Origin: an uncultured Acidobacteriia bacterium
GTDB taxonomy: Bacteria; Acidobacteriota; Terriglobia; Bryobacterales; Bryobacteraceae
Reading direction: 5' to 3'
NCBI GenBank assembly: GCA_903851195.1
Contig: CAINNJ010000049.1
Coordinates: 62,001-126,000 of the forward strand
DNA length: 64,000 nucleotides
Under the pieces are notes generated by a model, which made no database searches, was not told the origin of the DNA, and was given only the letters and a program-made list of their open reading frames with translations. Positions 1-64,000 of this stretch are shown piece after piece. How positions within the stretch are numbered: position 1 is the stretch's first letter; each line of letters opens with the position of its first letter. Made by a program: the position numbers and the translations under genes.

Positions 1-788
1 CCCCGCGCCGCCTGGAGCCGCAACTGTTTCTGATACTGCATCGGGCTCATGGCCGTGATCGCCCGGAAATGGTGGTGCAGCGTCGAAACGCCCATCCCCG
101 CCATCTGCGCCAGTTCCTCCACGCGCAGCGGTTTCGCATAGTTCGACCGGATCCACGCAATTGCCTTCGCTGTCCGATGGCTCTGGTCGCCCAGCGTGGC
201 GATAGCCCGAAGCCGGACGCCCTCCGGCCCCCGCAGAATCCGGTACACGATTTCGCGCTGAATCAGGCCGCTCAGAAACGGAATGTCCCGCGGCGTGTCG
301 AGAAGATCGAGCAGCCGGCAGCACGCGCTCAGGAACTCCGCCGTGATTTCACCCGTCGCCATCCCGTGCAGTTCAGAAGCCGGCTCCAGCGCGGACATCT
401 CTTCCCGGCTCAAAAGCTCCCGGATGACCGGCATCTCCAGTTTCAGCGACATCGCCAGACACGGCGCCGCTTCGGTCGCTTCGACAATCTGGCTCACAAT
501 CGGCAAATCGACGGAAGTGAGCAGATAGCGCGACTCACCGTAGAGGAAGGTCGTGCGGCCCAGGTCCACGCGTTTGCTCCCCTGCGCGATCACCGTTACG
601 CCCGGCTCGTACGTCATGGAACAAGGCGTGGTGGGAGCGGTTCGCCGATGCAGAGTCAGGCCAGGAATCTCCGTTGCCCGATTCTCTGCCGCGCCCATGA
701 ACGCGACAATCCTGCGGGCCAGTTCCGAGCGCAGTTCACGGATGCGCTCCGAATCGGCCGTATTGCGCGCATTGCCGTTCTTCACCAT
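1..788 (-). CDS. AraC-family transcriptional regulator (3' end cut by window edge)
   Basis: The minus-strand reading frame opens with ATG at 788 (MVKNGNARNT) and runs off the left edge without a stop, giving about 262 residues. The N-terminal two thirds matches the AraC_N effector-type domain (VIAQGSKRVDLG, YGESRYLLTSVDLP, then SLKLEMPVIRELL). The C-terminal part begins an AraC helix-turn-helix (YAKPLRVEELAQMAGM, then STLHHHFRAITAMSPMQYQK). The second HTH is outside the window. It is divergent from an aldo/keto reductase gene, a very common arrangement for this subfamily, so it probably controls that gene. The effector is unknown. Confidence 0.9.
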   Translation of the reverse strand, partial: MVKNGNARNTADSERIRELRSELARRIVAFMGAAENRATEIPGLTLHRRTAPTTPCSMTYEPGVTVIAQGSKRVDLGRTTFLYGESRYLLTSVDLPIVSQIVEATEAAPCLAMSLKLEMPVIRELLSREEMSALEPASELHGMATGEITAEFLSACCRLLDLLDTPRDIPFLSGLIQREIVYRILRGPEGVRLRAIATLGDQSHRTAKAIAWIRSNYAKPLRVEELAQMAGMGVSTLHHHFRAITAMSPMQYQKQLRLQAAR

Positions 789-879
789 TGAAGACCCACT
801 CTCCCGCTGTACAGAATAGCGCTACCCGGAACACTTCGCCTCCGTCGCAAGAGAAAAAGGCAATAAACAGGAAGGATCG

Positions 880-911
880 GGTTACCGAATTCGCCCTGTC
901 GGCGCGTAACC
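880..911. promoter_or_regulatory. Inverted repeat in the AraC / aldo-keto reductase divergent region
   Basis: GGTTAC (880-885) and GTAACC (906-911) form a perfect 6-bp inverted repeat separated by 20 bp, in the 206-bp gap between two divergent genes. This is a plausible regulator site, but AraC proteins usually bind direct half-sites, so the assignment to the neighbouring regulator is only a guess. No strong -35/-10 pair is evident here. Confidence 0.3.
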
Positions 912-964
912 TGAAATCGAGACAATGCGGACCCTCCGGCCCGCGCAGGTCAACCACTTGCTGA

Positions 965-1990
<1,026 letters not shown>

Positions 1991-2002
1991 GCCGCAGCAC
2001 GC

Positions 2003-2872
2003 ATGGAAACGAAGCCAGTGGGCATTCCCACAACGAGATTCGGCAGCACGGGCGTCGAGGTCGGCATCCTCGCCCAGGGCGGGGCGCGCATGGACCTCCA
2101 TCCCGATATTCCCGCCGCGGCCGCCCACGTGCGCCGAATGGTGGAACTCGGAATCACCTGTTTCGATTGCGCGCGGCTGTATTGGGGCGGGCTTTCCGAG
2201 GAAGCTTACGGAATTGGCCTCGAAGGCGTTCGTCAGCAGGTTTTTCTCACCACCAAAACCCCGAAACGGACGGCCAAAGAAGCGGTCCAGGATCTCGAAA
2301 CTTCCCTCCGTCTTCTGAAAACCGACTACGTGGATCTCTGGCAGATCCATGACGTACGGGACCAGAGTGACATCGACGCGATCCTCAGCCCGGGCGGCGC
2401 GCTGGAGGCCCTCGAAGCGGCGAAGCAGGCGGGCAAGTGCCGGCTGATCGGCTTTACCGGCCACGCCGATCCGGAGGCCCACGCGGCGCTGCTGCGGGCG
2501 TACGACAAATGGGACAGCGTGATGATGCCCCTCAACGCGGCCGACCACGCCTATCTGAGTTTCGAAGAGATTGCGTTGCCCGTGGCGCTCGAGCGTGGCG
2601 TCGCGGTCCAGGCCATCAAGATTTTCGGCAAGGCTTTTTTGCTGCGGTCCCTGCATCCGAATGAATGCCTGCGCTACGTGCTCAGCCTGCCGGGTGTGCA
2701 CGTCGCCGTGTGTGGCGCGGCTACGGAAGGGCAGATGGAAGACAACATCCGAGCCGTGCGGAACCTGCGCAGGATGACGGGCGGGGAGATGGCCGAGGTG
2801 CGCAGGAGAGCGGTCGCCGGAGCGAGAGTTTACAGCGGATCCGCTCTGGAGTACTGGAAAAAGCGGTCCTGA
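2003..2872 (+). CDS. Aldo/keto reductase family protein
   Basis: This 289-residue AKR-fold protein is distinct from its upstream neighbour. The tetrad can be read as D55, Y60 (FDCARLYWGG), K85 (TTKTPK) and H116 (WQIHDV). The C-terminal half (LPGVHVAVCGAATEGQMEDN) resembles the AKR group often fused to a 4Fe-4S domain in other bacteria, but no such domain follows here. The gene starts 12 bp after the first reductase and is almost certainly co-transcribed. Its stop lies 2 bp from the stop of the convergent gene, leaving no room for a conventional terminator. Confidence 0.88.
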   Translation: METKPVGIPTTRFGSTGVEVGILAQGGARMDLHPDIPAAAAHVRRMVELGITCFDCARLYWGGLSEEAYGIGLEGVRQQVFLTTKTPKRTAKEAVQDLETSLRLLKTDYVDLWQIHDVRDQSDIDAILSPGGALEALEAAKQAGKCRLIGFTGHADPEAHAALLRAYDKWDSVMMPLNAADHAYLSFEEIALPVALERGVAVQAIKIFGKAFLLRSLHPNECLRYVLSLPGVHVAVCGAATEGQMEDNIRAVRNLRRMTGGEMAEVRRRAVAGARVYSGSALEYWKKRS

Positions 2873-2874
2873 AA

Positions 2875-3795
2875 CTACCTGGCGCCCGATACCGGCGTCA
2901 GTAAACCGATCCCCACGGCAGGTATTGCAAATCCGGCGGGGAACCACGAGTATTCCAGCAGAATCTCGCCGCGATTGTTGATGCCAACCGGAAGCGGATA
3001 CGCGATCCCGCTCGTGTTTTGGAATCGCGTTGTCAGATCGATCAAGCCCGTCGGGACGGAATAAAAGACGGGCCGGGGGGAAAGAGGATCCTGCGGATTT
3101 GCGCCGAGCACGGAGCCCACGGCCTCGTCGAAATCGTTGATCCCCGTCCATGCGCAGCAGGAGGGAAGCGGAATCATTCCCGAAGAGTTCTGAATATACT
3201 GCGCCCCGGGCGCGCCGAATAGCAGGTCGCCATTGTTATTCATCGTGTTGGGCGGGGCGGGAAGAGGGACCGCACCTTTACCCGGCGTATAGAGAAAATA
3301 CTGGTATCCGGGAAAAACCGGCACCGCGCCGATAACCTGTCCCGCATTATTGATTGCGGCCAGGATGGTGATGTTCAGACCGGGGAACCAGCCGTTCGCA
3401 TAGCATGGCTCGCCAACAATGTCACCGCGGTCATTCATCGCTTCAGGCGTCCCGTTGTCCGAGCCGGAAACAGGACTCAGATCGAGGTACGTATCGTAAG
3501 GCGGTTGCGACAGAAAAGGCTTCTGCTGATTCGTCACGCCGATAATATCGCCGGCGGCGTTGATGTCCTTGATCCGGGCGGCGTAGGTGGGCTTGATGGT
3601 TCCGAGTTCGCGGCTGAAAACCGCGGCTTTCCCGTCGCCATCCACCTGCCCGATCGCGGAACCGCTTTGCGAGAGCCGTGTAGCGGACGCCACTCGGAAG
3701 ACGTCGCTGCCGGTCAGAGAAAGGAACTGATATTGCGGCTGCGCCAGACACACCGATAAGCCGGAGAAAACCAGTAACAGAGCCCGCGGCAACAT
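2875..3795 (-). CDS. Secreted HAF-repeat-like protein
   Basis: The 306-residue protein has a clear signal peptide (MLPRALLLVFSGLSVCLA, cleavage near residue 18). The mature part contains repeated units of the type 'DINAAGDIIGV', 'AMNDRGDIVGE', 'AINNAGQVIGA', 'TMNNNGDLLFG', 'GINDFDEAVGS' and 'GINNRGEILLE'. These resemble the extracellular HAF repeats common in acidobacteria and planctomycetes. AAAAGGA precedes the ATG by 5 bp. It probably forms a small beta-rich or propeller domain outside the cell. No enzymatic function can be inferred. Confidence 0.75.
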   Translation of the reverse strand: MLPRALLLVFSGLSVCLAQPQYQFLSLTGSDVFRVASATRLSQSGSAIGQVDGDGKAAVFSRELGTIKPTYAARIKDINAAGDIIGVTNQQKPFLSQPPYDTYLDLSPVSGSDNGTPEAMNDRGDIVGEPCYANGWFPGLNITILAAINNAGQVIGAVPVFPGYQYFLYTPGKGAVPLPAPPNTMNNNGDLLFGAPGAQYIQNSSGMIPLPSCCAWTGINDFDEAVGSVLGANPQDPLSPRPVFYSVPTGLIDLTTRFQNTSGIAYPLPVGINNRGEILLEYSWFPAGFAIPAVGIGLLTPVSGAR

Positions 3796-3844
3796 GCTGG
3801 TCCTTTTATAACCGGGTGAGGCTCCGATGACCAGCCGCTCAGTT

Positions 3845-3861
3845 GGCGATTTGTAATCGCC
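3845..3861 (-). terminator. Small hairpin downstream of the cytochrome gene
   Basis: A perfect 7-bp stem (GGCGATT / AATCGCC) with a 3-nt loop lies 7 bp after the stop of the minus-strand cytochrome gene and upstream of the HAF-like gene. There is no U-tract on the minus strand, so it would be a weak or factor-dependent terminator, or an mRNA end-stabilising hairpin. Confidence 0.35.
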
Positions 3862-3868
3862 CGTGCAG

Positions 3869-4351
3869 TTATCGGGTAACGGCCCGAACCAGCGCGCCGG
3901 TGCTTCTGGTCAAAGGAGTGGTGCCTGCCGTCGCTCCGTTTGCCTGCAGTACGTAAGCGGTGATGTTCACGGACGTTTGATCGTTCATCCCCGCGGGCGG
4001 AAAATAGGGGATCGTCTCCTCGAAGCGCGCGATCAGCCCCGCCGCCGTCTTCGAACCCCAACGGCTGAGGAAGAAGGGACCGGCCAGCGGCGGAACATAG
4101 CCGCGCGGTCCGATGAACTTCTGATAAGCCGGCGACAGCGAGGTGAGAGCCGGCACTTCGCCAGGCTCGCCCTTTCTCCCCGTCAGCGTGGGCGTATGGC
4201 ACTGACCGCAGGTGTTTTCGAAAGCGACGCGCCCCGCCTCAGCCTGCGCCGCGGTGAAAATCGCGGCCTTCTCCTCGGGCGGCTGCCCGCTCAGAACGAA
4301 AAAACCCGAAACCAGAAGACCCGCTGCGAACACAATCCGTTTGTAATTCAC
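3869..4351 (-). CDS. Small exported c-type cytochrome (class I, single heme)
   Basis: I chose the GTG at 4351 (VNYKRIVFAAGLLVSGFFVL) because it gives a standard signal peptide and a 160-residue precursor. An in-frame ATG at 4402 would add 17 arginine-rich residues. The heme-binding CGQCH motif is at residues 48-52 (AFENTCGQCHTP). A plausible distal methionine lies in PAGMNDQTSV, followed by the typical closing helix NITAYVLQANG. It is probably a periplasmic electron carrier or a cytochrome subunit of a dehydrogenase, but no partner enzyme is adjacent. Confidence 0.82.
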   Translation of the reverse strand: MNYKRIVFAAGLLVSGFFVLSGQPPEEKAAIFTAAQAEAGRVAFENTCGQCHTPTLTGRKGEPGEVPALTSLSPAYQKFIGPRGYVPPLAGPFFLSRWGSKTAAGLIARFEETIPYFPPAGMNDQTSVNITAYVLQANGATAGTTPLTRSTGALVRAVTR

Positions 4352-4403
4352 GTTTCCGCAGCCATCATACGCCCTTGCGCGGCGTGATCGCCACCGTCTC
4401 AAT

Positions 4404-4676
4404 TCATGGCCTCTCCCGGTAGCCTTTCAAGCGCTTCCTGAATTCTGCGGGCCAGTGCCATCGGCGGCCGAAGGAATCGCGCGGTGCGCTTTTCCGCTCA
4501 GGATGCTCAGAGAAACGCCGACCACAGGAAAGATAATCAGTTCGATCACCTCCCGGGACGAGTATCGCAAAGGAGTACGGTTCCGGCAGAATCAAATACC
4601 AGCCAGTAACGACCCGGCATAAGGAACGACTGACTTGCTCTTTCGCGTCTCGGGAAACGGAAGTCGTTCCATTCAC
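4404..4676 (-). CDS. Doubtful small open frame between two secreted-protein genes
   Basis: A 90-codon GTG-initiated frame fills most of the gap between the cytochrome and the secretin-like gene. GGGAGG sits directly against the GTG, too close for normal spacing. The same GGAGG also sits 3 bp before an ATG (4672) that opens only a 26-codon frame. The product is basic, has no signal peptide or recognisable domain, and lacks the codon bias of its neighbours. The stretch may instead be untranslated leader or spacer. Confidence 0.15.
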   Translation of the reverse strand: MNGTTSVSRDAKEQVSRSLCRVVTGWYLILPEPYSFAILVPGGDRTDYLSCGRRFSEHPERKSAPRDSFGRRWHWPAEFRKRLKGYRERP

Positions 4677-4690
4677 CTCCCTTTTTGCAT

Positions 4691-5470
4691 TTAATCGAGA
4701 ACCTTCAGCTCGATCACGATGAAAATAGATTCGTCCTCACCCATGCCGGATACTTTGCCGAGTACTGTTTTCTGCCCTTCCATGAAATCGCCCGCGGTAT
4801 TCACCCCCACATCCATGTAATTGAACTGAGTATCTCCCGTGGCAACGGGAATTCGGAAATCCACCCGCAACACACCGAATCTCACGTAACGGCCTGAATC
4901 TCTTCGGCTCACCGATTCCGGACGGATTCGGATGTTCACGGTTGGAGTCGCGGACGGCCGCGCCGGCAAAGTCCCCGGCAGTCTGAGATTCACCTGCGAC
5001 TCTTTGCCCTCCTGCAGGTGCAGCGGCGCGTTGTCCCAGACCTGAACGTCTTTGCACTGTGTCGCGGCGCGCAACTGGCGCGCGACGGATTCCATTTCCG
5101 CCGGCAGCGCCGGGGGGCTCGCCGGCGGCTTCACCGAACAGCGCAGGAACGTCATCGTCACCTCGATATTCCTTCCGATGGCGGCTTCGGTGCCCGGCTT
5201 GTCCAGATCTTCCACCAGACGCCGAATCTGCGTGACGATCTCTTTGGGCGCGTAGACGGAAATCGTCTTCAGCTGACTGTCGCCCGCGACTCTCGCGTTG
5301 TTGCCAAATACGGAGAGCAGCCGCAGCAGCCGGTTGAAAGAGTCCTCCGAAGTCAGCGTCTTCACCGGAATATTCACGGCTTCCCATCCGTCCGTTTTTA
5401 TCTCGGCGGGTTTTTCCTGCCCGGAAAGAAGCCCGCCGGCAAGCAGCGCCAAAATCAGCACGAATTTCAT
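4691..5470 (-). CDS. Secreted protein with secretin-N/short-domain-like fold
   Basis: The 259-residue protein has a signal peptide (MKFVLILALLAGGLLSG). Residues about 30-95 (NIPVKTLTSEDSFNRLLRLL, then TISVYAPKEIVTQIRRLVEDLDKP) resemble the N-type subdomain found in secretins and in many acidobacterial sigma-factor-linked proteins. A cysteine pair (LRCSV and TQCKDV) may form a disulfide. The C-terminal part is beta-rich (NIRIRPESVSRRDSGRYVRF and following). There is no secretin pore domain. It sits directly downstream of the sigma-factor/membrane-protein pair and is probably in the same transcript. The function is unknown. Confidence 0.65.
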   Translation of the reverse strand: MKFVLILALLAGGLLSGQEKPAEIKTDGWEAVNIPVKTLTSEDSFNRLLRLLSVFGNNARVAGDSQLKTISVYAPKEIVTQIRRLVEDLDKPGTEAAIGRNIEVTMTFLRCSVKPPASPPALPAEMESVARQLRAATQCKDVQVWDNAPLHLQEGKESQVNLRLPGTLPARPSATPTVNIRIRPESVSRRDSGRYVRFGVLRVDFRIPVATGDTQFNYMDVGVNTAGDFMEGQKTVLGKVSGMGEDESIFIVIELKVLD

Positions 5471-5480
5471 AACAGTCCTT

Positions 5481-5897
5481 TCAGTCGCCGATTAACAGAA
5501 TCACCACATTTGGATCGGCCGTTTCGATACGGATAACGGTCGTGTCCGGAACCTGCGCTTCACGCCGGGGATTCTTCTGGCGAGGCGCGGCGTGCCGCGC
5601 CCTTCGAACAGTTTCATCCGCCCCCCGCTCCGGTCGCGTCCCAGATACACGTGCCGCGGCCGCCGGCTTCGGACGGGCCACCGGCGACTTCAGTCGCTCC
5701 ACCCGAACCGGATCGCGCAGCAGGAACATCGACAAACAAAAGCAGGCCGCAACCGCCGCCGGCCCGACCGCCCAACGCGGAAACACACGGCCGCGCGTGC
5801 GCTCCGCCACCCTTGCGCGCATCCTCACCAGCGAATCGGCCGGCACCGGGTCGTCGCGCATCCCGCTCAGCAGCCCCCGCAGTTCTTCGTCGTTCAT
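5481..5897 (-). CDS. Small single-pass membrane protein, putative anti-sigma-type partner
   Basis: The 138-residue protein has a short acidic cytoplasmic N-terminus (MNDEELRGLLSGMRDDPVPA), one membrane helix (AVGPAAVAACFCLSMFLL, residues about 43-60) and a basic, proline-rich periplasmic tail ending VIRIETADPNVVILLIGD. Its ATG overlaps the stop of the upstream ECF sigma gene (ATGA), the usual coupling of sigma and anti-sigma factors. It lacks the HxxxCxxC zinc motif of ZAS anti-sigma factors, so the role is inferred from position and topology alone. Confidence 0.65.
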   Translation of the reverse strand: MNDEELRGLLSGMRDDPVPADSLVRMRARVAERTRGRVFPRWAVGPAAVAACFCLSMFLLRDPVRVERLKSPVARPKPAAAARVSGTRPERGADETVRRARHAAPRQKNPRREAQVPDTTVIRIETADPNVVILLIGD

Positions 5898-6418
5898 CGC
5901 TTCTCTCCGCTCATCAGTTGTTTCAGCCGCGTCATCGCCTTCGACACCTGGCTGCGCACCGTGCCTTCGCTCGACCCAAGAACCTCCGCCACTTCCACGG
6001 TGGATAGCCCCTCTATCTCCCGCAACGTCACGGCCGCGCGTTCTTTGGCGGGCAGTTGCGCCAGCGCTGCCATCAGCCTGCTCTTCTGTTCTTCGCGCAG
6101 CAGGGCCGCGTCGGCCGCCATCTCGTCCGACCGCAACTCCGGCAACTCACAGCCCGGCCTCGCGGCGCGCGAACGGTCCAGACACAGATTGACCGTCACG
6201 CGGTACAGCCACGCACCCAGCGCCGCGTCGTCCGGGAAATCGAGCCCGTGCCGATGCAGCCGCAGGAACGTTTCCTGGGCGACATCCTCCGCGTCCGCCC
6301 AGTTCCCCAGCATGCGATATGCGGTGCGCATTACCTGGCGCTCGCGCTGCCGGATCACCTGGTCGAAGAAATCGCCAGCAGCTCGTGAAATCCCGAACAT
6401 CAGCGCCGCTTCCCGCAT
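5894..6418 (-). CDS. ECF-type RNA polymerase sigma factor
   Basis: Starting at the ATG at 6418 (MREAALMFGISRAAGDFFDQ) the protein is 174 residues, normal for a two-domain ECF factor. The frame is open further upstream, but that extension has no sigma homology and would run into the blaI promoter. Region 2 is visible as VMRTAYRMLGNWADAEDVAQ with the ETFLRLHRH segment and GAWLYRVTVNLCLDRSR. Region 4 is LPAKERAAVTLREIEGLSTV with EVAEVLGSSEGTVRSQVSKA. It is coupled to the downstream membrane protein by a 4-bp ATGA overlap and diverges from the blaI-like gene. Confidence 0.92.
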   Translation of the reverse strand: MREAALMFGISRAAGDFFDQVIRQRERQVMRTAYRMLGNWADAEDVAQETFLRLHRHGLDFPDDAALGAWLYRVTVNLCLDRSRAARPGCELPELRSDEMAADAALLREEQKSRLMAALAQLPAKERAAVTLREIEGLSTVEVAEVLGSSEGTVRSQVSKAMTRLKQLMSGEKR

Positions 6419-6482
6419 GCTCCTGCACTGTAAAACGGGCGGGGCGGCCCGAACGTTGACTCGGCGGCAGGATATTTCTTCG

Positions 6483-6511
6483 TTGACATACGAAGGCCTT
6501 CGTAGTAATGT
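6483..6511 (+). promoter_or_regulatory. Promoter with embedded palindromic operator for the BlaI-like gene
   Basis: TTGACA (6483-6488) and TAATGT (6506-6511) are separated by 17 bp. The spacer holds the perfect 16-bp palindrome TACGAAGGCCTTCGTA (6489-6504). A further half-site, TTCGTAG, lies just downstream at 6513-6519. This is the layout expected for autorepression by the BlaI/MecI-type repressor encoded next to it. Transcription would start at about 6518-6520, i.e. at the ATG at 6520, so the mRNA would be leaderless or nearly so. Confidence 0.8.
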
Positions 6512-6519
6512 TTTCGTAG

Positions 6520-6918
6520 ATGGCGAAAGCAGCCTCACCACCGGCCCTCCCGACCGACGCGGAACTCGAAATCCTCACCGTCCTCTGGAACCGGGGGCCC
6601 TCCACCGTTCGTGACGTTCACGACGAAATCAACCGGCACAAAACGGCCCAATACACCACGGTCCTGAAGACGCTGCAGATCATGACCTCCAAGGGTCTGG
6701 TCCGGCGCGACGAGGAACAACGCGCTCACGTTTACGCTGCAACCCGACCGCGCGAGTGGACGCAGCGGCAACTTGCCGGCGATCTGCTGCAACGTGCCTT
6801 CGGCGGCTCCGCGCGCAGCCTGCTGGTGGGTGCGCTCTCCGCGAGCAAGGCATCGCGGGCGGAACTCGCGGAGATCCGGAAACTGATCGAAGAGTACGAA
6901 AGGAAGGAGAACCAATGA
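6520..6918 (+). CDS. blaI: BlaI/MecI-family transcriptional repressor
   Basis: The 132-residue winged-helix repressor begins after a short tail with PTDAELEILTVLWNRGPSTV and continues VRDVHDEINRHKTAQYTTVL and KTLQIMTSKGLVRRDEE, the canonical BlaI DNA-binding half. The C-terminal helices serve dimerisation and carry the region where such repressors are cleaved. It is coupled to the M56 protease gene by an ATGA overlap, so protease signalling should inactivate it. No beta-lactamase gene is nearby, so the regulon is probably not antibiotic resistance. No Shine-Dalgarno sequence precedes the ATG. Confidence 0.92.
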   Translation: MAKAASPPALPTDAELEILTVLWNRGPSTVRDVHDEINRHKTAQYTTVLKTLQIMTSKGLVRRDEEQRAHVYAATRPREWTQRQLAGDLLQRAFGGSARSLLVGALSASKASRAELAEIRKLIEEYERKENQ

Positions 6919-8345
6919 ATTCCCCGCTCATCAAAGCCCTCGGCGCCACCCTGTTCCACTTTCTCTGGGAAGGCCTCGCCATCGCCCTGCTCTTTGCCTC
7001 GTGCCGCGCCAAACCGGCCGCCCGCTACCGCCTGGCATGTGTGGCAATGTTCGCCATGCCTGCCGTGTTCTTCGCGACGTTCCTGATCCTGCTGCCGGAA
7101 AACGCCTCCCGCTTCCCCGTCTTCACCGGATTCGCCGCGCTGACCGAAGCTGCCACCCTTCCGTCGACACACACCGGCGCGGTCTCCGTGCTCGAACGCG
7201 CCCAGGCCGCGATGCGCTGGTTCGTGCCCTTCTGGCTGGCCGGCATGGCGCTCTTCTGCCTGCGAAACCTCCTCGGCTGGACCGCCGCGCAACGCCTGCG
7301 CCGCAGCGGCTCCACGCCCGCGCCGGCGTTCTGGCAGCACCGCCTCTCCCGACTCGCCGAAAGCCTCGGCATTACCACCGCCGTCACCCTGCTCGCCTCC
7401 CGCCGTCTGGATGTGCCCGTGATGGCCGGCGTCCTGCGCCCCGTAGTCCTGGTGCCCGCAAGCCTGTTCACCGGACTTCCCGCCGAACAGCTCGAATATC
7501 TCCTGCTGCATGAGCTCGCGCATATCCGCCGCTTCGACTACGCCGTCAATCTCGCGCAACGGGCCATCGAAAGCCTCCTGTTCTATCACCCGGCGGTCTG
7601 GTGGATCTCCGGCGTTCTCCGCGAGGAACGCGAGCACTGCTGTGACGACATCGTGCTCGCCCACGGAGCCAACCCCAAAGCCTACGCAATCACACTGGCG
7701 AGTCTCGAAAGCGCCCGTCCGCGACTCGCCCTGGCGGCGAACGGCGGTTCGCTCGCCGCGCGGGTGCGTCGCATTCTGAAGTCCCCGGAAAGCCCGCGCG
7801 TCGCGGGAGCGCCCTTCCTCTCCGCCGCGCTGCTGGCGCTGACACTCGTCGTGGCCAGCGTCGTCTTCCACGCACCCGCACCGCTCGCCGCCCAGACTAC
7901 GGCTTCAGCCGCGAACCCCTACGAAAAATGGCTGACCGAGGACGTCGTCTACATCATCACGGCCGAAGAGCGCCGACGCTTTCTGGAACTTCAGGCGAAC
8001 GAAGAAAAAGACATGTTCATCCGGCAGTTCTGGCAGCGGCGCGGGGCTGCCTTCCGCGACGAACACTACCGGCGCATCGCCCGGGCCAATGCCCGCTACG
8101 CCGAAGGCATTCCCGGCTGGAAGACCGATCGCGGCCGCATCTACATCACCTACGGCCCGCCCGATGAAATCGACTCCCACCCCTCCGGCAGCGCGCAGGA
8201 CAGCACCCCATGGGAGGAATGGCTCTACCGTCACATCGAGGGTGTCGGTAACAATGTGAAAATCGACTACCGCGATACGGAACACAACGGGCGGTTCCAC
8301 ATGACCATGGATCCGCACCCGCAGGGCGGGTTACTGGTGAAATGA
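6915..8345 (+). CDS. M56 (BlaR1-like) membrane metalloprotease with C-terminal GWxTD domain
   Basis: I placed the start at ATG 6915 (MNSPLIKALGATLFHFLWEG), which overlaps the blaI stop and follows AGGAAGGAGA; the product is 476 residues. The M56 part has N-terminal membrane helices, the zinc motif HELAH (H199-H203) and the downstream EREHCCDDIVLAHG segment. After a last helix (LSAALLALTLVVASVVFHAP) the periplasmic part is not a penicillin-sensor domain but a GWxTD domain, with GWKTDRGRIYITYGPPDEID at residues 401-420. The protein probably senses an extracytoplasmic signal through GWxTD and cleaves the BlaI-type repressor. The last 15 bp overlap the convergent acetyltransferase gene. Confidence 0.88.
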   Translation: MNSPLIKALGATLFHFLWEGLAIALLFASCRAKPAARYRLACVAMFAMPAVFFATFLILLPENASRFPVFTGFAALTEAATLPSTHTGAVSVLERAQAAMRWFVPFWLAGMALFCLRNLLGWTAAQRLRRSGSTPAPAFWQHRLSRLAESLGITTAVTLLASRRLDVPVMAGVLRPVVLVPASLFTGLPAEQLEYLLLHELAHIRRFDYAVNLAQRAIESLLFYHPAVWWISGVLREEREHCCDDIVLAHGANPKAYAITLASLESARPRLALAANGGSLAARVRRILKSPESPRVAGAPFLSAALLALTLVVASVVFHAPAPLAAQTTASAANPYEKWLTEDVVYIITAEERRRFLELQANEEKDMFIRQFWQRRGAAFRDEHYRRIARANARYAEGIPGWKTDRGRIYITYGPPDEIDSHPSGSAQDSTPWEEWLYRHIEGVGNNVKIDYRDTEHNGRFHMTMDPHPQGGLLVK

Positions 8346-9014
8346 GAGCGGCGTCTTCTGCACGCCGTTCTCGTCGAAATTCTCCGGCAGCAGCCAGCGC
8401 TCGAAGCCCTGTTTTCGCGCCGGCCACTCGGAATCCAGCAGGGAAAACCAGGCCGTGTCGCGGTTGCGGCCCTTGATGATCATGTGCTGCCGGAAGATCC
8501 CCTCGAACTGAAAGCCCAGCCGCAGCGCCGCCCGCCGGGAAGGCTCATTGAACGAGTTGCACTTCCACTCGTACCGCCGGTACCCCAGTTCGTCGAACGC
8601 GTACCGCGCCAGCAGATACATCGCCTCGGTAGCGGCCCGCGTGCGCTGCAGCGCGGCGCTGTACATGATTCCGCCCACCTCGATCACCCGGTTTTTCGGA
8701 TCGATTCTCATCAGCGACGCGTGCCCCGCGGCCACACCAGAAGTCGGGTCGATCAGCGCAAAAAAATGCGGATCCTCCGAAGACTCCTTCGCCCGCAGGA
8801 CAACATCCAGCGCCTCGCGCGTAACAAACGGCCCGTCCGGCATGTACTTCCAGAGTTCAGCCCGCTCCTCGCCCCCGACGCACGCCCACAACGCATCTGC
8901 GTGCGCCGATGCCGATAACGGCTCAAGGGTCACATACCGTCCCCGCAGCACAACTCTCTCCGGGCGCTTTGCCGGATGAGTCTCGACCTCGCGGCCCGGC
9001 GTCTCCGCAACCAT
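8331..9014 (-). CDS. GNAT-family N-acetyltransferase (RimJ/RimL-like)
   Basis: The 227-residue protein matches the RimJ/RimL-type GNAT group: VVLRGRYVTLEPLSASAHAD at the N-terminus, GVAAGHASLMRIDPKNRVIE as the central strands, the AcCoA-binding region TRAATEAMYLLARYAFDELG, and the ending RRYEWKCNSFNEPSRRAALR with LGFQFEGIFRQH. The gene shares one base with the stop of the upstream membrane fusion protein gene (TGATG) and is the last gene of the RND operon. Its role beside an efflux pump is unclear; the acceptor could be a small molecule or a protein N-terminus. Confidence 0.88.
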   Translation of the reverse strand: MVAETPGREVETHPAKRPERVVLRGRYVTLEPLSASAHADALWACVGGEERAELWKYMPDGPFVTREALDVVLRAKESSEDPHFFALIDPTSGVAAGHASLMRIDPKNRVIEVGGIMYSAALQRTRAATEAMYLLARYAFDELGYRRYEWKCNSFNEPSRRAALRLGFQFEGIFRQHMIIKGRNRDTAWFSLLDSEWPARKQGFERWLLPENFDENGVQKTPLSFHQ

Positions 9015-10387
9015 CAGCGCTTCGTCGCCGGAGCGGGCGCCAGCAGCACCGGCTTCACTTTCGCATGTTCCTGAATGTTGTCCCCGGGGTTGATCACCAG
9101 TTGCTGCCCAGGCTTCAGACCGGAAAGCACTTCGATCCGGTCGCCATAATCGCGTCCCAGTCCGATGGTCTGAAAATGCACCGTCTGATCCGGCATCACC
9201 ACGGCCACCTGCGGCCCGTTGGCGCGAATCACCAGAGCATCGCCGCGAACCAGCAGCGGCGGCTCGCTGCGCGGCGTAGAAAAATTCACCTGCGCGTACA
9301 TGCCCGGCATCAGCATCGCCGCGCCGTTCGGCACCTGCACCTCGGCCAGCAGCGTCCGGCTGGAAGGATCGAGCGCATTCGCCGTCCGCGTCACCGTGCC
9401 GGTGAATTCTTTCGACGGCAGATCGGAGATCGTGATTTTCGCGGGCTGCCCTACACGCACCGCGGTGGCGTCGGACTGCGGCACGTTGATATAGATGCGC
9501 AGCCGGTCCGTCTGCGCGATGCGGAACAGCAGCGTGCTGCCCTCCGTGACCAGCGCGCCGGTATCCACGTTGCGCACCGTGATCACGCCGGCGAAGGGCG
9601 CGCGCACTTTCAGATAACCCTGCATGTCCGTCAGGCGCGCCAGATTGGCTTCCGCGACGGCGACGTTGCTCTTCGCCACGTTCACCGCCTTCTCCATCGC
9701 CTGCACCGTCGCCTGCTGCGCCGTGTACTGCGCGATGTACGTGTCGTACTCCTGGCGGGACACCGCGCCCTTCTGCACCAGATTGCCGTACCGGTCCGCC
9801 GTCGTCTTATAAAGCTTCTCGTTGGTGCGGCCCTGAATCAGATTGGCGCTGGCCTGCTCGAGAGATGCATTCGTCTGGTCCACGCTCGCCTTCGCCTGGC
9901 GCACCTGGTTATCGAGTTCCGACGCGTCGATCTCGGCGAGAAGTTGCCCCGCTTTCACGCGATCGCCGATATCCGCCAGCCGGTTCTTCACATAGCCGGA
10001 AGCGCGCGAAAGGACCGGCGCTTCCGTGATGGCCTGGATATTGCCGGGCAACACCAGTTCGCTCTTTCCCGAAGAACGCTCCACGCTCGTGACGTTCACC
10101 ACGGGCGCCGTCTCCTGATCGGTCTTCGCCTGCGCCACCAGTTCCGTCTGCAGTTTCTGGTGCGGCAGGAAGCCCGCGAAGAACGCGCCCACGGCGGCAA
10201 CAATCAGCAGCAGCGCGATCAGGAATAACGTAACGCCCGACGGTCGCCGCCGCGCCTGTCCGTGTCCGTGCGGGACTTCGTGGCCGCCCTGCTGCTGTGC
10301 CGCCAGCCGCTGTTTCAGCGACGCGATTTCCGCCCGCAGTTCCGTCTCTATGCCGTGTTTTTCCGCTTCCGGAGTTTCGCTGCGCAT
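9014..10387 (-). CDS. RND efflux periplasmic adaptor (membrane fusion protein)
   Basis: The 457-residue AcrA/HlyD-type adaptor has a cytoplasmic coiled start with a His/Gly-rich tract (GGHEVPHGHGQARRR) and one membrane anchor (TLFLIALLLIVAAVGAFFAG). The lipoyl half-motif (LSRASGYVKNRLADIGDRVK) is followed by an alpha-hairpin (LDNQVRQAKASVDQTNASLE) and the beta-barrel part (VRAPFAGVITVRNVDTGALV). It bridges the inner-membrane pump encoded 16 bp upstream to an outer-membrane channel. No TolC-type gene is in the window, so that component must come from elsewhere. The membrane anchor replaces the lipid anchor of AcrA. Confidence 0.93.
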   Translation of the reverse strand: MRSETPEAEKHGIETELRAEIASLKQRLAAQQQGGHEVPHGHGQARRRPSGVTLFLIALLLIVAAVGAFFAGFLPHQKLQTELVAQAKTDQETAPVVNVTSVERSSGKSELVLPGNIQAITEAPVLSRASGYVKNRLADIGDRVKAGQLLAEIDASELDNQVRQAKASVDQTNASLEQASANLIQGRTNEKLYKTTADRYGNLVQKGAVSRQEYDTYIAQYTAQQATVQAMEKAVNVAKSNVAVAEANLARLTDMQGYLKVRAPFAGVITVRNVDTGALVTEGSTLLFRIAQTDRLRIYINVPQSDATAVRVGQPAKITISDLPSKEFTGTVTRTANALDPSSRTLLAEVQVPNGAAMLMPGMYAQVNFSTPRSEPPLLVRGDALVIRANGPQVAVVMPDQTVHFQTIGLGRDYGDRIEVLSGLKPGQQLVINPGDNIQEHAKVKPVLLAPAPATKR

Positions 10388-10403
10388 GCCGGTTCGTCAG
10401 TCC

Positions 10404-13400
10404 TCAGTGTAAATCGGCCGCCTCCGTCAAATAGACGGAAACGTCTTCCCGTTCTTCTTCTTCCAGCTTCGTGTCGAAATCGACCGGCGCCTTCTTACGG
10501 AGAAGACTGTAAACGATCGGCACTGCGAACAACGTGGTCACTGTGGCGAACATCAGACCGCCAATCACCGCCCGCCCGAGCGGCGCGTTCTGCTCCGCGC
10601 CTTCCCCGATTCCGAGCGCCATCGGCATCATGCCGATGATCATGGCGGAGGCGGTCATCAGCACCGGACGGATTCGTGTCGCGCCCGCCGCCAGCGCCGC
10701 CGCCCGTTCGTCCATGCCCTCCAGACGCTGGTCATTGGCGAACACCACCATCAGAATACTGTTCGCCGTCGCCACGCCGATACACATAATGGATCCCATC
10801 AGCGAGGGCACGCTGAACGTCGTCTGCGTCACGAACAGCATCCAGACAATCCCGGCCAGTGCGCCCGGCAGCGCCATCAGGATGATGAACGGATCCAGCC
10901 AGGACTGGAAGTTCACCGCCATCAGGAAATAGACCAGCACGATGGAAAAAATCAGTCCCAGACCCAGACGGTAGAACGACGTCTGCATGGTCTTGACCTG
11001 CCCGCGCAATTCCATGGTGGAGCCGCGCGGCAGTTTCTTCTCCATGTCCGCCATGATTTTTTCCACTTCCGCTCCCACGCTTCCCAGATCCTGCCGGTCG
11101 ATGTTCGCGTATACGTCGTACACGTTCTGCACGTTGTAGTGGTTCACAATCTGAGGCGAAACACCCCGCTCCGTCGTTACCAGATTCGAAAGAAACTGCG
11201 TGGAGTTGCCCGACTGCGCTCCGGGATTTCCGTACGCCATGCTGGCCTGGCTGGGCCCCGCGCCGGTCGAGGCCGTCGTCCCGTTCGCCGTTCCCTGCGT
11301 GGACCCGGGCGTCGTCGTGGCGAAACTCCCGGCCAGCGGCGCGATCGGCGTCCGCATCAGGGCGTCAAGCGAATCGAGGCGGTGCTGCGGCGTCTGCACC
11401 GTGATGTTGTAATTCACCCCGGTGGTCCAGTTCATCCACTGCGTCGGCGCAATCTGGCCGCTGCCGCTCAGCGAGATCAGCAGACTGTTGGAGACATCAC
11501 GCTCCGTCATGCCGACCAGTCCCGCCTTGGTCCGATCCACCTTCAGACGGATCTCCGGATAATCCACCACCTGATGAATATGCACGTCCGCCGCGCCCGG
11601 AATACGCGTCATGCGCCGTTCGATCTCCTGCGCGATCTTGTAATTGCCTTCGATGTTGCGGCCGGATACCTGCACGTCCACCGGAGCGGGCAGGCCGAAA
11701 TTCAGAATCTGATTCGTAATATTCGCCGCGCCGAAGAAGAACGTGCACTGCGGGAAATCCGCCACCAGCTGTTTGCGCAGTTTGCTCGTGTATTCCGGCG
11801 TCTTGCCGCGTATGTCGCCGCGCAGCGTAATCAGAATGTCGCCGTCGCCGGTGCCGATGGTCGGGCTGTCGCTGTAAGCCAGATTGAAGCCGCCGTTCGG
11901 CAGGCCGATATTGTCGATGATGCTGGCCACTTCACCCGCCGGCAGCGTATCCCGGATATCTTTCTCGATGCTCGCAAAAATCAGCTCGGTCTCTTCAATG
12001 CGCGTTCCGGACGGAGCCCGCGCATGCAGCCGCATCTGACCGGAATCCACCGTCGGGAAGAAGTCGCGCCCGATGAAATGGATCAGCCCCAGCGACCCGA
12101 ACGAGAACAGCAGAAAGCCCGTCAGCACCGCTTTCCGGTGATCCAGTGCCCAGTCGAGCAACGAAGTATAAAAAGCGCGTAGCTTCTCGAACTGTGCGTT
12201 GAACAGGTAGTGAGTCTTCCAGATCAGACCCGTGCCGCCCGCGCTGTGCCCGTGCTCGCCGCGCACATACAGCTTCATTTCCGGGCGCAGCATGTAGTGC
12301 ACCATGTTCGGAATCAGCGTCCGCGAAAGTAGGTACGACGCCATCATCGCGAAAACCACTGCCATCGCGAGCGGCGTGAACAGATACCGCGCCGCGCCCG
12401 TCAACAGCAGCACGGGCACGAACACCACGCAGATACACAAGGTGGAAACGAACGCGGGAGCCGCGATCTGCTGAGCGCCATCGAGCACCGCCCGGACCAG
12501 CGGCTTTCGCATGGCCATGTTGCGATGCGTATTCTCGATCTCCACCGTCGCGTCGTCCACCAGAATGCCCACCGCGAGCGCCATCCCGCCCAGCGTCATG
12601 ACATTGATGGTCTGGCCCATCATGCTCAGCACAATCAGCGACGTCAGAATCGAAAGCGGAATGGAGATGCAAACGATGATCGTGCTGCGCCAGCTCCCCA
12701 GAAACAACAGGATCATCAGCCCGGTCAGCGCGGCGGCGATGATGCCTTCCCGCAGCACGCCCTCAATCGAAGCCTTCACAAACACCGACTGATCGGAAAG
12801 CTGCGTGACGTCGAGTTCCGGCGGCAGCGTGTTTTTAATCTTCGGCAGCGCCTTTTTCACCGAGTTCACAATGTCGATAGTGGAGGCGCGCCCGTTGCGC
12901 AGCACCGTCATCAGCGCGCCGCGGCTGCCGTTCACCCGCACCAGACCCGTTTGGACCGAAGCGCCGTCCCGCACCTGCGCCACATCCCGCAGATAAACCG
13001 TGGCGCCGTTCACCACCCGCACCGGCAGGTCGTTGATCTCCTTCATCAGGCGCGGACTGCTGTTGAGCTTGATCTCGTAATCGCGATCGCCGAACTTCGC
13101 GTTGCCCGCGGGCAGAATCAGATTCTGCAGATTCAGCGCGTTCGATACATCGCTGGCCGACACGCCCTTCGAATACATGGAATCCGGTTCCAGATCCACC
13201 ATCACCTGGCGGAACTTGCCGCCGTAAGGCAGCGGGACCGACGCGCCCTGGATGGTCGCGAGTTGCGTGCGGATGAAGTTCTGCCCGTAGTCGAACACTT
13301 CCTGCTCGCTCAGCACCTTGCTGCCGAGCCCGATCTGCAGCACCGGCACGCTGGACGCGTCGTATTTCAGAATGTTCGGCGGAAACATGCCGGGTGGCAT

Positions 13401-13757
13401 GGTGCGGATGATGGAGTTCGCGCTCGACGTCACCTGCGCCTGCGCCAGCTCGATGCGGGCGCCCGGCTGGAAGTAAATGCGAACCACGCAGACGCCGGTG
13501 TACGATTGCGATTCGATGTGCTCGATGTCGTTGACGGTCGACGTAATCGAGCGCTCGAACACCGTCACCACGCGATTGGCCATTTCCTCCGGCGAAAGAC
13601 CGCCGTAATTAAACAGGACGCTGAGTACGGGAATATCGATATAAGGGAAAATATCGACGGGCATTGTGCTGATCGCCACACCTCCCAGGAGGGTGATCAG
13701 CAGGGACATGATGACGAATGTGTAGGGGCGCCGGAGCGCTAGTCGAACGATCCACAT
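10404..13757 (-). CDS. RND multidrug/metabolite efflux permease (HAE1/MdtC type)
   Basis: The 1117-residue inner-membrane proton antiporter follows the AcrB/MdtBC layout of 12 helices and two large periplasmic loops. It begins MWIVRLALRRPYTFVIMSLL, and TM4 carries the acidic pair in GILVDDATVEIENTHR. The second half repeats the pattern in GVATANSILMVVFANDQRLE. It is longer than the usual 1030-1050 residues because residues about 810-855 hold an extra Thr/Gly/Ser/Gln-rich linker in the second periplasmic loop. It is the first gene of a pump-adaptor-acetyltransferase operon. The substrate cannot be predicted. Confidence 0.93.
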   Translation of the reverse strand: MWIVRLALRRPYTFVIMSLLITLLGGVAISTMPVDIFPYIDIPVLSVLFNYGGLSPEEMANRVVTVFERSITSTVNDIEHIESQSYTGVCVVRIYFQPGARIELAQAQVTSSANSIIRTMPPGMFPPNILKYDASSVPVLQIGLGSKVLSEQEVFDYGQNFIRTQLATIQGASVPLPYGGKFRQVMVDLEPDSMYSKGVSASDVSNALNLQNLILPAGNAKFGDRDYEIKLNSSPRLMKEINDLPVRVVNGATVYLRDVAQVRDGASVQTGLVRVNGSRGALMTVLRNGRASTIDIVNSVKKALPKIKNTLPPELDVTQLSDQSVFVKASIEGVLREGIIAAALTGLMILLFLGSWRSTIIVCISIPLSILTSLIVLSMMGQTINVMTLGGMALAVGILVDDATVEIENTHRNMAMRKPLVRAVLDGAQQIAAPAFVSTLCICVVFVPVLLLTGAARYLFTPLAMAVVFAMMASYLLSRTLIPNMVHYMLRPEMKLYVRGEHGHSAGGTGLIWKTHYLFNAQFEKLRAFYTSLLDWALDHRKAVLTGFLLFSFGSLGLIHFIGRDFFPTVDSGQMRLHARAPSGTRIEETELIFASIEKDIRDTLPAGEVASIIDNIGLPNGGFNLAYSDSPTIGTGDGDILITLRGDIRGKTPEYTSKLRKQLVADFPQCTFFFGAANITNQILNFGLPAPVDVQVSGRNIEGNYKIAQEIERRMTRIPGAADVHIHQVVDYPEIRLKVDRTKAGLVGMTERDVSNSLLISLSGSGQIAPTQWMNWTTGVNYNITVQTPQHRLDSLDALMRTPIAPLAGSFATTTPGSTQGTANGTTASTGAGPSQASMAYGNPGAQSGNSTQFLSNLVTTERGVSPQIVNHYNVQNVYDVYANIDRQDLGSVGAEVEKIMADMEKKLPRGSTMELRGQVKTMQTSFYRLGLGLIFSIVLVYFLMAVNFQSWLDPFIILMALPGALAGIVWMLFVTQTTFSVPSLMGSIMCIGVATANSILMVVFANDQRLEGMDERAAALAAGATRIRPVLMTASAMIIGMMPMALGIGEGAEQNAPLGRAVIGGLMFATVTTLFAVPIVYSLLRKKAPVDFDTKLEEEEREDVSVYLTEAADLH

Positions 13758-13826
13758 GGCTTTCGGAGCTTGCAGGCATTGTAACGCGCGCCGCCGGACG
13801 GGCTTCGGAAGGAGTAGAATTTCTCC

Positions 13827-14165
13827 ATGAGGATGGGGATTGCGTCGCTCGTGCTCGCCGGTATTTTCAGCGCTTCCCGGCTGACCGCTCAGGCGCCGGA
13901 GAACGCCGCCGCGGATTCCGCGAAAAAAAGGATCTCGGGCCTGAAGCTTTTCTCCCCGCCATCGGCGCCGCTGCGGATCTTAAGCGCGCGGCCGGCTGCC
14001 TCGCCTTGCGCGGTGCCATTGCTGAATGTTCTTCGGAATGGCGCGCCACCCAGCCGGATGCCGGTGATCAAACCCGCTCCGTTCCACGACGCCATCGGTA
14101 TTTCGGTTCCCGCGCCCTCGTGCGACCAGACCGGTCCGGACCAGGGCCTGTTCCAGAATAAGTAG
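13827..14165 (+). CDS. Small secreted protein of unknown function
   Basis: The 112-residue protein starts with a signal peptide (MRMGIASLVLAGIFSASRLTAQA). The mature part carries a short basic stretch (AKKRISGLKLFSPPSAPLRI), two cysteines (SPCAVPLLN and PSCDQTGPD) and the sequence VIKPAPFHDAIGISVPAPSC. AAGGAG lies 12 bp before the ATG. The gene ends 4 bp before the decarboxylase start and may be co-transcribed with it. I do not recognise the family. Confidence 0.55.
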   Translation: MRMGIASLVLAGIFSASRLTAQAPENAAADSAKKRISGLKLFSPPSAPLRILSARPAASPCAVPLLNVLRNGAPPSRMPVIKPAPFHDAIGISVPAPSCDQTGPDQGLFQNK

Positions 14166-14169
14166 CTGA

Positions 14170-15474
14170 GTGCTTGAGACACAATCGCTGCAACTGCTGA
14201 CCGAAGGCCTCGGTCACCTTGAGAAGGATTTCGCCCGCCTGCCCGCCTTCACCGCGGAAATCCCCGGCGGCGAAAGAATGAACGCGGTAATGGCCGAAGT
14301 GGCCACCCGCATGGCGGACAATTTCCCGTATTTCCACCCGCTCTACGCCGGGCAAATGCTGAAACCGCCGCACCCGGTAGCGCGCGCGGCCTATGCGCTG
14401 GCCACGTGGATCAATCCCAACAACCACGCGCTCGATGGCGGCCGCGCCAGTTCCGCCATGGAGAAGGAAGCGGTCGCGCAGATCGCCGCCATGTTCGGCT
14501 GGCACACCCACCTGGGACACCTCACCAGCAGCGGCACCATCGCCAATCTGGAAGCTCTCTGGGTGGCCGGCCGGTTGCATCCGGACAAGAAGATCGTCGC
14601 CTCCGAACAGGCCCACTACACGCACGAACGCATCAGCGGCGTTCTCCGGTTGCCCTTCGCCAAAGTGCCGGCGGATTCCCGCGGGCGCATGAATCTGACC
14701 GCGCTCGAAACCCTGCTCGCGTCGGGCGACGTCGGCTGCGTGGTGGTGACCCTCGGAACCACCGGCATGGGAGCCGTCGACCCTCTGCCAGAAATCCTCG
14801 AACTGCGCGCGAAATACGGCTTCCGGATCCACGTCGACGGCGCCTATGGCGGCTATTTCGGACTCGCCGGCAATCTCGACGCCCCGGCGCGTGAAGCCTT
14901 CAACCGCGCCGGTGAGGTGGATTCCATCGTTATCGATCCCCACAAACACGGGCTCCAGCCCTACGGCTGCGGCTGCGTGCTGTTCGCCGACCCCGCCGTC
15001 GGCGCGCTTTACAAACACGATTCGCCCTACACCTACTTCTCTTCGAAGGATCTCCACCTGGGCGAGATCAGTCTCGAGTGCTCGCGCGCCGGCGCGTCCG
15101 CCGTCGCCCTCTGGGCCACCATGCGCCTGCTGCCGCTCTGGCCCGGCGGAGAGTTCGCAACGAGTCTCGAAAAATCCCGCCGCGCCGCTCTGGAACTGGC
15201 CCGCCGTCTCGCGGCGGACAGCCGCTGGACTGTCGTCTGCGAGCCGGAACTCGACATCGTCGTCTGGGCGCCTCGCGGGGTCTCCGCGCAGGCCATCTTC
15301 GACGAAGCGGCGCGCCTCGACCTGCATCTCGCCCTCGTGCAGATGGTTGTCGACGGCCAACCAACCCTCTACCTGCGCTCGGTGCTGATGAAACCGGAGC
15401 ACGAAAGCTGGCTCGACGAAATCCTGCGCCGCCTCGACCAGGCCTTTATTTTGGCTGCGGCCCGAAGACTTTAG
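14170..15474 (+). CDS. Pyridoxal-phosphate-dependent group II decarboxylase
   Basis: The 434-residue fold-type I PLP enzyme resembles aromatic-L-amino-acid/glutamate decarboxylases. Evidence is YFHPLYAGQMLKPPHPVARA, the substrate-loop segment HLTSSGTIANLEALWVAG, the cofactor aspartate in IHVDGAYGGYFGLAG, and the Schiff-base lysine K259 in IDPHKHGLQPYGCG. The family makes primary amines from amino acids. The GTG start at 14170 is the only one that keeps the conserved N-terminal helix, but it has a weak ribosome-binding site. The 3' end overlaps the convergent SRPBCC gene by 29 bp. The substrate is unknown. Confidence 0.88.
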   Translation: MLETQSLQLLTEGLGHLEKDFARLPAFTAEIPGGERMNAVMAEVATRMADNFPYFHPLYAGQMLKPPHPVARAAYALATWINPNNHALDGGRASSAMEKEAVAQIAAMFGWHTHLGHLTSSGTIANLEALWVAGRLHPDKKIVASEQAHYTHERISGVLRLPFAKVPADSRGRMNLTALETLLASGDVGCVVVTLGTTGMGAVDPLPEILELRAKYGFRIHVDGAYGGYFGLAGNLDAPAREAFNRAGEVDSIVIDPHKHGLQPYGCGCVLFADPAVGALYKHDSPYTYFSSKDLHLGEISLECSRAGASAVALWATMRLLPLWPGGEFATSLEKSRRAALELARRLAADSRWTVVCEPELDIVVWAPRGVSAQAIFDEAARLDLHLALVQMVVDGQPTLYLRSVLMKPEHESWLDEILRRLDQAFILAAARRL

Positions 15475-15997
15475 CCCAGTCGATCGGACCCGTTACAAAA
15501 CGCTGCTGCAGAGTTTCGAGCAGTTGCTTGTTGCCATCGGCCAGGTACTCGTACGCCTTGTCCCACTCGTCGCCCGGTTTCCAGCCGGTCTGCGTCAACA
15601 CCACGCGGGTGGTCTTCGGAGCGACGGCGCGGAATTGCCAGGCAGCCGTGGTGCGCTCCTCCCGGACATGCGGAAACTGCGGCGGCGCCATCGCCGACAT
15701 CACAATCTCCTCCTTCGGCCGATAACTCAGAATCGTCCCGCCGCCCGACCCGCCGCCCGGAAAATGCGCAAGCCAATCGCCGCCTTTCTTCAGTTCCACC
15801 GTGGCATTCGGAGTCAGCCAAGTGCTGAGCCCGTCATTCGTGGTGAACGCCGCCCAGACCTCGTCGAGCAAAGCCGGAATGTCGGCTTCAAAAATCAGCG
15901 CCTTCACCGGCGCGGACGCTTTGGTGACCTTCACCGGGCCTTGCGCGAACGCGAGCGACCCGGCGGCAAAAAGGAAAACGCAGGAGGAGAGTTTCAT
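15446..15997 (-). CDS. Exported SRPBCC (AHSA1-like) protein
   Basis: Starting at ATG 15997, after AGGAG-type sequence would be lacking, the 183-residue product begins with a signal peptide (MKLSSCVFLFAAGSLAFA). It continues as a START/AHSA1-like hydrophobic-ligand domain (FEADIPALLDEVWAAFTTND, GLSTWLTPNATVELKKGGDW, TRVVLTQTGWKPGDEWDKAY). Secreted AHSA1-like proteins are uncommon outside acidobacteria and relatives. The TetR gene is divergent, with two repeated sites between them, so this gene is probably its target. The frame remains open upstream, but that part is antisense to tetR. Confidence 0.85.
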   Translation of the reverse strand: MKLSSCVFLFAAGSLAFAQGPVKVTKASAPVKALIFEADIPALLDEVWAAFTTNDGLSTWLTPNATVELKKGGDWLAHFPGGGSGGGTILSYRPKEEIVMSAMAPPQFPHVREERTTAAWQFRAVAPKTTRVVLTQTGWKPGDEWDKAYEYLADGNKQLLETLQQRFVTGPIDWAKVFGPQPK

Positions 15998-15999
15998 AG

Positions 16000-16037
16000 T
16001 TGATCGATCATTCAAGAAACTTGGTTGACCATTCAAG
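16000..16037. promoter_or_regulatory. Repeated TetR-type operator between the SRPBCC and tetR genes
   Basis: Two similar units lie in tandem: TTGATCGATCATTCAAG (16000-16016) and TTGGTTGACCATTCAAG (16021-16037), sharing ATTCAAG exactly and spaced 21 bp apart. The second sits in the near-palindrome CTTGGTTGACCATTCAAG (16020-16037), with 6 of 8 arm positions matching. The first contains the perfect palindrome TGATCGATCA. The first unit lies 3 bp from the SRPBCC start codon, so repressor bound there would block that gene directly. Confidence 0.6.
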
Positions 16038-16075
16038 TAAACAACAGGCAGAATGGAAATGCAAGCGTTTTTGCA

Positions 16076-16669
16076 ATGTCCAAAGCGACCCCCACCCGCG
16101 ACCGCCTCATCCACTCCGCGCTCTTCCTCTTCTGGGAACGCGGCTTCGCGGGCACCAGCATGTCCGATCTGCTCGCGCACGCCCAGGTAAACAGCGGCAG
16201 CTTCTACCATTTCTTCGAAAGCAAGGAAGCCCTGCTCAAGGCCGTCCTCGACGAGTATCTCGCCGGTCTCGGTCCGCAAATCGTAGCCCCCGCGTATGAA
16301 CAGACCAACGACCCCATCGAACGGATCTTCGCCATTCTCGCCGGCTACCGCGGCCGCATTCTCTTTACCAACTGTCAGTACGGCTGCCCCATCGGCCGCC
16401 TCGCCCTCGAAATCGATCCGGAAAACCGTCCCGCTCACCAACTGATCGCCGAGAATTTTCGAGGCTGGATCGGCGCGGTCCGCGACTGCCTCGAACAAGC
16501 CCGGCACCGCCTGCGATCCGGCACCGACCTGGACGCCCTGGCGACCTACGTATTAGCCGTCATGGAAGGAGGCGTCATGATCTCCAGATCCTACGCAGCC
16601 ATCGAGCCCTTCGACCAGGCCGTCTCCCAACTACGCGCCCACTTCAACCTGCTCACCTCCCCCCGATGA
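16076..16669 (+). CDS. TetR/AcrR-family transcriptional regulator
   Basis: The ATG at 16076 (MSKATPTRDRLIHSALFLFW) gives a 197-residue protein of typical TetR length. The HTH is ERGFAGTSMSDLLAHAQVNS followed by GSFYHFFESKEALLKAVLDE. The ligand domain has the NCQYGCPIGRLALEI segment common to TetR_C_11-type regulators. The frame extends upstream to TTG 16025, but that part spans the operator repeats. It diverges from the SRPBCC gene and most likely represses it and itself. The 3' end overlaps the convergent dehydrogenase by 39 bp. Confidence 0.9.
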   Translation: MSKATPTRDRLIHSALFLFWERGFAGTSMSDLLAHAQVNSGSFYHFFESKEALLKAVLDEYLAGLGPQIVAPAYEQTNDPIERIFAILAGYRGRILFTNCQYGCPIGRLALEIDPENRPAHQLIAENFRGWIGAVRDCLEQARHRLRSGTDLDALATYVLAVMEGGVMISRSYAAIEPFDQAVSQLRAHFNLLTSPR

Positions 16670-17755
16670 CCCCGCGCCGTTCTTTTCCTGCCGCCGCAAC
16701 GCCTCACAAACCGCATCCCGAACCGCCAGCGTAGTCGCCGTTCCCCCTAAATCCGGCGGATGCATCGCCGGATTCGCCGTGACCACCTCAATCGCTTCCA
16801 TCAGACGCGCCGCCGCGGCGTGCTCCCCCAGATGCTCCAGCATCATCTGCGCGGTCCAGAAAGACCCGATCGGATTCGCGATCCCCTTCCCCGTAATATC
16901 GAACGCCGACCCGTGAATCGGTTCGAACATCGACGGAAACGCCCGCTCCGGATTCAGATTCGCGGTCGGCGCAATGCCCATCGAGCCCGCCAGCGCCGCC
17001 GCCAGGTCCGACAGAATATCCGCGTGCAGATTCGTCGCGACCACCGTGTCGATCGAGCGCGGCTTCATCGTCATCCGCACCGTCATCGCGTCCACCAGCA
17101 TCTTGTCCCAGGTCACATCGGGAAACTCGCGCGCCACCTCCGCCGCGATCTCATCCCACATCACCATCCCGTTGCGCTGCGCGTTCGATTTCGTCACCAC
17201 GGTCAGCAACTTCCGCGGACGGGACTGCGCGACCCCGAACGCAAAGCGCATGATCCGCCGGACGCCCGCGCGGGTGAAAATGGACACCTCGGTCGCCACC
17301 TCTTCCGGCAGCCCCCGATGCGACCGGCCCCCCTGACCCGCGTACTCGCCCTCGGAATTTTCCCGCACAATCACCCAGTCCAGATCGGCCGCCGTAACGT
17401 TGCGCAGCGGGCTCTGAATCCCCGCCAGAATCCGCGTCGGCCGCACATTCGCGTATTGATCGAACGGCTGACAGATCGCCAGCCGCAGTCCCCAGAGCGT
17501 GATATGGTCCGGCACATCCGGAGCGCCCACCGCGCCGAAATAAATCGCGTCGAACGGCTTCAGCGTGGCCAGCCCGTCGGCCGGCATCATCACGCCGTGA
17601 GCTTTGTAATAATCGGAACCCCAGTCGAAATGTTCGAACTCCAGCTGAAAACTGCCGTCCTGCTGCGCGCAGACCTCCAGCACCTTCACGCCCGCCGCAA
17701 TCACTTCTTTCCCGATTCCATCTCCGGGGATGGCCGCAATCCTGTGAGTTCGCAT
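16631..17755 (-). CDS. Tartrate/D-malate-type decarboxylating dehydrogenase
   Basis: The 374-residue NAD-dependent beta-decarboxylating dehydrogenase belongs to the IPMDH/ICDH family. It shows IAAIPGDGIGKEVIAAGVKV at the start, the NYANVRP-equivalent DQYANVRPTRILAG, WVIVRENSEGEYAGQGGRSH, the catalytic-region VTKSNAQRNGMVMWDE and DAMTVRMTMKPRSIDTVVAT, and the metal-binding NLHADILSDLAAAL. The sequence around the substrate loop suits the TtuC/DmlA branch rather than LeuB, so (R)-malate or tartrate is likely. TATTAT (minus strand, 17771-17766) lies just upstream of the ATG, suggesting a very short leader. It is divergent from glnE. Confidence 0.86.
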   Translation of the reverse strand: MRTHRIAAIPGDGIGKEVIAAGVKVLEVCAQQDGSFQLEFEHFDWGSDYYKAHGVMMPADGLATLKPFDAIYFGAVGAPDVPDHITLWGLRLAICQPFDQYANVRPTRILAGIQSPLRNVTAADLDWVIVRENSEGEYAGQGGRSHRGLPEEVATEVSIFTRAGVRRIMRFAFGVAQSRPRKLLTVVTKSNAQRNGMVMWDEIAAEVAREFPDVTWDKMLVDAMTVRMTMKPRSIDTVVATNLHADILSDLAAALAGSMGIAPTANLNPERAFPSMFEPIHGSAFDITGKGIANPIGSFWTAQMMLEHLGEHAAAARLMEAIEVVTANPAMHPPDLGGTATTLAVRDAVCEALRRQEKNGAGSSGGGEQVEVGA

Positions 17756-17777
17756 TCGTATTTTGATAATAGACGCC

Positions 17778-17783
17778 TATAAT
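17778..17783 (+). promoter_or_regulatory. Consensus -10 box overlapping the glnE start region
   Basis: A perfect TATAAT stands 1 bp before the first GTG of glnE, with TTCGTA 17 bp upstream as a weak -35 box. Transcription would start near 17790, so the first GTG (17785) would not be in the mRNA. Initiation would then occur at the leaderless GTG 17791 or at GTG 17824, which has GAGGAG 12 bp upstream. Confidence 0.55.
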
Positions 17784-17784
17784 T

Positions 17785-20601
17785 GTGGCAGTGCTGAGTC
17801 TCGGTGAGGAGATCCAGTCTCGCGTGGTGAAGGCGCTGTTGCCGTCTCTTCCGAACCGGGAAGATTCGCTGCATTTCCTGACGCGCCTGATGGACGCAGC
17901 GGGCAGCGGGCCCGACAATACAGCCGCGAATCAAATCCTGCACGACCCCGTAGCCCTGCGCTACGCCCTCACCATCTTTTCCTACAGCCGCTTCCTCGCC
18001 GACGCCGTTCTCCGCTGTCCCGATTGGCTCCTCCAGATCGCCGCCGCGCGCGACCTGCACCGCGGCTTCCTTCCCGAAGAGTACGAACAGCAACTGCGCG
18101 AATCCCTCCCCGCCGACGGCATGCCGCGCCCCGTCGACCTCGCCCTTTTCCGCCGCAAACAAATGCTCCGCATCGTCCTCCGCGATGTCCTCAAATACGC
18201 GGATCTCGCGGAGACCGCGGGCGACCTCTCCAACCTCGCCGACGCGATCCTCAACGTCGCGCTCAGCAGCATTCGCGGACACATGGCCGAACAGCGCCCC
18301 ACGCAATTCAGCGTGATCGCGCTCGGCAAACTCGGCGGCCGCGAACTCAACTACAGTTCCGATATCGACCTGATGTTCGTCTTTTCCGACGAAAAAGAAA
18401 CCGACAGCGCCCTCACGCACAAGGAATACTTCAAACAGGTCGCCAACCGCATGACCGAGATGCTCTCCACCTACACCCCCGAGGGCATGTGTTACCGGGT
18501 GGACCTGCGCCTCCGGCCCGACGGACGCGGCGGCGAGATCTGCCAGTCCCTCGCCGCCACGAAAAAATACTACGAAAACCGCGGCCGCGACTGGGAACTG
18601 CAGATGCTCATCAAGGCCCGCGTGGCTGCCGGCGATGCCGGACCCGGCGGCGAACTCCTCGCCTTCGTCGAACCGCTGATCTACAAGACCACCACCGACT
18701 TCCACACCGTCGAAGCCGTCTCGGAAACCCGCGCCCGCATCCACGAAAAGCAGGCCCGCCTCAGCCGCCTCAACACCGTGGACGTCAAACTGGCCAAGGG
18801 CGGCATCCGCGATATCGAGTTCCTGGTGCAGTGTCTGCAGCGCCTCCACGGCGGCCGCGAAGCGTGGGTGCGGCACGGCGGCACGCTGCTGGCGCTCTCC
18901 CGCCTGCGCGATAAAGAACTCCTTTCGAGCGCCGAGTATTCGCGCCTCGCTTCCGCCTACCAGTTCCTGCGCCACCTGGAGCACCGCCTGCAGTTCGCCG
19001 AAGACCGCCAGACCCACACGCTGCCGAAAGATCTGGAACAGCTCGATCTGCTGGCGCGCAAGATGCCCGGCCTTCCCGGCACGCCCCGCGCCGGCACGCT
19101 GGAACGCGAACTCGACCGCCATTTCGCCAGCGTGCAGGATCTTTACGACCGCGTGATCCACCTGCAGTTGCCGATGTTCTACAGCGACCCCGAGCCCTCT
19201 GCCGGCCCGGAAAACGGCCCGTCCGATGCCATCGTCGAAACTCCCGCGCGCGGCGAATTCCCTTCCGTCAATCTGAGCCGCTATCTCGAAGTGCGCGCGC
19301 CGCAGCTCAAGCGCTTCATCACCGGCGCCGGCATCGTGCGCAGTCAGGAAAGCATGGAGTCTTTCCTCGAAAAGATCGTGGCCCGTCCGAAATGGATGCG
19401 GCGCCTCGAAAACAACGAGGAACTGATCCGGTGCACGGTCGACGTTTTCGAGCACAGCCAGTATTTCGCCGACCAGCTGGTGCGCCATCCCGAACTCCTC
19501 CGTCAGGTGGAGGAAGCCTGCGGCACCCGCCAGGGCCGCACCGGCTTCGAAGCCCCGCGCGACCCCGTCCATCTGCGCCTCTTCTTCCGCGAGCAGATGG
19601 TGCGGATCCAGAGCGACAGCCTCTACCACGGCGTGCCGGTCTTTAAAACGCTCAAGCGCACGTCGAATCTGGCGGAATCCATCATCGCCGCCGCCTACGA
19701 GATCGCCCTCGAAGAATCGCTCGAAAGCGCGCCTCCGGTCGACCCCGGCTACGTCGCGTCCGATCAGATGATGGTGGTCGCCCTGGGCCGCCTCGGCATG
19801 CGGGAGTTCGATCTCGCTTCCGATGCCGACCTGAACTTCGTGATTCCCGACGAAGACGCCCGCGAACTGCAGTTCTGGTCCGGCGTGGCCGAGCGCCTTA
19901 TCAATGTGGTGAGCGCCTACACGGGCGACGGCGTCGTCTTCACCATCGACACGCGCCTGCGCCCCAACGGACGCGAAGGCGCCCTGGTCCAGACCGCGGG
20001 CACGTACCAGAAATACTTCGAGAGCCGCGCAGAAGCCTGGGAAGGCATCTCCTACATGAAGGCCCGCACCGTCGCCGGCGACCTGGAGCGCGGCACCGAA
20101 TTCCTCAACGAACTGCAGCAGGTGGACTGGCAGCGCTATGGCAAGAGCGGCCGTTCACGCTCCGAACTGACCCACATGCGGCAGCGCCTCGAACGCGAAC
20201 AGGGCGGCCGCTTTCCGCTGAAGGCCGGCCCCGGCGGCTATTACGACATCGATTTCGTTTTAATGTACCTGCGCCTGCGCGGCGCCGGCCGCTTCTACAA
20301 GGTTCTGAACACGCCAGCCCGCATCGATGTCATCGAACAGATGGGCGACCTCAGCGCCGACCAGGCCGTGTTCCTCTCCGAGGCCGCCACCTTCTTCCGC
20401 GCCGTCGATCACGGCATCCGGATCTCCACGGGCCACGCCGAAGGCCGGCTCCCGACCAACCCGCAGCAGGTGGCCATCCTCACCGAACTGGTCCGGCGCT
20501 GGACGCCCCCCGGCATGGTGGAAGGCACGCTGGAAAGCGCGGCCCGCAAAGTCCGGCGGGAAACGCGCGCCTTCTTCCAGAAAATCTTCGGACATCCCTG
20601 A
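17785..20601 (+). CDS. glnE: Bifunctional glutamine synthetase adenylyltransferase/deadenylase
   Basis: The 938-residue protein has the two-domain layout of GlnE. The first nucleotidyltransferase domain carries GKLGGRELNYSSDIDLMFVF at about residues 181-200 (deadenylylase half), and the second carries GRLGMREFDLASDADLNFVI at about 668-687 (adenylylase half). Each is followed by the GVHRVDLRLRPDGR-like signature (CYRVDLRLRPDGRGGEICQS; VFTIDTRLRPNGREG). It modifies glutamine synthetase in response to nitrogen status. No glnA or glnB gene is adjacent. Which of the GTG codons at 17785, 17791 and 17824 is the start is uncertain. Confidence 0.95.
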   Translation: MAVLSLGEEIQSRVVKALLPSLPNREDSLHFLTRLMDAAGSGPDNTAANQILHDPVALRYALTIFSYSRFLADAVLRCPDWLLQIAAARDLHRGFLPEEYEQQLRESLPADGMPRPVDLALFRRKQMLRIVLRDVLKYADLAETAGDLSNLADAILNVALSSIRGHMAEQRPTQFSVIALGKLGGRELNYSSDIDLMFVFSDEKETDSALTHKEYFKQVANRMTEMLSTYTPEGMCYRVDLRLRPDGRGGEICQSLAATKKYYENRGRDWELQMLIKARVAAGDAGPGGELLAFVEPLIYKTTTDFHTVEAVSETRARIHEKQARLSRLNTVDVKLAKGGIRDIEFLVQCLQRLHGGREAWVRHGGTLLALSRLRDKELLSSAEYSRLASAYQFLRHLEHRLQFAEDRQTHTLPKDLEQLDLLARKMPGLPGTPRAGTLERELDRHFASVQDLYDRVIHLQLPMFYSDPEPSAGPENGPSDAIVETPARGEFPSVNLSRYLEVRAPQLKRFITGAGIVRSQESMESFLEKIVARPKWMRRLENNEELIRCTVDVFEHSQYFADQLVRHPELLRQVEEACGTRQGRTGFEAPRDPVHLRLFFREQMVRIQSDSLYHGVPVFKTLKRTSNLAESIIAAAYEIALEESLESAPPVDPGYVASDQMMVVALGRLGMREFDLASDADLNFVIPDEDARELQFWSGVAERLINVVSAYTGDGVVFTIDTRLRPNGREGALVQTAGTYQKYFESRAEAWEGISYMKARTVAGDLERGTEFLNELQQVDWQRYGKSGRSRSELTHMRQRLEREQGGRFPLKAGPGGYYDIDFVLMYLRLRGAGRFYKVLNTPARIDVIEQMGDLSADQAVFLSEAATFFRAVDHGIRISTGHAEGRLPTNPQQVAILTELVRRWTPPGMVEGTLESAARKVRRETRAFFQKIFGHP

Positions 20602-20638
20602 ACCACGCCTGTGCCTTTGTAGTAAAAGTAATGAGATC

Positions 20639-21520
20639 ATGCGCCTCCTCGTCACCGCTCTGACAGCCGCAAGCCTTTCCGCTCAGGCGCCGCCCTCCGT
20701 GCTGCCGGAAACCGCCACGAAGATCTCCGAACACGTCTGGGCCATCATGGGGAACCCGAATATCGGCATTGTCGTGGGGACACGCGCCACGCTCGTGGTC
20801 GATACCGGCCTGGGCCCCCGCAACGGCGCGACCATCGCCAAAGTCGCCGCCACGCTTTCGAAAAATCAGAAGCTCTTCCTCACCACCACCCACTTCCACC
20901 CCGAACACGCCGCCGGTGAGGGTGGCTTCCCGCCTAACACCGTCCTGATCCGTCCCGCCGTCCAGCAGAAAGAAATGGACCTGCACGGCATGGAGATGGT
21001 GGAACTCTTCAGCCGTTCCCCGGAACGCAAAGAGCTGCTGAACGGCGTGCAGTTTCGCGCGCCCGATCTGACGTTCGACACCGAGGCCAAACTCGATCTG
21101 GGCGGTGGCGTGATCGCCCGCCTCCTCTGGCTGGGCGGCGCGCATACCAAAGGCGACGAAGTCGTCCTGGTGGAGCCCGACGCCACCCTGATCAGCGGCG
21201 ACGTGGTGCAGAACAAAGTCGTCCCGAATATCTATGGGGATGGCGGCACGCCCGCCAGTTGGCTCGCGGTTCTCGACAAAATCGCCGCCCTCCCGGTCAG
21301 CCACGTCCTGCCGGATCACAGCGCCCCCGGCGATGGCTCCCTGGTCGCCCAGGAGCGCGCTTTCATTGACGATGTCCGCATCCGTGCCCTCGCCCTGAAG
21401 AAGCAGGGCGGTTCCGCCGAGGACGCGGGCAAGCAACTCAGCGCGGAGTTCAAAACGAAATACGCCGGCTGGCCCTCCATGAATCTGGCCGCGTTCGTGC
21501 GCAGCGTCTACGCGGAGTAA
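20639..21520 (+). CDS. Exported metallo-beta-lactamase-fold hydrolase
   Basis: The ATG at 20639 begins a short signal peptide (MRLLVTALTAASLSAQA), giving 293 residues. The metal-binding motif is HFHPEH (H85, H87, E89, H90) instead of the usual HxHxDH, so the second-metal aspartate is replaced by glutamate. Further ligands are likely in WLGGAHTKGDEVVLV, ISGDVV and the late histidine in VLPDHSAPGDG. The family resembles quorum-quenching lactonase/SoxH-like periplasmic hydrolases rather than true beta-lactamases. It starts 37 bp after glnE but is probably independent in function. Confidence 0.85.
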   Translation: MRLLVTALTAASLSAQAPPSVLPETATKISEHVWAIMGNPNIGIVVGTRATLVVDTGLGPRNGATIAKVAATLSKNQKLFLTTTHFHPEHAAGEGGFPPNTVLIRPAVQQKEMDLHGMEMVELFSRSPERKELLNGVQFRAPDLTFDTEAKLDLGGGVIARLLWLGGAHTKGDEVVLVEPDATLISGDVVQNKVVPNIYGDGGTPASWLAVLDKIAALPVSHVLPDHSAPGDGSLVAQERAFIDDVRIRALALKKQGGSAEDAGKQLSAEFKTKYAGWPSMNLAAFVRSVYAE

Positions 21521-21532
21521 CGTCCGGACGCT

Positions 21533-23944
21533 TCAGGCCACCCGCGAGAGCTTCTTCCGGCGCTTCGCCTCGAACATCCGCTCGTCCGCCTTTTCGAGCA
21601 GCGCCTCCGCATCCCGGCCGTCTTCCGGATACCGCGATACCCCGGTGCTCATGCTGATCTGCGCCGGGCACCTCGCCTCCGCCGCCACGCCCGCGTGGAT
21701 TCCCTGCAGCTTCGCCACCACCTCCGGCAGAGAGTGTTCCGCGTTGGGCAGCACCATCACAAACTCGTCGCCGCCGAGTCGCGCCACATAATCTCCGGCC
21801 CTGCAGCAGCCGCGCAGCGCCCGCCCGACGCTCTTCAGAATCCGGTTCCCCGCCAAATGTCCGTGCTCGTCGTTGACGCACTTGAAGCCATCCAGATCCA
21901 TCACGATCACCGCGAACGATCCGCCGCCAACCGCTCCCCGCGCCACCTCTGCCTGCAGATGCCGGAACAAAGCCCGCGCATTCCACAGCCCCGTCAGATC
22001 GTCGGTTTCCGCCGCGTTGCGCACGCGCTCGAACTGCAGCGCATTCTCGATCGCCAGACCCGCCTTCGGCGCGATGGCCAGCAGCACCCGCCGGTGATCC
22101 TGACTGAACGCCTCCGCCTTCAGGTGATACAGCGTCAGCACCGCGATCACCCGGTCGCGCCCGCACACCGGCACCGAGATCGCGGACCGCAGCAGCGTGA
22201 CCAGCCGGGGGTCCTGCAAATAGCCGGGCTCCACCGACGGATTGCCGTTCACCACCGGCAGATTGTTCTCCGCCACCCAGCCGGAAAGCCCCTGCCCCAC
22301 CGGAATCCGCAGGGAAGAAAACAGCCGGTGGCTCTCGCCCTTCACGAAACGCGGCGCCAGTTCATCGCCGTCCACCAGATACAGCGCGATGGCGTCGTGC
22401 TCGATGATTCGCCCCAGCCGCACTTCCAGCAGCGCCAGCGTCTCCTCCAGGCTCAGCGAACTGCCCAGATCGCCCGAAATCTCCAGCAACTGCTGAAACT
22501 CCCGGCGCGCCCCGGAAATCACCAGGCTGAAATCGGCATTGGCCGCCGGCGCCGTCACCGGGGCGGACGCCGCGAAGCCCGTCGCCGGAGCCAGCCCGCG
22601 CTCCACCCTCACATTCGACGACAGCTTCACGTAATCCACCGTCTCGCTTTTCGCCTTCTGCTCCAGTTCCCGGTACCGCCGGTCCAGAATCCCCACCACC
22701 ACCGGATCGAAACTCCGGCCGGATTCGTTCCGGATAATCTGCATCGCGTCCTCGATCTCCATCGCCGGACGGTACTGCCGGTGCGACGCGAGCGCGTCCA
22801 GACAATCCACCACTGAGAGAATCCGCGCTCCCATCGGAATCTGCTCGCCCACCAGTCCGTCCGGATAGCCCGTGCCGTCGAACTTCTCGTGATGGGACCG
22901 CACAATCGGCACCACCGGATAAGGAAAGTGCACGCGCTCCAGAATCTCCGCGCCCACCACCGGATGCACTTTCATGCGTTCGAACTCATCCTGCGTCAGC
23001 TTGCCCGGCTTGGAAATGATGTACTCGGGCACCGCCAGTTTGCCCACGTCGTGCAACAGGGACGCCGCCTCCAGAGCCTGCAACTCCAGCGCGGAAAGCC
23101 CCAGTTCCTTCCCGATCTCCGACGCATAGACCTGCACGCGCCGCAGATGCGCCGCCGTCGTGTCGTCCTTCGCGTCGATCGCCAGCGCCAGCGTCTCGAT
23201 GGTCCGCAGATGCAGTTGCGCCATTTCGACGATGTGCTTCTGCTGCTCCTCGACCCGTCCCAGATAAACGCTGTACGACCGGTAAACCAGATATAAAGGC
23301 GGAATCGCCATCAGCAGCGCCGGCCAGCCCACATACCGGTTCAGATAATGAAGTCCACCGGCGATCAGACCGCCCGCCAGATACTGAGGCGAAGTCCACA
23401 AATAGCTCTCGCGCCAGAGCAGCCAGACGTTTTTCTGCGTCGTGACCGCGATAATTCCCGAAACCGTCCAGGTATTCAGCGCGAAATACAGCAGGGACGC
23501 CAGCAGCAGCCCCAGCGAACCGGTCGGGTCGGACTCGTTCAGAAACCCCGAATGGATCGCGAAATTCGCCGCCGCCACCGGAAAAACCATCGCAAAACTG
23601 CTGAAAACTACCTGAAACCACTTCGGCCTCTGGCTGGCATGGATGTAGCATTGCCCCAGCGCGCTGGCAAATCCCACCACCGTGCCCGCCGCCCAGTCCA
23701 GATTCAGCAGCGCCGCCAGAATCACCACGTAATTCATCGACAGCGTCACGAAAATTCCCGGCAGCCGGATCTTCAGCCTGGACGCCAGGATCGCGGCGAT
23801 TACATACCAAAGCACACGCAGCAGGCCGGCTGGGCGCACGTCCGTTCCCGCCAGAGCCACCGTGCCCACAACCACGCCGCCAAGCACGATCAGGGTCCAG
23901 TAAAGCCGCGCCAAACGCGGCATGTGTAAGAATTCCGACATCAA
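21533..23944 (-). CDS. Membrane HD-GYP / GAF / GGDEF cyclic-di-GMP protein
   Basis: The 803-residue protein has about eight N-terminal membrane helices (residues 12-225). An HD-GYP phosphodiesterase domain follows, with H298-D299 in HDVGK and HHEKFDGTGYPDG at 351-363. Next come a GAF domain (about 480-625) and a GGDEF diguanylate cyclase domain with intact GGDEF at 724-728. An RxxD inhibitory site (RAGD) sits exactly five residues before the GGDEF motif. Both synthesis and breakdown motifs look catalytic. The order HD-GYP before GAF-GGDEF is uncommon. It probably sets local c-di-GMP in response to a membrane signal. Confidence 0.92.
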   Translation of the reverse strand: MMSEFLHMPRLARLYWTLIVLGGVVVGTVALAGTDVRPAGLLRVLWYVIAAILASRLKIRLPGIFVTLSMNYVVILAALLNLDWAAGTVVGFASALGQCYIHASQRPKWFQVVFSSFAMVFPVAAANFAIHSGFLNESDPTGSLGLLLASLLYFALNTWTVSGIIAVTTQKNVWLLWRESYLWTSPQYLAGGLIAGGLHYLNRYVGWPALLMAIPPLYLVYRSYSVYLGRVEEQQKHIVEMAQLHLRTIETLALAIDAKDDTTAAHLRRVQVYASEIGKELGLSALELQALEAASLLHDVGKLAVPEYIISKPGKLTQDEFERMKVHPVVGAEILERVHFPYPVVPIVRSHHEKFDGTGYPDGLVGEQIPMGARILSVVDCLDALASHRQYRPAMEIEDAMQIIRNESGRSFDPVVVGILDRRYRELEQKAKSETVDYVKLSSNVRVERGLAPATGFAASAPVTAPAANADFSLVISGARREFQQLLEISGDLGSSLSLEETLALLEVRLGRIIEHDAIALYLVDGDELAPRFVKGESHRLFSSLRIPVGQGLSGWVAENNLPVVNGNPSVEPGYLQDPRLVTLLRSAISVPVCGRDRVIAVLTLYHLKAEAFSQDHRRVLLAIAPKAGLAIENALQFERVRNAAETDDLTGLWNARALFRHLQAEVARGAVGGGSFAVIVMDLDGFKCVNDEHGHLAGNRILKSVGRALRGCCRAGDYVARLGGDEFVMVLPNAEHSLPEVVAKLQGIHAGVAAEARCPAQISMSTGVSRYPEDGRDAEALLEKADERMFEAKRRKKLSRVA

Positions 23945-24052
23945 CTACTGTTCTGAGTGTGGCATCTCTTCACCCCGGATGAATAGACCGGCAGTACTGC
24001 CGCTATGAACAAAAGTAGTATAAAACGAAGTCGAGAGGGGGTGTCGTCCGCT

Positions 24053-25123
24053 TTACGCGCAGAGCCGGACTACGAAATTCTCCACAATCGTCCGGTCGTC
24101 CGGACGCGCGCTGCGCAGGTCCCGATCCGCCTCGAAAATCAGCTTTAGCCCCCGCTCCAGCTGTTCTTTGGAAAATTTCGACGCCGTCTGCCACACCTGT
24201 TCCGCGCGCGAGCCCCACATCGGGATGCCGGCCTTCTGGAAATGCCCCTGCACGCCCATCGCACCCCGCAGATTCGCCTCTTTCGCCACCAGCGCCATGC
24301 GGAACTGCCCCGCGAGAAACGTGAGAGCGAGCGGCAGATACTCCCCTTCCCGCACCAGAGCGTCCAGCGTTTCGAGCGACCTCGCCCGGTCCCGCCTGCC
24401 CAGCGCGGCGACCAGTCCGAAAATCGTACTCTGCCGGGCGTCCGGCACCAGCAGCGGCAAATCCTCGGCCGTAATGGGTTTCCCGTAAAGCGAAAGCTTC
24501 TCCAGTTCCACGGCGATCCGTCCCACGTCCGCCGCGAGAGCCTCCACCAGCGCTTCCGCCGCCGCCGGATCCAGCCGGACATTCGTCGCCCGCGCGATCC
24601 GGTCCAGTTCCGCCCGCGCCTCATCCGGAGTAAACCGCCGGAACTCCACCACTTCCGAAATGGCACCGAAATACTTCCGCACGCGGTCCGTCTTCGCCTT
24701 CTCGTCCCCTTCGAAATCCCACCGGGTAGCCTCGAACACCAGCGTGACCCCCGGCGTGGGGCTCTTCACATAGGCTTCCAGCAGGCCGACGTCGCCTTTC
24801 GATCCGCTCGGCACCGCCGGAACGTCGTCGTCATCGTCGTCTTCGGATGCCGCCGCCGCCGACCGGCTCGCGCGCGGCATCGCCGTCTCGGCGTTCATCA
24901 CGAAAATGAGCCGCTCGGAAGCGAACAGCGACATCGAACGCGCGTCGTCGATAATCGCCGCCAGCGAAAGCTCCGCCGCGTCATGCCGCTCCGCTTCCAC
25001 GGGACTCGCCTTGATCATCGCCTCGCGGCAGCGCCGCCGGTTGTAGCCCTCCTGCCCCAGAAAAAGGCAGACCGGAGGCAGTTCGTTCTTCTTCACGCGG
25101 GCGAGAAACTGCGCGGGAGTCAT
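24053..25123 (-). CDS. holA: DNA polymerase III subunit delta
   Basis: The 356-residue protein begins MTPAQFLARVKKNELPPVCL and shows the HolA pattern FLGQEGYNRRRCREAM, a long middle linker, and the C-terminal helices AAALGRRDRARSLETLDALV and REGEYLPLALTFLAGQFRMA. It loads the sliding clamp as part of the polymerase III clamp loader. Residues about 80-105 contain an Asp/Ala/Ser-rich insertion (SRSAAAASEDDDDDDVPAVP) in the AAA+ region. It is the last gene of the queC-holA operon and lies 9 bp after lptE, an order seen in several phyla. Confidence 0.9.
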   Translation of the reverse strand: MTPAQFLARVKKNELPPVCLFLGQEGYNRRRCREAMIKASPVEAERHDAAELSLAAIIDDARSMSLFASERLIFVMNAETAMPRASRSAAAASEDDDDDDVPAVPSGSKGDVGLLEAYVKSPTPGVTLVFEATRWDFEGDEKAKTDRVRKYFGAISEVVEFRRFTPDEARAELDRIARATNVRLDPAAAEALVEALAADVGRIAVELEKLSLYGKPITAEDLPLLVPDARQSTIFGLVAALGRRDRARSLETLDALVREGEYLPLALTFLAGQFRMALVAKEANLRGAMGVQGHFQKAGIPMWGSRAEQVWQTASKFSKEQLERGLKLIFEADRDLRSARPDDRTIVENFVVRLCA

Positions 25124-25132
25124 AACCCTTAT

Positions 25133-25639
25133 TTAAAAATCCGCCAGCATGGCCGCCACCACCGTCCGCGCCACGTCTTTGCTCAAACGCGACATCGTCG
25201 CCTGGCTCTCATCCAGATACTGTTTCGGATCCACGCTGATCTCATAGCGGTCCCGGAACTCCATATGGGGCCGGTTGAACAGAACTTTCCCGTCCCGCCC
25301 CACCATCCGGATCTGCATCTGCACAATCACCCGGGCGCCCGTGCCCAGCCCCGTCGCGTACATGAAAACGTTCGCGATGCTCGCGTAAACCGTGGCATCG
25401 GCCTTCGCGGGATCCGCAATCACCGTGTAACTGGTGCGCGCGATCAGTTCCCGCGACAGCGCCTCGCCCATATAAGTGGAAAGCTTGTACTGCGTTGTGC
25501 CATTGCCCCACGGCGTCAGCGCGATGGTGTGGATGTCCTTCGGCAGCAGGTTCGTCGTGCCGGCCGCGTGATAGCCACAGCCGGTCAGAACCGCCCCCAA
25601 AACCACAACCAAAGCCGCGCGTATCGACAACAGCCTCAC
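25133..25639 (-). CDS. lptE: LPS-assembly lipoprotein
   Basis: I chose the GTG at 25639, one base after the upstream stop and preceded by GAGGTGG, giving 168 residues. The lipobox is VLGAVLTGCGYHAAG. The mature part follows the LptE pattern (LPKDIHTIALTPWGNGTTQY, LSTYMGEALSRELIARTSYT, MEFRDRYEIS). It would plug the LptD barrel in the outer membrane. An ATG at 25660 would add seven residues but overlaps the upstream gene by 20 bp. Its place between asd-like and holA genes indicates shared envelope/housekeeping expression. Confidence 0.85.
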   Translation of the reverse strand: MRLLSIRAALVVVLGAVLTGCGYHAAGTTNLLPKDIHTIALTPWGNGTTQYKLSTYMGEALSRELIARTSYTVIADPAKADATVYASIANVFMYATGLGTGARVIVQMQIRMVGRDGKVLFNRPHMEFRDRYEISVDPKQYLDESQATMSRLSKDVARTVVAAMLADF

Positions 25640-25640
25640 C

Positions 25641-26642
25641 CTACACCACCTCGCGCGCAATCATCGCCGCGCTCTCCGCCGCCAGCCGGAAGTTGTCCGC
25701 CACCATCCAGAGCCACACCGCGTTGCCGTTGTTGCGGTCGGGCGAGATCGCTCCCACCGTGACACCGCTCTGCCCGGCCACGCCCACGTTCGTCGGCGCT
25801 TCCAGTTCCGCCCCGCGCACGTCGACGAAATCGCCCGCCAGCGCCTCTTCAATCTCCGGAGCGGGCGGCGCCTCGTCGAATTCAATCCACACGGACATGC
25901 TGTAACCGTGAAAGACCGGCGCCTGAATCAGCTTCAGCGACGGCATCGGTGGCGCCGACGACGACGCGCTGTCGATCCGGTCCAGCAGCGTCGCCAGATG
26001 CCGCTCGATCCGCTCTTCCACCTCGTGCAGTTTCGTCGCGGCGTTCTCGCCCAGTTGCGCGAGCATCGCAAAACTCGCCTGGGTATCGAACACCTTCTTC
26101 GGCATTTCCTTGAACGCCAGCAGACTCACCGTCTGCTGCTGCAGTTCCTCGATTCCCGCCCGCCCCCGCTCACTCGCGGGCTCGAAAATATGCACAATCG
26201 AACTTGCGATCGGAAACGTCCGGTTCAGCCGGTCGAGCACCATGGCGATCGCCGTGGCCGCCGGATGCGCCACCACCTGCGGACCGCTGTGATCCGCCTC
26301 GTACTCCGGACTCTCCACCTGCGGCGCCCGCACCCGCGCTTCCGGATCGTCCTCGGTCTCGTAAGTCAGATCGATCACCAGCCCGGCCGGATTCGCCGCC
26401 ATGGCATCCCGGGACGATTTCGCCGTCCCCGCCAGCACCACCACCGCCGCGTCTTCCACCGTTTCCGGATCCAGCTTCGCCAGAAACGCGATGGCGCCGT
26501 CGATCTCCGTCAGCTTGCCCGTTTCCGCTTCGTCCGCCGCGATCAGCCGCAGCTCGCCGCCCAGTGACGATTCGCCGAAAACCTCGCGAACCTCACGCCC
26601 CAGCAGGGTGTCGCCGCCAATCAGAGTAATCGAGTTAGCCAA
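25641..26642 (-). CDS. Asd-like protein lacking the catalytic cysteine
   Basis: The 333-residue protein has the aspartate-semialdehyde dehydrogenase fold: dinucleotide-binding ITLIGGDTLLGREV, the dimerisation segment IFEPASERGRAGIEELQQQT, and the C-terminal APVFHGYSMSVWIEFDEAPP. In true Asd the active-site motif reads ANPNCxT; here it is VAHPAATAIAMVL, with alanine (residue 129) in place of cysteine, and the usual GH after APV is GY. It is therefore probably not a dehydrogenase and resembles the USG-1 type of Asd homologue. It sits between pssA and lptE in a tight operon. Its role is unknown. Confidence 0.85.
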   Translation of the reverse strand: MANSITLIGGDTLLGREVREVFGESSLGGELRLIAADEAETGKLTEIDGAIAFLAKLDPETVEDAAVVVLAGTAKSSRDAMAANPAGLVIDLTYETEDDPEARVRAPQVESPEYEADHSGPQVVAHPAATAIAMVLDRLNRTFPIASSIVHIFEPASERGRAGIEELQQQTVSLLAFKEMPKKVFDTQASFAMLAQLGENAATKLHEVEERIERHLATLLDRIDSASSSAPPMPSLKLIQAPVFHGYSMSVWIEFDEAPPAPEIEEALAGDFVDVRGAELEAPTNVGVAGQSGVTVGAISPDRNNGNAVWLWMVADNFRLAAESAAMIAREVV

Positions 26643-26645
26643 CGT

Positions 26646-27449
26646 TTACGCTCCCGCTTCCGGTTTGCGGCGAACATAGCGCCGCAGCAGACCGCCCGCG
26701 CGCGTCAGAATCCCGCTCGCCACATACGCCGTCGAAAACACCAGCAACACCGGCCGGGACCAGTTCCAGATCCCGAATATCACCGCGCCCATCGCCACCA
26801 GCATGATGGGCGACCGCGGTTTGCCCGGATTCAGTTCCTTAAAACTCCAGTATCGCCAGGTGCTCACCATCAGGAAAGAGAGCAGCCCCAGCAGAGCCAG
26901 CCAAAGACCGGACCAGATCAGGTTCGTCAGCGGCGCGCTTCCCGATGCGTAAACAATGGACGCCACAATGCCCGCGGCTGCCGGAATCGGCAGGCCCACG
27001 AAATACTTCCGGTGCGGCGCCCCCGGATTCTTCGGCACCGGATTCTTCTGGATATTGAACCGCGCCAGCCGCGCCGCGCCGCACACCAGGAACAGAAAAA
27101 CCACGAAAAGCCCGGTGCGCTCCAGCTGATCCCCGGTATTCTGCGCCAGCCCCGGAATCGCGAAATACACGCCCCAGACGTACGCCAGAATCGCCGGCGC
27201 CATGCCGAAACTGATGATGTCCGCCAGCGAATCGAGCTCCCGCCCGAACTCGCTCGTGGTGTTGGTCATGCGCGCGATGCGCCCGTCGAGCCCGTCCAGA
27301 ATGAACGAAAACCCGATCGTCTTCGCGGCCATCTCGATATCGAGGGCGGTCTGCGCGGGATTGGTGGCGTGCGCCATCGCCCCGTGGAATGTCCGGATGA
27401 TCGAGAGATACCCGAGAAAAATGTTACCCGCCGTGAACAGCGTCGGCAA
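26646..27449 (-). CDS. pssA: CDP-diacylglycerol--serine O-phosphatidyltransferase
   Basis: The CDP-alcohol phosphotransferase motif is complete (DGLDGRIARM, then GRELDSLAD), and the protein has about six membrane helices. It makes phosphatidylserine, the substrate of the Psd encoded just upstream. With the TTG at 27449 the protein is 267 residues and starts LPTLFTAGN. The frame stays open upstream, encoding the basic stretch KRPRKPPPRAAYA that homologues carry, without any ATG, GTG or TTG. A CTG at 27500, 2 bp after the psd stop, would restore it (284 residues). The real start is therefore uncertain. Confidence 0.92.
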   Translation of the reverse strand: MPTLFTAGNIFLGYLSIIRTFHGAMAHATNPAQTALDIEMAAKTIGFSFILDGLDGRIARMTNTTSEFGRELDSLADIISFGMAPAILAYVWGVYFAIPGLAQNTGDQLERTGLFVVFLFLVCGAARLARFNIQKNPVPKNPGAPHRKYFVGLPIPAAAGIVASIVYASGSAPLTNLIWSGLWLALLGLLSFLMVSTWRYWSFKELNPGKPRSPIMLVAMGAVIFGIWNWSRPVLLVFSTAYVASGILTRAGGLLRRYVRRKPEAGA

Positions 27450-27502
27450 CGCGTAGGCAGCGCGTGGAGGCGGCTTTCGCGGCCTCTTGCCCGGTTCCAG
27501 CT

Positions 27503-28171
27503 CTACGTCTGACAGAGCGCAGGCTCCTTCCCCACCACCGCCGCCAGTTCGTCGGCGTACGCCACGGCGCCGGCCCGGCTGGCCAGCACGCTGCTGCCCG
27601 CCGACACCCGCATTCCCGGCTTCACTTCAATCCGCCACTCCGGCCCCAGAATCACGTCCACCCGCGAGCCGAACTTAATCAGCCCGATCCGCTCCCCCGC
27701 CTGCACCACGTCCCCGACTTTCTTGAAACACAGGATCCGTCGCGCAATCAGGCCCGCAATCTGCTTGAAGACCACCACCGTGCCGTCCTGCCCGCGCACC
27801 GTCATAATGTTCTGCTCGTTGTCGGACGACGCAATCTCCCGGCTGGCCACCAGAAACTGCCCTTTTTTATAAGTGATATCGGTGATCACCCCGGAAATGG
27901 GCGTCCGGTTCACATGGACGTCGAAAATGTTCAGGAAAATACTGATGCGGGTCAGACCGTTGCCTTCCGGCACCACCGCAACCACTTTGCCGTCCGCGGG
28001 CGACAGAGCGAAAGGCCCGGCGGGCAGCGGCCGCTCCGGATCGCGGAAAAACCACGCGCAGAAACACGCCACAAGGAACAGCGGCATCGCGAACCACGGG
28101 CCCGCCGCCAGGGTGACCAGGATCCCCGCCGCCGTGAAGCCCACAAAGTAGTAAATGCCGTCTCGGACCAT
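27503..28171 (-). CDS. psd: Phosphatidylserine decarboxylase (short, archaeal/PSD-A type)
   Basis: The 222-residue proenzyme has two N-terminal helices (YYFVGFTAAGILVTLAAGPW, FAMPLFLVACFCAWFF), the conserved FRDPERPLPAGPFALSPADG and the NIFDVHVNRTPISG segment. The self-cleavage site is FGSRVD (G168-S169), which would generate the pyruvoyl group on the alpha chain. It converts phosphatidylserine to phosphatidylethanolamine in the inner membrane. It lies between queE and pssA, with pssA following immediately, so the two enzymes act in sequence. Confidence 0.94.
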   Translation of the reverse strand: MVRDGIYYFVGFTAAGILVTLAAGPWFAMPLFLVACFCAWFFRDPERPLPAGPFALSPADGKVVAVVPEGNGLTRISIFLNIFDVHVNRTPISGVITDITYKKGQFLVASREIASSDNEQNIMTVRGQDGTVVVFKQIAGLIARRILCFKKVGDVVQAGERIGLIKFGSRVDVILGPEWRIEVKPGMRVSAGSSVLASRAGAVAYADELAAVVGKEPALCQT

Positions 28172-28209
28172 ACCTGTTCCATTCTACTTGCTGAACGGAT
28201 TCTGCCCTG

Positions 28210-28884
28210 TCAGGTCCCTCGTTTGTGCCCGTAGAGATACACGTGCAGCCGGGGACTGAACCGGTAGCCGTACTGCTTGCAAAGCTCCGCCACCCAGATT
28301 CCGCGCTCGTTCAGCGTCTCCGCCGTAATCCCTTCCGGCATCAGAATCACCTTCTCCGGGGGCGCTTCGGCCTCGGCGATCACCTCCCGCGCTTCCGTCA
28401 GATCCTCCGGCCGCGTAATCACGAACTTTAGCTGGTACTCGTAGCGGCTGGTCAGTTCCCGGATCACATTCGGCTGCCGCCGCAACCGCTCGTGCTGATT
28501 CCGGAAAGGGCCTGCGGGGGTCGAATTCGAAAGTTTCGGGCTGATGCTCATCAGATCGCACTCCACCGGAGCGAACACCGTGCCCGCCGTTTCGAACGTG
28601 ACATGTAACCCGCGCGCCCGGAACCGCGCCGCCAGATCCGCGATTCCCGGCGCGATCATCGGCTCCCCGCCGGTAAGCACGACATGGCGAGCCGCCGCGT
28701 ACGCTCCCGCCCGCCCGATAACCTCTTCCGGCGTGAGTTCCTCGCCCTCCGGCTGCCATGACGTGTACGGTGTATCGCACCAGGAGCACCGCAGATTGCA
28801 CCCGCTGGTTCGCACAAACACCGAAGGCACGCCGATCAGCCCGCCCTCACCCTGGACGGAATAAAAAATCTCCGCGATCTGCAT
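28210..28884 (-). CDS. queE: 7-carboxy-7-deazaguanine synthase
   Basis: The 224-residue radical SAM enzyme carries C-x3-C-x2-C in TSGCNLRCSWCDTPYTSW, the SAM-binding VVLTGGEPM and the N-terminal substrate loop IFYSVQGEGGLIGVPSVFVR. It converts 6-carboxytetrahydropterin to 7-carboxy-7-deazaguanine in queuosine/preQ0 synthesis. It starts 3 bp after queC, which performs the next step. queD and folE-type genes are not in the window. Confidence 0.95.
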   Translation of the reverse strand: MQIAEIFYSVQGEGGLIGVPSVFVRTSGCNLRCSWCDTPYTSWQPEGEELTPEEVIGRAGAYAAARHVVLTGGEPMIAPGIADLAARFRARGLHVTFETAGTVFAPVECDLMSISPKLSNSTPAGPFRNQHERLRRQPNVIRELTSRYEYQLKFVITRPEDLTEAREVIAEAEAPPEKVILMPEGITAETLNERGIWVAELCKQYGYRFSPRLHVYLYGHKRGT

Positions 28885-28887
28885 GGG

Positions 28888-29568
28888 TCAGAGACCCAGC
28901 GCGGCATCGGCCACACCGGCTTCACGGAAGCCTTTGGCCCGCAGCACACAGGAATCGCACGCCCCGCACGGCCGCCCCTCCGGCGTGGGATCGTAACAAC
29001 TCCACGTCAGCCCGAACGGCACGTCCAGCTTCACCCCGTAACGCACAATCTCCGCCTTCGACAGGCTGATCAGCGGCGTATGGATCTTCACCCGCGTCAC
29101 CCCGTCCACGCCCACCCGTGTCGCCAGATTCGCCATCTTTTCGAAGGCTTCGATGAACTCCGGCCGGCAATCCGGATAACCCGAGTAATCGAGCGCGTTC
29201 ACGCCGATAAAAATATCCGCCGCCTCCAGTACCTCCGCCCACGCCAGCGCGAACGAGAGAAAGATGGTGTTGCGCGCCGGCACGTAGGTGATCGGAATAT
29301 CCGCGTTCATCTGCGTCTCGTCCCGGCCCTTCGGCACCGCGATATCCGCCGTCAGCGCGGAATGCCCGAACACCCGCAAATCGATCTTCGCCACCCGGAA
29401 CACCGCCGCGCCCAGCGCTTCCGCCACCTGACGCGCGGCTTCCAGTTCCACCCGGTGTCTCTGGCCGTAATCGAAGGAGAGCGCGTAGCACTCATACCCC
29501 AGCTTCCGGGCATACGCGAGACACGTCGCCGAATCGAGGCCACCACTCAACAAGCAAACAGCTTTCAT
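28888..29568 (-). CDS. queC: 7-cyano-7-deazaguanine (preQ0) synthase
   Basis: The 226-residue protein has the PP-loop SGGLDS (8-13), [37 protein letters not shown] and the zinc site formed by WSCYDP and [16 protein letters not shown]. It makes preQ0 from 7-carboxy-7-deazaguanine using ATP and ammonia. It is the first gene of a seven-gene minus-strand operon running through holA. The gap to the divergent membrane protein gene is 50 bp. Confidence 0.95.
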
Positions 29569-29618
29569 CTATAACTTAGAATCGTTAAATCACGCCTCAA
29601 AACGCAATCGCCGAGCCC

Positions 29619-30944
29619 ATGAAAACACGGACCCGACCCGCCTGGCTCCTTCCCGGCGCGGCCGTGATTGCCATCCTGCTCGCCTTCATCGCCCTGAATT
29701 ACCGCGCCTATGACGGCTTTTTTCAGGACGACGAACTCGACAACTTAGCCTGGGGCCCGGCCGTCCCGCTCAAAGATTTCGGCCTCGCGCTGCTCAAACC
29801 CACTTTCGACGTCTCCAATTTCCGCCCCGCCGGACACCTCTACTTCCACCTCATGGGCCAGGCCTTCGGCATGGACTTCCCGCCGTACATGACGCCCATC
29901 TTCCTGCTGCACCTGCTGAACGTGCTGCTGCTCTTCCTGCTGCTGCGCCGCCTGCAAATCCCCGTCTGGAGCGCGCTCGCCGGCATCGCCTTCTTCGCGC
30001 TCAGCGCCACCGCCATGGACGTCTGGTGGAAGCCCATGTACGTTTTCGATCTTCTCTGCACCACCTTCTGCCTCGCCAGCATCCTGCTGTGGACGGCCGA
30101 CCGCTGGCTGCTGAGCTTCCTGTTCTTCTGGCTGGCCTACAAATCGAAGGAACTCGCCGTGATGCTGCCGGCCGCCCTCGTCGCTTACGAGTTTCTGCTC
30201 GGCAAACGCCGGATCCTGCCCTTGCTCCCGTTCCTCGCCACCTCGCTCTCCTTCGGCCTGCAGGGCATCCTTCTCAACCCCAACAAAGACAACGACTACA
30301 CGTTTCGCTTCACCCCCGCCGCCCTCGCCGTCACCATCCCGTTCTACACGCAGCGCTTTCTCTTCCTCCCGTTCAGCGGCCTCGCTCTCTTCCTGCTCGC
30401 CTTCGTCCGCGACCGCCGCGTCTGGTTCGGCCTGGCCACCATGGGCCTGTTCCTCTTCACGCTGCTGTTCCTCCCCGGCCGCCTGTTCGAAGCCTATACC
30501 TACCTCCCGCTGACCGGCGCGGTGATCGCGCTCACCGCCGCCGCTTCCCGCATCAATCCCGCGTGGGCCTGGCTCGCCATCGCCCTCTGGATGCCCTGGA
30601 ACGTCCGCCATCTGCACCGCGAGCAAAGAGCCAAACTCGCCGCCGACGACAACACCTTCCTCTTCGTCGACAAACTGCAGCGCTGGGCCGCCAAAAATCC
30701 CGCCGTCAAAACCCTGGTCTATACCGGCGTCCCTTCCGGCTTCCAGAACTGGGGCGTCACCGGCGCGTGGAACATCGCCCACCAGACCCTCGGCCTCAAA
30801 GCCCTGTACGCGGACTGGCCCGACGCCGCTAAAGCCCTCGCGGCGGAAACCGTCGCCCTCGCCGAATGGGACCCGCGCACGCACACGCTGTCGATTCAGA
30901 TACACTCACCGAGTCAGATAAACTCACCGGGTCAGGTCAAATGA
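29619..30944 (+). CDS. Polytopic membrane protein, GT-C glycosyltransferase-like
   Basis: The 441-residue protein has about nine hydrophobic segments. Near the N-terminus lies an acidic loop, YDGFFQDDELDNLAWGP, of the D-D-E kind found in GT-C mannosyl-/arabinosyltransferase-like proteins, followed by FRPAGHLYFHLMGQAFGMDF. The C-terminal soluble part (VDKLQRWAAKNPAVKTLVYT) is probably periplasmic. It ends in tandem hexapeptides (see the repeat at 30885). The stop overlaps the MFS start (ATGA). The donor and acceptor are unknown. Confidence 0.7.
   Translation: MKTRTRPAWLLPGAAVIAILLAFIALNYRAYDGFFQDDELDNLAWGPAVPLKDFGLALLKPTFDVSNFRPAGHLYFHLMGQAFGMDFPPYMTPIFLLHLLNVLLLFLLLRRLQIPVWSALAGIAFFALSATAMDVWWKPMYVFDLLCTTFCLASILLWTADRWLLSFLFFWLAYKSKELAVMLPAALVAYEFLLGKRRILPLLPFLATSLSFGLQGILLNPNKDNDYTFRFTPAALAVTIPFYTQRFLFLPFSGLALFLLAFVRDRRVWFGLATMGLFLFTLLFLPGRLFEAYTYLPLTGAVIALTAAASRINPAWAWLAIALWMPWNVRHLHREQRAKLAADDNTFLFVDKLQRWAAKNPAVKTLVYTGVPSGFQNWGVTGAWNIAHQTLGLKALYADWPDAAKALAAETVALAEWDPRTHTLSIQIHSPSQINSPGQVK
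30885..30938 (+). repeat. Three imperfect 18-bp tandem units at the 3' end of the membrane protein gene
   Basis: Units at 30885-30902, 30903-30920 and 30921-30938 share the pattern CTCACCGRGTCAGRT; the second and third match best. They are in frame and encode TLSIQI, HSPSQI and NSPGQV. The last unit also supplies the sequence just before the MFS start codon, so duplication here changed both a protein tail and a translation-initiation region. Confidence 0.6.
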
Positions 30945-32230
30945 AAATTCCCCACCTCCGCTGGATCATCGCGGCGATGCTCTTCTTCGCCACCGCCGTC
31001 AACTACGCCGATCGCCAGGCGCTGGCGGTGGTTTCCGACCGCATCCGCGCGGAGTTCTCCATGACCGAGGTCGACTACTCCCGCATCCTCGCGGGCTTCT
31101 TCCTCGCCTACGCCATCATGTACGCCGGGTCCGGCTATATCGTCGACCGCCTCGGGACCAAAAAGAGCTTCTCTCTCTTCATCGGCGTCTGGTCCCTCGC
31201 CTCCATGCTGCACGTCTTCGCCACCGGCGTCTGGTCCTTCGGCGCCTGCCGCTTCCTGCTGGGACTGGGCGAACCGGGCAACTGGCCCGCGGCCACCAAA
31301 GCGGTCTCGGAGTGGTTCGCCCCCAAACAGCGCGCCCTCGGCGTCGGGATCTTCAACGCCGGCTCCTCGGCGGGCTCCGCCCTCTCCGGACCCCTCATCT
31401 CCTGGCTGACCATCCGCTACGGCTGGCAGTTCGCCTTCCTCGCGGTCGCCGCCGCCGGCTTTGCCTGGCTCATTGTCTGGTGGATCCTCTACGATTCCCC
31501 CCACCGCAACCACTGGCTGCGCGAGAGCGAATACCGCGAATTCAAAGACGACGTGCTGCCTCTCGAAAAACCCCGCGCCGCGGCCGTCTCACTCCCCAAA
31601 CTTTCCTGGAGCAAAGTGGTGCTGCGCCGCGAAGCCATCGCCCTCTGCCTCGCCCGCACGTTCACTGACCCGGTGATCTACTTCGTGATCTTCTGGCTGC
31701 CCGCCTACCTGGTCAAAGAGCGGCACTTCGACCAGAAAGCCATCGGCCAGTATTCCTGGGTGCCCTTCGTCTTCGGCGGCATCGCCTACATGCTGGGCGG
31801 CTGGCTCTCCGGCATGCTCATGCAAAGAGGCGTCTCCCTGCCCCGCGCACGCAAACGGATCATGCTCTACGGAGCCCTCTGCCTGCCCGTCGCCATGGCC
31901 GCCCCCTTCGCGCCGAACGCCGGCCTCGCCATCGCGGCCATCTGCTTCATCACCTTCGGACACGGCTTCTGGACCGCCAACCTGCAGACCCTGCCCGCCG
32001 ACCTCTTCCCCGGCCCCGAAGTCGGCACCGTCTCCGGCTTCTCCGGCATGGGCGGAGCCATCGGCGGCATGCTCGCCCAACTCGGCACCGGCTACATCGT
32101 CTCGCGCTTCTCCTACGCGCCCATCTTCCTGATCGCCGGCCTCATGCACCCCATGAGCATCGCCATCATCTACCGGATGCTGCCGGATTCCGCATTCCGC
32201 TTTCACCAGACTCCGGTCCCTGCAGCGTAA
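30941..32230 (+). CDS. MFS transporter, hexuronate/anion:cation symporter-like (ACS family)
   Basis: Starting at ATG 30941 (overlapping the previous stop), the protein is 429 residues with 12 predicted helices. The N-terminus MKIPHLRWIIAAMLFFATAV with NYADRQALAVV, and GEPGNWPAATKAVSEWF, are typical of ExuT/GudP-type sugar-acid transporters. The A-like motif YIVDRLGTKKSF follows TM2. The cluster holds no clear sugar-acid catabolic genes. Translation is probably coupled to the upstream gene. The last 65 bp overlap the convergent ABC gene. Confidence 0.88.
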   Translation: MKIPHLRWIIAAMLFFATAVNYADRQALAVVSDRIRAEFSMTEVDYSRILAGFFLAYAIMYAGSGYIVDRLGTKKSFSLFIGVWSLASMLHVFATGVWSFGACRFLLGLGEPGNWPAATKAVSEWFAPKQRALGVGIFNAGSSAGSALSGPLISWLTIRYGWQFAFLAVAAAGFAWLIVWWILYDSPHRNHWLRESEYREFKDDVLPLEKPRAAAVSLPKLSWSKVVLRREAIALCLARTFTDPVIYFVIFWLPAYLVKERHFDQKAIGQYSWVPFVFGGIAYMLGGWLSGMLMQRGVSLPRARKRIMLYGALCLPVAMAAPFAPNAGLAIAAICFITFGHGFWTANLQTLPADLFPGPEVGTVSGFSGMGGAIGGMLAQLGTGYIVSRFSYAPIFLIAGLMHPMSIAIIYRMLPDSAFRFHQTPVPAA

Positions 32231-33464
32231 CCGACGCGCACCGCAGCCGCAGATACCCGCGCACCGGCCGCTCCAGCTCCGGCGCTTCGAGTTCGATCGC
32301 ATCTTCCACGTAGTCGCAGACTTCGAAGCTGTCCAGATCGCCCTCGCTCACGGCCACGGACACGAAGTAGCGCCCGGCCCGCAACTCCGGCAGCGTCCAG
32401 TGGAAATCCACCGTCTGCGACTCCCCCGCGCTCATCTGCGGCATCGGATAGTTCTCGCGCGCCGTATTCGTGCCGAAGATCGTCTCGCCCTTCGCGTTCC
32501 GCACCAGAAACCCGGCAATCGGCGACTGCAACGCGTCGCGCAGCCGGAACGTCAGCCGCAGCACCGCCTGCGCGCCACCGCGCCACGCCTGCAGCGGCGC
32601 GCCGTCCGGCGTCGAAAGCTCCGCGCCGCAAACCTCCGCCCGCCCCGTCCCGTAGCGATGCGTGCCGATCACCGTCCGCACCACATCGCGTGGCGGCGCC
32701 GACACCACCGGACGATCCTCCGCGTCGCGCGCCTTCTCCCGCTGCACGGTGAAACGCAGGTACTCGGCGATCACCTCATCCGCCGTGCCCAGCATCCGCA
32801 TCCCGCCCTTTTCCAGCCAGACGCAGCGCTCGCACAGCGCTTTCACATCCCCCGTCTCATGCGACACGAACAGAATCGTCGTCCCGCCCGCGCGCAGTTC
32901 ATGAATCCGCCGCATGCAGCGCTGCCGGAACGCGATATCGCCCACCGCCAGCGCCTCATCGACGATCAGAATCTCCGGGTCCACGTGCGCCACCACGGCG
33001 AACGCCAGCCGCAGCACCATGCCGGTCGAATACGTCCGGATCGGCTGATCGATAAAATCCCCGATCGCCGCGAAGCCCGTAATCGTCTCAAACCGCGCCT
33101 CCGTCTCTTCCTGCGAGAGCCCCAGAATCGACGCGTTCAGGAAGACATTCTGGCGTCCCGTGAACTCCGGCGAAAAGCCCGACCCCAGTTCCAGCAGCGC
33201 GGACAAACGTCCGTTCACTTCCACGCTGCCGTATGTCGGCCGCAGGATTCCCGCGATCAGCTGCAGCAGCGTGCTCTTGCCGGATCCGTTCGAGCCCACC
33301 ACGCCGAACGCCTCCCCCTTGTTCACGCTGAAGCTGACATCCCGCAACGCCCACAGGCTCTTCTCTTTGCCCAGCCGCGGCGCGAACACATGACGCAAAC
33401 GCGACCACTGCGACTCGCTCAGAGGATAGTTCTTCGAAAGCTGATGGACCTGCAGCGCGATCAC
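32166..33464 (-). CDS. Polysaccharide ABC transporter ATPase with Wzt C-terminal domain
   Basis: The 432-residue protein is a Wzt-type ATPase. It has Walker A GSNGSGKST (57-65), the Q-loop region LLELGSGFSPEFTGRQNVFL, the degenerate signature TYSTGMVLRLAF, Walker B EILIVDEALAVGD and switch LFVSHE. Residues about 245-415 form a beta-sandwich carbohydrate-binding domain (FLVRNAKGETIFGTNTARE, AGRYFVSVAVSEGDLDS) that recognises the capped glycan. No Wzm permease lies in the operon. It is the last of five coupled genes and starts within the stop of the methyltransferase gene. Confidence 0.9.
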   Translation of the reverse strand: MIALQVHQLSKNYPLSESQWSRLRHVFAPRLGKEKSLWALRDVSFSVNKGEAFGVVGSNGSGKSTLLQLIAGILRPTYGSVEVNGRLSALLELGSGFSPEFTGRQNVFLNASILGLSQEETEARFETITGFAAIGDFIDQPIRTYSTGMVLRLAFAVVAHVDPEILIVDEALAVGDIAFRQRCMRRIHELRAGGTTILFVSHETGDVKALCERCVWLEKGGMRMLGTADEVIAEYLRFTVQREKARDAEDRPVVSAPPRDVVRTVIGTHRYGTGRAEVCGAELSTPDGAPLQAWRGGAQAVLRLTFRLRDALQSPIAGFLVRNAKGETIFGTNTARENYPMPQMSAGESQTVDFHWTLPELRAGRYFVSVAVSEGDLDSFEVCDYVEDAIELEAPELERPVRGYLRLRCASVTLQGPESGESGMRNPAASGR

Positions 33465-34330
33465 GGCAGACGCTTGTGTGCCCGCAACACCACCCGCTCA
33501 AACTCCCAGCCCGAAGGGTTCAGCTTGCCGCGATGGAAACCGACCTTCTCCACCTGCGCGAAGCCCAGCTTCGAGAGCGTCTGCGTCAGGCACGAAAGAT
33601 TCGGATGCCACCACGCCACTTCGTCGTCCGCCGCGTCCGACCCGCCGATGTACATCATCGCCGGCGGTTCCTGCGGACCTTCCGGCAGCACGCCCGCGAA
33701 CACCAGCGTGCCCCGGCACAGCGCCGCCAGCGACGCCAGAGCCTTCAGCGGATACAGCGTATGGATCAGAACGTCCCCGAAGAACACCAGATCGAAGCCC
33801 TCGCGCACGCCCGTCCGTTCCAGCGTCAGATCGTACACCGTGGAATAACAGCGCTCCACGCGGGACTGCAGCCGCTCGCGGCAGAACCGGAACGGCCCTT
33901 CGAGCAGATACCAGTAAAGGTCCCGCTCCCCGTGGCCGTGCCGCACAAACTTCTCCTGATCCACCGTGTCCGGATAAATCATGCCCTCGATCTTGCGCAG
34001 CGAACTCTCCACGTCCTGCCCGGGAAAACGGTCCAGATCGCGCAGTGAAGGCAGTTCCACGGAAATCACCCGCGCCCCGCGCCGTTCAAACTCAAACGCA
34101 AAGAATCCGGTCGCCGACCCCACATCCAGCACCGTCATCCCGCGCATATCTTCCGGAAACTCAAACGACGCGATCGTTTCCCGGTAATCGTACATGCCGG
34201 GCGTAATCAGGCCGTCGCCCAGATCCACCGTGTGATACCAGTAATACCGGCTCGCGTCCGCCAGACCCGCCTTCGTGGCCCGGTCGATGAACTCGCGGCT
34301 GCGTTCGAGAAAAAGATCGGCGTGCGTCAT
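33461..34330 (-). CDS. SAM-dependent methyltransferase (class I)
   Basis: The 289-residue protein has SAM motif I MTVLDVGSATGFFAFEFERR with an acidic post-I residue in VISVELPSL, and a later strand FDLVFFGDVLIHTLYPLKAL. The N-terminal YYWYHTVDLGDGLITPGMYD resembles the methyltransferases found with Wzt-type exporters, which cap or decorate polysaccharides. It overlaps both neighbours by 4 bp. The substrate is probably a glycan or its carrier, judged only from context; a CmoB-like tRNA role is possible. Confidence 0.82.
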   Translation of the reverse strand: MTHADLFLERSREFIDRATKAGLADASRYYWYHTVDLGDGLITPGMYDYRETIASFEFPEDMRGMTVLDVGSATGFFAFEFERRGARVISVELPSLRDLDRFPGQDVESSLRKIEGMIYPDTVDQEKFVRHGHGERDLYWYLLEGPFRFCRERLQSRVERCYSTVYDLTLERTGVREGFDLVFFGDVLIHTLYPLKALASLAALCRGTLVFAGVLPEGPQEPPAMMYIGGSDAADDEVAWWHPNLSCLTQTLSKLGFAQVEKVGFHRGKLNPSGWEFERVVLRAHKRLP

Positions 34331-35097
34331 ACCTTGTAAGCCGCGCAGACCACGCGTTTCCCCCGCGCATGCTGCTCATAAGCGTCCGGAGGCGGCGTCA
34401 GAATCTCCGCCCGCGCGAAGCCCGCCTGCCGCAGCATGAATAACAACGCTTTGGGCGAAGGACACGTCGCCATGGGCGTCACACCCGTCTCCCGGTTGCC
34501 CGCGTGGAACTCGCCCGATTCATCCACCAGCGCCAGAATCCCCTTATACGGCCGCTTCCACTCCTGCGCGCCCCACTCCGTGTAGCCTTCCACCTCGTCC
34601 ACCACCTGCGTCTCGATCAAACACAGTTCGCCCGTCACCGCCGCCACCTGCCGCAGACACAGCATCGGATCTTCCACGTGATAAAGCACTCCCAGAAACA
34701 GCGTCAGATCGAACGTCCGCCCCTGATCCGCCGCCAGCGTCTCCACGCGTCCCTGGCAATACTGCACGCCGTCGAACCCGGACGCCGCCGCCACGAACCG
34801 CGCGCGCCGCAGGTTCTCTTCCCGCGCGTCCATCCCGGTCACCTGCATGCCGTGCCGCGCCATCGCGACCGAATAAAACCCCTCATGGCAGCCGATATCC
34901 AGACAGCTGATCCCCCGCGCGCGGGCGCCGAAAAACCGCTGGATTTCGCTTTTCACCATCGCCAGACGGGTATCGTGAATACCCACCACCTGCGGCGGAA
35001 TCAAGGGAGTGGTCTTCAGCCCGTTGCCGAAGTCGTGTGCATAAAACCAGGGGCCGAGTTCCTCGACGCCCTGGCGAATCTGTTGCGGTTCCAACAT
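34327..35097 (-). CDS. SAM-dependent methyltransferase (CmoB/DUF1698-like)
   Basis: The 256-residue protein has a CmoB-like N-terminus (WFYAHDFGNGLKTTPLIPPQ), SAM motif I SCLDIGCHEGFYSVAMARHG with acidic VTGMDAREENL, and the loop LFLGVLYHVEDPMLCLRQVA. CmoB proteins carboxymethylate tRNA, but related proteins methylate sugars in polysaccharide clusters. It starts directly after the FAD oxidoreductase stop and overlaps the second methyltransferase by 4 bp, so the context favours glycan modification. Confidence 0.82.
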   Translation of the reverse strand: MLEPQQIRQGVEELGPWFYAHDFGNGLKTTPLIPPQVVGIHDTRLAMVKSEIQRFFGARARGISCLDIGCHEGFYSVAMARHGMQVTGMDAREENLRRARFVAAASGFDGVQYCQGRVETLAADQGRTFDLTLFLGVLYHVEDPMLCLRQVAAVTGELCLIETQVVDEVEGYTEWGAQEWKRPYKGILALVDESGEFHAGNRETGVTPMATCPSPKALLFMLRQAGFARAEILTPPPDAYEQHARGKRVVCAAYKV

Positions 35098-37941
35098 TCA
35101 GGATAGAAGATCGCGGATCAACACCGCCGGGTGCACGCCTTTGGTCCCCTGCAGTTCCGCCACCTGATGCCGGCAGCTCGTGCCCGTCGCGACCAGCACG
35201 TCCCCGGGCTCCATCTTCCGCACCGCGGGCAGCAGCCGCCGTTCCGCAATCGCCACCGACACCTCGTAATGCTGCTTCGTATACCCGAAAGAGCCCGCCA
35301 TGCCGCAGCACCCGGCGTCCAGATCCATAATCTTCGCCCCGGGAATCTTCGACAGCAGCGCCACCGAAGCCGGCACCAGCCCCAGCGACTTCTGATGACA
35401 ATGCCCGTGCAGCAGAATCTTACCCGTCGCCGCCCGCAGCGGCAGCTCCAGCGTGGCCGCGAACTCGTCGAACAACCGGCAAACCGCCGCCACCTCGCGC
35501 GCCTTCCGCTGCAGTTCGCCGCGCAGCAGCCCGATCGCATCGTCCTTTACGGCGGATAGACAACTCGGCTCGCAGAACAGGATCGGCTCGCCCCTCTGCG
35601 CAATCGTATGCAGTCCTTCCACCAGCTTCGCGGCCTGTGCCCGAGCCTCGCTCAGCAGCCCCTGGGAAATCAGCGGACGCCCGCAGCACCCCGGCCGCAC
35701 CACGCTCACCGAACACCCGCCCCGGTCCAGCACCTCCACCGCCGCGATGCCGATTTCCGGATCGTAGTGGTTCGTAAACGTGTCGTTAAACAGGGTGACC
35801 GCCGTCTTCCCCGCTCCCTTCGGATGCTTCCCGCTCCACCGCGCGAACGTATCCGAGCGCCAGGCCGGCAGCGTGCGCCGCGGATCGATATCGAGCAGCT
35901 TCTCGTTCACCCACCGCGCCGGCCTGCTCGCCGCGATCCGGTTCGCAAGCGGAGCGAAACGGCTGCCCCACACCGCCGTCCTGTGCACGTTCCCTAACGC
36001 CCGCGCCTTCGGCGGCACCCCGTGACGCGTGTAATAATCGCTCAGAAACTCGCTCTTGAACCGCGCCACATCCACGCCCACCGGACACTCGGCTTTGCAC
36101 GCCCGGCACTCCAGACACAGATCCAGCGCTTCGTAAACGCCCTCGTCGCCCAGCCCCGCCTCTTCCAGCTTGCCCGTCATCGCGAGGCGCAGCACATTGG
36201 CCCGCCCCCGCGTGGATGCCGCTTCTTCCCGCGTGGCCATATACGAAGGACACATCGTGCCCGAAAGCTTCTTCCGGCACGCGCCCACCCCGCTGCACAT
36301 CTCCACCGCGCCCGCCATGCCGCCGTGCTCGGAATAATCGAAAAACGTGAACGGATTCGGCGTCTGATACTTCGGCCCGTACCGCAGGTTTTCCGTCATC
36401 GGCGGCGCGTCCACAATCTTCCCCGGATTCAGCAGATTCTCCGGATCGAACGTCCGCTTCACCTCGCGAAACGCCTGATACAGCACCGATCCGAACATCT
36501 GCTCCATGAACGGCCCGCGCACCAACCCGTCGCCGTGCTCGCCCGACAAAGCCCCGCCGAACTCCAGCACCAACTCCGCCACCGCCCGCGCGATCGCTTC
36601 GAATTTCCGCACGCCGTCCGCGGTCTTCATGTTGATCACCGGCCGCACGTGCAGGCACCCCACCGACGCATGCGCGTAAATGCCCGCCGTGGTCCCGTGC
36701 GCCCGGATGATCTCCAGAAACCGTCCGATAAACGCGCTGAGCTTCTCCGGCGCCACCGCCGTGTCTTCCACGAACGAGATCGATTTCGCATCGCCCCGCG
36801 TTGCCATCGATAAACCCAGCGCGGCTTCTCGCAGACTCCAGATGCGCGCCTGCGCCGCCGCGTCGGTCTCCGAATGATAGTGATAACCGAGCCCCCGCTC
36901 CCGCAGATCCTGTTCCAGCGCGGCCAGCCGCGGCGGCAGATCTTCCCTGCGATCCGCATAGAATTCCACGCACAGCATCGAGGCCGGATCGCCCGTCACG
37001 AACCCCGCCCGGATCTTCTCCAGCCCGGCATTCTGGCGCGTATTGTCCAGAATCGCCTTGTCCATCACTTCCACCGCGGAAGGCTGGTGCGTCAGAATCA
37101 CCGGCGTCGCCGACAGCGATTCCAGCAGATCGTGAAACAGAATCGCCATCACCGCCTTCGCCTTTGGCAGCGGCACCAGACGCAGCTTCGCTTCGAGCAC
37201 GATCCCGAGCGTCCCCTCGGAACCGATCATGATCCGCGCCAGATTCACTGGCCTCGAAGCATCCGTGAAACTGTCCAGGTTATAGCCGCCCACCCGCCGC
37301 AGAATCTTCGGATACCGCCGGTCGATCTCCTCCGCGTGTCGCGCCGCCAGCCCAAGCACGGTCCGGTAACACGCGGCTTCCAGCGAATCGCCGCCAGGCA
37401 CCTGATCGCGCGCCATCTCCCGGAACTCCACGACACTGCCATCCGTAAGCAGCACCGTCTGTTCCAGCACGTGATCGATCGTGATGCCGTACAGAACGCT
37501 CCGCGCCCCGCTGGAATTGTTCGCCATCATGCCGCCGATGGTCGCGCGGCTCGCCGTGGAAATATCCGGCGCGAAACGCAGCCCCAGCGGCGACAGTTGC
37601 GCGTTCAGTTCGTCGAGCACGATGCCCGGCTCCACCCGCACCCAGCGCTCTTCCGCGTTCACTTCCAGCACCCGGCTGTAATACTTCGAAAGATCGATCT
37701 GCAGCCCCGCGCCGATCGCCTGCCCCGCCTGCGACGTCCCGCCCCCGCGCATCGTGATCGAACAGCCATGCCGCCGGCACACCGCCACCGCCCGCACGAT
37801 GTCCTCGCGCGTCTTCGGAATCACCACGCCCACCGGCTCGATCTGGTAAACGCTGGCGTCCGTCGAATACAGCGCGCGGGAGATCTTGTCGAAGCGGACT
37901 TCACCCTGAACTTCCCGCTCCAGTTCCTGCTGCAGGGTCAC
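35098..37941 (-). CDS. Fused FAD-linked oxidase / 4Fe-4S / CCG-domain oxidoreductase (YdiJ/D-2-hydroxyacid dehydrogenase-like)
   Basis: The 947-residue protein joins a FAD-binding type 4 domain (about 35-220; VRAVAVCRRHGCSITMRGGG, NNSSGARSVLYGITIDH) and a FAD-oxidase C-terminal domain (about 250-520). A ferredoxin-like cluster follows at C609, C612, C615 and C619 (CLECRACKAECPVGVD), then two CCG repeats (PGCCGRPLISQGL and DAGCCGMAGSFGY). Such fusions oxidise D-2-hydroxyacids such as D-lactate or D-2-hydroxyglutarate. The GTG start overlaps the aminotransferase stop (GTGA). Its place with an aminotransferase suits amino-acid or 2-hydroxyacid turnover, but its link to the methyltransferase/ABC genes is unclear. 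Confidence 0.9.
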   Translation of the reverse strand: MTLQQELEREVQGEVRFDKISRALYSTDASVYQIEPVGVVIPKTREDIVRAVAVCRRHGCSITMRGGGTSQAGQAIGAGLQIDLSKYYSRVLEVNAEERWVRVEPGIVLDELNAQLSPLGLRFAPDISTASRATIGGMMANNSSGARSVLYGITIDHVLEQTVLLTDGSVVEFREMARDQVPGGDSLEAACYRTVLGLAARHAEEIDRRYPKILRRVGGYNLDSFTDASRPVNLARIMIGSEGTLGIVLEAKLRLVPLPKAKAVMAILFHDLLESLSATPVILTHQPSAVEVMDKAILDNTRQNAGLEKIRAGFVTGDPASMLCVEFYADRREDLPPRLAALEQDLRERGLGYHYHSETDAAAQARIWSLREAALGLSMATRGDAKSISFVEDTAVAPEKLSAFIGRFLEIIRAHGTTAGIYAHASVGCLHVRPVINMKTADGVRKFEAIARAVAELVLEFGGALSGEHGDGLVRGPFMEQMFGSVLYQAFREVKRTFDPENLLNPGKIVDAPPMTENLRYGPKYQTPNPFTFFDYSEHGGMAGAVEMCSGVGACRKKLSGTMCPSYMATREEAASTRGRANVLRLAMTGKLEEAGLGDEGVYEALDLCLECRACKAECPVGVDVARFKSEFLSDYYTRHGVPPKARALGNVHRTAVWGSRFAPLANRIAASRPARWVNEKLLDIDPRRTLPAWRSDTFARWSGKHPKGAGKTAVTLFNDTFTNHYDPEIGIAAVEVLDRGGCSVSVVRPGCCGRPLISQGLLSEARAQAAKLVEGLHTIAQRGEPILFCEPSCLSAVKDDAIGLLRGELQRKAREVAAVCRLFDEFAATLELPLRAATGKILLHGHCHQKSLGLVPASVALLSKIPGAKIMDLDAGCCGMAGSFGYTKQHYEVSVAIAERRLLPAVRKMEPGDVLVATGTSCRHQVAELQGTKGVHPAVLIRDLLS

Positions 37942-39083
37942 CGCAGTCCTTCCCGCAACTGCCGCAAGCCCTCGCGCAACGTCTCGCCGCCACTGGCGAA
38001 CGATACCCGCAGCGTGCCTTCCCCCGCGCGTCCGTACGCCGCCCCGTGCACCACTACCACCCCATTCTCGTGCAGCAACCGCTTGCGGATCTCATCGGAA
38101 GATTCCTTCCGTCCCCGCACATCCGCCATCGCGAAAAAACCGCCTTCCGGAGCCATCGCGGTCTCCAGCGTCTCCAGCACAATCCCGCGCCGGTTCGCAT
38201 ACTCCCGCTGCATCGCCGCCACGCATTCCTGCGGCCCCGCCAGCGCTTCCGCCGCCGCATCCTGAATGAACGTGGCCGGACCCCGGCTCGACTGCGCCAG
38301 GATCATGAACATCCTTTGAATCAGCGCCGCCGGACCCGCGCAATACCCCACCCGCCAGCCCGTCATCGAATACGTCTTCGACAAACTGTTGATGTGCAGG
38401 TAATGCCCGCGCAGTCCCGGCATGGTCGCCAGTGCCGACACGTGCCGGTGCTCGCCATACGTGATCGTCTCGTAGATCTCGTCGCTGATCAGCATCACGT
38501 TCCGGCGTTCACAGAAATGACCGATCCGCTCCAGTTCCGCCGCCGTGAACACCGTGCCCACCGGATTCCACGGCGTATTCAGAATCAGCGCCTTCACCGC
38601 CGGAGTCCACGCCCGTTCCAGCGACTCCATCGGCAGCACGAACCGCCCGTTCTCAATCTCCGCCCCCACCGGCCGGATCACCCCGCCGGCCAGCCGGATC
38701 GGCGACTGATACGCGTCGTAGATCGGATCCGGCAGCAGCACCTCATCCCCTTCGCTCAGCAGCGCCTGCAGCGCGGCATAGATCCCAAAGGTCGCGCCGG
38801 ACGTGGCCAGAATCTCGGTGCCAGGGTCGTACGAGAGATGGTTGTCCCGTTCCAGCTTCCGCGCCACCGCCTCGCGGAAACTCTTCTCGCCACGATTATC
38901 CGGATACCCGGTGCGCCCGTTCCGCAGCGCCCGCGTGCACGCCTCCACAATATGCGGCGGTGTGGGCAGATCCGGCTCGCCGCGCATCAGCGAGACAAGC
39001 TGGCGGCCCTCCGCCTGAAGCTGCCGCACTTCGGCGAGAATGGCGTTGACCGCGGTGGGTTGAAGAGCTGCGATACGATCCAA
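37938..39083 (-). CDS. Class I/II pyridoxal-phosphate aminotransferase
   Basis: The 381-residue fold-type I aminotransferase shows SLMRGEPDLPTPPHIVEACT, ILATSGATFGIYAALQALLS, the substrate/cofactor NTPWNPVGTVFTAAE, SDEIYETITYGEHRH and the PLP lysine in NSLSKTYSMTGWRVG, with the C-terminal arginine in GTLRVSFASG. It resembles aspartate/aromatic aminotransferases of the AspC-like I-gamma group. It begins with TTG at 39083, is divergent from the D-threonine-aldolase-like gene, and is first in a five-gene operon. Confidence 0.9.
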   Translation of the reverse strand: MDRIAALQPTAVNAILAEVRQLQAEGRQLVSLMRGEPDLPTPPHIVEACTRALRNGRTGYPDNRGEKSFREAVARKLERDNHLSYDPGTEILATSGATFGIYAALQALLSEGDEVLLPDPIYDAYQSPIRLAGGVIRPVGAEIENGRFVLPMESLERAWTPAVKALILNTPWNPVGTVFTAAELERIGHFCERRNVMLISDEIYETITYGEHRHVSALATMPGLRGHYLHINSLSKTYSMTGWRVGYCAGPAALIQRMFMILAQSSRGPATFIQDAAAEALAGPQECVAAMQREYANRRGIVLETLETAMAPEGGFFAMADVRGRKESSDEIRKRLLHENGVVVVHGAAYGRAGEGTLRVSFASGGETLREGLRQLREGLR

Positions 39084-39103
39084 GGTTAATCAGAGAATAT
39101 CAA

Positions 39104-40135
39104 TTGCCACTCCGGAACGAGATCCCGACTCCCGCTCTCCTGCTCGACCTCGACGCGTTCGAGACCAACATCGCCCGCATGGCCCAGGCCGCGAAGGCCG
39201 CCGGTAAACAACTCCGCCCGCACGCCAAAGCGCACAAATGCGTGGAGATCGCCCGCCGCCAGCTGGAAGCCGGAGCCTGCGGCGTCTGCGTGGCCACCGT
39301 CTCCGAAGCGGAAATGATGTCCCGCGCCGGCATCACGGGCCTGCTGCTCACCTCGCCCGTCGCCGACCCCCTCAAAATCGACCGCATCGTCAACACCGGC
39401 GCCATGGTCGTGGTGGATCATCTCCGCCAGGTCCGCTGGTATCAGGAAGCCGCCAGCGCCGCGAACATCCAGGTCTCCGTTTTAGTGGACCTCGACGTCG
39501 GCGATCACCGCACCGGCGCCGCCTGCCTCGAAGACGCCCTCGAAATCGCTCTCGCCATCGATCAGGCCAGCCACCTCTGGCTCCGCGGCGTGCAGGCCTA
39601 CTCGGTCAGTGGCTCGCACGGGCAGGAAGCCGGCCCCACCTGGAAAATCGCCGCCGAAGCCCGTGACGCCATGGCCGCGCACGGCCTCCATACCGACATC
39701 GTCTCCGGCGGCAGCACCGGGACGTGGAACGTCGATCTCGCCATCCCCGACGTCACCGAACTCCAGGCCGGCTCTTACCCCCTGATGGATCTCGCGTACA
39801 AAAAACTCAACGTCGATTTCGCCAACGCGATGACCATCGCGACCACCGTCGTCAGCGCCAATCACGAAGCTTTCGTTACCGTGGACGGCGGCTTCAAAGC
39901 CTTCGCCACCGACCGCCCTTTCGGCCCCGAACCAATCGGTCTGCCCGGCGCGGCCTATCGCTGGGGCGGCGACGAATTCGGCTACATCGACAATTCGAAA
40001 CTCCGCCTCGGCGACCGCGTCGAATTCATCCCCCCGCACTGCGATCCCACCGTCAATCTCTATGACAGAATCTATGCGTGCCGCGGCAATCGCGTGGAAC
40101 ACATCTGGCCGGTAATGGAGCGTATGCGCGCATGA
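39104..40135 (+). CDS. D-threonine aldolase / D-serine dehydratase-like PLP enzyme (DSD1 family)
   Basis: The 343-residue fold-type III enzyme has the PLP lysine motif RPHAKAHK (K42), an alanine-racemase-like N-terminal barrel (TPALLLDLDAFETNIARMAQ) and the C-terminal metal site PPHCDPTVNLYDRI (H312, C313, D314). Members cleave D-3-hydroxyamino acids or dehydrate D-serine. The start is TTG at 39104 with only a weak upstream AGAGA. It is coupled to the next gene by an ATGA overlap. Confidence 0.85.
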   Translation: MPLRNEIPTPALLLDLDAFETNIARMAQAAKAAGKQLRPHAKAHKCVEIARRQLEAGACGVCVATVSEAEMMSRAGITGLLLTSPVADPLKIDRIVNTGAMVVVDHLRQVRWYQEAASAANIQVSVLVDLDVGDHRTGAACLEDALEIALAIDQASHLWLRGVQAYSVSGSHGQEAGPTWKIAAEARDAMAAHGLHTDIVSGGSTGTWNVDLAIPDVTELQAGSYPLMDLAYKKLNVDFANAMTIATTVVSANHEAFVTVDGGFKAFATDRPFGPEPIGLPGAAYRWGGDEFGYIDNSKLRLGDRVEFIPPHCDPTVNLYDRIYACRGNRVEHIWPVMERMRA

Positions 40136-41010
40136 AGCTTCCCCTGCTGTTCCTCGCCGCCACCGCGGCCTTCGCGCAACTGAACGGCGTCATCGATATC
40201 CACGTCCACAGCGGGCCCGACAGCGTGGCCCGGTCCATCGACGCCCTCGACCTCGCGAAACTCGCCAAATCCCGCGGCATGCGCGGCCTCGTCCTCAAGA
40301 ATCACTACGAGCCGACAGCCTCCCTCGCCTATGTCATCCGCCAGGTCGTCCCCGGCATCGAACTCTTCGGCGGCATCGACCTGAATCGCTCCGTGGGCGG
40401 CGTCAACCCCGCTGCCGTCGAACGCATGACCATGATGAAAGGCGGTTACGGCCGCGTCGTCTGGCTTCCCACCTTCGACGCCGAAAATCAGGTCAAGTTC
40501 TCCAAAGAGGATCGCCCCTTCGTCTCCGTCTCCCGCAACGGTGAACTTCTGCCCGAAACAAAAGCCGTGATCGCCCTCGCCGCGAAACACCACCTGATGC
40601 TCGAAACCGGACACTCCTCGGCCGAAGAAGGCCTCATGATCCTCCGCGAAGCGAAGCGTCAGGGCGTGGAACATCTGGTCGTCACCCACGCCATGCTCGC
40701 GCCCGTCCGCATGACCACCGCGCAGATGCGCGAAGCCGCCAGCATGGGCGCATATCTCGAATTCGTCTACAACGGCGTGACCGGCGTCGGCCAGGAGTAT
40801 CAACTGAGCGACTACGCCAAAGCCATCCGCGACGTCGGCGCGAAGTCCTGCATCCTCTCAAGCGACATGGGCCAGGTCGGCAACCCCCTCCATCCCGATG
40901 GCCTCGCCGCCTTCTTCGCCGGACTCCGCAAAGAAGGCATCCCGCAAGCTGACATCGATCTGATGTCGAAGACCAACCCGGCCCTCGCGCTGGGCTTAAA
41001 GGTGAACTAA
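40132..41010 (+). CDS. Exported metal-dependent hydrolase-like protein (DUF6282 type)
   Basis: The ATG at 40132 overlaps the upstream stop and gives a 292-residue protein with a signal peptide (MKLPLLFLAATAAFA). The PHP/amidohydrolase-like barrel shows DIHVHSGPD (H24, H26), GLVLKNHYEPTASLA, LMLETGHSSAEEGLMILREA, VEHLVVTHAML and CILSSDMGQ. These match the metal-site strands of the amidohydrolase superfamily in the DUF6282 group. The substrate is unknown. It is followed 3 bp later by another amidohydrolase. Confidence 0.75.
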   Translation: MKLPLLFLAATAAFAQLNGVIDIHVHSGPDSVARSIDALDLAKLAKSRGMRGLVLKNHYEPTASLAYVIRQVVPGIELFGGIDLNRSVGGVNPAAVERMTMMKGGYGRVVWLPTFDAENQVKFSKEDRPFVSVSRNGELLPETKAVIALAAKHHLMLETGHSSAEEGLMILREAKRQGVEHLVVTHAMLAPVRMTTAQMREAASMGAYLEFVYNGVTGVGQEYQLSDYAKAIRDVGAKSCILSSDMGQVGNPLHPDGLAAFFAGLRKEGIPQADIDLMSKTNPALALGLKVN

Positions 41011-41013
41011 CTC

Positions 41014-41898
41014 ATGCTGAACCGACGAAGCTTCCTTGCCACCCCGTTCATCGCCCCCCTTCTCACCGCCGCCACCCCGCCCCTCCTCATCGATTCCCAC
41101 GTCCACGTCTGGAAGCACGACCCCGCCTTCCCCTTCGCCCAGGGCGCCAAACCGCCCGCCGAAGACGCCTCCGCCGAAATGCTGCTCGACCTCATGAAGG
41201 CCAACGGCGTCTCCCGCACCGTCATCATCCAGGTGATCCACTACCGCTGGGACAACAGCTATCTCGCCGACGTCCTGAAACGTTACCCGCAACAGTTCCG
41301 CGGCGTCTGCCGCGTGAATCCCGAAGACCCCGCCGCGCCCGACCACCTCAGCAAACTCACCGAAGAACAGAGCTTCCGCGGCGTCCGCCTCAGCCCCTCC
41401 GCCAATCCCGATGGCGACTGGATCAAAGGCCCCCTCATGCCGCCGCTCTGGAAGCGCTGCGCCCAATTGAAAGTCCCCATGACCGTGCTCGCGCCCGTCT
41501 CCCGCCTGCCCGAAATCATGCCCCTCATCGAGCAAAATCCCGACCTCACCGTCGTCATCGACCACATGGCCGATTCCCCGCTCGCCCAGCCCGAAAAGCT
41601 CGACTTACTCCTCGCCCTCGCCCGCTATCCCAAAGTCTTCGTCAAGATCTCGCACATGTGGTCGCTCTCGAAACAGCCCTATCCGTTCCCGGACTCCGCC
41701 ACCCAGGTCAAGCGCCTCTACGACAAATTCGGCGCCAGGCGTCTGATGTGGGGCACCGACTGGCCGATTTCCCTTCGCCAGGTCACTTACGCCCAGGCCG
41801 TCGAACTCTTCCGCGATCATCTCGACATCTTCCAGGGAGCCGACCGCGACTGGGTACTGTCAAAAACCGTCCAGCAGGTCTGGCCCTTCCCCAGTTGA
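41014..41898 (+). CDS. Amidohydrolase_2 family protein (probably Tat/Sec exported)
   Basis: The 294-residue protein starts with a twin-arginine-like leader (MLNRRSFLATPFIAPLLTAA). The amidohydrolase-2 barrel has IDSHVHVWKHD (H29, H31), FRGVRLSPSANPDGDW, LTVVIDHMADSP, FVKISHMWSL and MWGTDWPIS. This is the lactonase/decarboxylase branch that includes fuconolactonases. It lies 3 bp after the DUF6282-like gene and ends inside the vapBC promoter, where its TGA stop lies within the -35 hexamer. Confidence 0.85.
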   Translation: MLNRRSFLATPFIAPLLTAATPPLLIDSHVHVWKHDPAFPFAQGAKPPAEDASAEMLLDLMKANGVSRTVIIQVIHYRWDNSYLADVLKRYPQQFRGVCRVNPEDPAAPDHLSKLTEEQSFRGVRLSPSANPDGDWIKGPLMPPLWKRCAQLKVPMTVLAPVSRLPEIMPLIEQNPDLTVVIDHMADSPLAQPEKLDLLLALARYPKVFVKISHMWSLSKQPYPFPDSATQVKRLYDKFGARRLMWGTDWPISLRQVTYAQAVELFRDHLDIFQGADRDWVLSKTVQQVWPFPS

Positions 41899-41949
41899 CA
41901 TCTCCTCCCCCCCTCCATACAATGTGTACAGATATCAGGAGCCATACAC
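41895..41949 (+). promoter_or_regulatory. vapBC promoter and probable operator
   Basis: TTGACA (41895-41900) and TACAAT (41918-41923) have an optimal 17-bp spacing. GTGTA (41924-41928) directly after the -10 box and TACAC (41945-41949) next to the start codon form an inverted repeat of the kind bound by VapB antitoxins. AGGAG at 41937-41941 is the ribosome-binding site. The layout suggests autorepression by the VapBC complex. Confidence 0.7.
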
Positions 41950-42156
41950 ATGCGGACGAACATCATCATCGACGACGAATTGATGACGGAAGCCATCAGT
42001 GCGACGGATTCGAAAACCAAAAAAGAAGCGGTCGAATTGGGCTTGCAGGCCTTGGTGCGCTTGCGCAAACAGGCTGAAATCCGCAGCTTGCGCGGCAAAA
42101 TGAACTGGCAGGGAGACCTTGAAGCGATGCGCCTCGACACCGGAGTAACCCGCTGA
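41950..42156 (+). CDS. vapB: VapB-type antitoxin
   Basis: The 68-residue protein starts MRTNIIIDDELMTEAISATD and continues SKTKKEAVELGLQALVRLRK, a ribbon-helix-helix DNA-binding unit of the VapB antitoxin family (PF09957 type). The C-terminal tail EIRSLRGKMNWQGDLEAMRL contains the LRGKxxWxGDLxxMR motif that binds and inhibits the VapC active site. It has its own consensus promoter and is followed by an overlapping vapC. Confidence 0.92.
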   Translation: MRTNIIIDDELMTEAISATDSKTKKEAVELGLQALVRLRKQAEIRSLRGKMNWQGDLEAMRLDTGVTR

Positions 42157-42545
42157 TCCTGGTCGATTCCAGTGTCTGGATCGATTATTTCCGAGGCACC
42201 ATCACCCCGCAGACCGAAATTCTCGACAGGTTGCTGGGTACCGAATTCCTCGCCATCGGCGATTTAATCCTCGTCGAAGTGCTCCAGGGCTTCTCCAACG
42301 GCAAGGACTTCACCACCGCGAAGTCCTTGCTGAGTTCCCTCTTCGTCGTGGATCTTTGCGGCGAAACCCTCGCCCTCGAGGCAGCGAACAACTACCGTTT
42401 CCTGCGCAACTCCGGCATCACCGTCCGCAAAACCATCGACACCATCATTGCCACCCGCTGCATCGTAAGCAGCATTCCTCTGCTTCACAACGATCGCGAC
42501 TTCGAACCGTTCGTGACGCACTTCGGCCTGCGCTCCATCTGTTGA
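42153..42545 (+). CDS. vapC: VapC-type PIN-domain ribonuclease toxin (CTG start)
   Basis: Reading from CTG 42153, which overlaps the vapB stop as CTGA, gives a 130-residue protein starting MILVDSSVWIDYFRG, the standard VapC N-terminus. The PIN acidic residues are all present: D5, E42, D96 and D114. The frame contains no ATG, GTG or TTG between the vapB stop and 42231. Starting there would lose D5 and the first strand. The protein should be a site-specific RNase silenced by VapB. Confidence 0.88.
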   Translation: MILVDSSVWIDYFRGTITPQTEILDRLLGTEFLAIGDLILVEVLQGFSNGKDFTTAKSLLSSLFVVDLCGETLALEAANNYRFLRNSGITVRKTIDTIIATRCIVSSIPLLHNDRDFEPFVTHFGLRSIC

Positions 42546-42565
42546 CGGGCGAAGCTCCGGATTTA

Positions 42566-43528
42566 TTACGCCTTCGGCTGCGCCGCCTCCCGGTGCACCC
42601 ACTTATACGCCGCCAGCGAATTCTTCCAGAAATACTTCTCCGAAGCGCTCTGTCCCCGCGTCGCGAAATACGCCTTCACAATCTTCAGTTCCACCGGATA
42701 CTCCGCCCACAGATCGCTGTTCGGCCAGTCGCTGCCATAAATCAGCCGGTCTTCCCCGAACACGTCCCACATCTCGTCGATGGTCTCTTTGTACGGCGCG
42801 ATATCCTCGGGCACCCTCCCGTTCACGCGCTTCGCCACGCCCGAAACCTTGGCGAACACCTGCTTGCGCCTGCCCAGTTCGTGCAGATCTTTTTCGTACG
42901 CCTTCAGCGCCGCCGCATCCGTCGGCTTCTCGATCCGCGGCAGATGATCCAGCACGATCCGCAGATTCGGCACCTTATCGCTCGCCTTCAGCAGCGCCGC
43001 AATCAGCCGCGGATCCGGATTCGCCGAATCCATCACCAGATCCGCCTCCGCCAGCATCTTCAGCCCCGCCACGAACTCCGGCTTATCCAGCGCCGCGAAT
43101 AAATCCCGATCCCAGATATTCCCGTACCGAATCCCCCGGAACAGCGGATTCTTATGCAGATTCTCCAGTTGCTTCCGGAACTCCGGCTTCTCCGGCTCCA
43201 GATCGCCGATGGTCCCCACCAGCATCTTGTCCTTCGCCGCCAGATCGAGCACCCACTGGTTATCGTCGAACCACGGGCTCGCCTCCACTTCGATGGCGCC
43301 CACAATCCCCAGCGGCACGGCCAGCTTCCGGTACCGGTCCATGTAAGCCGGCTTGTAGAGCACCGTGTCGGTCTTCGCCGGCCACGGCACGCCCTTCGGA
43401 CGCGTCGGGTCGAATAAATGGATGTGGCAATCGATAATCGGCATCGAAGCCGGCGCGGCCTCCGCCTGTGGAAGCGCCTGTTGCAGAGACAGGGCTGCGG
43501 TGCTCGCGATGAAACTTCTTCGGTTCAT
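42566..43528 (-). CDS. Tat-exported amidohydrolase_2 family protein
   Basis: The 320-residue protein has a Tat leader (MNRRSFIASTAALSLQQALP). The barrel shows IIDCHIHLFDPTRPKG (H35, H37), LFRGIRYGNIWDRD, LRIVLDHLPR, FAKVSGVAKRVNG and LIYGSDWPNSDLW. This is the same superfamily branch as the gene at 41014, but the two are only distantly similar. Its ATG overlaps the stop of the response regulator gene by 4 bp, so it is co-expressed with, and perhaps controlled by, the two-component system. Confidence 0.87.
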   Translation of the reverse strand: MNRRSFIASTAALSLQQALPQAEAAPASMPIIDCHIHLFDPTRPKGVPWPAKTDTVLYKPAYMDRYRKLAVPLGIVGAIEVEASPWFDDNQWVLDLAAKDKMLVGTIGDLEPEKPEFRKQLENLHKNPLFRGIRYGNIWDRDLFAALDKPEFVAGLKMLAEADLVMDSANPDPRLIAALLKASDKVPNLRIVLDHLPRIEKPTDAAALKAYEKDLHELGRRKQVFAKVSGVAKRVNGRVPEDIAPYKETIDEMWDVFGEDRLIYGSDWPNSDLWAEYPVELKIVKAYFATRGQSASEKYFWKNSLAAYKWVHREAAQPKA

Positions 43529-44151
43529 AACTGAACTATTCCTCTGTTAAGTGCGGCCACGGCCGCTTGTGTCCGGTCGCTGACATTCAGGCGCCCGAGA
43601 ATCGAATTGACGTGCCACTTCACGGTGCCTTCCGTGATCCCCAAACGGTCGCCGATCTGTTTATTGCTCATCCCTTTGACGATCAGTTCCAGAATCTGCA
43701 ACTCCCGCGGACTCAGTTCCGGCCCCGGCGGACGGTTCGCCAGGCTCTCCCGCACCGGCCCCGGCAGATAGCGCGACCCCGCGTGCACCCGCCGGATCGC
43801 ATCCAGCAACTCGCCGTGCGGCATCCCCTTCAGCAAATAACCCTGCGCCCCCGCCGCCAGCGCGCGATGGATATCCTCGTCGCCCTGGTACGTCGTCAGC
43901 ACGATAAAACACGCGTCCGGATGCTTCGCGCGAATCGCCCGGATCGCGTCCAGCCCGCTCAGTTCCGGCATCCGCAGATCCATCAGCGATACGTCCGGCA
44001 GATGCTGCAGAAACAGCTCCACCGCCTCCCGCCCGTTGCTCGCCTGCGCCACCACCGTCATATCCGGCTGCGAATCGATCATCGTGGCCAGCCCCAGGCA
44101 CACCACCGGATGGTCGTCCGCCAGCATAACTTTGATCTTCGAATTCGTCAT
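43525..44151 (-). CDS. NarL/FixJ-family response regulator
   Basis: The ATG at 44151 gives 208 residues. The receiver domain has D12-D13 and phospho-acceptor D58 (VSLMDLRMPE), with the switch region FIVLTTYQGDEDIHRALAAG and the lysine in GYLLKG. The LuxR-type HTH is LSPRELQILELIVKGMSNKQ followed by IGDRLGITEGTVKWHVNSIL. It is translationally coupled (ATGA) to the sensor kinase upstream and to the amidohydrolase downstream. Confidence 0.94.
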   Translation of the reverse strand: MTNSKIKVMLADDHPVVCLGLATMIDSQPDMTVVAQASNGREAVELFLQHLPDVSLMDLRMPELSGLDAIRAIRAKHPDACFIVLTTYQGDEDIHRALAAGAQGYLLKGMPHGELLDAIRRVHAGSRYLPGPVRESLANRPPGPELSPRELQILELIVKGMSNKQIGDRLGITEGTVKWHVNSILGRLNVSDRTQAAVAALNRGIVQL

Positions 44152-47100
44152 GCTCGTTTCCTGACGGGCAGCGTCGCCACCACGCGCGTCCCGCGGCCCG
44201 GATGACTGGTCATCTCGAACACCCCGCCGGACTGCTCCACCCGTTCGCGCATACCAATGATTCCATAGTGCCCGTTGTCGCGCGCCGCCTCCACGTTGAA
44301 GCCCCGGCCATCGTCCTCCACCTCCAGCCGCACCTCCAAAGGATCGAACCGCAACGACACATGGATCCCCGCCGGATGTCCGTGCGCCACCGCATTCCGG
44401 ATCGCCTCGCGAGCCACCAGCAGCAGATTGCGATCCGCCGTCGATCCCAGCGGCGCCGGCACGCCCCCGAAATCGGCCCGCACCGGAATGCCTTCCGACG
44501 CCTCCACCTGCCGCGCGTAGCTCTCCAGCGTCTTCACGACATCCGCCGGCTGCTCCATGTTCCCGTCCGTCTGCCCGATCCCCGAATGCCGCAGATCCCA
44601 CACCGCCTCGCGCGCCTCGTTCACCGTCAGCCGCACCTGCGCCGCCGCCCGCTCCACCAGTTCCGCCGATTTCGCCTGCGCCGATGCCGGCATGCTCCGC
44701 GCCGCTTCCAGCAGCGTCGAAACACCCACGCAGCCCTGAATCACCGTGTCGTGCATCTCCCTCGCCAGCCGCGTCCTTTCCGCCAGCACCAGCGCATATC
44801 GCGCCCGCGTTTGCTGCGCGTAAAAATAGAACACCGCCCACACCAGCAGGCCCGTCAGAATCGCCAGCAGCGCATAAAACCACGCCGATTCATAATAATG
44901 CGGTTGCCACACAATCGGCAGCCGCGCTTCCGTCGTCAGTTCCGGACGCGCCCCGTCCCGCGCGATCACATGAAACGTGTACTTGCCCGGCTTCAGATTC
45001 GTGTAGTACGCGGCCCTCCCTTTGGGCGATGGCGTCCACGTGTCATCGAACCCCTCCAGCCGGTAGCGAAACGTCACGTGATCCGGCGTCAGCAGATCCG
45101 GCGACGTGTAGTCGATCTCCAGCTTGCCCCGCCCCGGCGGAATCACCACCTGCCCCGCAATCGGCACCGGCCGGTCGTCCGCCACCACCGACTCGATCAG
45201 CACCGGCGACGCCAGCGGCACCCGAAACTGCACCGGGTCGATCCGCACCGCCCCCTTCACGCTCGGAAACCAAAACTCGCCCGCCCGCGTGCGGCACCCC
45301 GCCGACTGCATCCCGCCATTCATCTGACTGGTCCGCATCCCGCTGTCCGTCCCGTACGGCACCACCGCGATCGGCCCCGGCCGGCCCTCCGCCACCGAAT
45401 CCAGTTCCCGACGGTCCGCCGCGAACACACCACCCGGGCTGCTCATCCAGAACCGCTGCCGGCCCGTCCCCGCGCCATCCTCCAGAATCTGATAAATCGA
45501 ATTACTCAGCAGCCCGTCGCGCGTCGTGTACCGCGTGATCTTCCCGTCCCGGATCCGCACCAGCCCGTTCCCGCGCGTGCCCAGCCACAACGACCCGCTG
45601 CTGTCCACCCGAATCGCCCAGATGCGTTCGTTCCCCAGCGTCGCCAGCACCGGATCCTTCACGAACACGCCCTCATGGACGCGGTTCAGCCCGCCGTCCG
45701 TCCCCACCAGCAGATCGCCGTTCCGGTCCTCCGCCAGCACCCGCACACCGCCGTAAGCGAGCCCGTCCTCCAGATAATAGGTTCGGATCGGCTTCTCGCC
45801 ACCTTCCGGCTGCCAGCGGCTCAGCCCGCTCCCCGTTGCGATCCACACCACGCCCCGCCGGTCCTCCAGCACCTGCCGGATATTGTTCGAGCGCAGCCCG
45901 TCCCGCATCGTAAATACCCGCGCCTTGCCGCCCGCCACCCGCATCAGCCCGCGCCCCACGCTCGAAAACCACTGCACGCCCTCGCGATCTACATAGATGC
46001 CGCGCGGGCGAAATGCCGCCGCATTCGCGGGCAGCACATACGGTCGCGGATGCTCGCCCTCGAACGTATAAAGAGGCCCGTTCACGGTGCCGATCCAGAG
46101 CCGTCCGCCCGGATCCTCATACACCGTCGCGACGTTATCGTCGGCCAGCCCGTCGCTGCTGCTCAGCGTCCGCACCGCGCTGCGCGTCATCCGCAGCAGA
46201 CCATCCTGCGTGCCGATCCAGATATTCTGTTCCCGATCCTCGAACACAGCCATCACGCCGTTATCCGGCAGATCTTCGCCTCCCGTCCCGGCCCGGAACA
46301 CCGTCGCCGCCGCGCCATCGCCGTGCCCCACCCGGACCAGTCCGGAACCCGCCGTGCCGATCCACAGGTTCCCGTCATGATCCCGGCACAGCACTCGCGG
46401 AATCGCCGGCGTCGCCATCCGGACCGGCTCGAGGTTCCCGTCCCGCAAATGCCACAGCCCCGCCTCCGACGCCAGCAGCAGCCCGCCTGCCGGATCCGCG
46501 ATAATCGAACTCACCGACCCCAGTGCCTGCCACGCTGCCTGCGACACCAGTTGATCGCCGTTGAGCCGGTACAACCCGGCGTTTGAGCCGCCGATCCAGG
46601 GACTCCCGTCGGCATCCTGAAATATTGCCTGCGCCGCCAGAATCGGCACGTTCTTCCCGATGCCGTTCGGCCCGTCCAGCCTCTGCACCTTGCCGCCCAG
46701 CAAGCGAAAAATACCGCGATCCGTCCCCACCCACAGCTCGCCGCCGCGCCCTTCCGCTATCGCGCGGACAAACAGATTCGTCAGCCCCTGCGCCGTGCCG
46801 AACGCCTGAAACGCCCCCGCCTTCATCCGGACCAGCCCGCCACCCTCCGTGCCGATCCACAACGACCCGTCGCGCGCCGGGCAAAGCGAAAGAATACTGT
46901 CGTCCCCCATCGCCGGCGTCGTCGACCGGTCGAACACCACGAACCGCACCCCGTCGAAGCGCACCAGCCCGCCCGACGTCCCGATCCACAGATACCCGTC
47001 CGCGGTCTGCGAAATCGCCTGGATCTTGTTTTGCGGCAGCCCGTCCCCGCTGCGCCAGATGCGCCGGCTGTACTCCGTCTCCGGCGAAAGCCCGAACGCA

Positions 47101-47153
47101 GTCCCGCCCGCCGCCAGCAGCACAAGTCCGGATATCAGGCTGCGCAACCGCAT
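44148..47153 (-). CDS. Beta-propeller (reg_prop/Y_Y_Y) sensor histidine kinase, HisKA_3 type
   Basis: The 1001-residue membrane sensor has a signal peptide, then about 14 reg_prop propeller blades (repeats such as GYLWIGTSGGLVRFDG, SLWIGTEGGGLVRM, ELWVGTDRGIFRL). A Y_Y_Y domain follows (about 680-745; FRYRLEGFDDTWTPSPKGRA), then a membrane helix (WFYALLAILTGLLVWAVFYF). The kinase has H801 in LAREMHDTVIQGC and the ATPase G-box EDDGRGFNVEAARDNGHYGI. Related sensors in Bacteroidetes detect glycans. It overlaps the esterase stop (TAATG) and the regulator start (ATGA). Confidence 0.94.
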   Translation of the reverse strand: MRLRSLISGLVLLAAGGTAFGLSPETEYSRRIWRSGDGLPQNKIQAISQTADGYLWIGTSGGLVRFDGVRFVVFDRSTTPAMGDDSILSLCPARDGSLWIGTEGGGLVRMKAGAFQAFGTAQGLTNLFVRAIAEGRGGELWVGTDRGIFRLLGGKVQRLDGPNGIGKNVPILAAQAIFQDADGSPWIGGSNAGLYRLNGDQLVSQAAWQALGSVSSIIADPAGGLLLASEAGLWHLRDGNLEPVRMATPAIPRVLCRDHDGNLWIGTAGSGLVRVGHGDGAAATVFRAGTGGEDLPDNGVMAVFEDREQNIWIGTQDGLLRMTRSAVRTLSSSDGLADDNVATVYEDPGGRLWIGTVNGPLYTFEGEHPRPYVLPANAAAFRPRGIYVDREGVQWFSSVGRGLMRVAGGKARVFTMRDGLRSNNIRQVLEDRRGVVWIATGSGLSRWQPEGGEKPIRTYYLEDGLAYGGVRVLAEDRNGDLLVGTDGGLNRVHEGVFVKDPVLATLGNERIWAIRVDSSGSLWLGTRGNGLVRIRDGKITRYTTRDGLLSNSIYQILEDGAGTGRQRFWMSSPGGVFAADRRELDSVAEGRPGPIAVVPYGTDSGMRTSQMNGGMQSAGCRTRAGEFWFPSVKGAVRIDPVQFRVPLASPVLIESVVADDRPVPIAGQVVIPPGRGKLEIDYTSPDLLTPDHVTFRYRLEGFDDTWTPSPKGRAAYYTNLKPGKYTFHVIARDGARPELTTEARLPIVWQPHYYESAWFYALLAILTGLLVWAVFYFYAQQTRARYALVLAERTRLAREMHDTVIQGCVGVSTLLEAARSMPASAQAKSAELVERAAAQVRLTVNEAREAVWDLRHSGIGQTDGNMEQPADVVKTLESYARQVEASEGIPVRADFGGVPAPLGSTADRNLLLVAREAIRNAVAHGHPAGIHVSLRFDPLEVRLEVEDDGRGFNVEAARDNGHYGIIGMRERVEQSGGVFEMTSHPGRGTRVVATLPVRKRA

Positions 47154-48667
47154 TAGTCCACGGAACGGAACGGCGACGCCGGCAGCCCGTCGGTGTTGTA
47201 AAGGTTGCAGTCCGGATTATCCGCCCACCCGTACCGCACGTACATCGGCGCCGCGACAGCCCCCGCCGTCACCACCACGCTGCCGCCCTCGATTCGCCCT
47301 TCCGCCGGGACGAACTTCCGGTCCGCGCCGGCCACTTCGAAGCCCTTCAGCGCCCCGCCCTTCGCCGTCAGTCCACCGCCCGTATGCTCGAACCAGACCC
47401 GCATCCCGCCCGCTTCCCGCAGTGCCTGCCGGAACAGCGGACCCGAATACTCCAGCTTCTCGCCGTAAGCCACCGCGCGCGCCGCCAGCGCCAGCCGCAG
47501 CCCCACATCCTGCTTATTCGTCGGATGAATATTCGCCGGATTCCCGATGTCGATCGTTACCGCCATTCCCGTATTCGCCAGCGACAGCGTCTCCCGCTGC
47601 GCTTCCCGCAACTCCGGCCAGGACGGATTTGCCCTGTAATTCGCCAACTGCACATACAGGAACGGGAAATCGCCCTCGCCCCACGCCCGCCGCCAGTCGC
47701 GAATCATCCCCTGAAACGCCCGCGCGTACAAAGACGCCCCATTGGGATTCGCATTCGCATTGCTCTCGCCCTGATACCAGATCGCCCCTTTGATCGGATA
47801 TGGCGTCAGCGGCGCGATCATCGCGTTGTACAGACCCGCCGGCGTGTAGGCCCCACCCGGACCCGTCTCCGGACGGCCCGGCTTCGGCGGCGCCTGCCCG
47901 CCCGCGGCTTTGTTCTTGGCCATCGTGTCGTTCCAGCTTTCCAGACGCTTCTGATACTGCGCCTCCACCGCCGGCCACGCGTCGAGCGACTTCGCCCACC
48001 CCGCAAAAATCGGCATGAGCGCCGCATCCTCGCCGATCGCATGCAAACTCATCCACGATTCCACCGGCGTCCCGCCCCAGAAGCTCTCGATGATCCCGAT
48101 CGGCACCCCGCCTTCCTTCTGCTGCAGATGCCGCGCGAAGAAATACGCCACGGCCGAGGAGTTCGCCGCCGTCTCCGGCTCCATCGCCACCCACGGCTGC
48201 GCCACCGCATCGTCCTGCGGGAAGTCCGCCACCTTGCGCGAGATCAGCGTCCGCCGGATCTTCGGATACCTCGCCGCCGCGATCTCCGCCTCCGCGTGAT
48301 CGCCCTGCCGCAGCTTGAACTCCATGTTCGACTGCCCGGAGGCCACCCACACATCGCCCACCAGAATGTCTTTAAACGCAATCGTGTTCGCGCCCTTCAC
48401 GGTCAGCTCGAATGGTCCGCCGCCCTCGCCCGGCGCCAGATAAACGCTCCACCGGCCTCCATCTCCCGCCTTCGTCTGCTGCGTCTCTCCGCGGAACGAC
48501 ACCGCCACCGCCTCGCCCGGCTGAGCCTTGCCCCAGATATGCACGGGCAAGCCCCGCTGCAGCACCATATGCTCTGTCAGGACGCCCGGCAGCGTGACCT
48601 CCGCGCCGACTGGCAGCGCCATCGAAAGCGCCAGCACGGCGCGCCAAACACAGGGATTCGTTTTCAC
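47153..48667 (-). CDS. Sialate O-acetylesterase family SGNH hydrolase
   Basis: The 504-residue exported protein has a GTG start at 48667, preceded by TAGGATTTAG, and a signal peptide (PCVWRAVLALSMALPVGA). The SGNH nucleophile block is VWVASGQSNMEFKLRQGDHA (S113); later blocks include FWGGTPVESWMS, IKGAIWYQGESNANANP and the catalytic DIGNPANIHPTNKQDVG (Asp/His). Members remove acetyl groups from sialic acid or other sugars. It is first in an operon with a propeller sensor kinase, which suggests carbohydrate-responsive expression. Confidence 0.9.
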   Translation of the reverse strand: MKTNPCVWRAVLALSMALPVGAEVTLPGVLTEHMVLQRGLPVHIWGKAQPGEAVAVSFRGETQQTKAGDGGRWSVYLAPGEGGGPFELTVKGANTIAFKDILVGDVWVASGQSNMEFKLRQGDHAEAEIAAARYPKIRRTLISRKVADFPQDDAVAQPWVAMEPETAANSSAVAYFFARHLQQKEGGVPIGIIESFWGGTPVESWMSLHAIGEDAALMPIFAGWAKSLDAWPAVEAQYQKRLESWNDTMAKNKAAGGQAPPKPGRPETGPGGAYTPAGLYNAMIAPLTPYPIKGAIWYQGESNANANPNGASLYARAFQGMIRDWRRAWGEGDFPFLYVQLANYRANPSWPELREAQRETLSLANTGMAVTIDIGNPANIHPTNKQDVGLRLALAARAVAYGEKLEYSGPLFRQALREAGGMRVWFEHTGGGLTAKGGALKGFEVAGADRKFVPAEGRIEGGSVVVTAGAVAAPMYVRYGWADNPDCNLYNTDGLPASPFRSVD

Positions 48668-48707
48668 CCCTAAATCCTATTACAAAGGCGCGGACTACCA
48701 TGAAACC

Positions 48708-49850
48708 GTGGATCCCCTTCTCGCCTGGCGCCCCGAGTTCCCTATCCTGGCTCACACCACCTACATGATCAGTCACTCGCTCGGAGCCATGCCGCGCGGC
48801 GCGGCCGACGCCGTCCGCGAGTTCACCGACACCTGGGCCTCCCGCGGCATCCGCGCCTGGGAAGAGGGCTGGTGGGACATGCCCGTCACCATCGGCGACC
48901 TCATCGGCAACATCATTGGAGCAGGCCCGGGCGAAGTCGTCATGCAGCAGAACGTCTCCATCTGCCAGTGGATCGTCACCTCCTGCTTCAACTGGAACGG
49001 CCCCCGCAACAAACTGGTCACCGACGGCCTCAACTTCCCGTCGAACGACTACATCTATTACGGACTCGAACGCCAGGGCGCGCGCGTCGTCTCCGTCCCC
49101 TCGCCGGACGGCATGACGCTGCCGCTCGAAGATCTCCTCGCCGCCATCGACGAAGAAACGCAGCTCGTCTCCATCTCCCACGTCGCCTTCCGCAGCTCGT
49201 ACGTGCAGGACCTCGCCGCGATCACGAAGCGCGCCCACGAAGTCGGAGCCATGATCGTCGCGGATCTCTACCAGTCCACCGGAATTTTGCCCCTCGACGT
49301 CCGTGCGCTCGATCTCGATTTCGCCACCGGCGGCTCCGTCAAATGGCTCTGTGGCGGTCCCGGCGCCGGCTACCTCTACGTCCGCCGCGATCTCTGGCCG
49401 CGCCTGCAGCCCGCCGCCACCGGCTGGATGGCCCACCGCGCGCCCTTTCAGTTCGAAGGCGGCCCCATCGACTTCGCCGGCGACGCCTTCCGCTTTCTCA
49501 ACGGCACGCCGAATGTCCCCGCCATGTACTCGGCCCGCACCGGCTACGAGATCATCGGCAAAATCGGCGTGCCCCAAATTCGCGCCAAATCCCTGCGCCA
49601 GACCCGGCGCCTGATGGATTTAGCCGACGAAGCCGGCCTCCCCGTGCGCACCTGCCGCGAGCCCGAACGGCGCGGCGGCGTGGTGATTCTCGACGTTCCC
49701 AACGGAGCGCACGTCACAAAGGAACTCGCCCGGCGCGAGATCCTGGTCGATTACCGCCCCCAGGCCGGCATCCGCATCGCCCCGCACTTCTACTCCACCG
49801 ACGAAGAACTCGACCGCACCATCGCCGAGATCTGCTCGATCTGCCGGTAA
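48708..49850 (+). CDS. Kynureninase-like aminotransferase class V-fold enzyme
   Basis: From GTG 48708 the protein is 380 residues. It has the class V fold with cofactor aspartate in AMIVADLYQSTGILPLDVRA and PLP lysine K212 in TGGSVKWLCGGPGAGYLYV, and matches the kynureninase group (EEGWWDMPVTIGDLIGNIIG; GWMAHRAPFQFEGG). Kynureninase hydrolyses kynurenine to anthranilate. The convergent neighbour resembles kynurenine formamidase, which would supply its substrate. No tryptophan 2,3-dioxygenase gene is present. An ATG at 48700 is out of frame. Confidence 0.82.
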   Translation: MDPLLAWRPEFPILAHTTYMISHSLGAMPRGAADAVREFTDTWASRGIRAWEEGWWDMPVTIGDLIGNIIGAGPGEVVMQQNVSICQWIVTSCFNWNGPRNKLVTDGLNFPSNDYIYYGLERQGARVVSVPSPDGMTLPLEDLLAAIDEETQLVSISHVAFRSSYVQDLAAITKRAHEVGAMIVADLYQSTGILPLDVRALDLDFATGGSVKWLCGGPGAGYLYVRRDLWPRLQPAATGWMAHRAPFQFEGGPIDFAGDAFRFLNGTPNVPAMYSARTGYEIIGKIGVPQIRAKSLRQTRRLMDLADEAGLPVRTCREPERRGGVVILDVPNGAHVTKELARREILVDYRPQAGIRIAPHFYSTDEELDRTIAEICSICR

Positions 49851-50524
49851 ATCGCGGGCCACACCGCCGCGAGTGGATCGATCAGTTCCATGTGCCCGGT
49901 ATCCGGCGGCGAGAGCAGTTCCACATCGTCGCCCGCCCGCGCCGCGGCCCGCGCATACCGCGCGCTGATCTCATGCGGCGTCACGTCGTCCGCCAGGCCG
50001 TGAATCAAGCGCTGTGGAACCCCCAGAGGAAGCATCTCGATAGGCGATGCCTCTTCATAACTGCCCTCGCCCAGAAACGACTTCACCGCGTCGTTACTCA
50101 GCCGCAGTTCCGCCGCCAGCCGCAAATCCGCGACGCCCGCCAGCGAAACCACGCCCTTCACCAGCCGCCGCGCCCCCAGCAGCAGCGCCAGATGCCCGCC
50201 CGCCGAGTGCCCGATCGCAATCACGCCCGAGACATCCAGCGGATAGCGCGCCGCCAACTCCTCTACGAACACCGCGCCCTCCGCCACGTCCTCGAACGTA
50301 ACCGGCCAGCCGCCGCCATTGCCCACGCGCCGGTACTCCAGATTCCACGTGGCGATTCCGCCAGCCGCCAGCGCCTCGCACAAAGGCCCGATATGTTCCA
50401 GATCGTAAGCCGCGCGCCAGAAACCGCCATGAATCACAATGGCGAGCGGATGCGGCCCGCTCCCCGCGGGCAGTCTCAAATCGCCGAACTGAAACGCCCC
50501 GGGCCCCCGGAAGATTCGCGTCAT
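49790..50524 (-). CDS. Alpha/beta hydrolase, kynurenine formamidase-like
   Basis: The 244-residue serine hydrolase has the oxyanion motif HGGFW (32-36), which resembles the HGGYW of animal-type kynurenine formamidases. The nucleophile is S107 (AIGHSAGGHLALLL), and the acid and histidine are probably in IHGLADDVTP and PPDTGHMELIDP. It would hydrolyse N-formylkynurenine. It converges on the kynureninase-like gene with a 61-bp 3' overlap, so the two are on separate transcripts despite their likely shared pathway. A general esterase is the alternative. Confidence 0.78.
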   Translation of the reverse strand: MTRIFRGPGAFQFGDLRLPAGSGPHPLAIVIHGGFWRAAYDLEHIGPLCEALAAGGIATWNLEYRRVGNGGGWPVTFEDVAEGAVFVEELAARYPLDVSGVIAIGHSAGGHLALLLGARRLVKGVVSLAGVADLRLAAELRLSNDAVKSFLGEGSYEEASPIEMLPLGVPQRLIHGLADDVTPHEISARYARAAARAGDDVELLSPPDTGHMELIDPLAAVWPAIYRQIEQISAMVRSSSSSVE

Positions 50525-50546
50525 ACCGAAATCCGGAACAAACTCC

Positions 50547-51134
50547 TCAGTAAATGACCGAGTAATAAAGATTCATGCACACCTCGCAGATACCGTGGCT
50601 GACCATCGGCGGCGGATTCTCCACGTATGCCGGAACCCAGTCCCAGGCGCCGATGCTGCCCGCGCGGTGCGTCCGCCTGCAGTGGCAGCAGACCGTGATC
50701 AGACCATAAGAATCCACATACACGGAATCCGAGGCAGCTTTCGCGCTCCCGTGCTCCGAGGTCAGCGGCCTTTCCGTGATCAAAGAATTCACCACCACCA
50801 GCCCGGAACTCTCCGGATCCGGATAGGCCGCCATCCGGTAGGTCCGGTAGATGGTTGAACTCGAACACTCGTAGGTGTGTTCCCAGTTTTCCCGCTTCTG
50901 CAACGCCCGCCGGTAGCCTTTCTCGAAAAAGGGCTGCAACGGTCGGGGAACCACCTCCATGACGGACCTTCCCGACTGCCGCTCGCGTTCCAGGCCGCGC
51001 CCGCCGTTCTCGATGGCGAACCGGTCCCACGCTTCGTTGCAATAGGTAATTCGAAGATCCTTGTCCAGGGCATAAATCACGGACGCGTCCTTTTCAAGCT
51101 TCTTCTTCAGTCCGCCGCCGCTCTCCTGTGACAT
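50547..51134 (-). CDS. PAS-domain protein with C-terminal double-CxxC (SHGIC-type) module
   Basis: From ATG 51134 the protein is 195 residues. The PAS domain (about 15-135) begins VIYALDKDLRITYCNEAWDR. The tail has C149xxC152 (VCCHCRR) and C183xxC186 (SHGICEVCMNLYY), with a tryptophan-rich stretch (GAWDWVPAYVE) between. This matches the IC-x2-C...W...FSHGIC-x2-C element found after PAS or receiver domains in many bacteria, which probably binds a metal. There is no kinase or effector domain, so it may act as an adaptor. The frame is open upstream through the aminotransferase, but that part is antisense noise. Confidence 0.8.
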   Translation of the reverse strand: MSQESGGGLKKKLEKDASVIYALDKDLRITYCNEAWDRFAIENGGRGLERERQSGRSVMEVVPRPLQPFFEKGYRRALQKRENWEHTYECSSSTIYRTYRMAAYPDPESSGLVVVNSLITERPLTSEHGSAKAASDSVYVDSYGLITVCCHCRRTHRAGSIGAWDWVPAYVENPPPMVSHGICEVCMNLYYSVIY

Positions 51135-51178
51135 AGCACACGCTCTTTCACCTGGACGGTAGCATATCGGGACGACCT

Positions 51179-52501
51179 TTATTCGCGAACACACTCTTCC
51201 AGTGTGTCCATTGCGGTATCCGCCTCCTCCATCGAAACAATCAGCGGCGGAGTCAGGCGGATGGTGCTCTCCCCGGCCCCCAGGCAAAGCACGCCGCGTT
51301 CGAACATCTTCTGAATCACGGCGTCCCGCGTCGCCCCGTCCGGCGTTCGCAGGCGCTGGTCCTTCACGATTTCCACGCCGATCATCAGCCCGCGCCCGCG
51401 CACATCGCCCACACGCGGGTACTTTTCCGGCCACGCCTTCATACGACGCACCATGTACTCTCCGGTTTCCGCCGCGTTCTGAATCGCGCCGCCTTCCAGC
51501 ACGTCGATCGTCGCCAGAGCCGCCGCCAGACAGACCGGATTGCCCCCGAATGTCGAAGCGTGCGAGCCTGGCTGCCAGTCCATGATCTCCGCCCGGCTCA
51601 TGCAGATACCGAGGGGCATTCCGGACGCGATGCCCTTGGCGATGGTCACGATATCCGGCTCCACGCCCGTATGCTCGATGGCCCACCACTTCCCGGTCCG
51701 TCCCGCGCCCGACTGCACCTCGTCCACCACCAGCAGAATCCCGTGCCGGTCGCAAATCCGCCGGATCTCCTGGAGAAAGCCGGTGGGCGCCACCGCATAG
51801 CCGCCTTCGCCCTGAATCGGCTCCACCACAATCGCCGCTACCTCTTCCGGCGCCAGCGTGGACGTGAACAACCGCTCTTCGATAAACCGCGCGCAGCCCA
51901 GCGCGAAAGCCTCCTGCTCTTCCGGACCGCCCAGGCAGCCACGATACAGATTCGGATACGGCACGTGCGTCACGCCCGGCAGCAGCGGCGAGAAGCGGCG
52001 CCGCTGCTGCGGACGCGAAGCGGTGAGCGAGAGCGCGCCCATGGTCCGTCCGTGGAACGCGCCCAGGAACGCGACGATGTGCTGCCGCCGCGTGTGATAC
52101 CGCGCCAGTTTCAGGGCGCACTCGACTGCTTCCGCGCCGGAATTGCCGTAGTAAAACTTGTGCGGCCCCGGCATCGGCGCAACGGCCGACAGGCGCTTCG
52201 CCACGAGCGTCATCTGCTCGTAGTAAAAGTCGGTGCCCGACATATGGATCAACTCTGCCGCCTGCCGCTGAATGGCGGCCACCACATGCGGATGACAGTG
52301 CCCCGTGGAGGTCACCGCAATGCCCGAAGAGAAATCGAGAAACGTATTCCCGTCCACGTCTTCCACCGCCGCCCCGCGGCCACGCTTTACCACCAGCGGA
52401 TAACTGCGTGTGTAACTGGGCGATATATAGCGCGCATCTTCAGCAAGAATGCGGCGTGCTTCGGGCCCAGGCAAGGGCGTAACAATGTTGGGTACTGACA
52501 C
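51179..52501 (-). CDS. Class III aminotransferase (probable lysine 6- or 4-aminobutyrate aminotransferase)
   Basis: From GTG 52501 (VSVPNIVTPLPGPEARRILA), preceded by GAGAG, the protein is 440 residues. It shows FLDFSSGIAVTSTGHCHPHV, the cofactor-binding GNSGAEAVECALKLARYHTR, FHGRTMGALSLTASRPQQRR, VVEPIQGEGGYAVAPTGFLQ, the Asp in LLVVDEVQSGAGRTGKWWAI and PLP lysine K289 (TIAKGIASGMPLG). It starts 8 bp after an ALDH7-type dehydrogenase. That pairing fits lysine degradation via aminoadipate semialdehyde (LAT plus dehydrogenase), though GABA or acetylornithine remain possible substrates. Confidence 0.85.
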   Translation of the reverse strand: MSVPNIVTPLPGPEARRILAEDARYISPSYTRSYPLVVKRGRGAAVEDVDGNTFLDFSSGIAVTSTGHCHPHVVAAIQRQAAELIHMSGTDFYYEQMTLVAKRLSAVAPMPGPHKFYYGNSGAEAVECALKLARYHTRRQHIVAFLGAFHGRTMGALSLTASRPQQRRRFSPLLPGVTHVPYPNLYRGCLGGPEEQEAFALGCARFIEERLFTSTLAPEEVAAIVVEPIQGEGGYAVAPTGFLQEIRRICDRHGILLVVDEVQSGAGRTGKWWAIEHTGVEPDIVTIAKGIASGMPLGICMSRAEIMDWQPGSHASTFGGNPVCLAAALATIDVLEGGAIQNAAETGEYMVRRMKAWPEKYPRVGDVRGRGLMIGVEIVKDQRLRTPDGATRDAVIQKMFERGVLCLGAGESTIRLTPPLIVSMEEADTAMDTLEECVRE

Positions 52502-52509
52502 GAAACTCT

Positions 52510-53955
52510 CTACTCGATGTCGAAACGGACCCCCTGCGCCAAAGGCAGATCGTTCCCGAAGTTGATCGTGTTCGTCGCCCGGCGCATGTAATTCCTCCAT
52601 GCATCCGACCCCGACTCCCGACCCCCGCCGGTCTCCTTCTCGCCCCCGAAAGCCCCGCCGATCTCCGCGCCGGACGTCCCCAGATTCACGTTGGCGATGC
52701 CGCAATCGGAGCCCGCCGCGGAGAGAAACCGCTCGGCCTCCTGCATGTCGCGCGTGAACACGGACGACGACAAACCCTGCGGTACATCGTTGTGCAGCGC
52801 GATGGCCTCCTCGAAATCCGCATACTTCATCACGTACAAAATCGGGGCGAAGGTCTCGCGTCGCACGATGTCAGTCTGACCCGGCATCTCGACCAATGCG
52901 GGCCTCGCGTAATACCCGTTTTCACAACCCGAGACCATGACTCGCTCACCACCCGTGACCACACCCTCGGACCCGCGCGCGGCTGCCAGCGCGTCCTGCA
53001 TCGCCGCGAACGCCTGGCCATCGATCAGCGGCCCTACCAGCGTGCTCTCCTCCCGCGGATCGCCCACCGCGACGGCCCCGTACACTTTCTTCAAACGCGC
53101 CACGAAGGAATCGTGGATGCTCTCATGGACAATCAGCCGCCGCAGGGTGGTGCAGCGCTGCCCGGCCGTCCCGATGGCGCCGAAGGCCACCGCGCGAACG
53201 GTCAACTCTATGTCGGCCGAGGGGCACACGATCGCGGCGTTGTTGCCGCCCAGTTCGAGAAGGCTGCGGCCCAGACGCGCGGCCACTCGGGGAGCCAGCG
53301 CCTTGCCCATCGCCGTCGAACCGGTGGCCGAAAGCAGCGCGACCCGCGGATCGTCGGCCAGTAATTCCGCGAGGTCCGCGCCTCCCACAAGCACAGTGGA
53401 TAAACCCGCCGGAACGCCGCCGAAGCGCTCCGCCGCGCGTTCGAACAACGCCTGCGTGGCGAGCGCCGTCGACGGCGTTTTCGGCGACGGCTTCCAGACC
53501 ACCGCGTTGCCGCACACCAGAGCCAGCGCGGCGTTCCACGACCAGACCGCGACCGGGAAGTTAAACGCCGAGATCACCCCGACCACGCCCAGCGGATGCC
53601 AAGTCTCCATCATCCGGTGATGCGGCCGTTCGGAAGCGATGGTCAGTCCGCACAATTGCCGCGACAGGCCCGCCGCGAAGGTGCAGATGTCGATCATCTC
53701 CTGCACTTCGCCCAGGCCTTCGGAAACGATCTTGCCGGCTTCCAGCGTGACCAGTTTCGCGAGCGATGCCTTATGAGCCCGGAGTTCTTCGCCCAGCAGC
53801 CGGACCAACTCGCCGCGCCGCGGAGCGGGCACCTGCCGCCAGTCCAGGAACGCTTCGTGCGCCCGCCCGATCGACTCAGCCGCTGCCTCCCGACTGGCGA
53901 GGCTGACGGAGCCGATCACGTCGCCGGTGATCGGACTCCTGACTTCTGTCGGCAT
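52510..53955 (-). CDS. ALDH7-type aldehyde dehydrogenase (aminoadipate-semialdehyde dehydrogenase)
   Basis: The 481-residue enzyme has catalytic C268 in GTAGQRCTTLRRLIVHESIH and the general-base region LLELGGNNAAIVCPSADIEL, with the NAD-binding loops NFPVAVWSWNAALALVCGNA and VVWKPSPKTPSTALA. The GTAGQRCTT and ELGGNNA sequences and the C-terminal NLGTSGAEIGGAFGGEKETG are hallmarks of ALDH7/AmaB (piperideine-6-carboxylate dehydrogenase). It oxidises the semialdehyde made by the adjacent aminotransferase to 2-aminoadipate. It is followed by that aminotransferase on the same strand. Confidence 0.9.
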   Translation of the reverse strand: MPTEVRSPITGDVIGSVSLASREAAAESIGRAHEAFLDWRQVPAPRRGELVRLLGEELRAHKASLAKLVTLEAGKIVSEGLGEVQEMIDICTFAAGLSRQLCGLTIASERPHHRMMETWHPLGVVGVISAFNFPVAVWSWNAALALVCGNAVVWKPSPKTPSTALATQALFERAAERFGGVPAGLSTVLVGGADLAELLADDPRVALLSATGSTAMGKALAPRVAARLGRSLLELGGNNAAIVCPSADIELTVRAVAFGAIGTAGQRCTTLRRLIVHESIHDSFVARLKKVYGAVAVGDPREESTLVGPLIDGQAFAAMQDALAAARGSEGVVTGGERVMVSGCENGYYARPALVEMPGQTDIVRRETFAPILYVMKYADFEEAIALHNDVPQGLSSSVFTRDMQEAERFLSAAGSDCGIANVNLGTSGAEIGGAFGGEKETGGGRESGSDAWRNYMRRATNTINFGNDLPLAQGVRFDIE

Positions 53956-53959
53956 AGCT

Positions 53960-55306
53960 TTACAGGTCGGTCAGATGCTCGAGTTTCCCGGTGCTGTCGC
54001 CGATAGTTTCCGGACGCACATCCATGCGGTCCAGCAGCGACATATACAGGTTCGTCAGCGGCGTTCCGTCCGGATACACCACATGCCGCCCCAGCTTAAA
54101 CGCGCCGTTGCCGCGGCCCGCGATCACCGTCGGCACGTTCTCATGCTGGTGGCGGTTCGGGTCGCACAGCGCGCTGCCGTACACCACCATCGAGTGGTCG
54201 AACAGAGTGCCGTCGCCGTCCTGCGTGGCTTTCAGCTTGTCCAGATAATACGCGAACAGCTCCACATGGAACGTATTGATCTTCGCGACCTTCTCGAGCA
54301 GATCCGGCAGGTTCCGGTGATGCGTGATCGGGTGGTGCGGATCGGGGACACCGATCTCGCCATAGGTCCGCACGCTGCCCTCGCGGCCGAACATGAACGT
54401 CGAGACGCGCGTCAGATCGGCCTGAAACGCCAGAATCTGCAGGTCGTACATCAGCTTCACGTAATCGCCGAACTCCACCGGCACGCCGGCGGGCGCTTCG
54501 ATGGACGGCTTGAACTTCGGCGCGCCGGTCTCGGCCAGCTGGATCCGCTTTTCCACTTCGCGGACTCCCGTCAGGTATTCGTCCAGCTTGTGGCGATCGC
54601 CCGGTCCCAGATCGCCCATCAGCTTGCTGGTGCGCTCGCCCGCCACGTCGAGGATGCTCTTGCGCAGCAGGGTACGGCGCGCACGGGAGGCCGCATCGAC
54701 GTTCAGATCGTCCGCGCCGAACATCCGCTCGAACACCACGCGCGGATTGGTTTCCGGAGGCATGGGAAGCGTCGGCGTGCGCCAGGAAATGCTGTTCGTA
54801 TACGCGCAGCTGAAGCCGCTGTCGCAGTTGCCGACGGTGCGGGAATCCTCGCAGCCCAGTTCCAGCGAGGCGAAGCGCGTCTTGCTGCCCACCGACGCCG
54901 CCGCGATCTGATCCGCCGAAACGCCGCCGTGGATATCCGCGCCGATGGTCTTCTTGCAGTGCACGCCGGTCAGATAGGAAGCTCCCGCGCGGGCATGATC
55001 GCCGCCGCCATCGCCCAGCGCGTTGCCGTTGTGGATATCGAGGCCGCTCAGCACCAGCATGTCCTCGCGGTACTTCGCCAGCGGCTTCAGGATCCGGCTC
55101 AGCTCATACCCGCTGCCTTCCCCGACCGGCCGCCATTCCTTATAGTTCACGCCGTTCGGGACATAGTTGAATGCCAGGCGAAGCGGCGCTTTTGCCGCCG
55201 GAGCGGTCAGCGCCGGCTCCATCGCATCCAGCATCGGCAGCGCCAGCGCCGCGCCCAAACCGCGCAACACCGTTCTGCGGGACAAGTGCTTTTTGGTGAC
55301 GATCAT
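53960..55306 (-). CDS. DUF1552 exported protein
   Basis: The 448-residue protein carries a Tat-like leader (HLSRRTVLRGLGAALALPML). The body follows the DUF1552 pattern seen in planctomycetes, acidobacteria and myxobacteria: RLAFNYVPNGVNYKEWRP, SGLDIHNGNALGDGGGDHAR, ASYLTGVHCKKTIGADIHGG, SLELGCEDSRTVGNCDSGFS, HHPITHHRNLPD and SMVVYGSALCDPNRHQHEN. The repeated His/Asp sites recall a sulfatase-like (DUF1501-type) metal fold. Its ATG overlaps the stop of the DUF1592 gene by 4 bp, so the two act together. The biochemical role is not established. Confidence 0.9.
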   Translation of the reverse strand: MIVTKKHLSRRTVLRGLGAALALPMLDAMEPALTAPAAKAPLRLAFNYVPNGVNYKEWRPVGEGSGYELSRILKPLAKYREDMLVLSGLDIHNGNALGDGGGDHARAGASYLTGVHCKKTIGADIHGGVSADQIAAASVGSKTRFASLELGCEDSRTVGNCDSGFSCAYTNSISWRTPTLPMPPETNPRVVFERMFGADDLNVDAASRARRTLLRKSILDVAGERTSKLMGDLGPGDRHKLDEYLTGVREVEKRIQLAETGAPKFKPSIEAPAGVPVEFGDYVKLMYDLQILAFQADLTRVSTFMFGREGSVRTYGEIGVPDPHHPITHHRNLPDLLEKVAKINTFHVELFAYYLDKLKATQDGDGTLFDHSMVVYGSALCDPNRHQHENVPTVIAGRGNGAFKLGRHVVYPDGTPLTNLYMSLLDRMDVRPETIGDSTGKLEHLTDL

Positions 55307-57720
55307 GTCTTGTTCTTCTCGCCTCGCTTCATCTGAAACGGCATACTGCGGACAATACCCATTACCAGTGTAGAGAATTTGTAGTCGTTCGCCGCCAGCC
55401 CGTTCACAATCTCTTTGACGGCCGCGCGATCGTAACCTTCGAGGCCGCGGCCCAGCGCGTAAGTCAGCATCTTTTCGGCGATGCAGTCCGCGAACGCCGC
55501 TTTGTTCGAAAGCAGGATCGCCTTCAGCTCCTCCGGGCCTTTAAACGTGCGGCCATCGGGCAGCAAGCCCGACGAATCGATGGGGAACTTGCCGTCCTGG
55601 TCGCGCCACTCGCCGATCGCGTTGTAGTTTTCGAGGCCAAAGCCCAGCGGATCCATTTTGGAGTGACACGACGCACAGAGCGCGTTGGCCCGATGCGCTT
55701 CCATCACCTGCCGGAGCGAGGCCGACGTGCCCGCCTTTGCCTCTTCGAGCGGCGGCACATTCGGCGGAGGCGGCGGAGGCGGCGCGTTCAGCAGATTCTC
55801 CAGCACCCACTTGCCGCGAAGCACCGGCGACGTCCGCGTCGCATAAGAAGATGCCGTCAGCACGCTCGCCTGCGTCAGGATGCCGCCCCGGTGCGTGCCG
55901 GTCAGATCCACCTGACGGAACTCGGGGCCTTTCACGGTTTTGATGCCATAGAACTCGGCAAGGCGCTGGTTCAGGAACGTGTACTTCGCGTCCAGCATCT
56001 CCAGCACGCTGCGGTCCTGCCGCATGATGTTGCCGAAGAAGAGTTCGGACTCTTTGCGCATCGAGATCCGCAGATACTCTTCGAACTGCGGGAACTTGTC
56101 GCGGTCCGGGACGGCCGACTCCAGGCGGCGCAACTCCAGCCACTGGCCCGCGAAGTTCTCCACCAGCGCGTTCGCCTTCGGATCTTTCAGCATCCGGCGG
56201 ACCTGCGCTTCGAGGCCTTCGGGCTTCCGCAGCGTCCCGGCTTCGGACGCGCGAAGCAGTTCCTCATCCGGCATGCTCGACCAGAGGAAGTAGGACAGCC
56301 GCGACGCCAGTTCGGTCGGCGTTACCGGCACGGAATCGGCGCTCACGGGCGGATTTTTCTCCACGCGGAAGAGGAAATCCGGCGAGACCATCAGGCCTTC
56401 GATCGCGGTGGCGATGCCGTCCGCGAACGTGCCGCCCTGCTTCTGGGTCAGGGCGATCAGCTTCAGGTACGGCGCGATTTCCTGCTGCGTCACCGGGCGG
56501 CGGAAAGCCCGGCGGGCCATGGCGGCGACGATCTTCCGGTCACAGCCCGCGACGTGTTTCCCATCGAGGTGCCCGCACGTGTAGATCTTCGCCAGACTCT
56601 CCGGCGAAGCGCCTTTCGTCTGGTTATACGGCCCGATGACTTCCACATAGTGGATGTAGGCGCGGTTAGCGGGCGCGCGGATTAGCGCGATTTTCAACTG
56701 CGCTTCTTTCCGAAGTTTGGCCGCTTCCTCCGCCGTGGCATTGGCGGGGATTTTGAGGAACCGCGAAATATCCGGCGCGGGCGGTTCCGGCAGATTCGAC
56801 GGCTTCGGCCCTTCGTAGCTCTTCGGCAGCCCTTCATAAATATGAAGGACCGTGCCCGCCAGCCAGTGCTCGCCAGCCGGGACGCGCATGCGGAATTCCT
56901 TCGCCATGCCGAAGAGATCGAGCGTATTGCCTTCCTGCGGCGCGTCGTCGACCACCAGCGTTTTCACGAGTTTGCCGTCCAGCCAGACACCCATCTCAAT
57001 GGGATCGGAACCGGTTGGGCGCCGTCCCTCCGGCACCAGGCGGATCAGATACTCGCCATCCACCGGGAAGCGGTGCATCCAGTGCAGGGACTGCGGCATG
57101 CTGAGGCCCGTGGTATCGTAACCGAACTCCGGCTTCTGCGTCAGTTCGTACTCGCGATAGGGCGGCTGGTAGCGCTCAACGAGGGGCTTCATGTTGTCCC
57201 GTCCGAAGAGGGCCGTATGGACCATTTTTTCGGCAGTGACCATGTACTTTTCCATCAGCACGGGAGAGAGCGACAGCACCGTGCCGATGTTGTCGAAACC
57301 GAAACCGGAATCGTCCTGCGGGAAGTCGTCGGCCGGGCGGAGGTCCACCCCCAGCAGGTCGCGGACGGTGTTGTTGTACTCGGCCCGATTCAGGCGGCGC
57401 GCGGTGATGTGACCGGCGTCCGGCTTCATCGCTTTTTCCTGCCGCTGTAACTCGCCTTCGATCCACTTCGTCACGGCCGCGGCCTGCGTGGCGTCGGGGC
57501 GCGGCAGACCTTTCGGCGGCATTTCGCCGTTGCGGATCTTTTCGAGAACACGCGACCAGACTTCTCCGGTCTTTTCGGCTTCCAGATCCAGATCGGCGGT
57601 CTTCAGTTTGGAGTTGTGACAGCTGTAACAATTCTTCGAGAGGAACGGCTGTACCGTCTGGTCAGTGGGCGTAGCGGCGAAACAGAGCGGAGCGAGGACA
57701 ATCGCAAACAGGGGCCGCAT
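55303..57720 (-). CDS. DUF1592/DUF1587-type exported multidomain cytochrome c
   Basis: From ATG 57720 (MRPLFAIVLAPLCFA) the protein is 805 residues. An N-terminal heme-binding CYSCH (31-35) is followed by DUF1587 (RRLNRAEYNNTVRDLLGVDL), a carbohydrate-binding-like region, DUF1595/DUF1592 (RRAFRRPVTQQEIAPYL; LASRLSYFLWSSMPDEELLR), DUF1588 (HRGGILTQASVLTASSYATR, then CASCHSKMDPLGFGLENYNA with C682, C685, H686) and DUF1585 (MLTYALGRGLEGYDRAAVKE). A run of seven prolines links domains near residue 647. The pair with DUF1552 is typical of surface electron-transfer or polymer-degradation systems. TATAAT on the minus strand (57741-57736) implies a short leader. Confidence 0.92.
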   Translation of the reverse strand: MRPLFAIVLAPLCFAATPTDQTVQPFLSKNCYSCHNSKLKTADLDLEAEKTGEVWSRVLEKIRNGEMPPKGLPRPDATQAAAVTKWIEGELQRQEKAMKPDAGHITARRLNRAEYNNTVRDLLGVDLRPADDFPQDDSGFGFDNIGTVLSLSPVLMEKYMVTAEKMVHTALFGRDNMKPLVERYQPPYREYELTQKPEFGYDTTGLSMPQSLHWMHRFPVDGEYLIRLVPEGRRPTGSDPIEMGVWLDGKLVKTLVVDDAPQEGNTLDLFGMAKEFRMRVPAGEHWLAGTVLHIYEGLPKSYEGPKPSNLPEPPAPDISRFLKIPANATAEEAAKLRKEAQLKIALIRAPANRAYIHYVEVIGPYNQTKGASPESLAKIYTCGHLDGKHVAGCDRKIVAAMARRAFRRPVTQQEIAPYLKLIALTQKQGGTFADGIATAIEGLMVSPDFLFRVEKNPPVSADSVPVTPTELASRLSYFLWSSMPDEELLRASEAGTLRKPEGLEAQVRRMLKDPKANALVENFAGQWLELRRLESAVPDRDKFPQFEEYLRISMRKESELFFGNIMRQDRSVLEMLDAKYTFLNQRLAEFYGIKTVKGPEFRQVDLTGTHRGGILTQASVLTASSYATRTSPVLRGKWVLENLLNAPPPPPPPNVPPLEEAKAGTSASLRQVMEAHRANALCASCHSKMDPLGFGLENYNAIGEWRDQDGKFPIDSSGLLPDGRTFKGPEELKAILLSNKAAFADCIAEKMLTYALGRGLEGYDRAAVKEIVNGLAANDYKFSTLVMGIVRSMPFQMKRGEKNKT

Positions 57721-57777
57721 AGAGAGGATGAACCAATTATAAGCCCTCAAATTTGCCGTTCGGCAGGCGAAATCGAC

Positions 57778-57802
57778 GGTTGGTCGGTTTATCGAACCAA
57801 CC
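57778..57802. promoter_or_regulatory. Inverted repeat upstream of the ABC exporter operon
   Basis: GGTTGGT (57778-57784) and ACCAACC (57796-57802) are perfect 7-bp arms around an 11-bp centre, in the divergent gap between the DUF1592 gene and the ABC ATPase gene. The 25-bp size suits a dimeric TetR- or MarR-like repressor. No such regulator is next to it. Confidence 0.45.
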
Positions 57803-57836
57803 ACGCGCCGCACTCGTTACTCTGAAACGGAAGCGT

Positions 57837-58766
57837 ATGAGCCAACACAACGCGATCTCCGTCAAGGGACTTCGCAAGAGCTATGGTGATTTCGAGGCCG
57901 TCAAAGGCATCGATTTCGAGGTCCACACGGGCGAGGTCTTCGGACTGCTGGGGCCGAACGGCGCCGGGAAAACAACGACCGTCGAGATTCTGGAGGGCAT
58001 CCGGCAGCGCACCGCCGGGGACGTCCGGGTGCTCGACCTCGATCCCGACAAACAGAAGAAACAGCTGAAGGACCGGATCGGCGTCTGTTTGCAGGCCACC
58101 AACCTGCCCGACAAGATCAAGGTGATCGAGGCCCTGCAGTTGTTCGGCGCGCTTTACAGCCGCATGCAGGATCCCGACGAACTGCTGAAGCGGCTGCAGT
58201 TAAGCGACAAACGGGACGCTTTCTACTCGACGCTTTCGGGCGGGCAGAAGCAGCGTCTGGCGATTGCGCTGGGGATGATCAACGATCCCTCCCTGCTGTT
58301 TCTGGACGAGCCGACGACCGGCCTCGATCCGCAGGTCCGCCTCGAGATCCACTCGCTGATCGAGCAGATGCGCGGCCAGAAATGCACCATTCTGATGACG
58401 ACGCATTACATCGAAGAGGCCGAGCGGCTGTGCGACCGGGTGGCGATTGTGGATTCCGGGAAGGTGATCGCGATCGGGACGCCGCGGGAACTGGTGGAGC
58501 GCAGCGTGGGCAAATCGGCGATTGAGATTGTCTGCGAGCGATCGCTGGACGGGCTGGCGATGCCGGAGTGGCCGGGGGCGACCGGCACCAAACTGAGTGA
58601 AGACCGGCGGCGGCTGACGGTAACCTCCGCGCGGCCGGCCCCGACGCTGGTGGAGATGGTGAAGTGGGTGGACGCGCAGGGACTAGGACTCGAAGACGTC
58701 CACCTGAAGCGTCCCACGCTGGAAGACGTGTTTATCGAACTGACGGGCAAGAGGCTGCGCGACTGA
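57837..58766 (+). CDS. ABC-2 type exporter, ATP-binding subunit
   Basis: From ATG 57837 (MSQHNAISVKGLRKSYGDFE), preceded by GGAAG, the protein is 309 residues. Walker A is GPNGAGKTT (39-47), the Q-loop is IGVCLQATNL, the signature is STLSGGQKQRLAIALG, Walker B is LLFLDEPTTGLD and the switch is MTTHYIEEAERLC. The C-terminal extension (PTLEDVFIELTGKRLRD) is typical of drug/antibiotic exporters of the CcmA/DrrA type. Its stop overlaps the start of the permease-amidohydrolase fusion (TGATG), so the two should assemble. Confidence 0.94.
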   Translation: MSQHNAISVKGLRKSYGDFEAVKGIDFEVHTGEVFGLLGPNGAGKTTTVEILEGIRQRTAGDVRVLDLDPDKQKKQLKDRIGVCLQATNLPDKIKVIEALQLFGALYSRMQDPDELLKRLQLSDKRDAFYSTLSGGQKQRLAIALGMINDPSLLFLDEPTTGLDPQVRLEIHSLIEQMRGQKCTILMTTHYIEEAERLCDRVAIVDSGKVIAIGTPRELVERSVGKSAIEIVCERSLDGLAMPEWPGATGTKLSEDRRRLTVTSARPAPTLVEMVKWVDAQGLGLEDVHLKRPTLEDVFIELTGKRLRD

Positions 58767-60964
58767 TGAAAACTTATCTGGCACTGATCCGGAACGAAAT
58801 CCGGCTGGCTTACCGGCAAAAGATGGTGATTTTTTTCAATTACCTGATGCCGATGATCTTCTTTTTTGTATTCGCGCAGACGAGCCATGCCGAACAGGGC
58901 GGCGCGATCACGCAGGTGTTCACGATGGTGACGGTGATCGGCATCCTCGGCAACGGGCTCTTCGGCGGGGGCATGCGCGCCGTGCAGGAACGCGAAACGA
59001 ACATCCTGCGCCGTTATAAGGTGGCGCCGATTTCTCCGCTGCCGCTGCTGGTGGCCTCCACGGTGACGGGGCTGGTGGTTTATCTGCCGTACGTGGTGCT
59101 GATGCTGATTCTGGCGAAGGTTCGCTACGGGATGACGATGCCGCCGAACGTAGTGACCGTGATGCTCTTCATCACGCTGGGCGTGGTGGCAGTCAGGTCG
59201 ATCGGGCTGATTATTGCGTCGGTGGTGAACTCCATGCAGGAGAGCAACGTTCTGATTCAGATCGTCTATATGACGATGCTGTTCCTGAGCGGCACCACGT
59301 TCCCGCCGTCGATGTTTCCGGCGTGGCTGCTGACGCTGACCCAGTTCATTCCGTCCACGTGGCTGGTGACGGGGCTGCAGGGGATTCTGCTGCGCCAGGA
59401 ATCGCTGGCGGCGAACTGGCAGGCGGCGGGAGCGCTGATTCTCACCACGTGCGTGGGGCTGCTGCTCTGCGTGAAGCTCTTCCGCTGGGAGAAAGAAGAG
59501 AAGATCCGGCCGGCGGCAAAGCTGTGGCTGCTGGCGGTGCTGGTGCCGTTCGCGGTGCTGGGCACGTGGCAGGCGTACGCGAAGGACAACGTCCGGAAGA
59601 CCAAGGTGCTCGACCGGCAACTGGACCGCAGCCGCACCATGCTGATCCGCAACGCGCGTATTTTCGTCGGCGACGGCCGCGTGATCGAGAACGGCGCGGT
59701 GCTGGTGAAGAACGGCAAGATCGAAGAGGTTTACGACGGCAACATCCCGGATCCGAAGAGCGTGAACGCTGGCGTGATCGAGGCGGCGGGGAAGACGATT
59801 CTGCCGGGCCTGATCGACACCCATGTACATCTGGGCTCGCCGGGCGGCACTCTTGACGACTGGAAAGACTACGATGCGGTGAAGGCTTCCGAGCGGGCGC
59901 TGGCGGCGTATCTGTATAGCGGCGTGACGGCGGTGCGGAGCGTGGGCGATGCGCTGGACGGGTCGCTGAAAGTGCGGGAGATCGTCAACAGCGGCGAGAA
60001 ACTGGGTGCCGAGTTCCTGCTGGTGGGCCCGTTGTTCACGGCGCCAGGCGGGCATGGCACCGAGTTCGCGAAGAACATGCCGGAGAACTTCCGGCAGCAG
60101 TTCGACGCACAGTTTCTGCGGATGCCGAAGACTGCCGAAGAAGCCCGGCAGAACGTGGACGCGCTGAAGAAGGCGGGCGTGGACGGGATCAAGGCAGTGA
60201 TGGAATCGGGCGCGGGCAGCTTCGTGTTCAACCGGCTGGACACGCAGATTCTGGATGCGGTGGGCGCCGCGGCGAAGGCGGACGGGCTGCCTATGGTGGT
60301 GCACACGGGCGACGTGCGCGATATTAAAGATGCCCTGCATGCCGGCGCGAACGGGATTGAACACGGGTCTTTCCGGGAGCGGATTCCGGACGAAGTTTTT
60401 AAAGCGATGGCGATGAACGGGGTGACATACGATCCGACGCTCAGCGTGGCGGAGGCGTTCCGGCAGTTCGCGGCGGGTATGCCGGATTTGTTGAGCCGGT
60501 CGCTGGTGCAGCAGGTGGTGCCGGCGAAGATGCTGGCGGCGACGCGGAAGAGTATGTCGTCGCCGGAAGCGCTGGAGCGGCGGAAATCGATCGGAGAGTT
60601 TCCGATGGATATGCCGGTAGCGAGGGACAACCTGCTGCGGGCATGGCGGGCCGGGGTGACGCTGGTGACGGGCAGCGATGCGGGGAACATGCTGGTGTTC
60701 CACGGCCCGACGGTGCAGCACGAGATGCAGCTCTGGGTGGAGGCGGGAATTCCGATTCCGGTGGCGCTGCAGGCCGCCACCCTGAATGCGGCGAGATCAC
60801 TCCGGGCGGGTAGCCGGTTCGGGTCGCTGGAGAAGGGGAAGGACGCCACGCTGCTGGTGGTGGACGGAAATGCGCTGCAGGATATCAGGGCCACGGAATC
60901 GATATCTATGGTGATGCTGAAAGGGGAGCGGGTGAACCGGGCGGAACTGTTCAACCAGGAGTGA
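58766..60964 (+). CDS. ABC-2 permease fused to a metal-dependent amidohydrolase
   Basis: The 732-residue protein starts MKTYLALIRNEIRLAYRQKM. Residues about 1-240 form an ABC-2 permease with six helices (including SPLPLLVASTVTGLVVYLPY and LSGTTFPPSMFPAWLLTLTQ). A seventh helix follows at about 250-272 (KLWLLAVLVPFAVLGTWQAY). Residues 290-732 are a complete amidohydrolase of the imidazolonepropionase/prolidase-like group: H353 and H355 (IDTHVHLGS), K476 (DGIKAVMES), H513 (HTGD), H533 (EHGS) and D638 (TGSDAG), ending LEKGKDATLLVVDG. There is no stop, ribosome-binding site or frame change between the halves. The odd number of helices would place the enzyme outside the cytoplasm. Confidence 0.9.
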   Translation: MKTYLALIRNEIRLAYRQKMVIFFNYLMPMIFFFVFAQTSHAEQGGAITQVFTMVTVIGILGNGLFGGGMRAVQERETNILRRYKVAPISPLPLLVASTVTGLVVYLPYVVLMLILAKVRYGMTMPPNVVTVMLFITLGVVAVRSIGLIIASVVNSMQESNVLIQIVYMTMLFLSGTTFPPSMFPAWLLTLTQFIPSTWLVTGLQGILLRQESLAANWQAAGALILTTCVGLLLCVKLFRWEKEEKIRPAAKLWLLAVLVPFAVLGTWQAYAKDNVRKTKVLDRQLDRSRTMLIRNARIFVGDGRVIENGAVLVKNGKIEEVYDGNIPDPKSVNAGVIEAAGKTILPGLIDTHVHLGSPGGTLDDWKDYDAVKASERALAAYLYSGVTAVRSVGDALDGSLKVREIVNSGEKLGAEFLLVGPLFTAPGGHGTEFAKNMPENFRQQFDAQFLRMPKTAEEARQNVDALKKAGVDGIKAVMESGAGSFVFNRLDTQILDAVGAAAKADGLPMVVHTGDVRDIKDALHAGANGIEHGSFRERIPDEVFKAMAMNGVTYDPTLSVAEAFRQFAAGMPDLLSRSLVQQVVPAKMLAATRKSMSSPEALERRKSIGEFPMDMPVARDNLLRAWRAGVTLVTGSDAGNMLVFHGPTVQHEMQLWVEAGIPIPVALQAATLNAARSLRAGSRFGSLEKGKDATLLVVDGNALQDIRATESISMVMLKGERVNRAELFNQE

Positions 60965-61582
60965 GATTCAGTTGTCAAAGAGCGGCGGGGCCGGTGAAAA
61001 CCCCTAAAAACATTGGGAAATCTAGGTTCGTTTGGCAGAATTGCAAATTTTTCGGGGTGGGTTAGGGCGCGATTCAGGGTGGTTGGGCGAAGCCGGCGCG
61101 CGACGCGCGCGCCGGGACGGCAGGGCGTTGAATAGGCGCGGCGGAGGTTCGGGTGCAGTTGCTCATATATCTGCACCGATTGTGCACGAGGGTGATTCGG
61201 GAATACATGCGAACTCTGGCGCAAAAAGAGGTCAACCTCCCTTCTTTCAATATTTTAGACGCATTTAAAATAGTCCCGGAAATCGTGTGACCGAAACTCG
61301 CAACATATCTATACCAACGTGGCTTCGAGAAGATATCGCTGTGCAGATGACTGTAACCGGGGTCGTCACCAGCACTCGCCAAGGCGGGCCGGGCGGGCCC
61401 ACTGGTGGGGAGCGGAAGCGGCTGGTGATTAGGTCTGGTTAGAATCACGCATGTTGTGGGATCGCGGATGGCCCGCTACGACGCCTTAAAAACCAGCGGT
61501 TCGGCGATGCGGCAGTCGGCCAATAGAATCAGGTGGTCCACGCAAACATTGACGAATCGGAATTGTCTGGGATTCTGATGTT
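60965..61582. other. Gene-free stretch of 618 bp
   Basis: No frame on either strand shows coding bias or a recognisable protein. The base composition is lower in G+C than the flanks, with AT-rich patches around 61230-61330. It contains the strong hairpin at 61093 and a second short GC-rich inverted repeat (GGGCC...GGCCC) near 61384-61400. It could hold a non-coding RNA or decayed DNA, but nothing specific can be named. Confidence 0.5.
61093..61115. terminator. Very strong GC-only hairpin downstream of the ABC exporter operon
   Basis: CCGGCGCGCG (61093-61102) and CGCGCGCCGG (61106-61115) form a perfect 10-bp stem with a 3-nt loop (ACG), 128 bp after the exporter stop. There is no adjacent T-run on either strand, so it is not a classical intrinsic terminator. 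It may still stop or protect transcripts, or be a structural element. Confidence 0.4.
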
Positions 61583-61891
61583 ATGACAGAACGAATCACC
61601 ATTTCATTCAGAGATCCCCGGCCTGGCCCATACGGCGACACCGACACACGGCATGCATATGTTATACATGTCAGCCCAGCCATTGAGGATGGCTACTACG
61701 AGGCGACAGTTCACCCGATCAGTAAAGGTACGCCCGCAGCTGAACCCCACCAATTCAAAAGCGAGTGGTTTATTGGTGCATATACCAGAGCGGTGAGCGC
61801 TGTTCAGGTGCTTCCAGCTAACCAGGGGCTTCAGTTCTATCCGGAGAAATTTGAACACGCTTCCTGTTCGAACACGCTTGCTGAAGGTTGA
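61583..61891 (+). CDS. Hypothetical protein, 102 residues
   Basis: The frame opens with ATG 61583 (MTERITISFRDPRPGPYGDT) and has an ordinary soluble composition with the alternating pattern of beta strands (HAYVIHVSPAIEDGYYEATV). There is no signal peptide or known domain. The codon use is less GC-biased than in neighbouring genes and the ribosome-binding site is poor. It stands alone in a gene-poor stretch, which suggests acquired or decaying DNA. I do not recognise it. Confidence 0.45.
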   Translation: MTERITISFRDPRPGPYGDTDTRHAYVIHVSPAIEDGYYEATVHPISKGTPAAEPHQFKSEWFIGAYTRAVSAVQVLPANQGLQFYPEKFEHASCSNTLAEG

Positions 61892-62246
61892 GAACGAGCA
61901 CAGCAGTCTGCTCGCCATGCAACCCTTGAATGACGTCGATTTCACGGCAACGTGGCACCTTCTCAGACAAAATCCGGCACGCACGGAATCATCAGCGGCA
62001 GCGGGCCTGCGTATTCCTGGGGCGCACGAAATGATTCGGACGTCCGGACATCGGCGGAATATTCCGAGTCCATGCTGGAAAGCGGGTGATCGACGCGGCC
62101 GGACGTTCAGCAAACGGAAAATACTGACGATTGCGGAGCATCTTCGGAGCCGCCGCGCATTACTCCGATCAGAGTCTCAAGAACGCCAAACAACTCGACT
62201 GCGTAATGGACCGCATCACGGTTGGTTCCCGTTGACCGATCCGGCC
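61892..62246. other. Non-coding or decayed stretch with a short 3' gene remnant
   Basis: There is no convincing gene. In one plus-strand frame, a stop near 62126 is followed by an open run with normal protein-like composition (FGAAAHYSDQSLKNAKQLDC, then VMDRITVGSR) ending at TGA 62233-62235. It has no start codon or upstream domain, so it looks like the tail of a lost gene. I cannot name the family. The longer overlapping frame at 61851-62414 is arginine/histidine-rich and antisense to the methyltransferase end, so I do not accept it. Confidence 0.35.
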
Positions 62247-63122
62247 TCACCTCTTCCGGCTGACAATCTCCACCGGCGCAAGCACCCCGCCCTGCATCAT
62301 CCGGACCAGATTCCCCACCTTCACCGGCGCCGAAGGGCCCATCAGAATCTGCGGTCCGGGCGGCGGAGGAGCGCCGGCCGCCCCGGCTGCCTCAACCGCC
62401 GCGCGCAGCTTTGAAAAAGCCGTGAGCGCGAACTCGCGACGGCTGCGCTCTTGTTCGATTTCAAACCCCGCCGCCCGCAGATATTCTCCGTAATCTTTCG
62501 CGCATTCCACAAAACTCATTTCCGACGACGACGCCCAGGGCAGCGGAAATATCAGTTCGCCTCCGTCTTCCCGCATCACGTCGAAGATCCCGAAGACGGC
62601 GCCCAGCCGGAGCACCCTCGCCACCTCGCGAAACACCTCCGCCTTGGCCGGAATATTCATCCCGACATGCAGTAAATAAGCGGCATCGAACATCGCGTCG
62701 TCAAACGGCAAAGCCTGCGCGCTTGCCTGCCGGAATTCGGTGCGATCGCCAAGACCGGTGCGCGAGGAGATCGCCTTCGCCGCATCGCAGAATTCGCCGG
62801 AAAGGTCGATGCCCGTCACCAGACATCCGCGATGTGCGGCGAAATAGCGCGCGGGCCCGCCGATTCCGGAACCGACATCCAGCAGGCGCATTCCGGGCGC
62901 CACATCCATTTCGGCGGCAAGATCCGCGGTGGCCGCGCGGCCGCCCGAATGGAATTCATCGAAGGCGGAGAAATCGTCCGCCGAAGCCCGCTCCGGGTCG
63001 ATGCCGGCGGCCTTCATGGCATCGAAAATCGTCTTCACCAGAGAGCCATGCGAGTAGTGGCGAGCAATCTCTTGTTCGCGATTGTCAGGCGCGGGAGAAC
63101 CCATCCGCCCAGTGTAGGCCAT
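62247..63122 (-). CDS. SAM-dependent methyltransferase (class I, UbiE/sarcosine-methyltransferase-like)
   Basis: From ATG 63122 (MAYTGRMGSP) the protein is 291 residues; a second ATG at 63104 is an equally possible start. SAM motif I is GMRLLDVGSGIGGPARYFAA, followed by acidic VTGIDLSGEFCDAA, motif II QALPFDDAMFDAAYLLHVGM and motif III REVARVLRLGAVFGIFDVMR. The tail has a Pro/Gly-rich hinge (AGAPPPPGPQILMG). It resembles small-molecule methyltransferases such as those acting on glycine/sarcosine or quinones. It stands alone, divergent from the PEP-CTERM gene. Confidence 0.87.
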   Translation of the reverse strand: MAYTGRMGSPAPDNREQEIARHYSHGSLVKTIFDAMKAAGIDPERASADDFSAFDEFHSGGRAATADLAAEMDVAPGMRLLDVGSGIGGPARYFAAHRGCLVTGIDLSGEFCDAAKAISSRTGLGDRTEFRQASAQALPFDDAMFDAAYLLHVGMNIPAKAEVFREVARVLRLGAVFGIFDVMREDGGELIFPLPWASSSEMSFVECAKDYGEYLRAAGFEIEQERSRREFALTAFSKLRAAVEAAGAAGAPPPPGPQILMGPSAPVKVGNLVRMMQGGVLAPVEIVSRKR

Positions 63123-63173
63123 TTCGAAAAGGATGATCGATTTCCCGCCCGGAAATCGTTTGTCAGTACAGGA

Positions 63174-63881
63174 ATGAAAACGCAATATTTCGCCGTCCGC
63201 TCGGCCATCACTCTCGCCCTCCTGGCAGTTCCGTCGGTTTTCGGGGGAACCGTCATCGTCGATTTCACCGCCTTTCCCGGGGCCGACAACATCCTCGGCA
63301 CCGGCGATGACGTCGCCCTCAACCTGACATCCAGTGCGTCGGGAGGCGTTCAGACCCGCTTCACCAATGAGTTTGCCTTTCTGTCGGGCGGCGTCGGCTT
63401 CGTGGTGGATTCTCTCTGCTGCACGGCTCCGCAAGGCATCGGCGTGGCCACCATCGCGAACGGCGGCGCCGGCAATCTGCTGGCGCAGGCGCGCCCCGAT
63501 ATCGATTCCACCGCGTACAGTTTCGGCTCCCTGAACATCCGCTTCGTGTCCTCCGCGGATGGAACCACGCCGGTTAACGTCTATTCGGTGGACGTCCGGT
63601 TCGGCGCCGGGGCGTCCGGCACCGTCGACTTCTTCCACGGGACCACGGAGGACCGCTACAGCGTGTCCCTGCCGACCTCGGGATCGCTCAATCTCTCCTA
63701 CTCCGACGTGGACCTGCTGGGCGAGATCCGGTTTACGGGGACGGGCGGTATCAATTTGCTGGAATTCGATTCGACCACCGCGGTATCCCCGCCGGCAGCG
63801 ACCCCCGAGCCCGGCGCGTTCCTTCTGGCGGCCGGCGGCTTTTTTCTGCTGAGCGGTCTGCTTCGGAAACGAGCCGTCTAA
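63174..63881 (+). CDS. PEP-CTERM-sorted secreted protein
   Basis: From ATG 63174 the protein is 235 residues: signal peptide MKTQYFAVRSAITLALLAVP with SVFG, a beta-rich body (VVDSLCCTAPQGIGVATIAN, VNVYSVDVRFGAGASGTVDF), and the sorting signal TPEPGAFLLAAGGFFLLSGL followed by LRKR. The PEP motif, hydrophobic helix and basic end mark it for exosortase processing, which links it to extracellular polysaccharide. No exosortase gene is in the window. The ribosome-binding AGGA directly abuts the ATG. Confidence 0.88.
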   Translation: MKTQYFAVRSAITLALLAVPSVFGGTVIVDFTAFPGADNILGTGDDVALNLTSSASGGVQTRFTNEFAFLSGGVGFVVDSLCCTAPQGIGVATIANGGAGNLLAQARPDIDSTAYSFGSLNIRFVSSADGTTPVNVYSVDVRFGAGASGTVDFFHGTTEDRYSVSLPTSGSLNLSYSDVDLLGEIRFTGTGGINLLEFDSTTAVSPPAATPEPGAFLLAAGGFFLLSGLLRKRAV

Positions 63882-63930
63882 CCCGCGCGGGGGAGGCGCG
63901 CGTTTCCAGCCTGTGCTAACTTCCCTGCGT

Positions 63931-63958
63931 ATGAGTTACACGGCATGAGTTACACGGC
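63931..63958 (+). repeat. Perfect 14-bp tandem duplication spanning a start codon
   Basis: ATGAGTTACACGGC occurs twice in direct succession (63931-63944 and 63945-63958). Because 14 is not a multiple of three, the first ATG reaches TGA after five codons, while the second opens the frame that leaves the window. It looks like a recent slippage duplication of a gene start. Confidence 0.8.
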
Positions 63959-64000
63959 CACGAAGCAAAAAGTCGCCAACCGCGGCGTTCCTCCCGACAG
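63945..64000 (+). CDS. 5' end of an unidentified gene cut by the right window edge
   Basis: The second ATG of a tandem duplication opens an uninterrupted frame, MSYTATKQKVANRGVPPD, to the end of the window. Eighteen codons are too few to assign a family. The composition is ordinary for a cytosolic N-terminus. Confidence 0.45.
   Translation, partial: MSYTATKQKVANRGVPPD

Follow-up and report, generated by a model that had tools for sequence, protein, structure and literature searches.

An ABC-2 permease fused to an amidohydrolase domain whose metal site has been lost in many relatives

A two-gene transporter unit was found in the window (the whole stretch of 64,000 nucleotides analysed here), in which the permease gene continues without interruption into a full amidohydrolase domain. 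The same fusion occurs in many relatives from the same bacterial family, and in a large share of them the metal site of the enzyme is damaged or gone while the rest of the domain is retained. On the comparisons below we judge it probable that the fused protein is the membrane subunit of an ABC-2 exporter, in which an outward helix bears an amidohydrolase-derived module whose lasting role is that of a scaffold, cap or binding platform, with hydrolysis as an extra in some lineages. The features of the unit are listed in Table 1.

Table 1 Features of the two-gene unit in the window
Feature	Position in window	Strand	Basis
ABC ATPase gene, 309 aa, partner of the fused permease	57837..58766	+	Pfam ABC_tran, 103.9 bits
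TGATG, overlap of ATPase stop and fused-gene start	58764..58768	+	Sequence
Fused gene, 732 aa: ABC-2 permease, seventh helix and amidohydrolase	58766..60964	+	Open frame, Pfam, model
Residues 1-248, ABC-2 permease core, six helices	58766..59509	+	Pfam ABC2_membrane; model helices
Residues 249-272, seventh membrane helix, predates fusion	59510..59581	+	Model; hydropathy, 138 rows; unfused relatives by eye
Residues 274-288, charged linker helix	59585..59629	+	Model; R284 in 137/138, R288 in 135/138
Residues 291-347, amidohydrolase beta-sandwich, first half	59636..59806	+	Strands in models of complete and shortened proteins; conservation
Residues 348-690, amidohydrolase barrel with all six metal residues	59807..60835	+	Sequence, 2qs8 alignment; large in-frame losses in 32/138 relatives
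Residues 691-728, beta-sandwich, second half	60836..60949	+	Model; conservation

A sequence-only reading of this DNA had described one frame joining a permease to a complete amidohydrolase, and the analysis bore this out: all 732 codons are open, residues 5-208 match Pfam ABC2_membrane (74.3 bits, cut-off 26.9), which assigns them to the ABC-2 exporter domains, and residues 344-723 of the same chain match Amidohydro_1 (107.3 bits, cut-off 25), which assigns them to the amidohydrolase superfamily. The six metal-site residues it had named (H353 and H355 of the HxH motif, K476, H513, H533 and D638) are all in place and align with the motifs of the solved Xaa-Pro dipeptidase 2qs8, and with its metal site complete the enzyme of the window probably retains its activity. 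The TGATG coupling to the ATPase gene was also correct, because the stop codon TGA of the ATPase gene (58764-58766) shares one base with the ATG of the fused gene (58766-58768). The ATPase protein (P0002) contains GPNGAGKTT, LSGGQKQR and LLFLDEP, intact by eye, which correspond to the Walker A, signature and Walker B motifs of a cognate ABC ATPase. The AlphaFold model of the fused protein was built with 32 sequences and is confident (mean pLDDT 88.9, pTM 0.85); it places six membrane helices first, followed by a helix at 249-272, then by a short helix rich in charges (274-288) and finally by the enzyme.

The fusion is not an accident of one assembly. A search of related genomes for the two-domain architecture, which the earlier reading had suggested as a check, showed it kept in 138 aligned single frames, nearly all from the window's own family and several on contigs of 4-9 Mb. 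In the first comparison set of 101 genomes (61 of the own family and 40 of other families), a single near-full-length match, from residue 5 or earlier to residue 730 or later, was seen among the matches listed in 28 of the 61 own-family genomes, and in none of the 40 others among their matches listed (best first). In a profile search, 199 of 237 own-family genomes had a match with an E-value of 1e-30 or lower; the weaker of these matches probably include unfused enzymes and permeases. The 138 frames represent fetched loci rather than a census of the 237 genomes, several matches at contig ends or of lower rank having been left out. Dropped from the set were eight duplicates (L009, L035, L036, L043, L044, L045, L065 and L066), five unfused outgroups (L060-L064), L053 (frame change), L058 (contig end), L095 (internal TAG), and L055 and L057 (permease only); L038 and L059 are one place, from which no permease frame was obtained. 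Four loci added later stand outside the 138: L186 has a complete metal site, and L188, L190 and L192 look shortened by eye, L188 and L192 coming from single-contig genomes. In 135/138 fused loci the ATPase gene lies upstream in the same orientation, no more than 200 bases away; it is truncated by the contig end in L115 and L164, and L139 is without such a match.

The conserved fusion does not come with a conserved active site. All six metal residues are kept in 85 of the 138 fused proteins, three to five in 13, one or two in 13 and none in 27, which means that 53 are without at least one. Large in-frame losses from the barrel have shortened 32 of the proteins, and residues 462-529 are absent in at least 80 percent of these. 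H430 of the GGHG motif is present in 85/85 of the metal-complete proteins. Changes of state were mapped on a tree of permease and ATPase, which is hence independent of the decaying part; it is a quick tree, in which 33 of 145 inner branches are weak. It has 20 changes between complete and incomplete metal sites, at least 15 of them forced by well supported branches, and 10 changes between long and shortened forms, at least 9 of them so forced. We read these changes mostly as losses, because the return of lost segments is unlikely. Decay appears graded within one well supported clade, where H513 alone is missing from L098 and L102, and both H513 and K476 are missing from L092 and L116.

To judge by dN/dS, the damaged domains are under purifying selection. 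The C-terminal part gave values of 0.052-0.257 for the 19 pairs whose site is incomplete and of 0.058-0.148 for 14 of the 15 pairs whose site is complete (the 15th was not computable), obtained by simple counting from pairs that share rows, with some synonymous distances near saturation. The ratio of dN in the C-terminal part to dN in the permease was 1.4-10 in incomplete pairs and 0.8-3.2 in complete pairs, so the incomplete domain evolves faster than the permease. Conservation of the beta-sandwich was 0.66 in complete and 0.66 in shortened proteins for residues 291-347, and 0.71 and 0.72 for residues 691-728, while the barrel segments were less conserved in the shortened class; this class is smaller and more clustered, and the values are therefore not strictly comparable. 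The model of a shortened protein is confident (pLDDT 86.3) and has the sandwich strands in place; Foldseek with this model returned amidohydrolase matches of poor superposition (rmsd 8-15), which do not indicate what the remnant resembles. Since the active site is damaged or destroyed in dozens of proteins and the domain is kept, the domain seems to do more than catalysis.

These results bear on the suggestion that the system exports a compound and hydrolyses it, or its carrier, as it leaves, and as a general function it fails on the 53 incomplete sites, on the 27 proteins without any metal residue and on the selection still acting on the damaged domain. A version of it that allows for dead forms supposes that the hydrolase acts on the leaving compound, its leader or its carrier, that the enzyme was the purpose of the fusion, and that the dead forms belong to lineages with a changed substrate. 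We regard this as rather unlikely, though it is the likeliest of the alternatives: the metal site is complete in the window and in 85/138, all of these with H430, dN/dS is low in the complete forms, and a related enzyme with six metal residues was fused a second time independently (L176 and L177, see below). However, such a history would have to accommodate about 20 state changes across the tree and no fewer than 9 for the shortened form, together with purifying selection on what remains of the damaged domain, and a substrate-making gene was never seen recurring beside the unit at the loci compared, several of which have short flanks. That comparison covered the open frames of 14 loci with flanks of about 1.5 to 16 kb (queries: the window, L042, L194 and L195). 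Only the ATPase and fused frames recurred widely, no larger conserved operon was seen, and the neighbours compared gave no hint to the exported compound. L042, L050 and L188 have a common upstream frame, which by eye is DJ-1/PfpI-like in L042.

The side of the membrane on which the module lies depends on the seventh helix. In octanol hydropathy this helix averages -9.0, within the range of -5.8 to -15.6 covered by the six core helices (138 rows). The count of seven treats the outer hairpin at 184-212, a broken segment at 186-209 in the model, as non-crossing, as such hairpins usually are in ABC-2 permeases; hydropathy alone would also allow an eighth helix, because this hairpin scores -5.9 on average and -11.2 in the window protein, where it looks like a membrane helix. 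Charges within the core agree with an N-terminus on the inner side, from which helix 7 is expected to run outward. On average 4.9 K/R and 2.9 D/E precede helix 7, and 5.5 K/R and 2.2 D/E follow it; the stretch after the helix is thus positive, and the positive-inside rule does not favour an outer location. The module nevertheless likely lies on the outer face of the membrane, because its unfused enzyme relatives mostly carry export-signal-like segments: a simple hydropathy rule, cruder than a signal-peptide predictor, finds such a hydrophobic segment before the domain in 25 of 28, five of these with a lipobox by pattern.

Helix 7 itself is older than the fusion and not a product of it, since unfused permeases of other families share it by eye (L060-L064, L178, L179, L181 and L187). 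In the unfused L060, for example, LFRWEPGEK is followed by KLWAVATILPFLLLGAWE and then a short tail. The same permeases rule out that the helix originated as the leftover signal peptide of the enzyme. The earlier proposal that a seventh helix moves the enzyme outside therefore survives in part: the helix is present in the model with an octanol score in the range of the core, and the outer location is likely, but the helix was not added for the enzyme and the charges around it are of no help.

Could helix 7 instead be an internal export signal in a polyprotein, with signal peptidase cutting after residue 272 and freeing the module into the periplasm? The window protein has AYA-KDN after helix 7, residue 272 is A, S or T in 136/138, the simple -3/-1 rule is satisfied by 94/138 and the helix is broken at 273 in the model. 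But the rule fails in the other 44/138, T stands at -1 in 36, and unfused permeases have helix 7 too, so that we consider such a cleavage improbable. Mere tethering, in which the substrate of the enzyme has nothing to do with that of the pump and fusion only holds a secreted enzyme at the membrane, would suit the secreted look of the unfused enzyme relatives; an anchor is not expected to outlive a dead enzyme, however, and with the damaged modules under purifying selection we find this explanation very improbable. An assembly or annotation artefact at the junction has a next to negligible chance, for although a TAG occurs near residue 267 of L095 (genome G259) and the frame of L053 (G001) shifts near residue 460, the 138 single-frame relatives, in which the junction is nearly invariant (G266 in 138/138, R284 in 137/138, R288 in 135/138), rule out an assembly error, stop or frameshift there.

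In the arrangement that we favour, with a module of lasting non-catalytic use, the fused gene would supply the membrane subunit, with its six-helix core, of a two-gene ABC-2 exporter, and helix 7 would turn the C-terminus outward and so place the module on the outer face of the inner membrane. By analogy with the ABC-2 family, two fused chains and two ATPases would make one pump, which would have two modules beside its exit. The module would come from a metal-dependent hydrolase of the Xaa-Pro dipeptidase / arginine carboxypeptidase / ochratoxinase group, presumably a secreted one because 25/28 unfused enzymes have the export-signal-like segment, and it would have been joined to a pre-existing outward-facing permease tail. 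Its lasting, selected role would be that of a scaffold, cap or binding platform at the pump exit, because the metal site was lost many times while the beta-sandwich and linker helix stay; hydrolysis of the exported compound or its leader would be an extra function, retained in some lineages.

The module as a whole can also be lost. L055 (genome G002, own genus) and L057 (own family) end shortly after helix 7, and no enzyme remnant was detected near their ends. Beyond the unit, L055 and L194 have a neighbour in common (79 percent over 1047 aligned residues), so that L055 probably represents this place after loss of the module. In another family of the class, L185 and L189 likewise stop after helix 7, and they nest inside the fused group (quick tree, support 93).

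A second, independent fusion was found in a second family of the class, where 2 of 39 genomes (L176 and L177) join a like permease to an amidohydrolase and a further domain. Both frames are open (869 and 904 aa), both metal sites have all six residues, and the further domain of L177 is Pfam CIA30 (29.1 bits, cut-off 24). When 53 amidohydrolase domains are placed in a tree, those of 23 fused first-family proteins form one clade apart from L176 and L177, which group with full support with the separate, secreted-looking L207 and L208 (57-59 percent identity). The tree and an AU test (p 3.2e-5) rule out a single fusion event for both families. L207 and L208 also share the C-terminal domain of L177 (about 51 percent), so the second fusion probably attached a secreted two-domain enzyme whole. 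L180 lacks an amidohydrolase but joins the permease to a CIA30 domain that shares 66 percent identity with the one in L177, which suggests that here too the enzyme was probably lost and the beta-sandwich kept. L182 and L191 also join a permease to CIA30 (24.9 bits each, just above the cut-off), and they may represent a separate attachment because their CIA30 domains have low identity to that of L177 (21-23 percent).

A wider and more tentative proposal, which we hold to be possible but doubtful, is that helix 7 serves as an outer mounting point that received secreted domains on more than one occasion (two amidohydrolases acquired separately, beta-sandwiches of the CIA30 type, and a proline-rich tail with another domain), and that an attached enzyme would repeatedly turn into a non-catalytic beta-sandwich gating or receiving cargo at the ABC-2 exit. 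Simple two-gene ABC-2 exporters are usually drawn without a large part on the exit side. Here much of one bacterial family carries a large exit-side module by fusion, and members of a second family gained one independently. The complete, half-dead and dead versions offer a natural experiment on what an extracytoplasmic module contributes to an ABC-2 pump, and a clear example of an enzyme that has apparently been converted into a scaffold in many parallel instances.

Among known systems, the unit is most like exporters of the DrrAB and NodIJ type in its two genes and in a permease that matches ABC2_membrane, but the window permease adds the seventh helix and the C-terminal module. The best NCBIfam match of the ATPase is DrrA TIGR01188 (265.4 bits, below the cut-off of 312.45), with NodI models next, and the permease scores 43.6 bits against DrrB TIGR01247 (cut-off 223.05). 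The solved relatives of the permease are three ABCG23-like sequences at E 1e-9, none being closer. The module shares fold and six metal residues with the Xaa-Pro dipeptidase / L-Arg-Lys carboxypeptidase / ochratoxinase group (2qs8, 3mtw, 3be7, 8ihq and 4c5y); Foldseek placed the model of the fused protein on 2qs8 with E 5.3e-26 and a TM-score by target length of 0.85. It differs from this group in being fused to a permease and in the loss of the metal site in many relatives, and it scores 163.5 bits against the Xaa-Pro dipeptidase equivalog NF051886, whose cut-off is 500. Among the best 25 matches listed, neither half reached the cut-off of any named NCBIfam subfamily.

Other transporters also combine a pump with an extra domain. 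Peptidase-containing ABC transporters (PCAT) have exporter and hydrolase in one chain, with the peptidase N-terminal and cytoplasmic, and ABC transporters of the MacB family have a periplasmic domain between helices whose fold differs from that of the amidohydrolase module. Databases annotate ABC-2 permeases joined to M1 aminopeptidases, which likewise unite permease and hydrolase but with an enzyme of another family; the joining of a pump to a hydrolase is thus not wholly new. The window's own genome has four M1 matches, and no permease was seen in the two of these frames examined, one of them in part. No description of the permease-amidohydrolase design was found in the open-access literature as judged by titles and the openings of abstracts, which proves little. 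Each half belongs to a well known family, and the most surprising part is most likely the repeated change from enzyme to scaffold.

At residue 272, where helix 7 ends, alanine, serine or threonine was found in 136 of the 138 aligned fused permease-amidohydrolase proteins, and several unfused permeases were seen by eye to carry other residues at this position. At one related locus (L095, genome G259) an in-frame TAG, lying around residue 267 where helix 7 ends, separates the permease from the enzyme; this is either a sequencing error or a real split. Another relative (L053, genome G001) has a fused gene with a frame change near residue 460, and each of its two overlapping frames is about 71% identical to the window protein.

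The fused gene of L186 is full-length with all six metal-site residues, and its genome (G326), which has 9% contamination, is assigned to another family, so the locus there reflects either transfer or contamination. The fused gene of L139 (genome G208) lies on a very long branch and is unusual in its sequence composition; next to it, no match to the ATPase was found.

The two genes next to the unit of ATPase gene and fused gene in the window are 82% and 88% identical to a pair upstream of the unit in one relative (L194, genome G009), where order and orientation are the same and the pair lies about 1.8 kb farther from the unit; among the loci compared, they had no match other than L194.

Genes neighbouring the unit in the window
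Feature	Position	Strand	Basis
Two genes adjoining the unit, divergent from it	53960-57813	minus	Comparison of loci

The same permease type also carries other C-terminal domains. In another family of the class, a CIA30 domain stands at the C-terminus of five such permeases (L176, L177, L180, L182 and L191), with an amidohydrolase between permease and CIA30 in L176 and L177 and none in the other three; CIA30 in L176 was assigned through its sequence match to L177. Three loci (L184, L174 and L175), of which L184 comes from genome G016 in the genus of the window, branch apart from the other permeases of this family, and their C-terminal end consists of a proline-rich linker and a further domain, which had no match in Pfam and carries a motif like WQxVTxxxI...LPPDSGxVTP.
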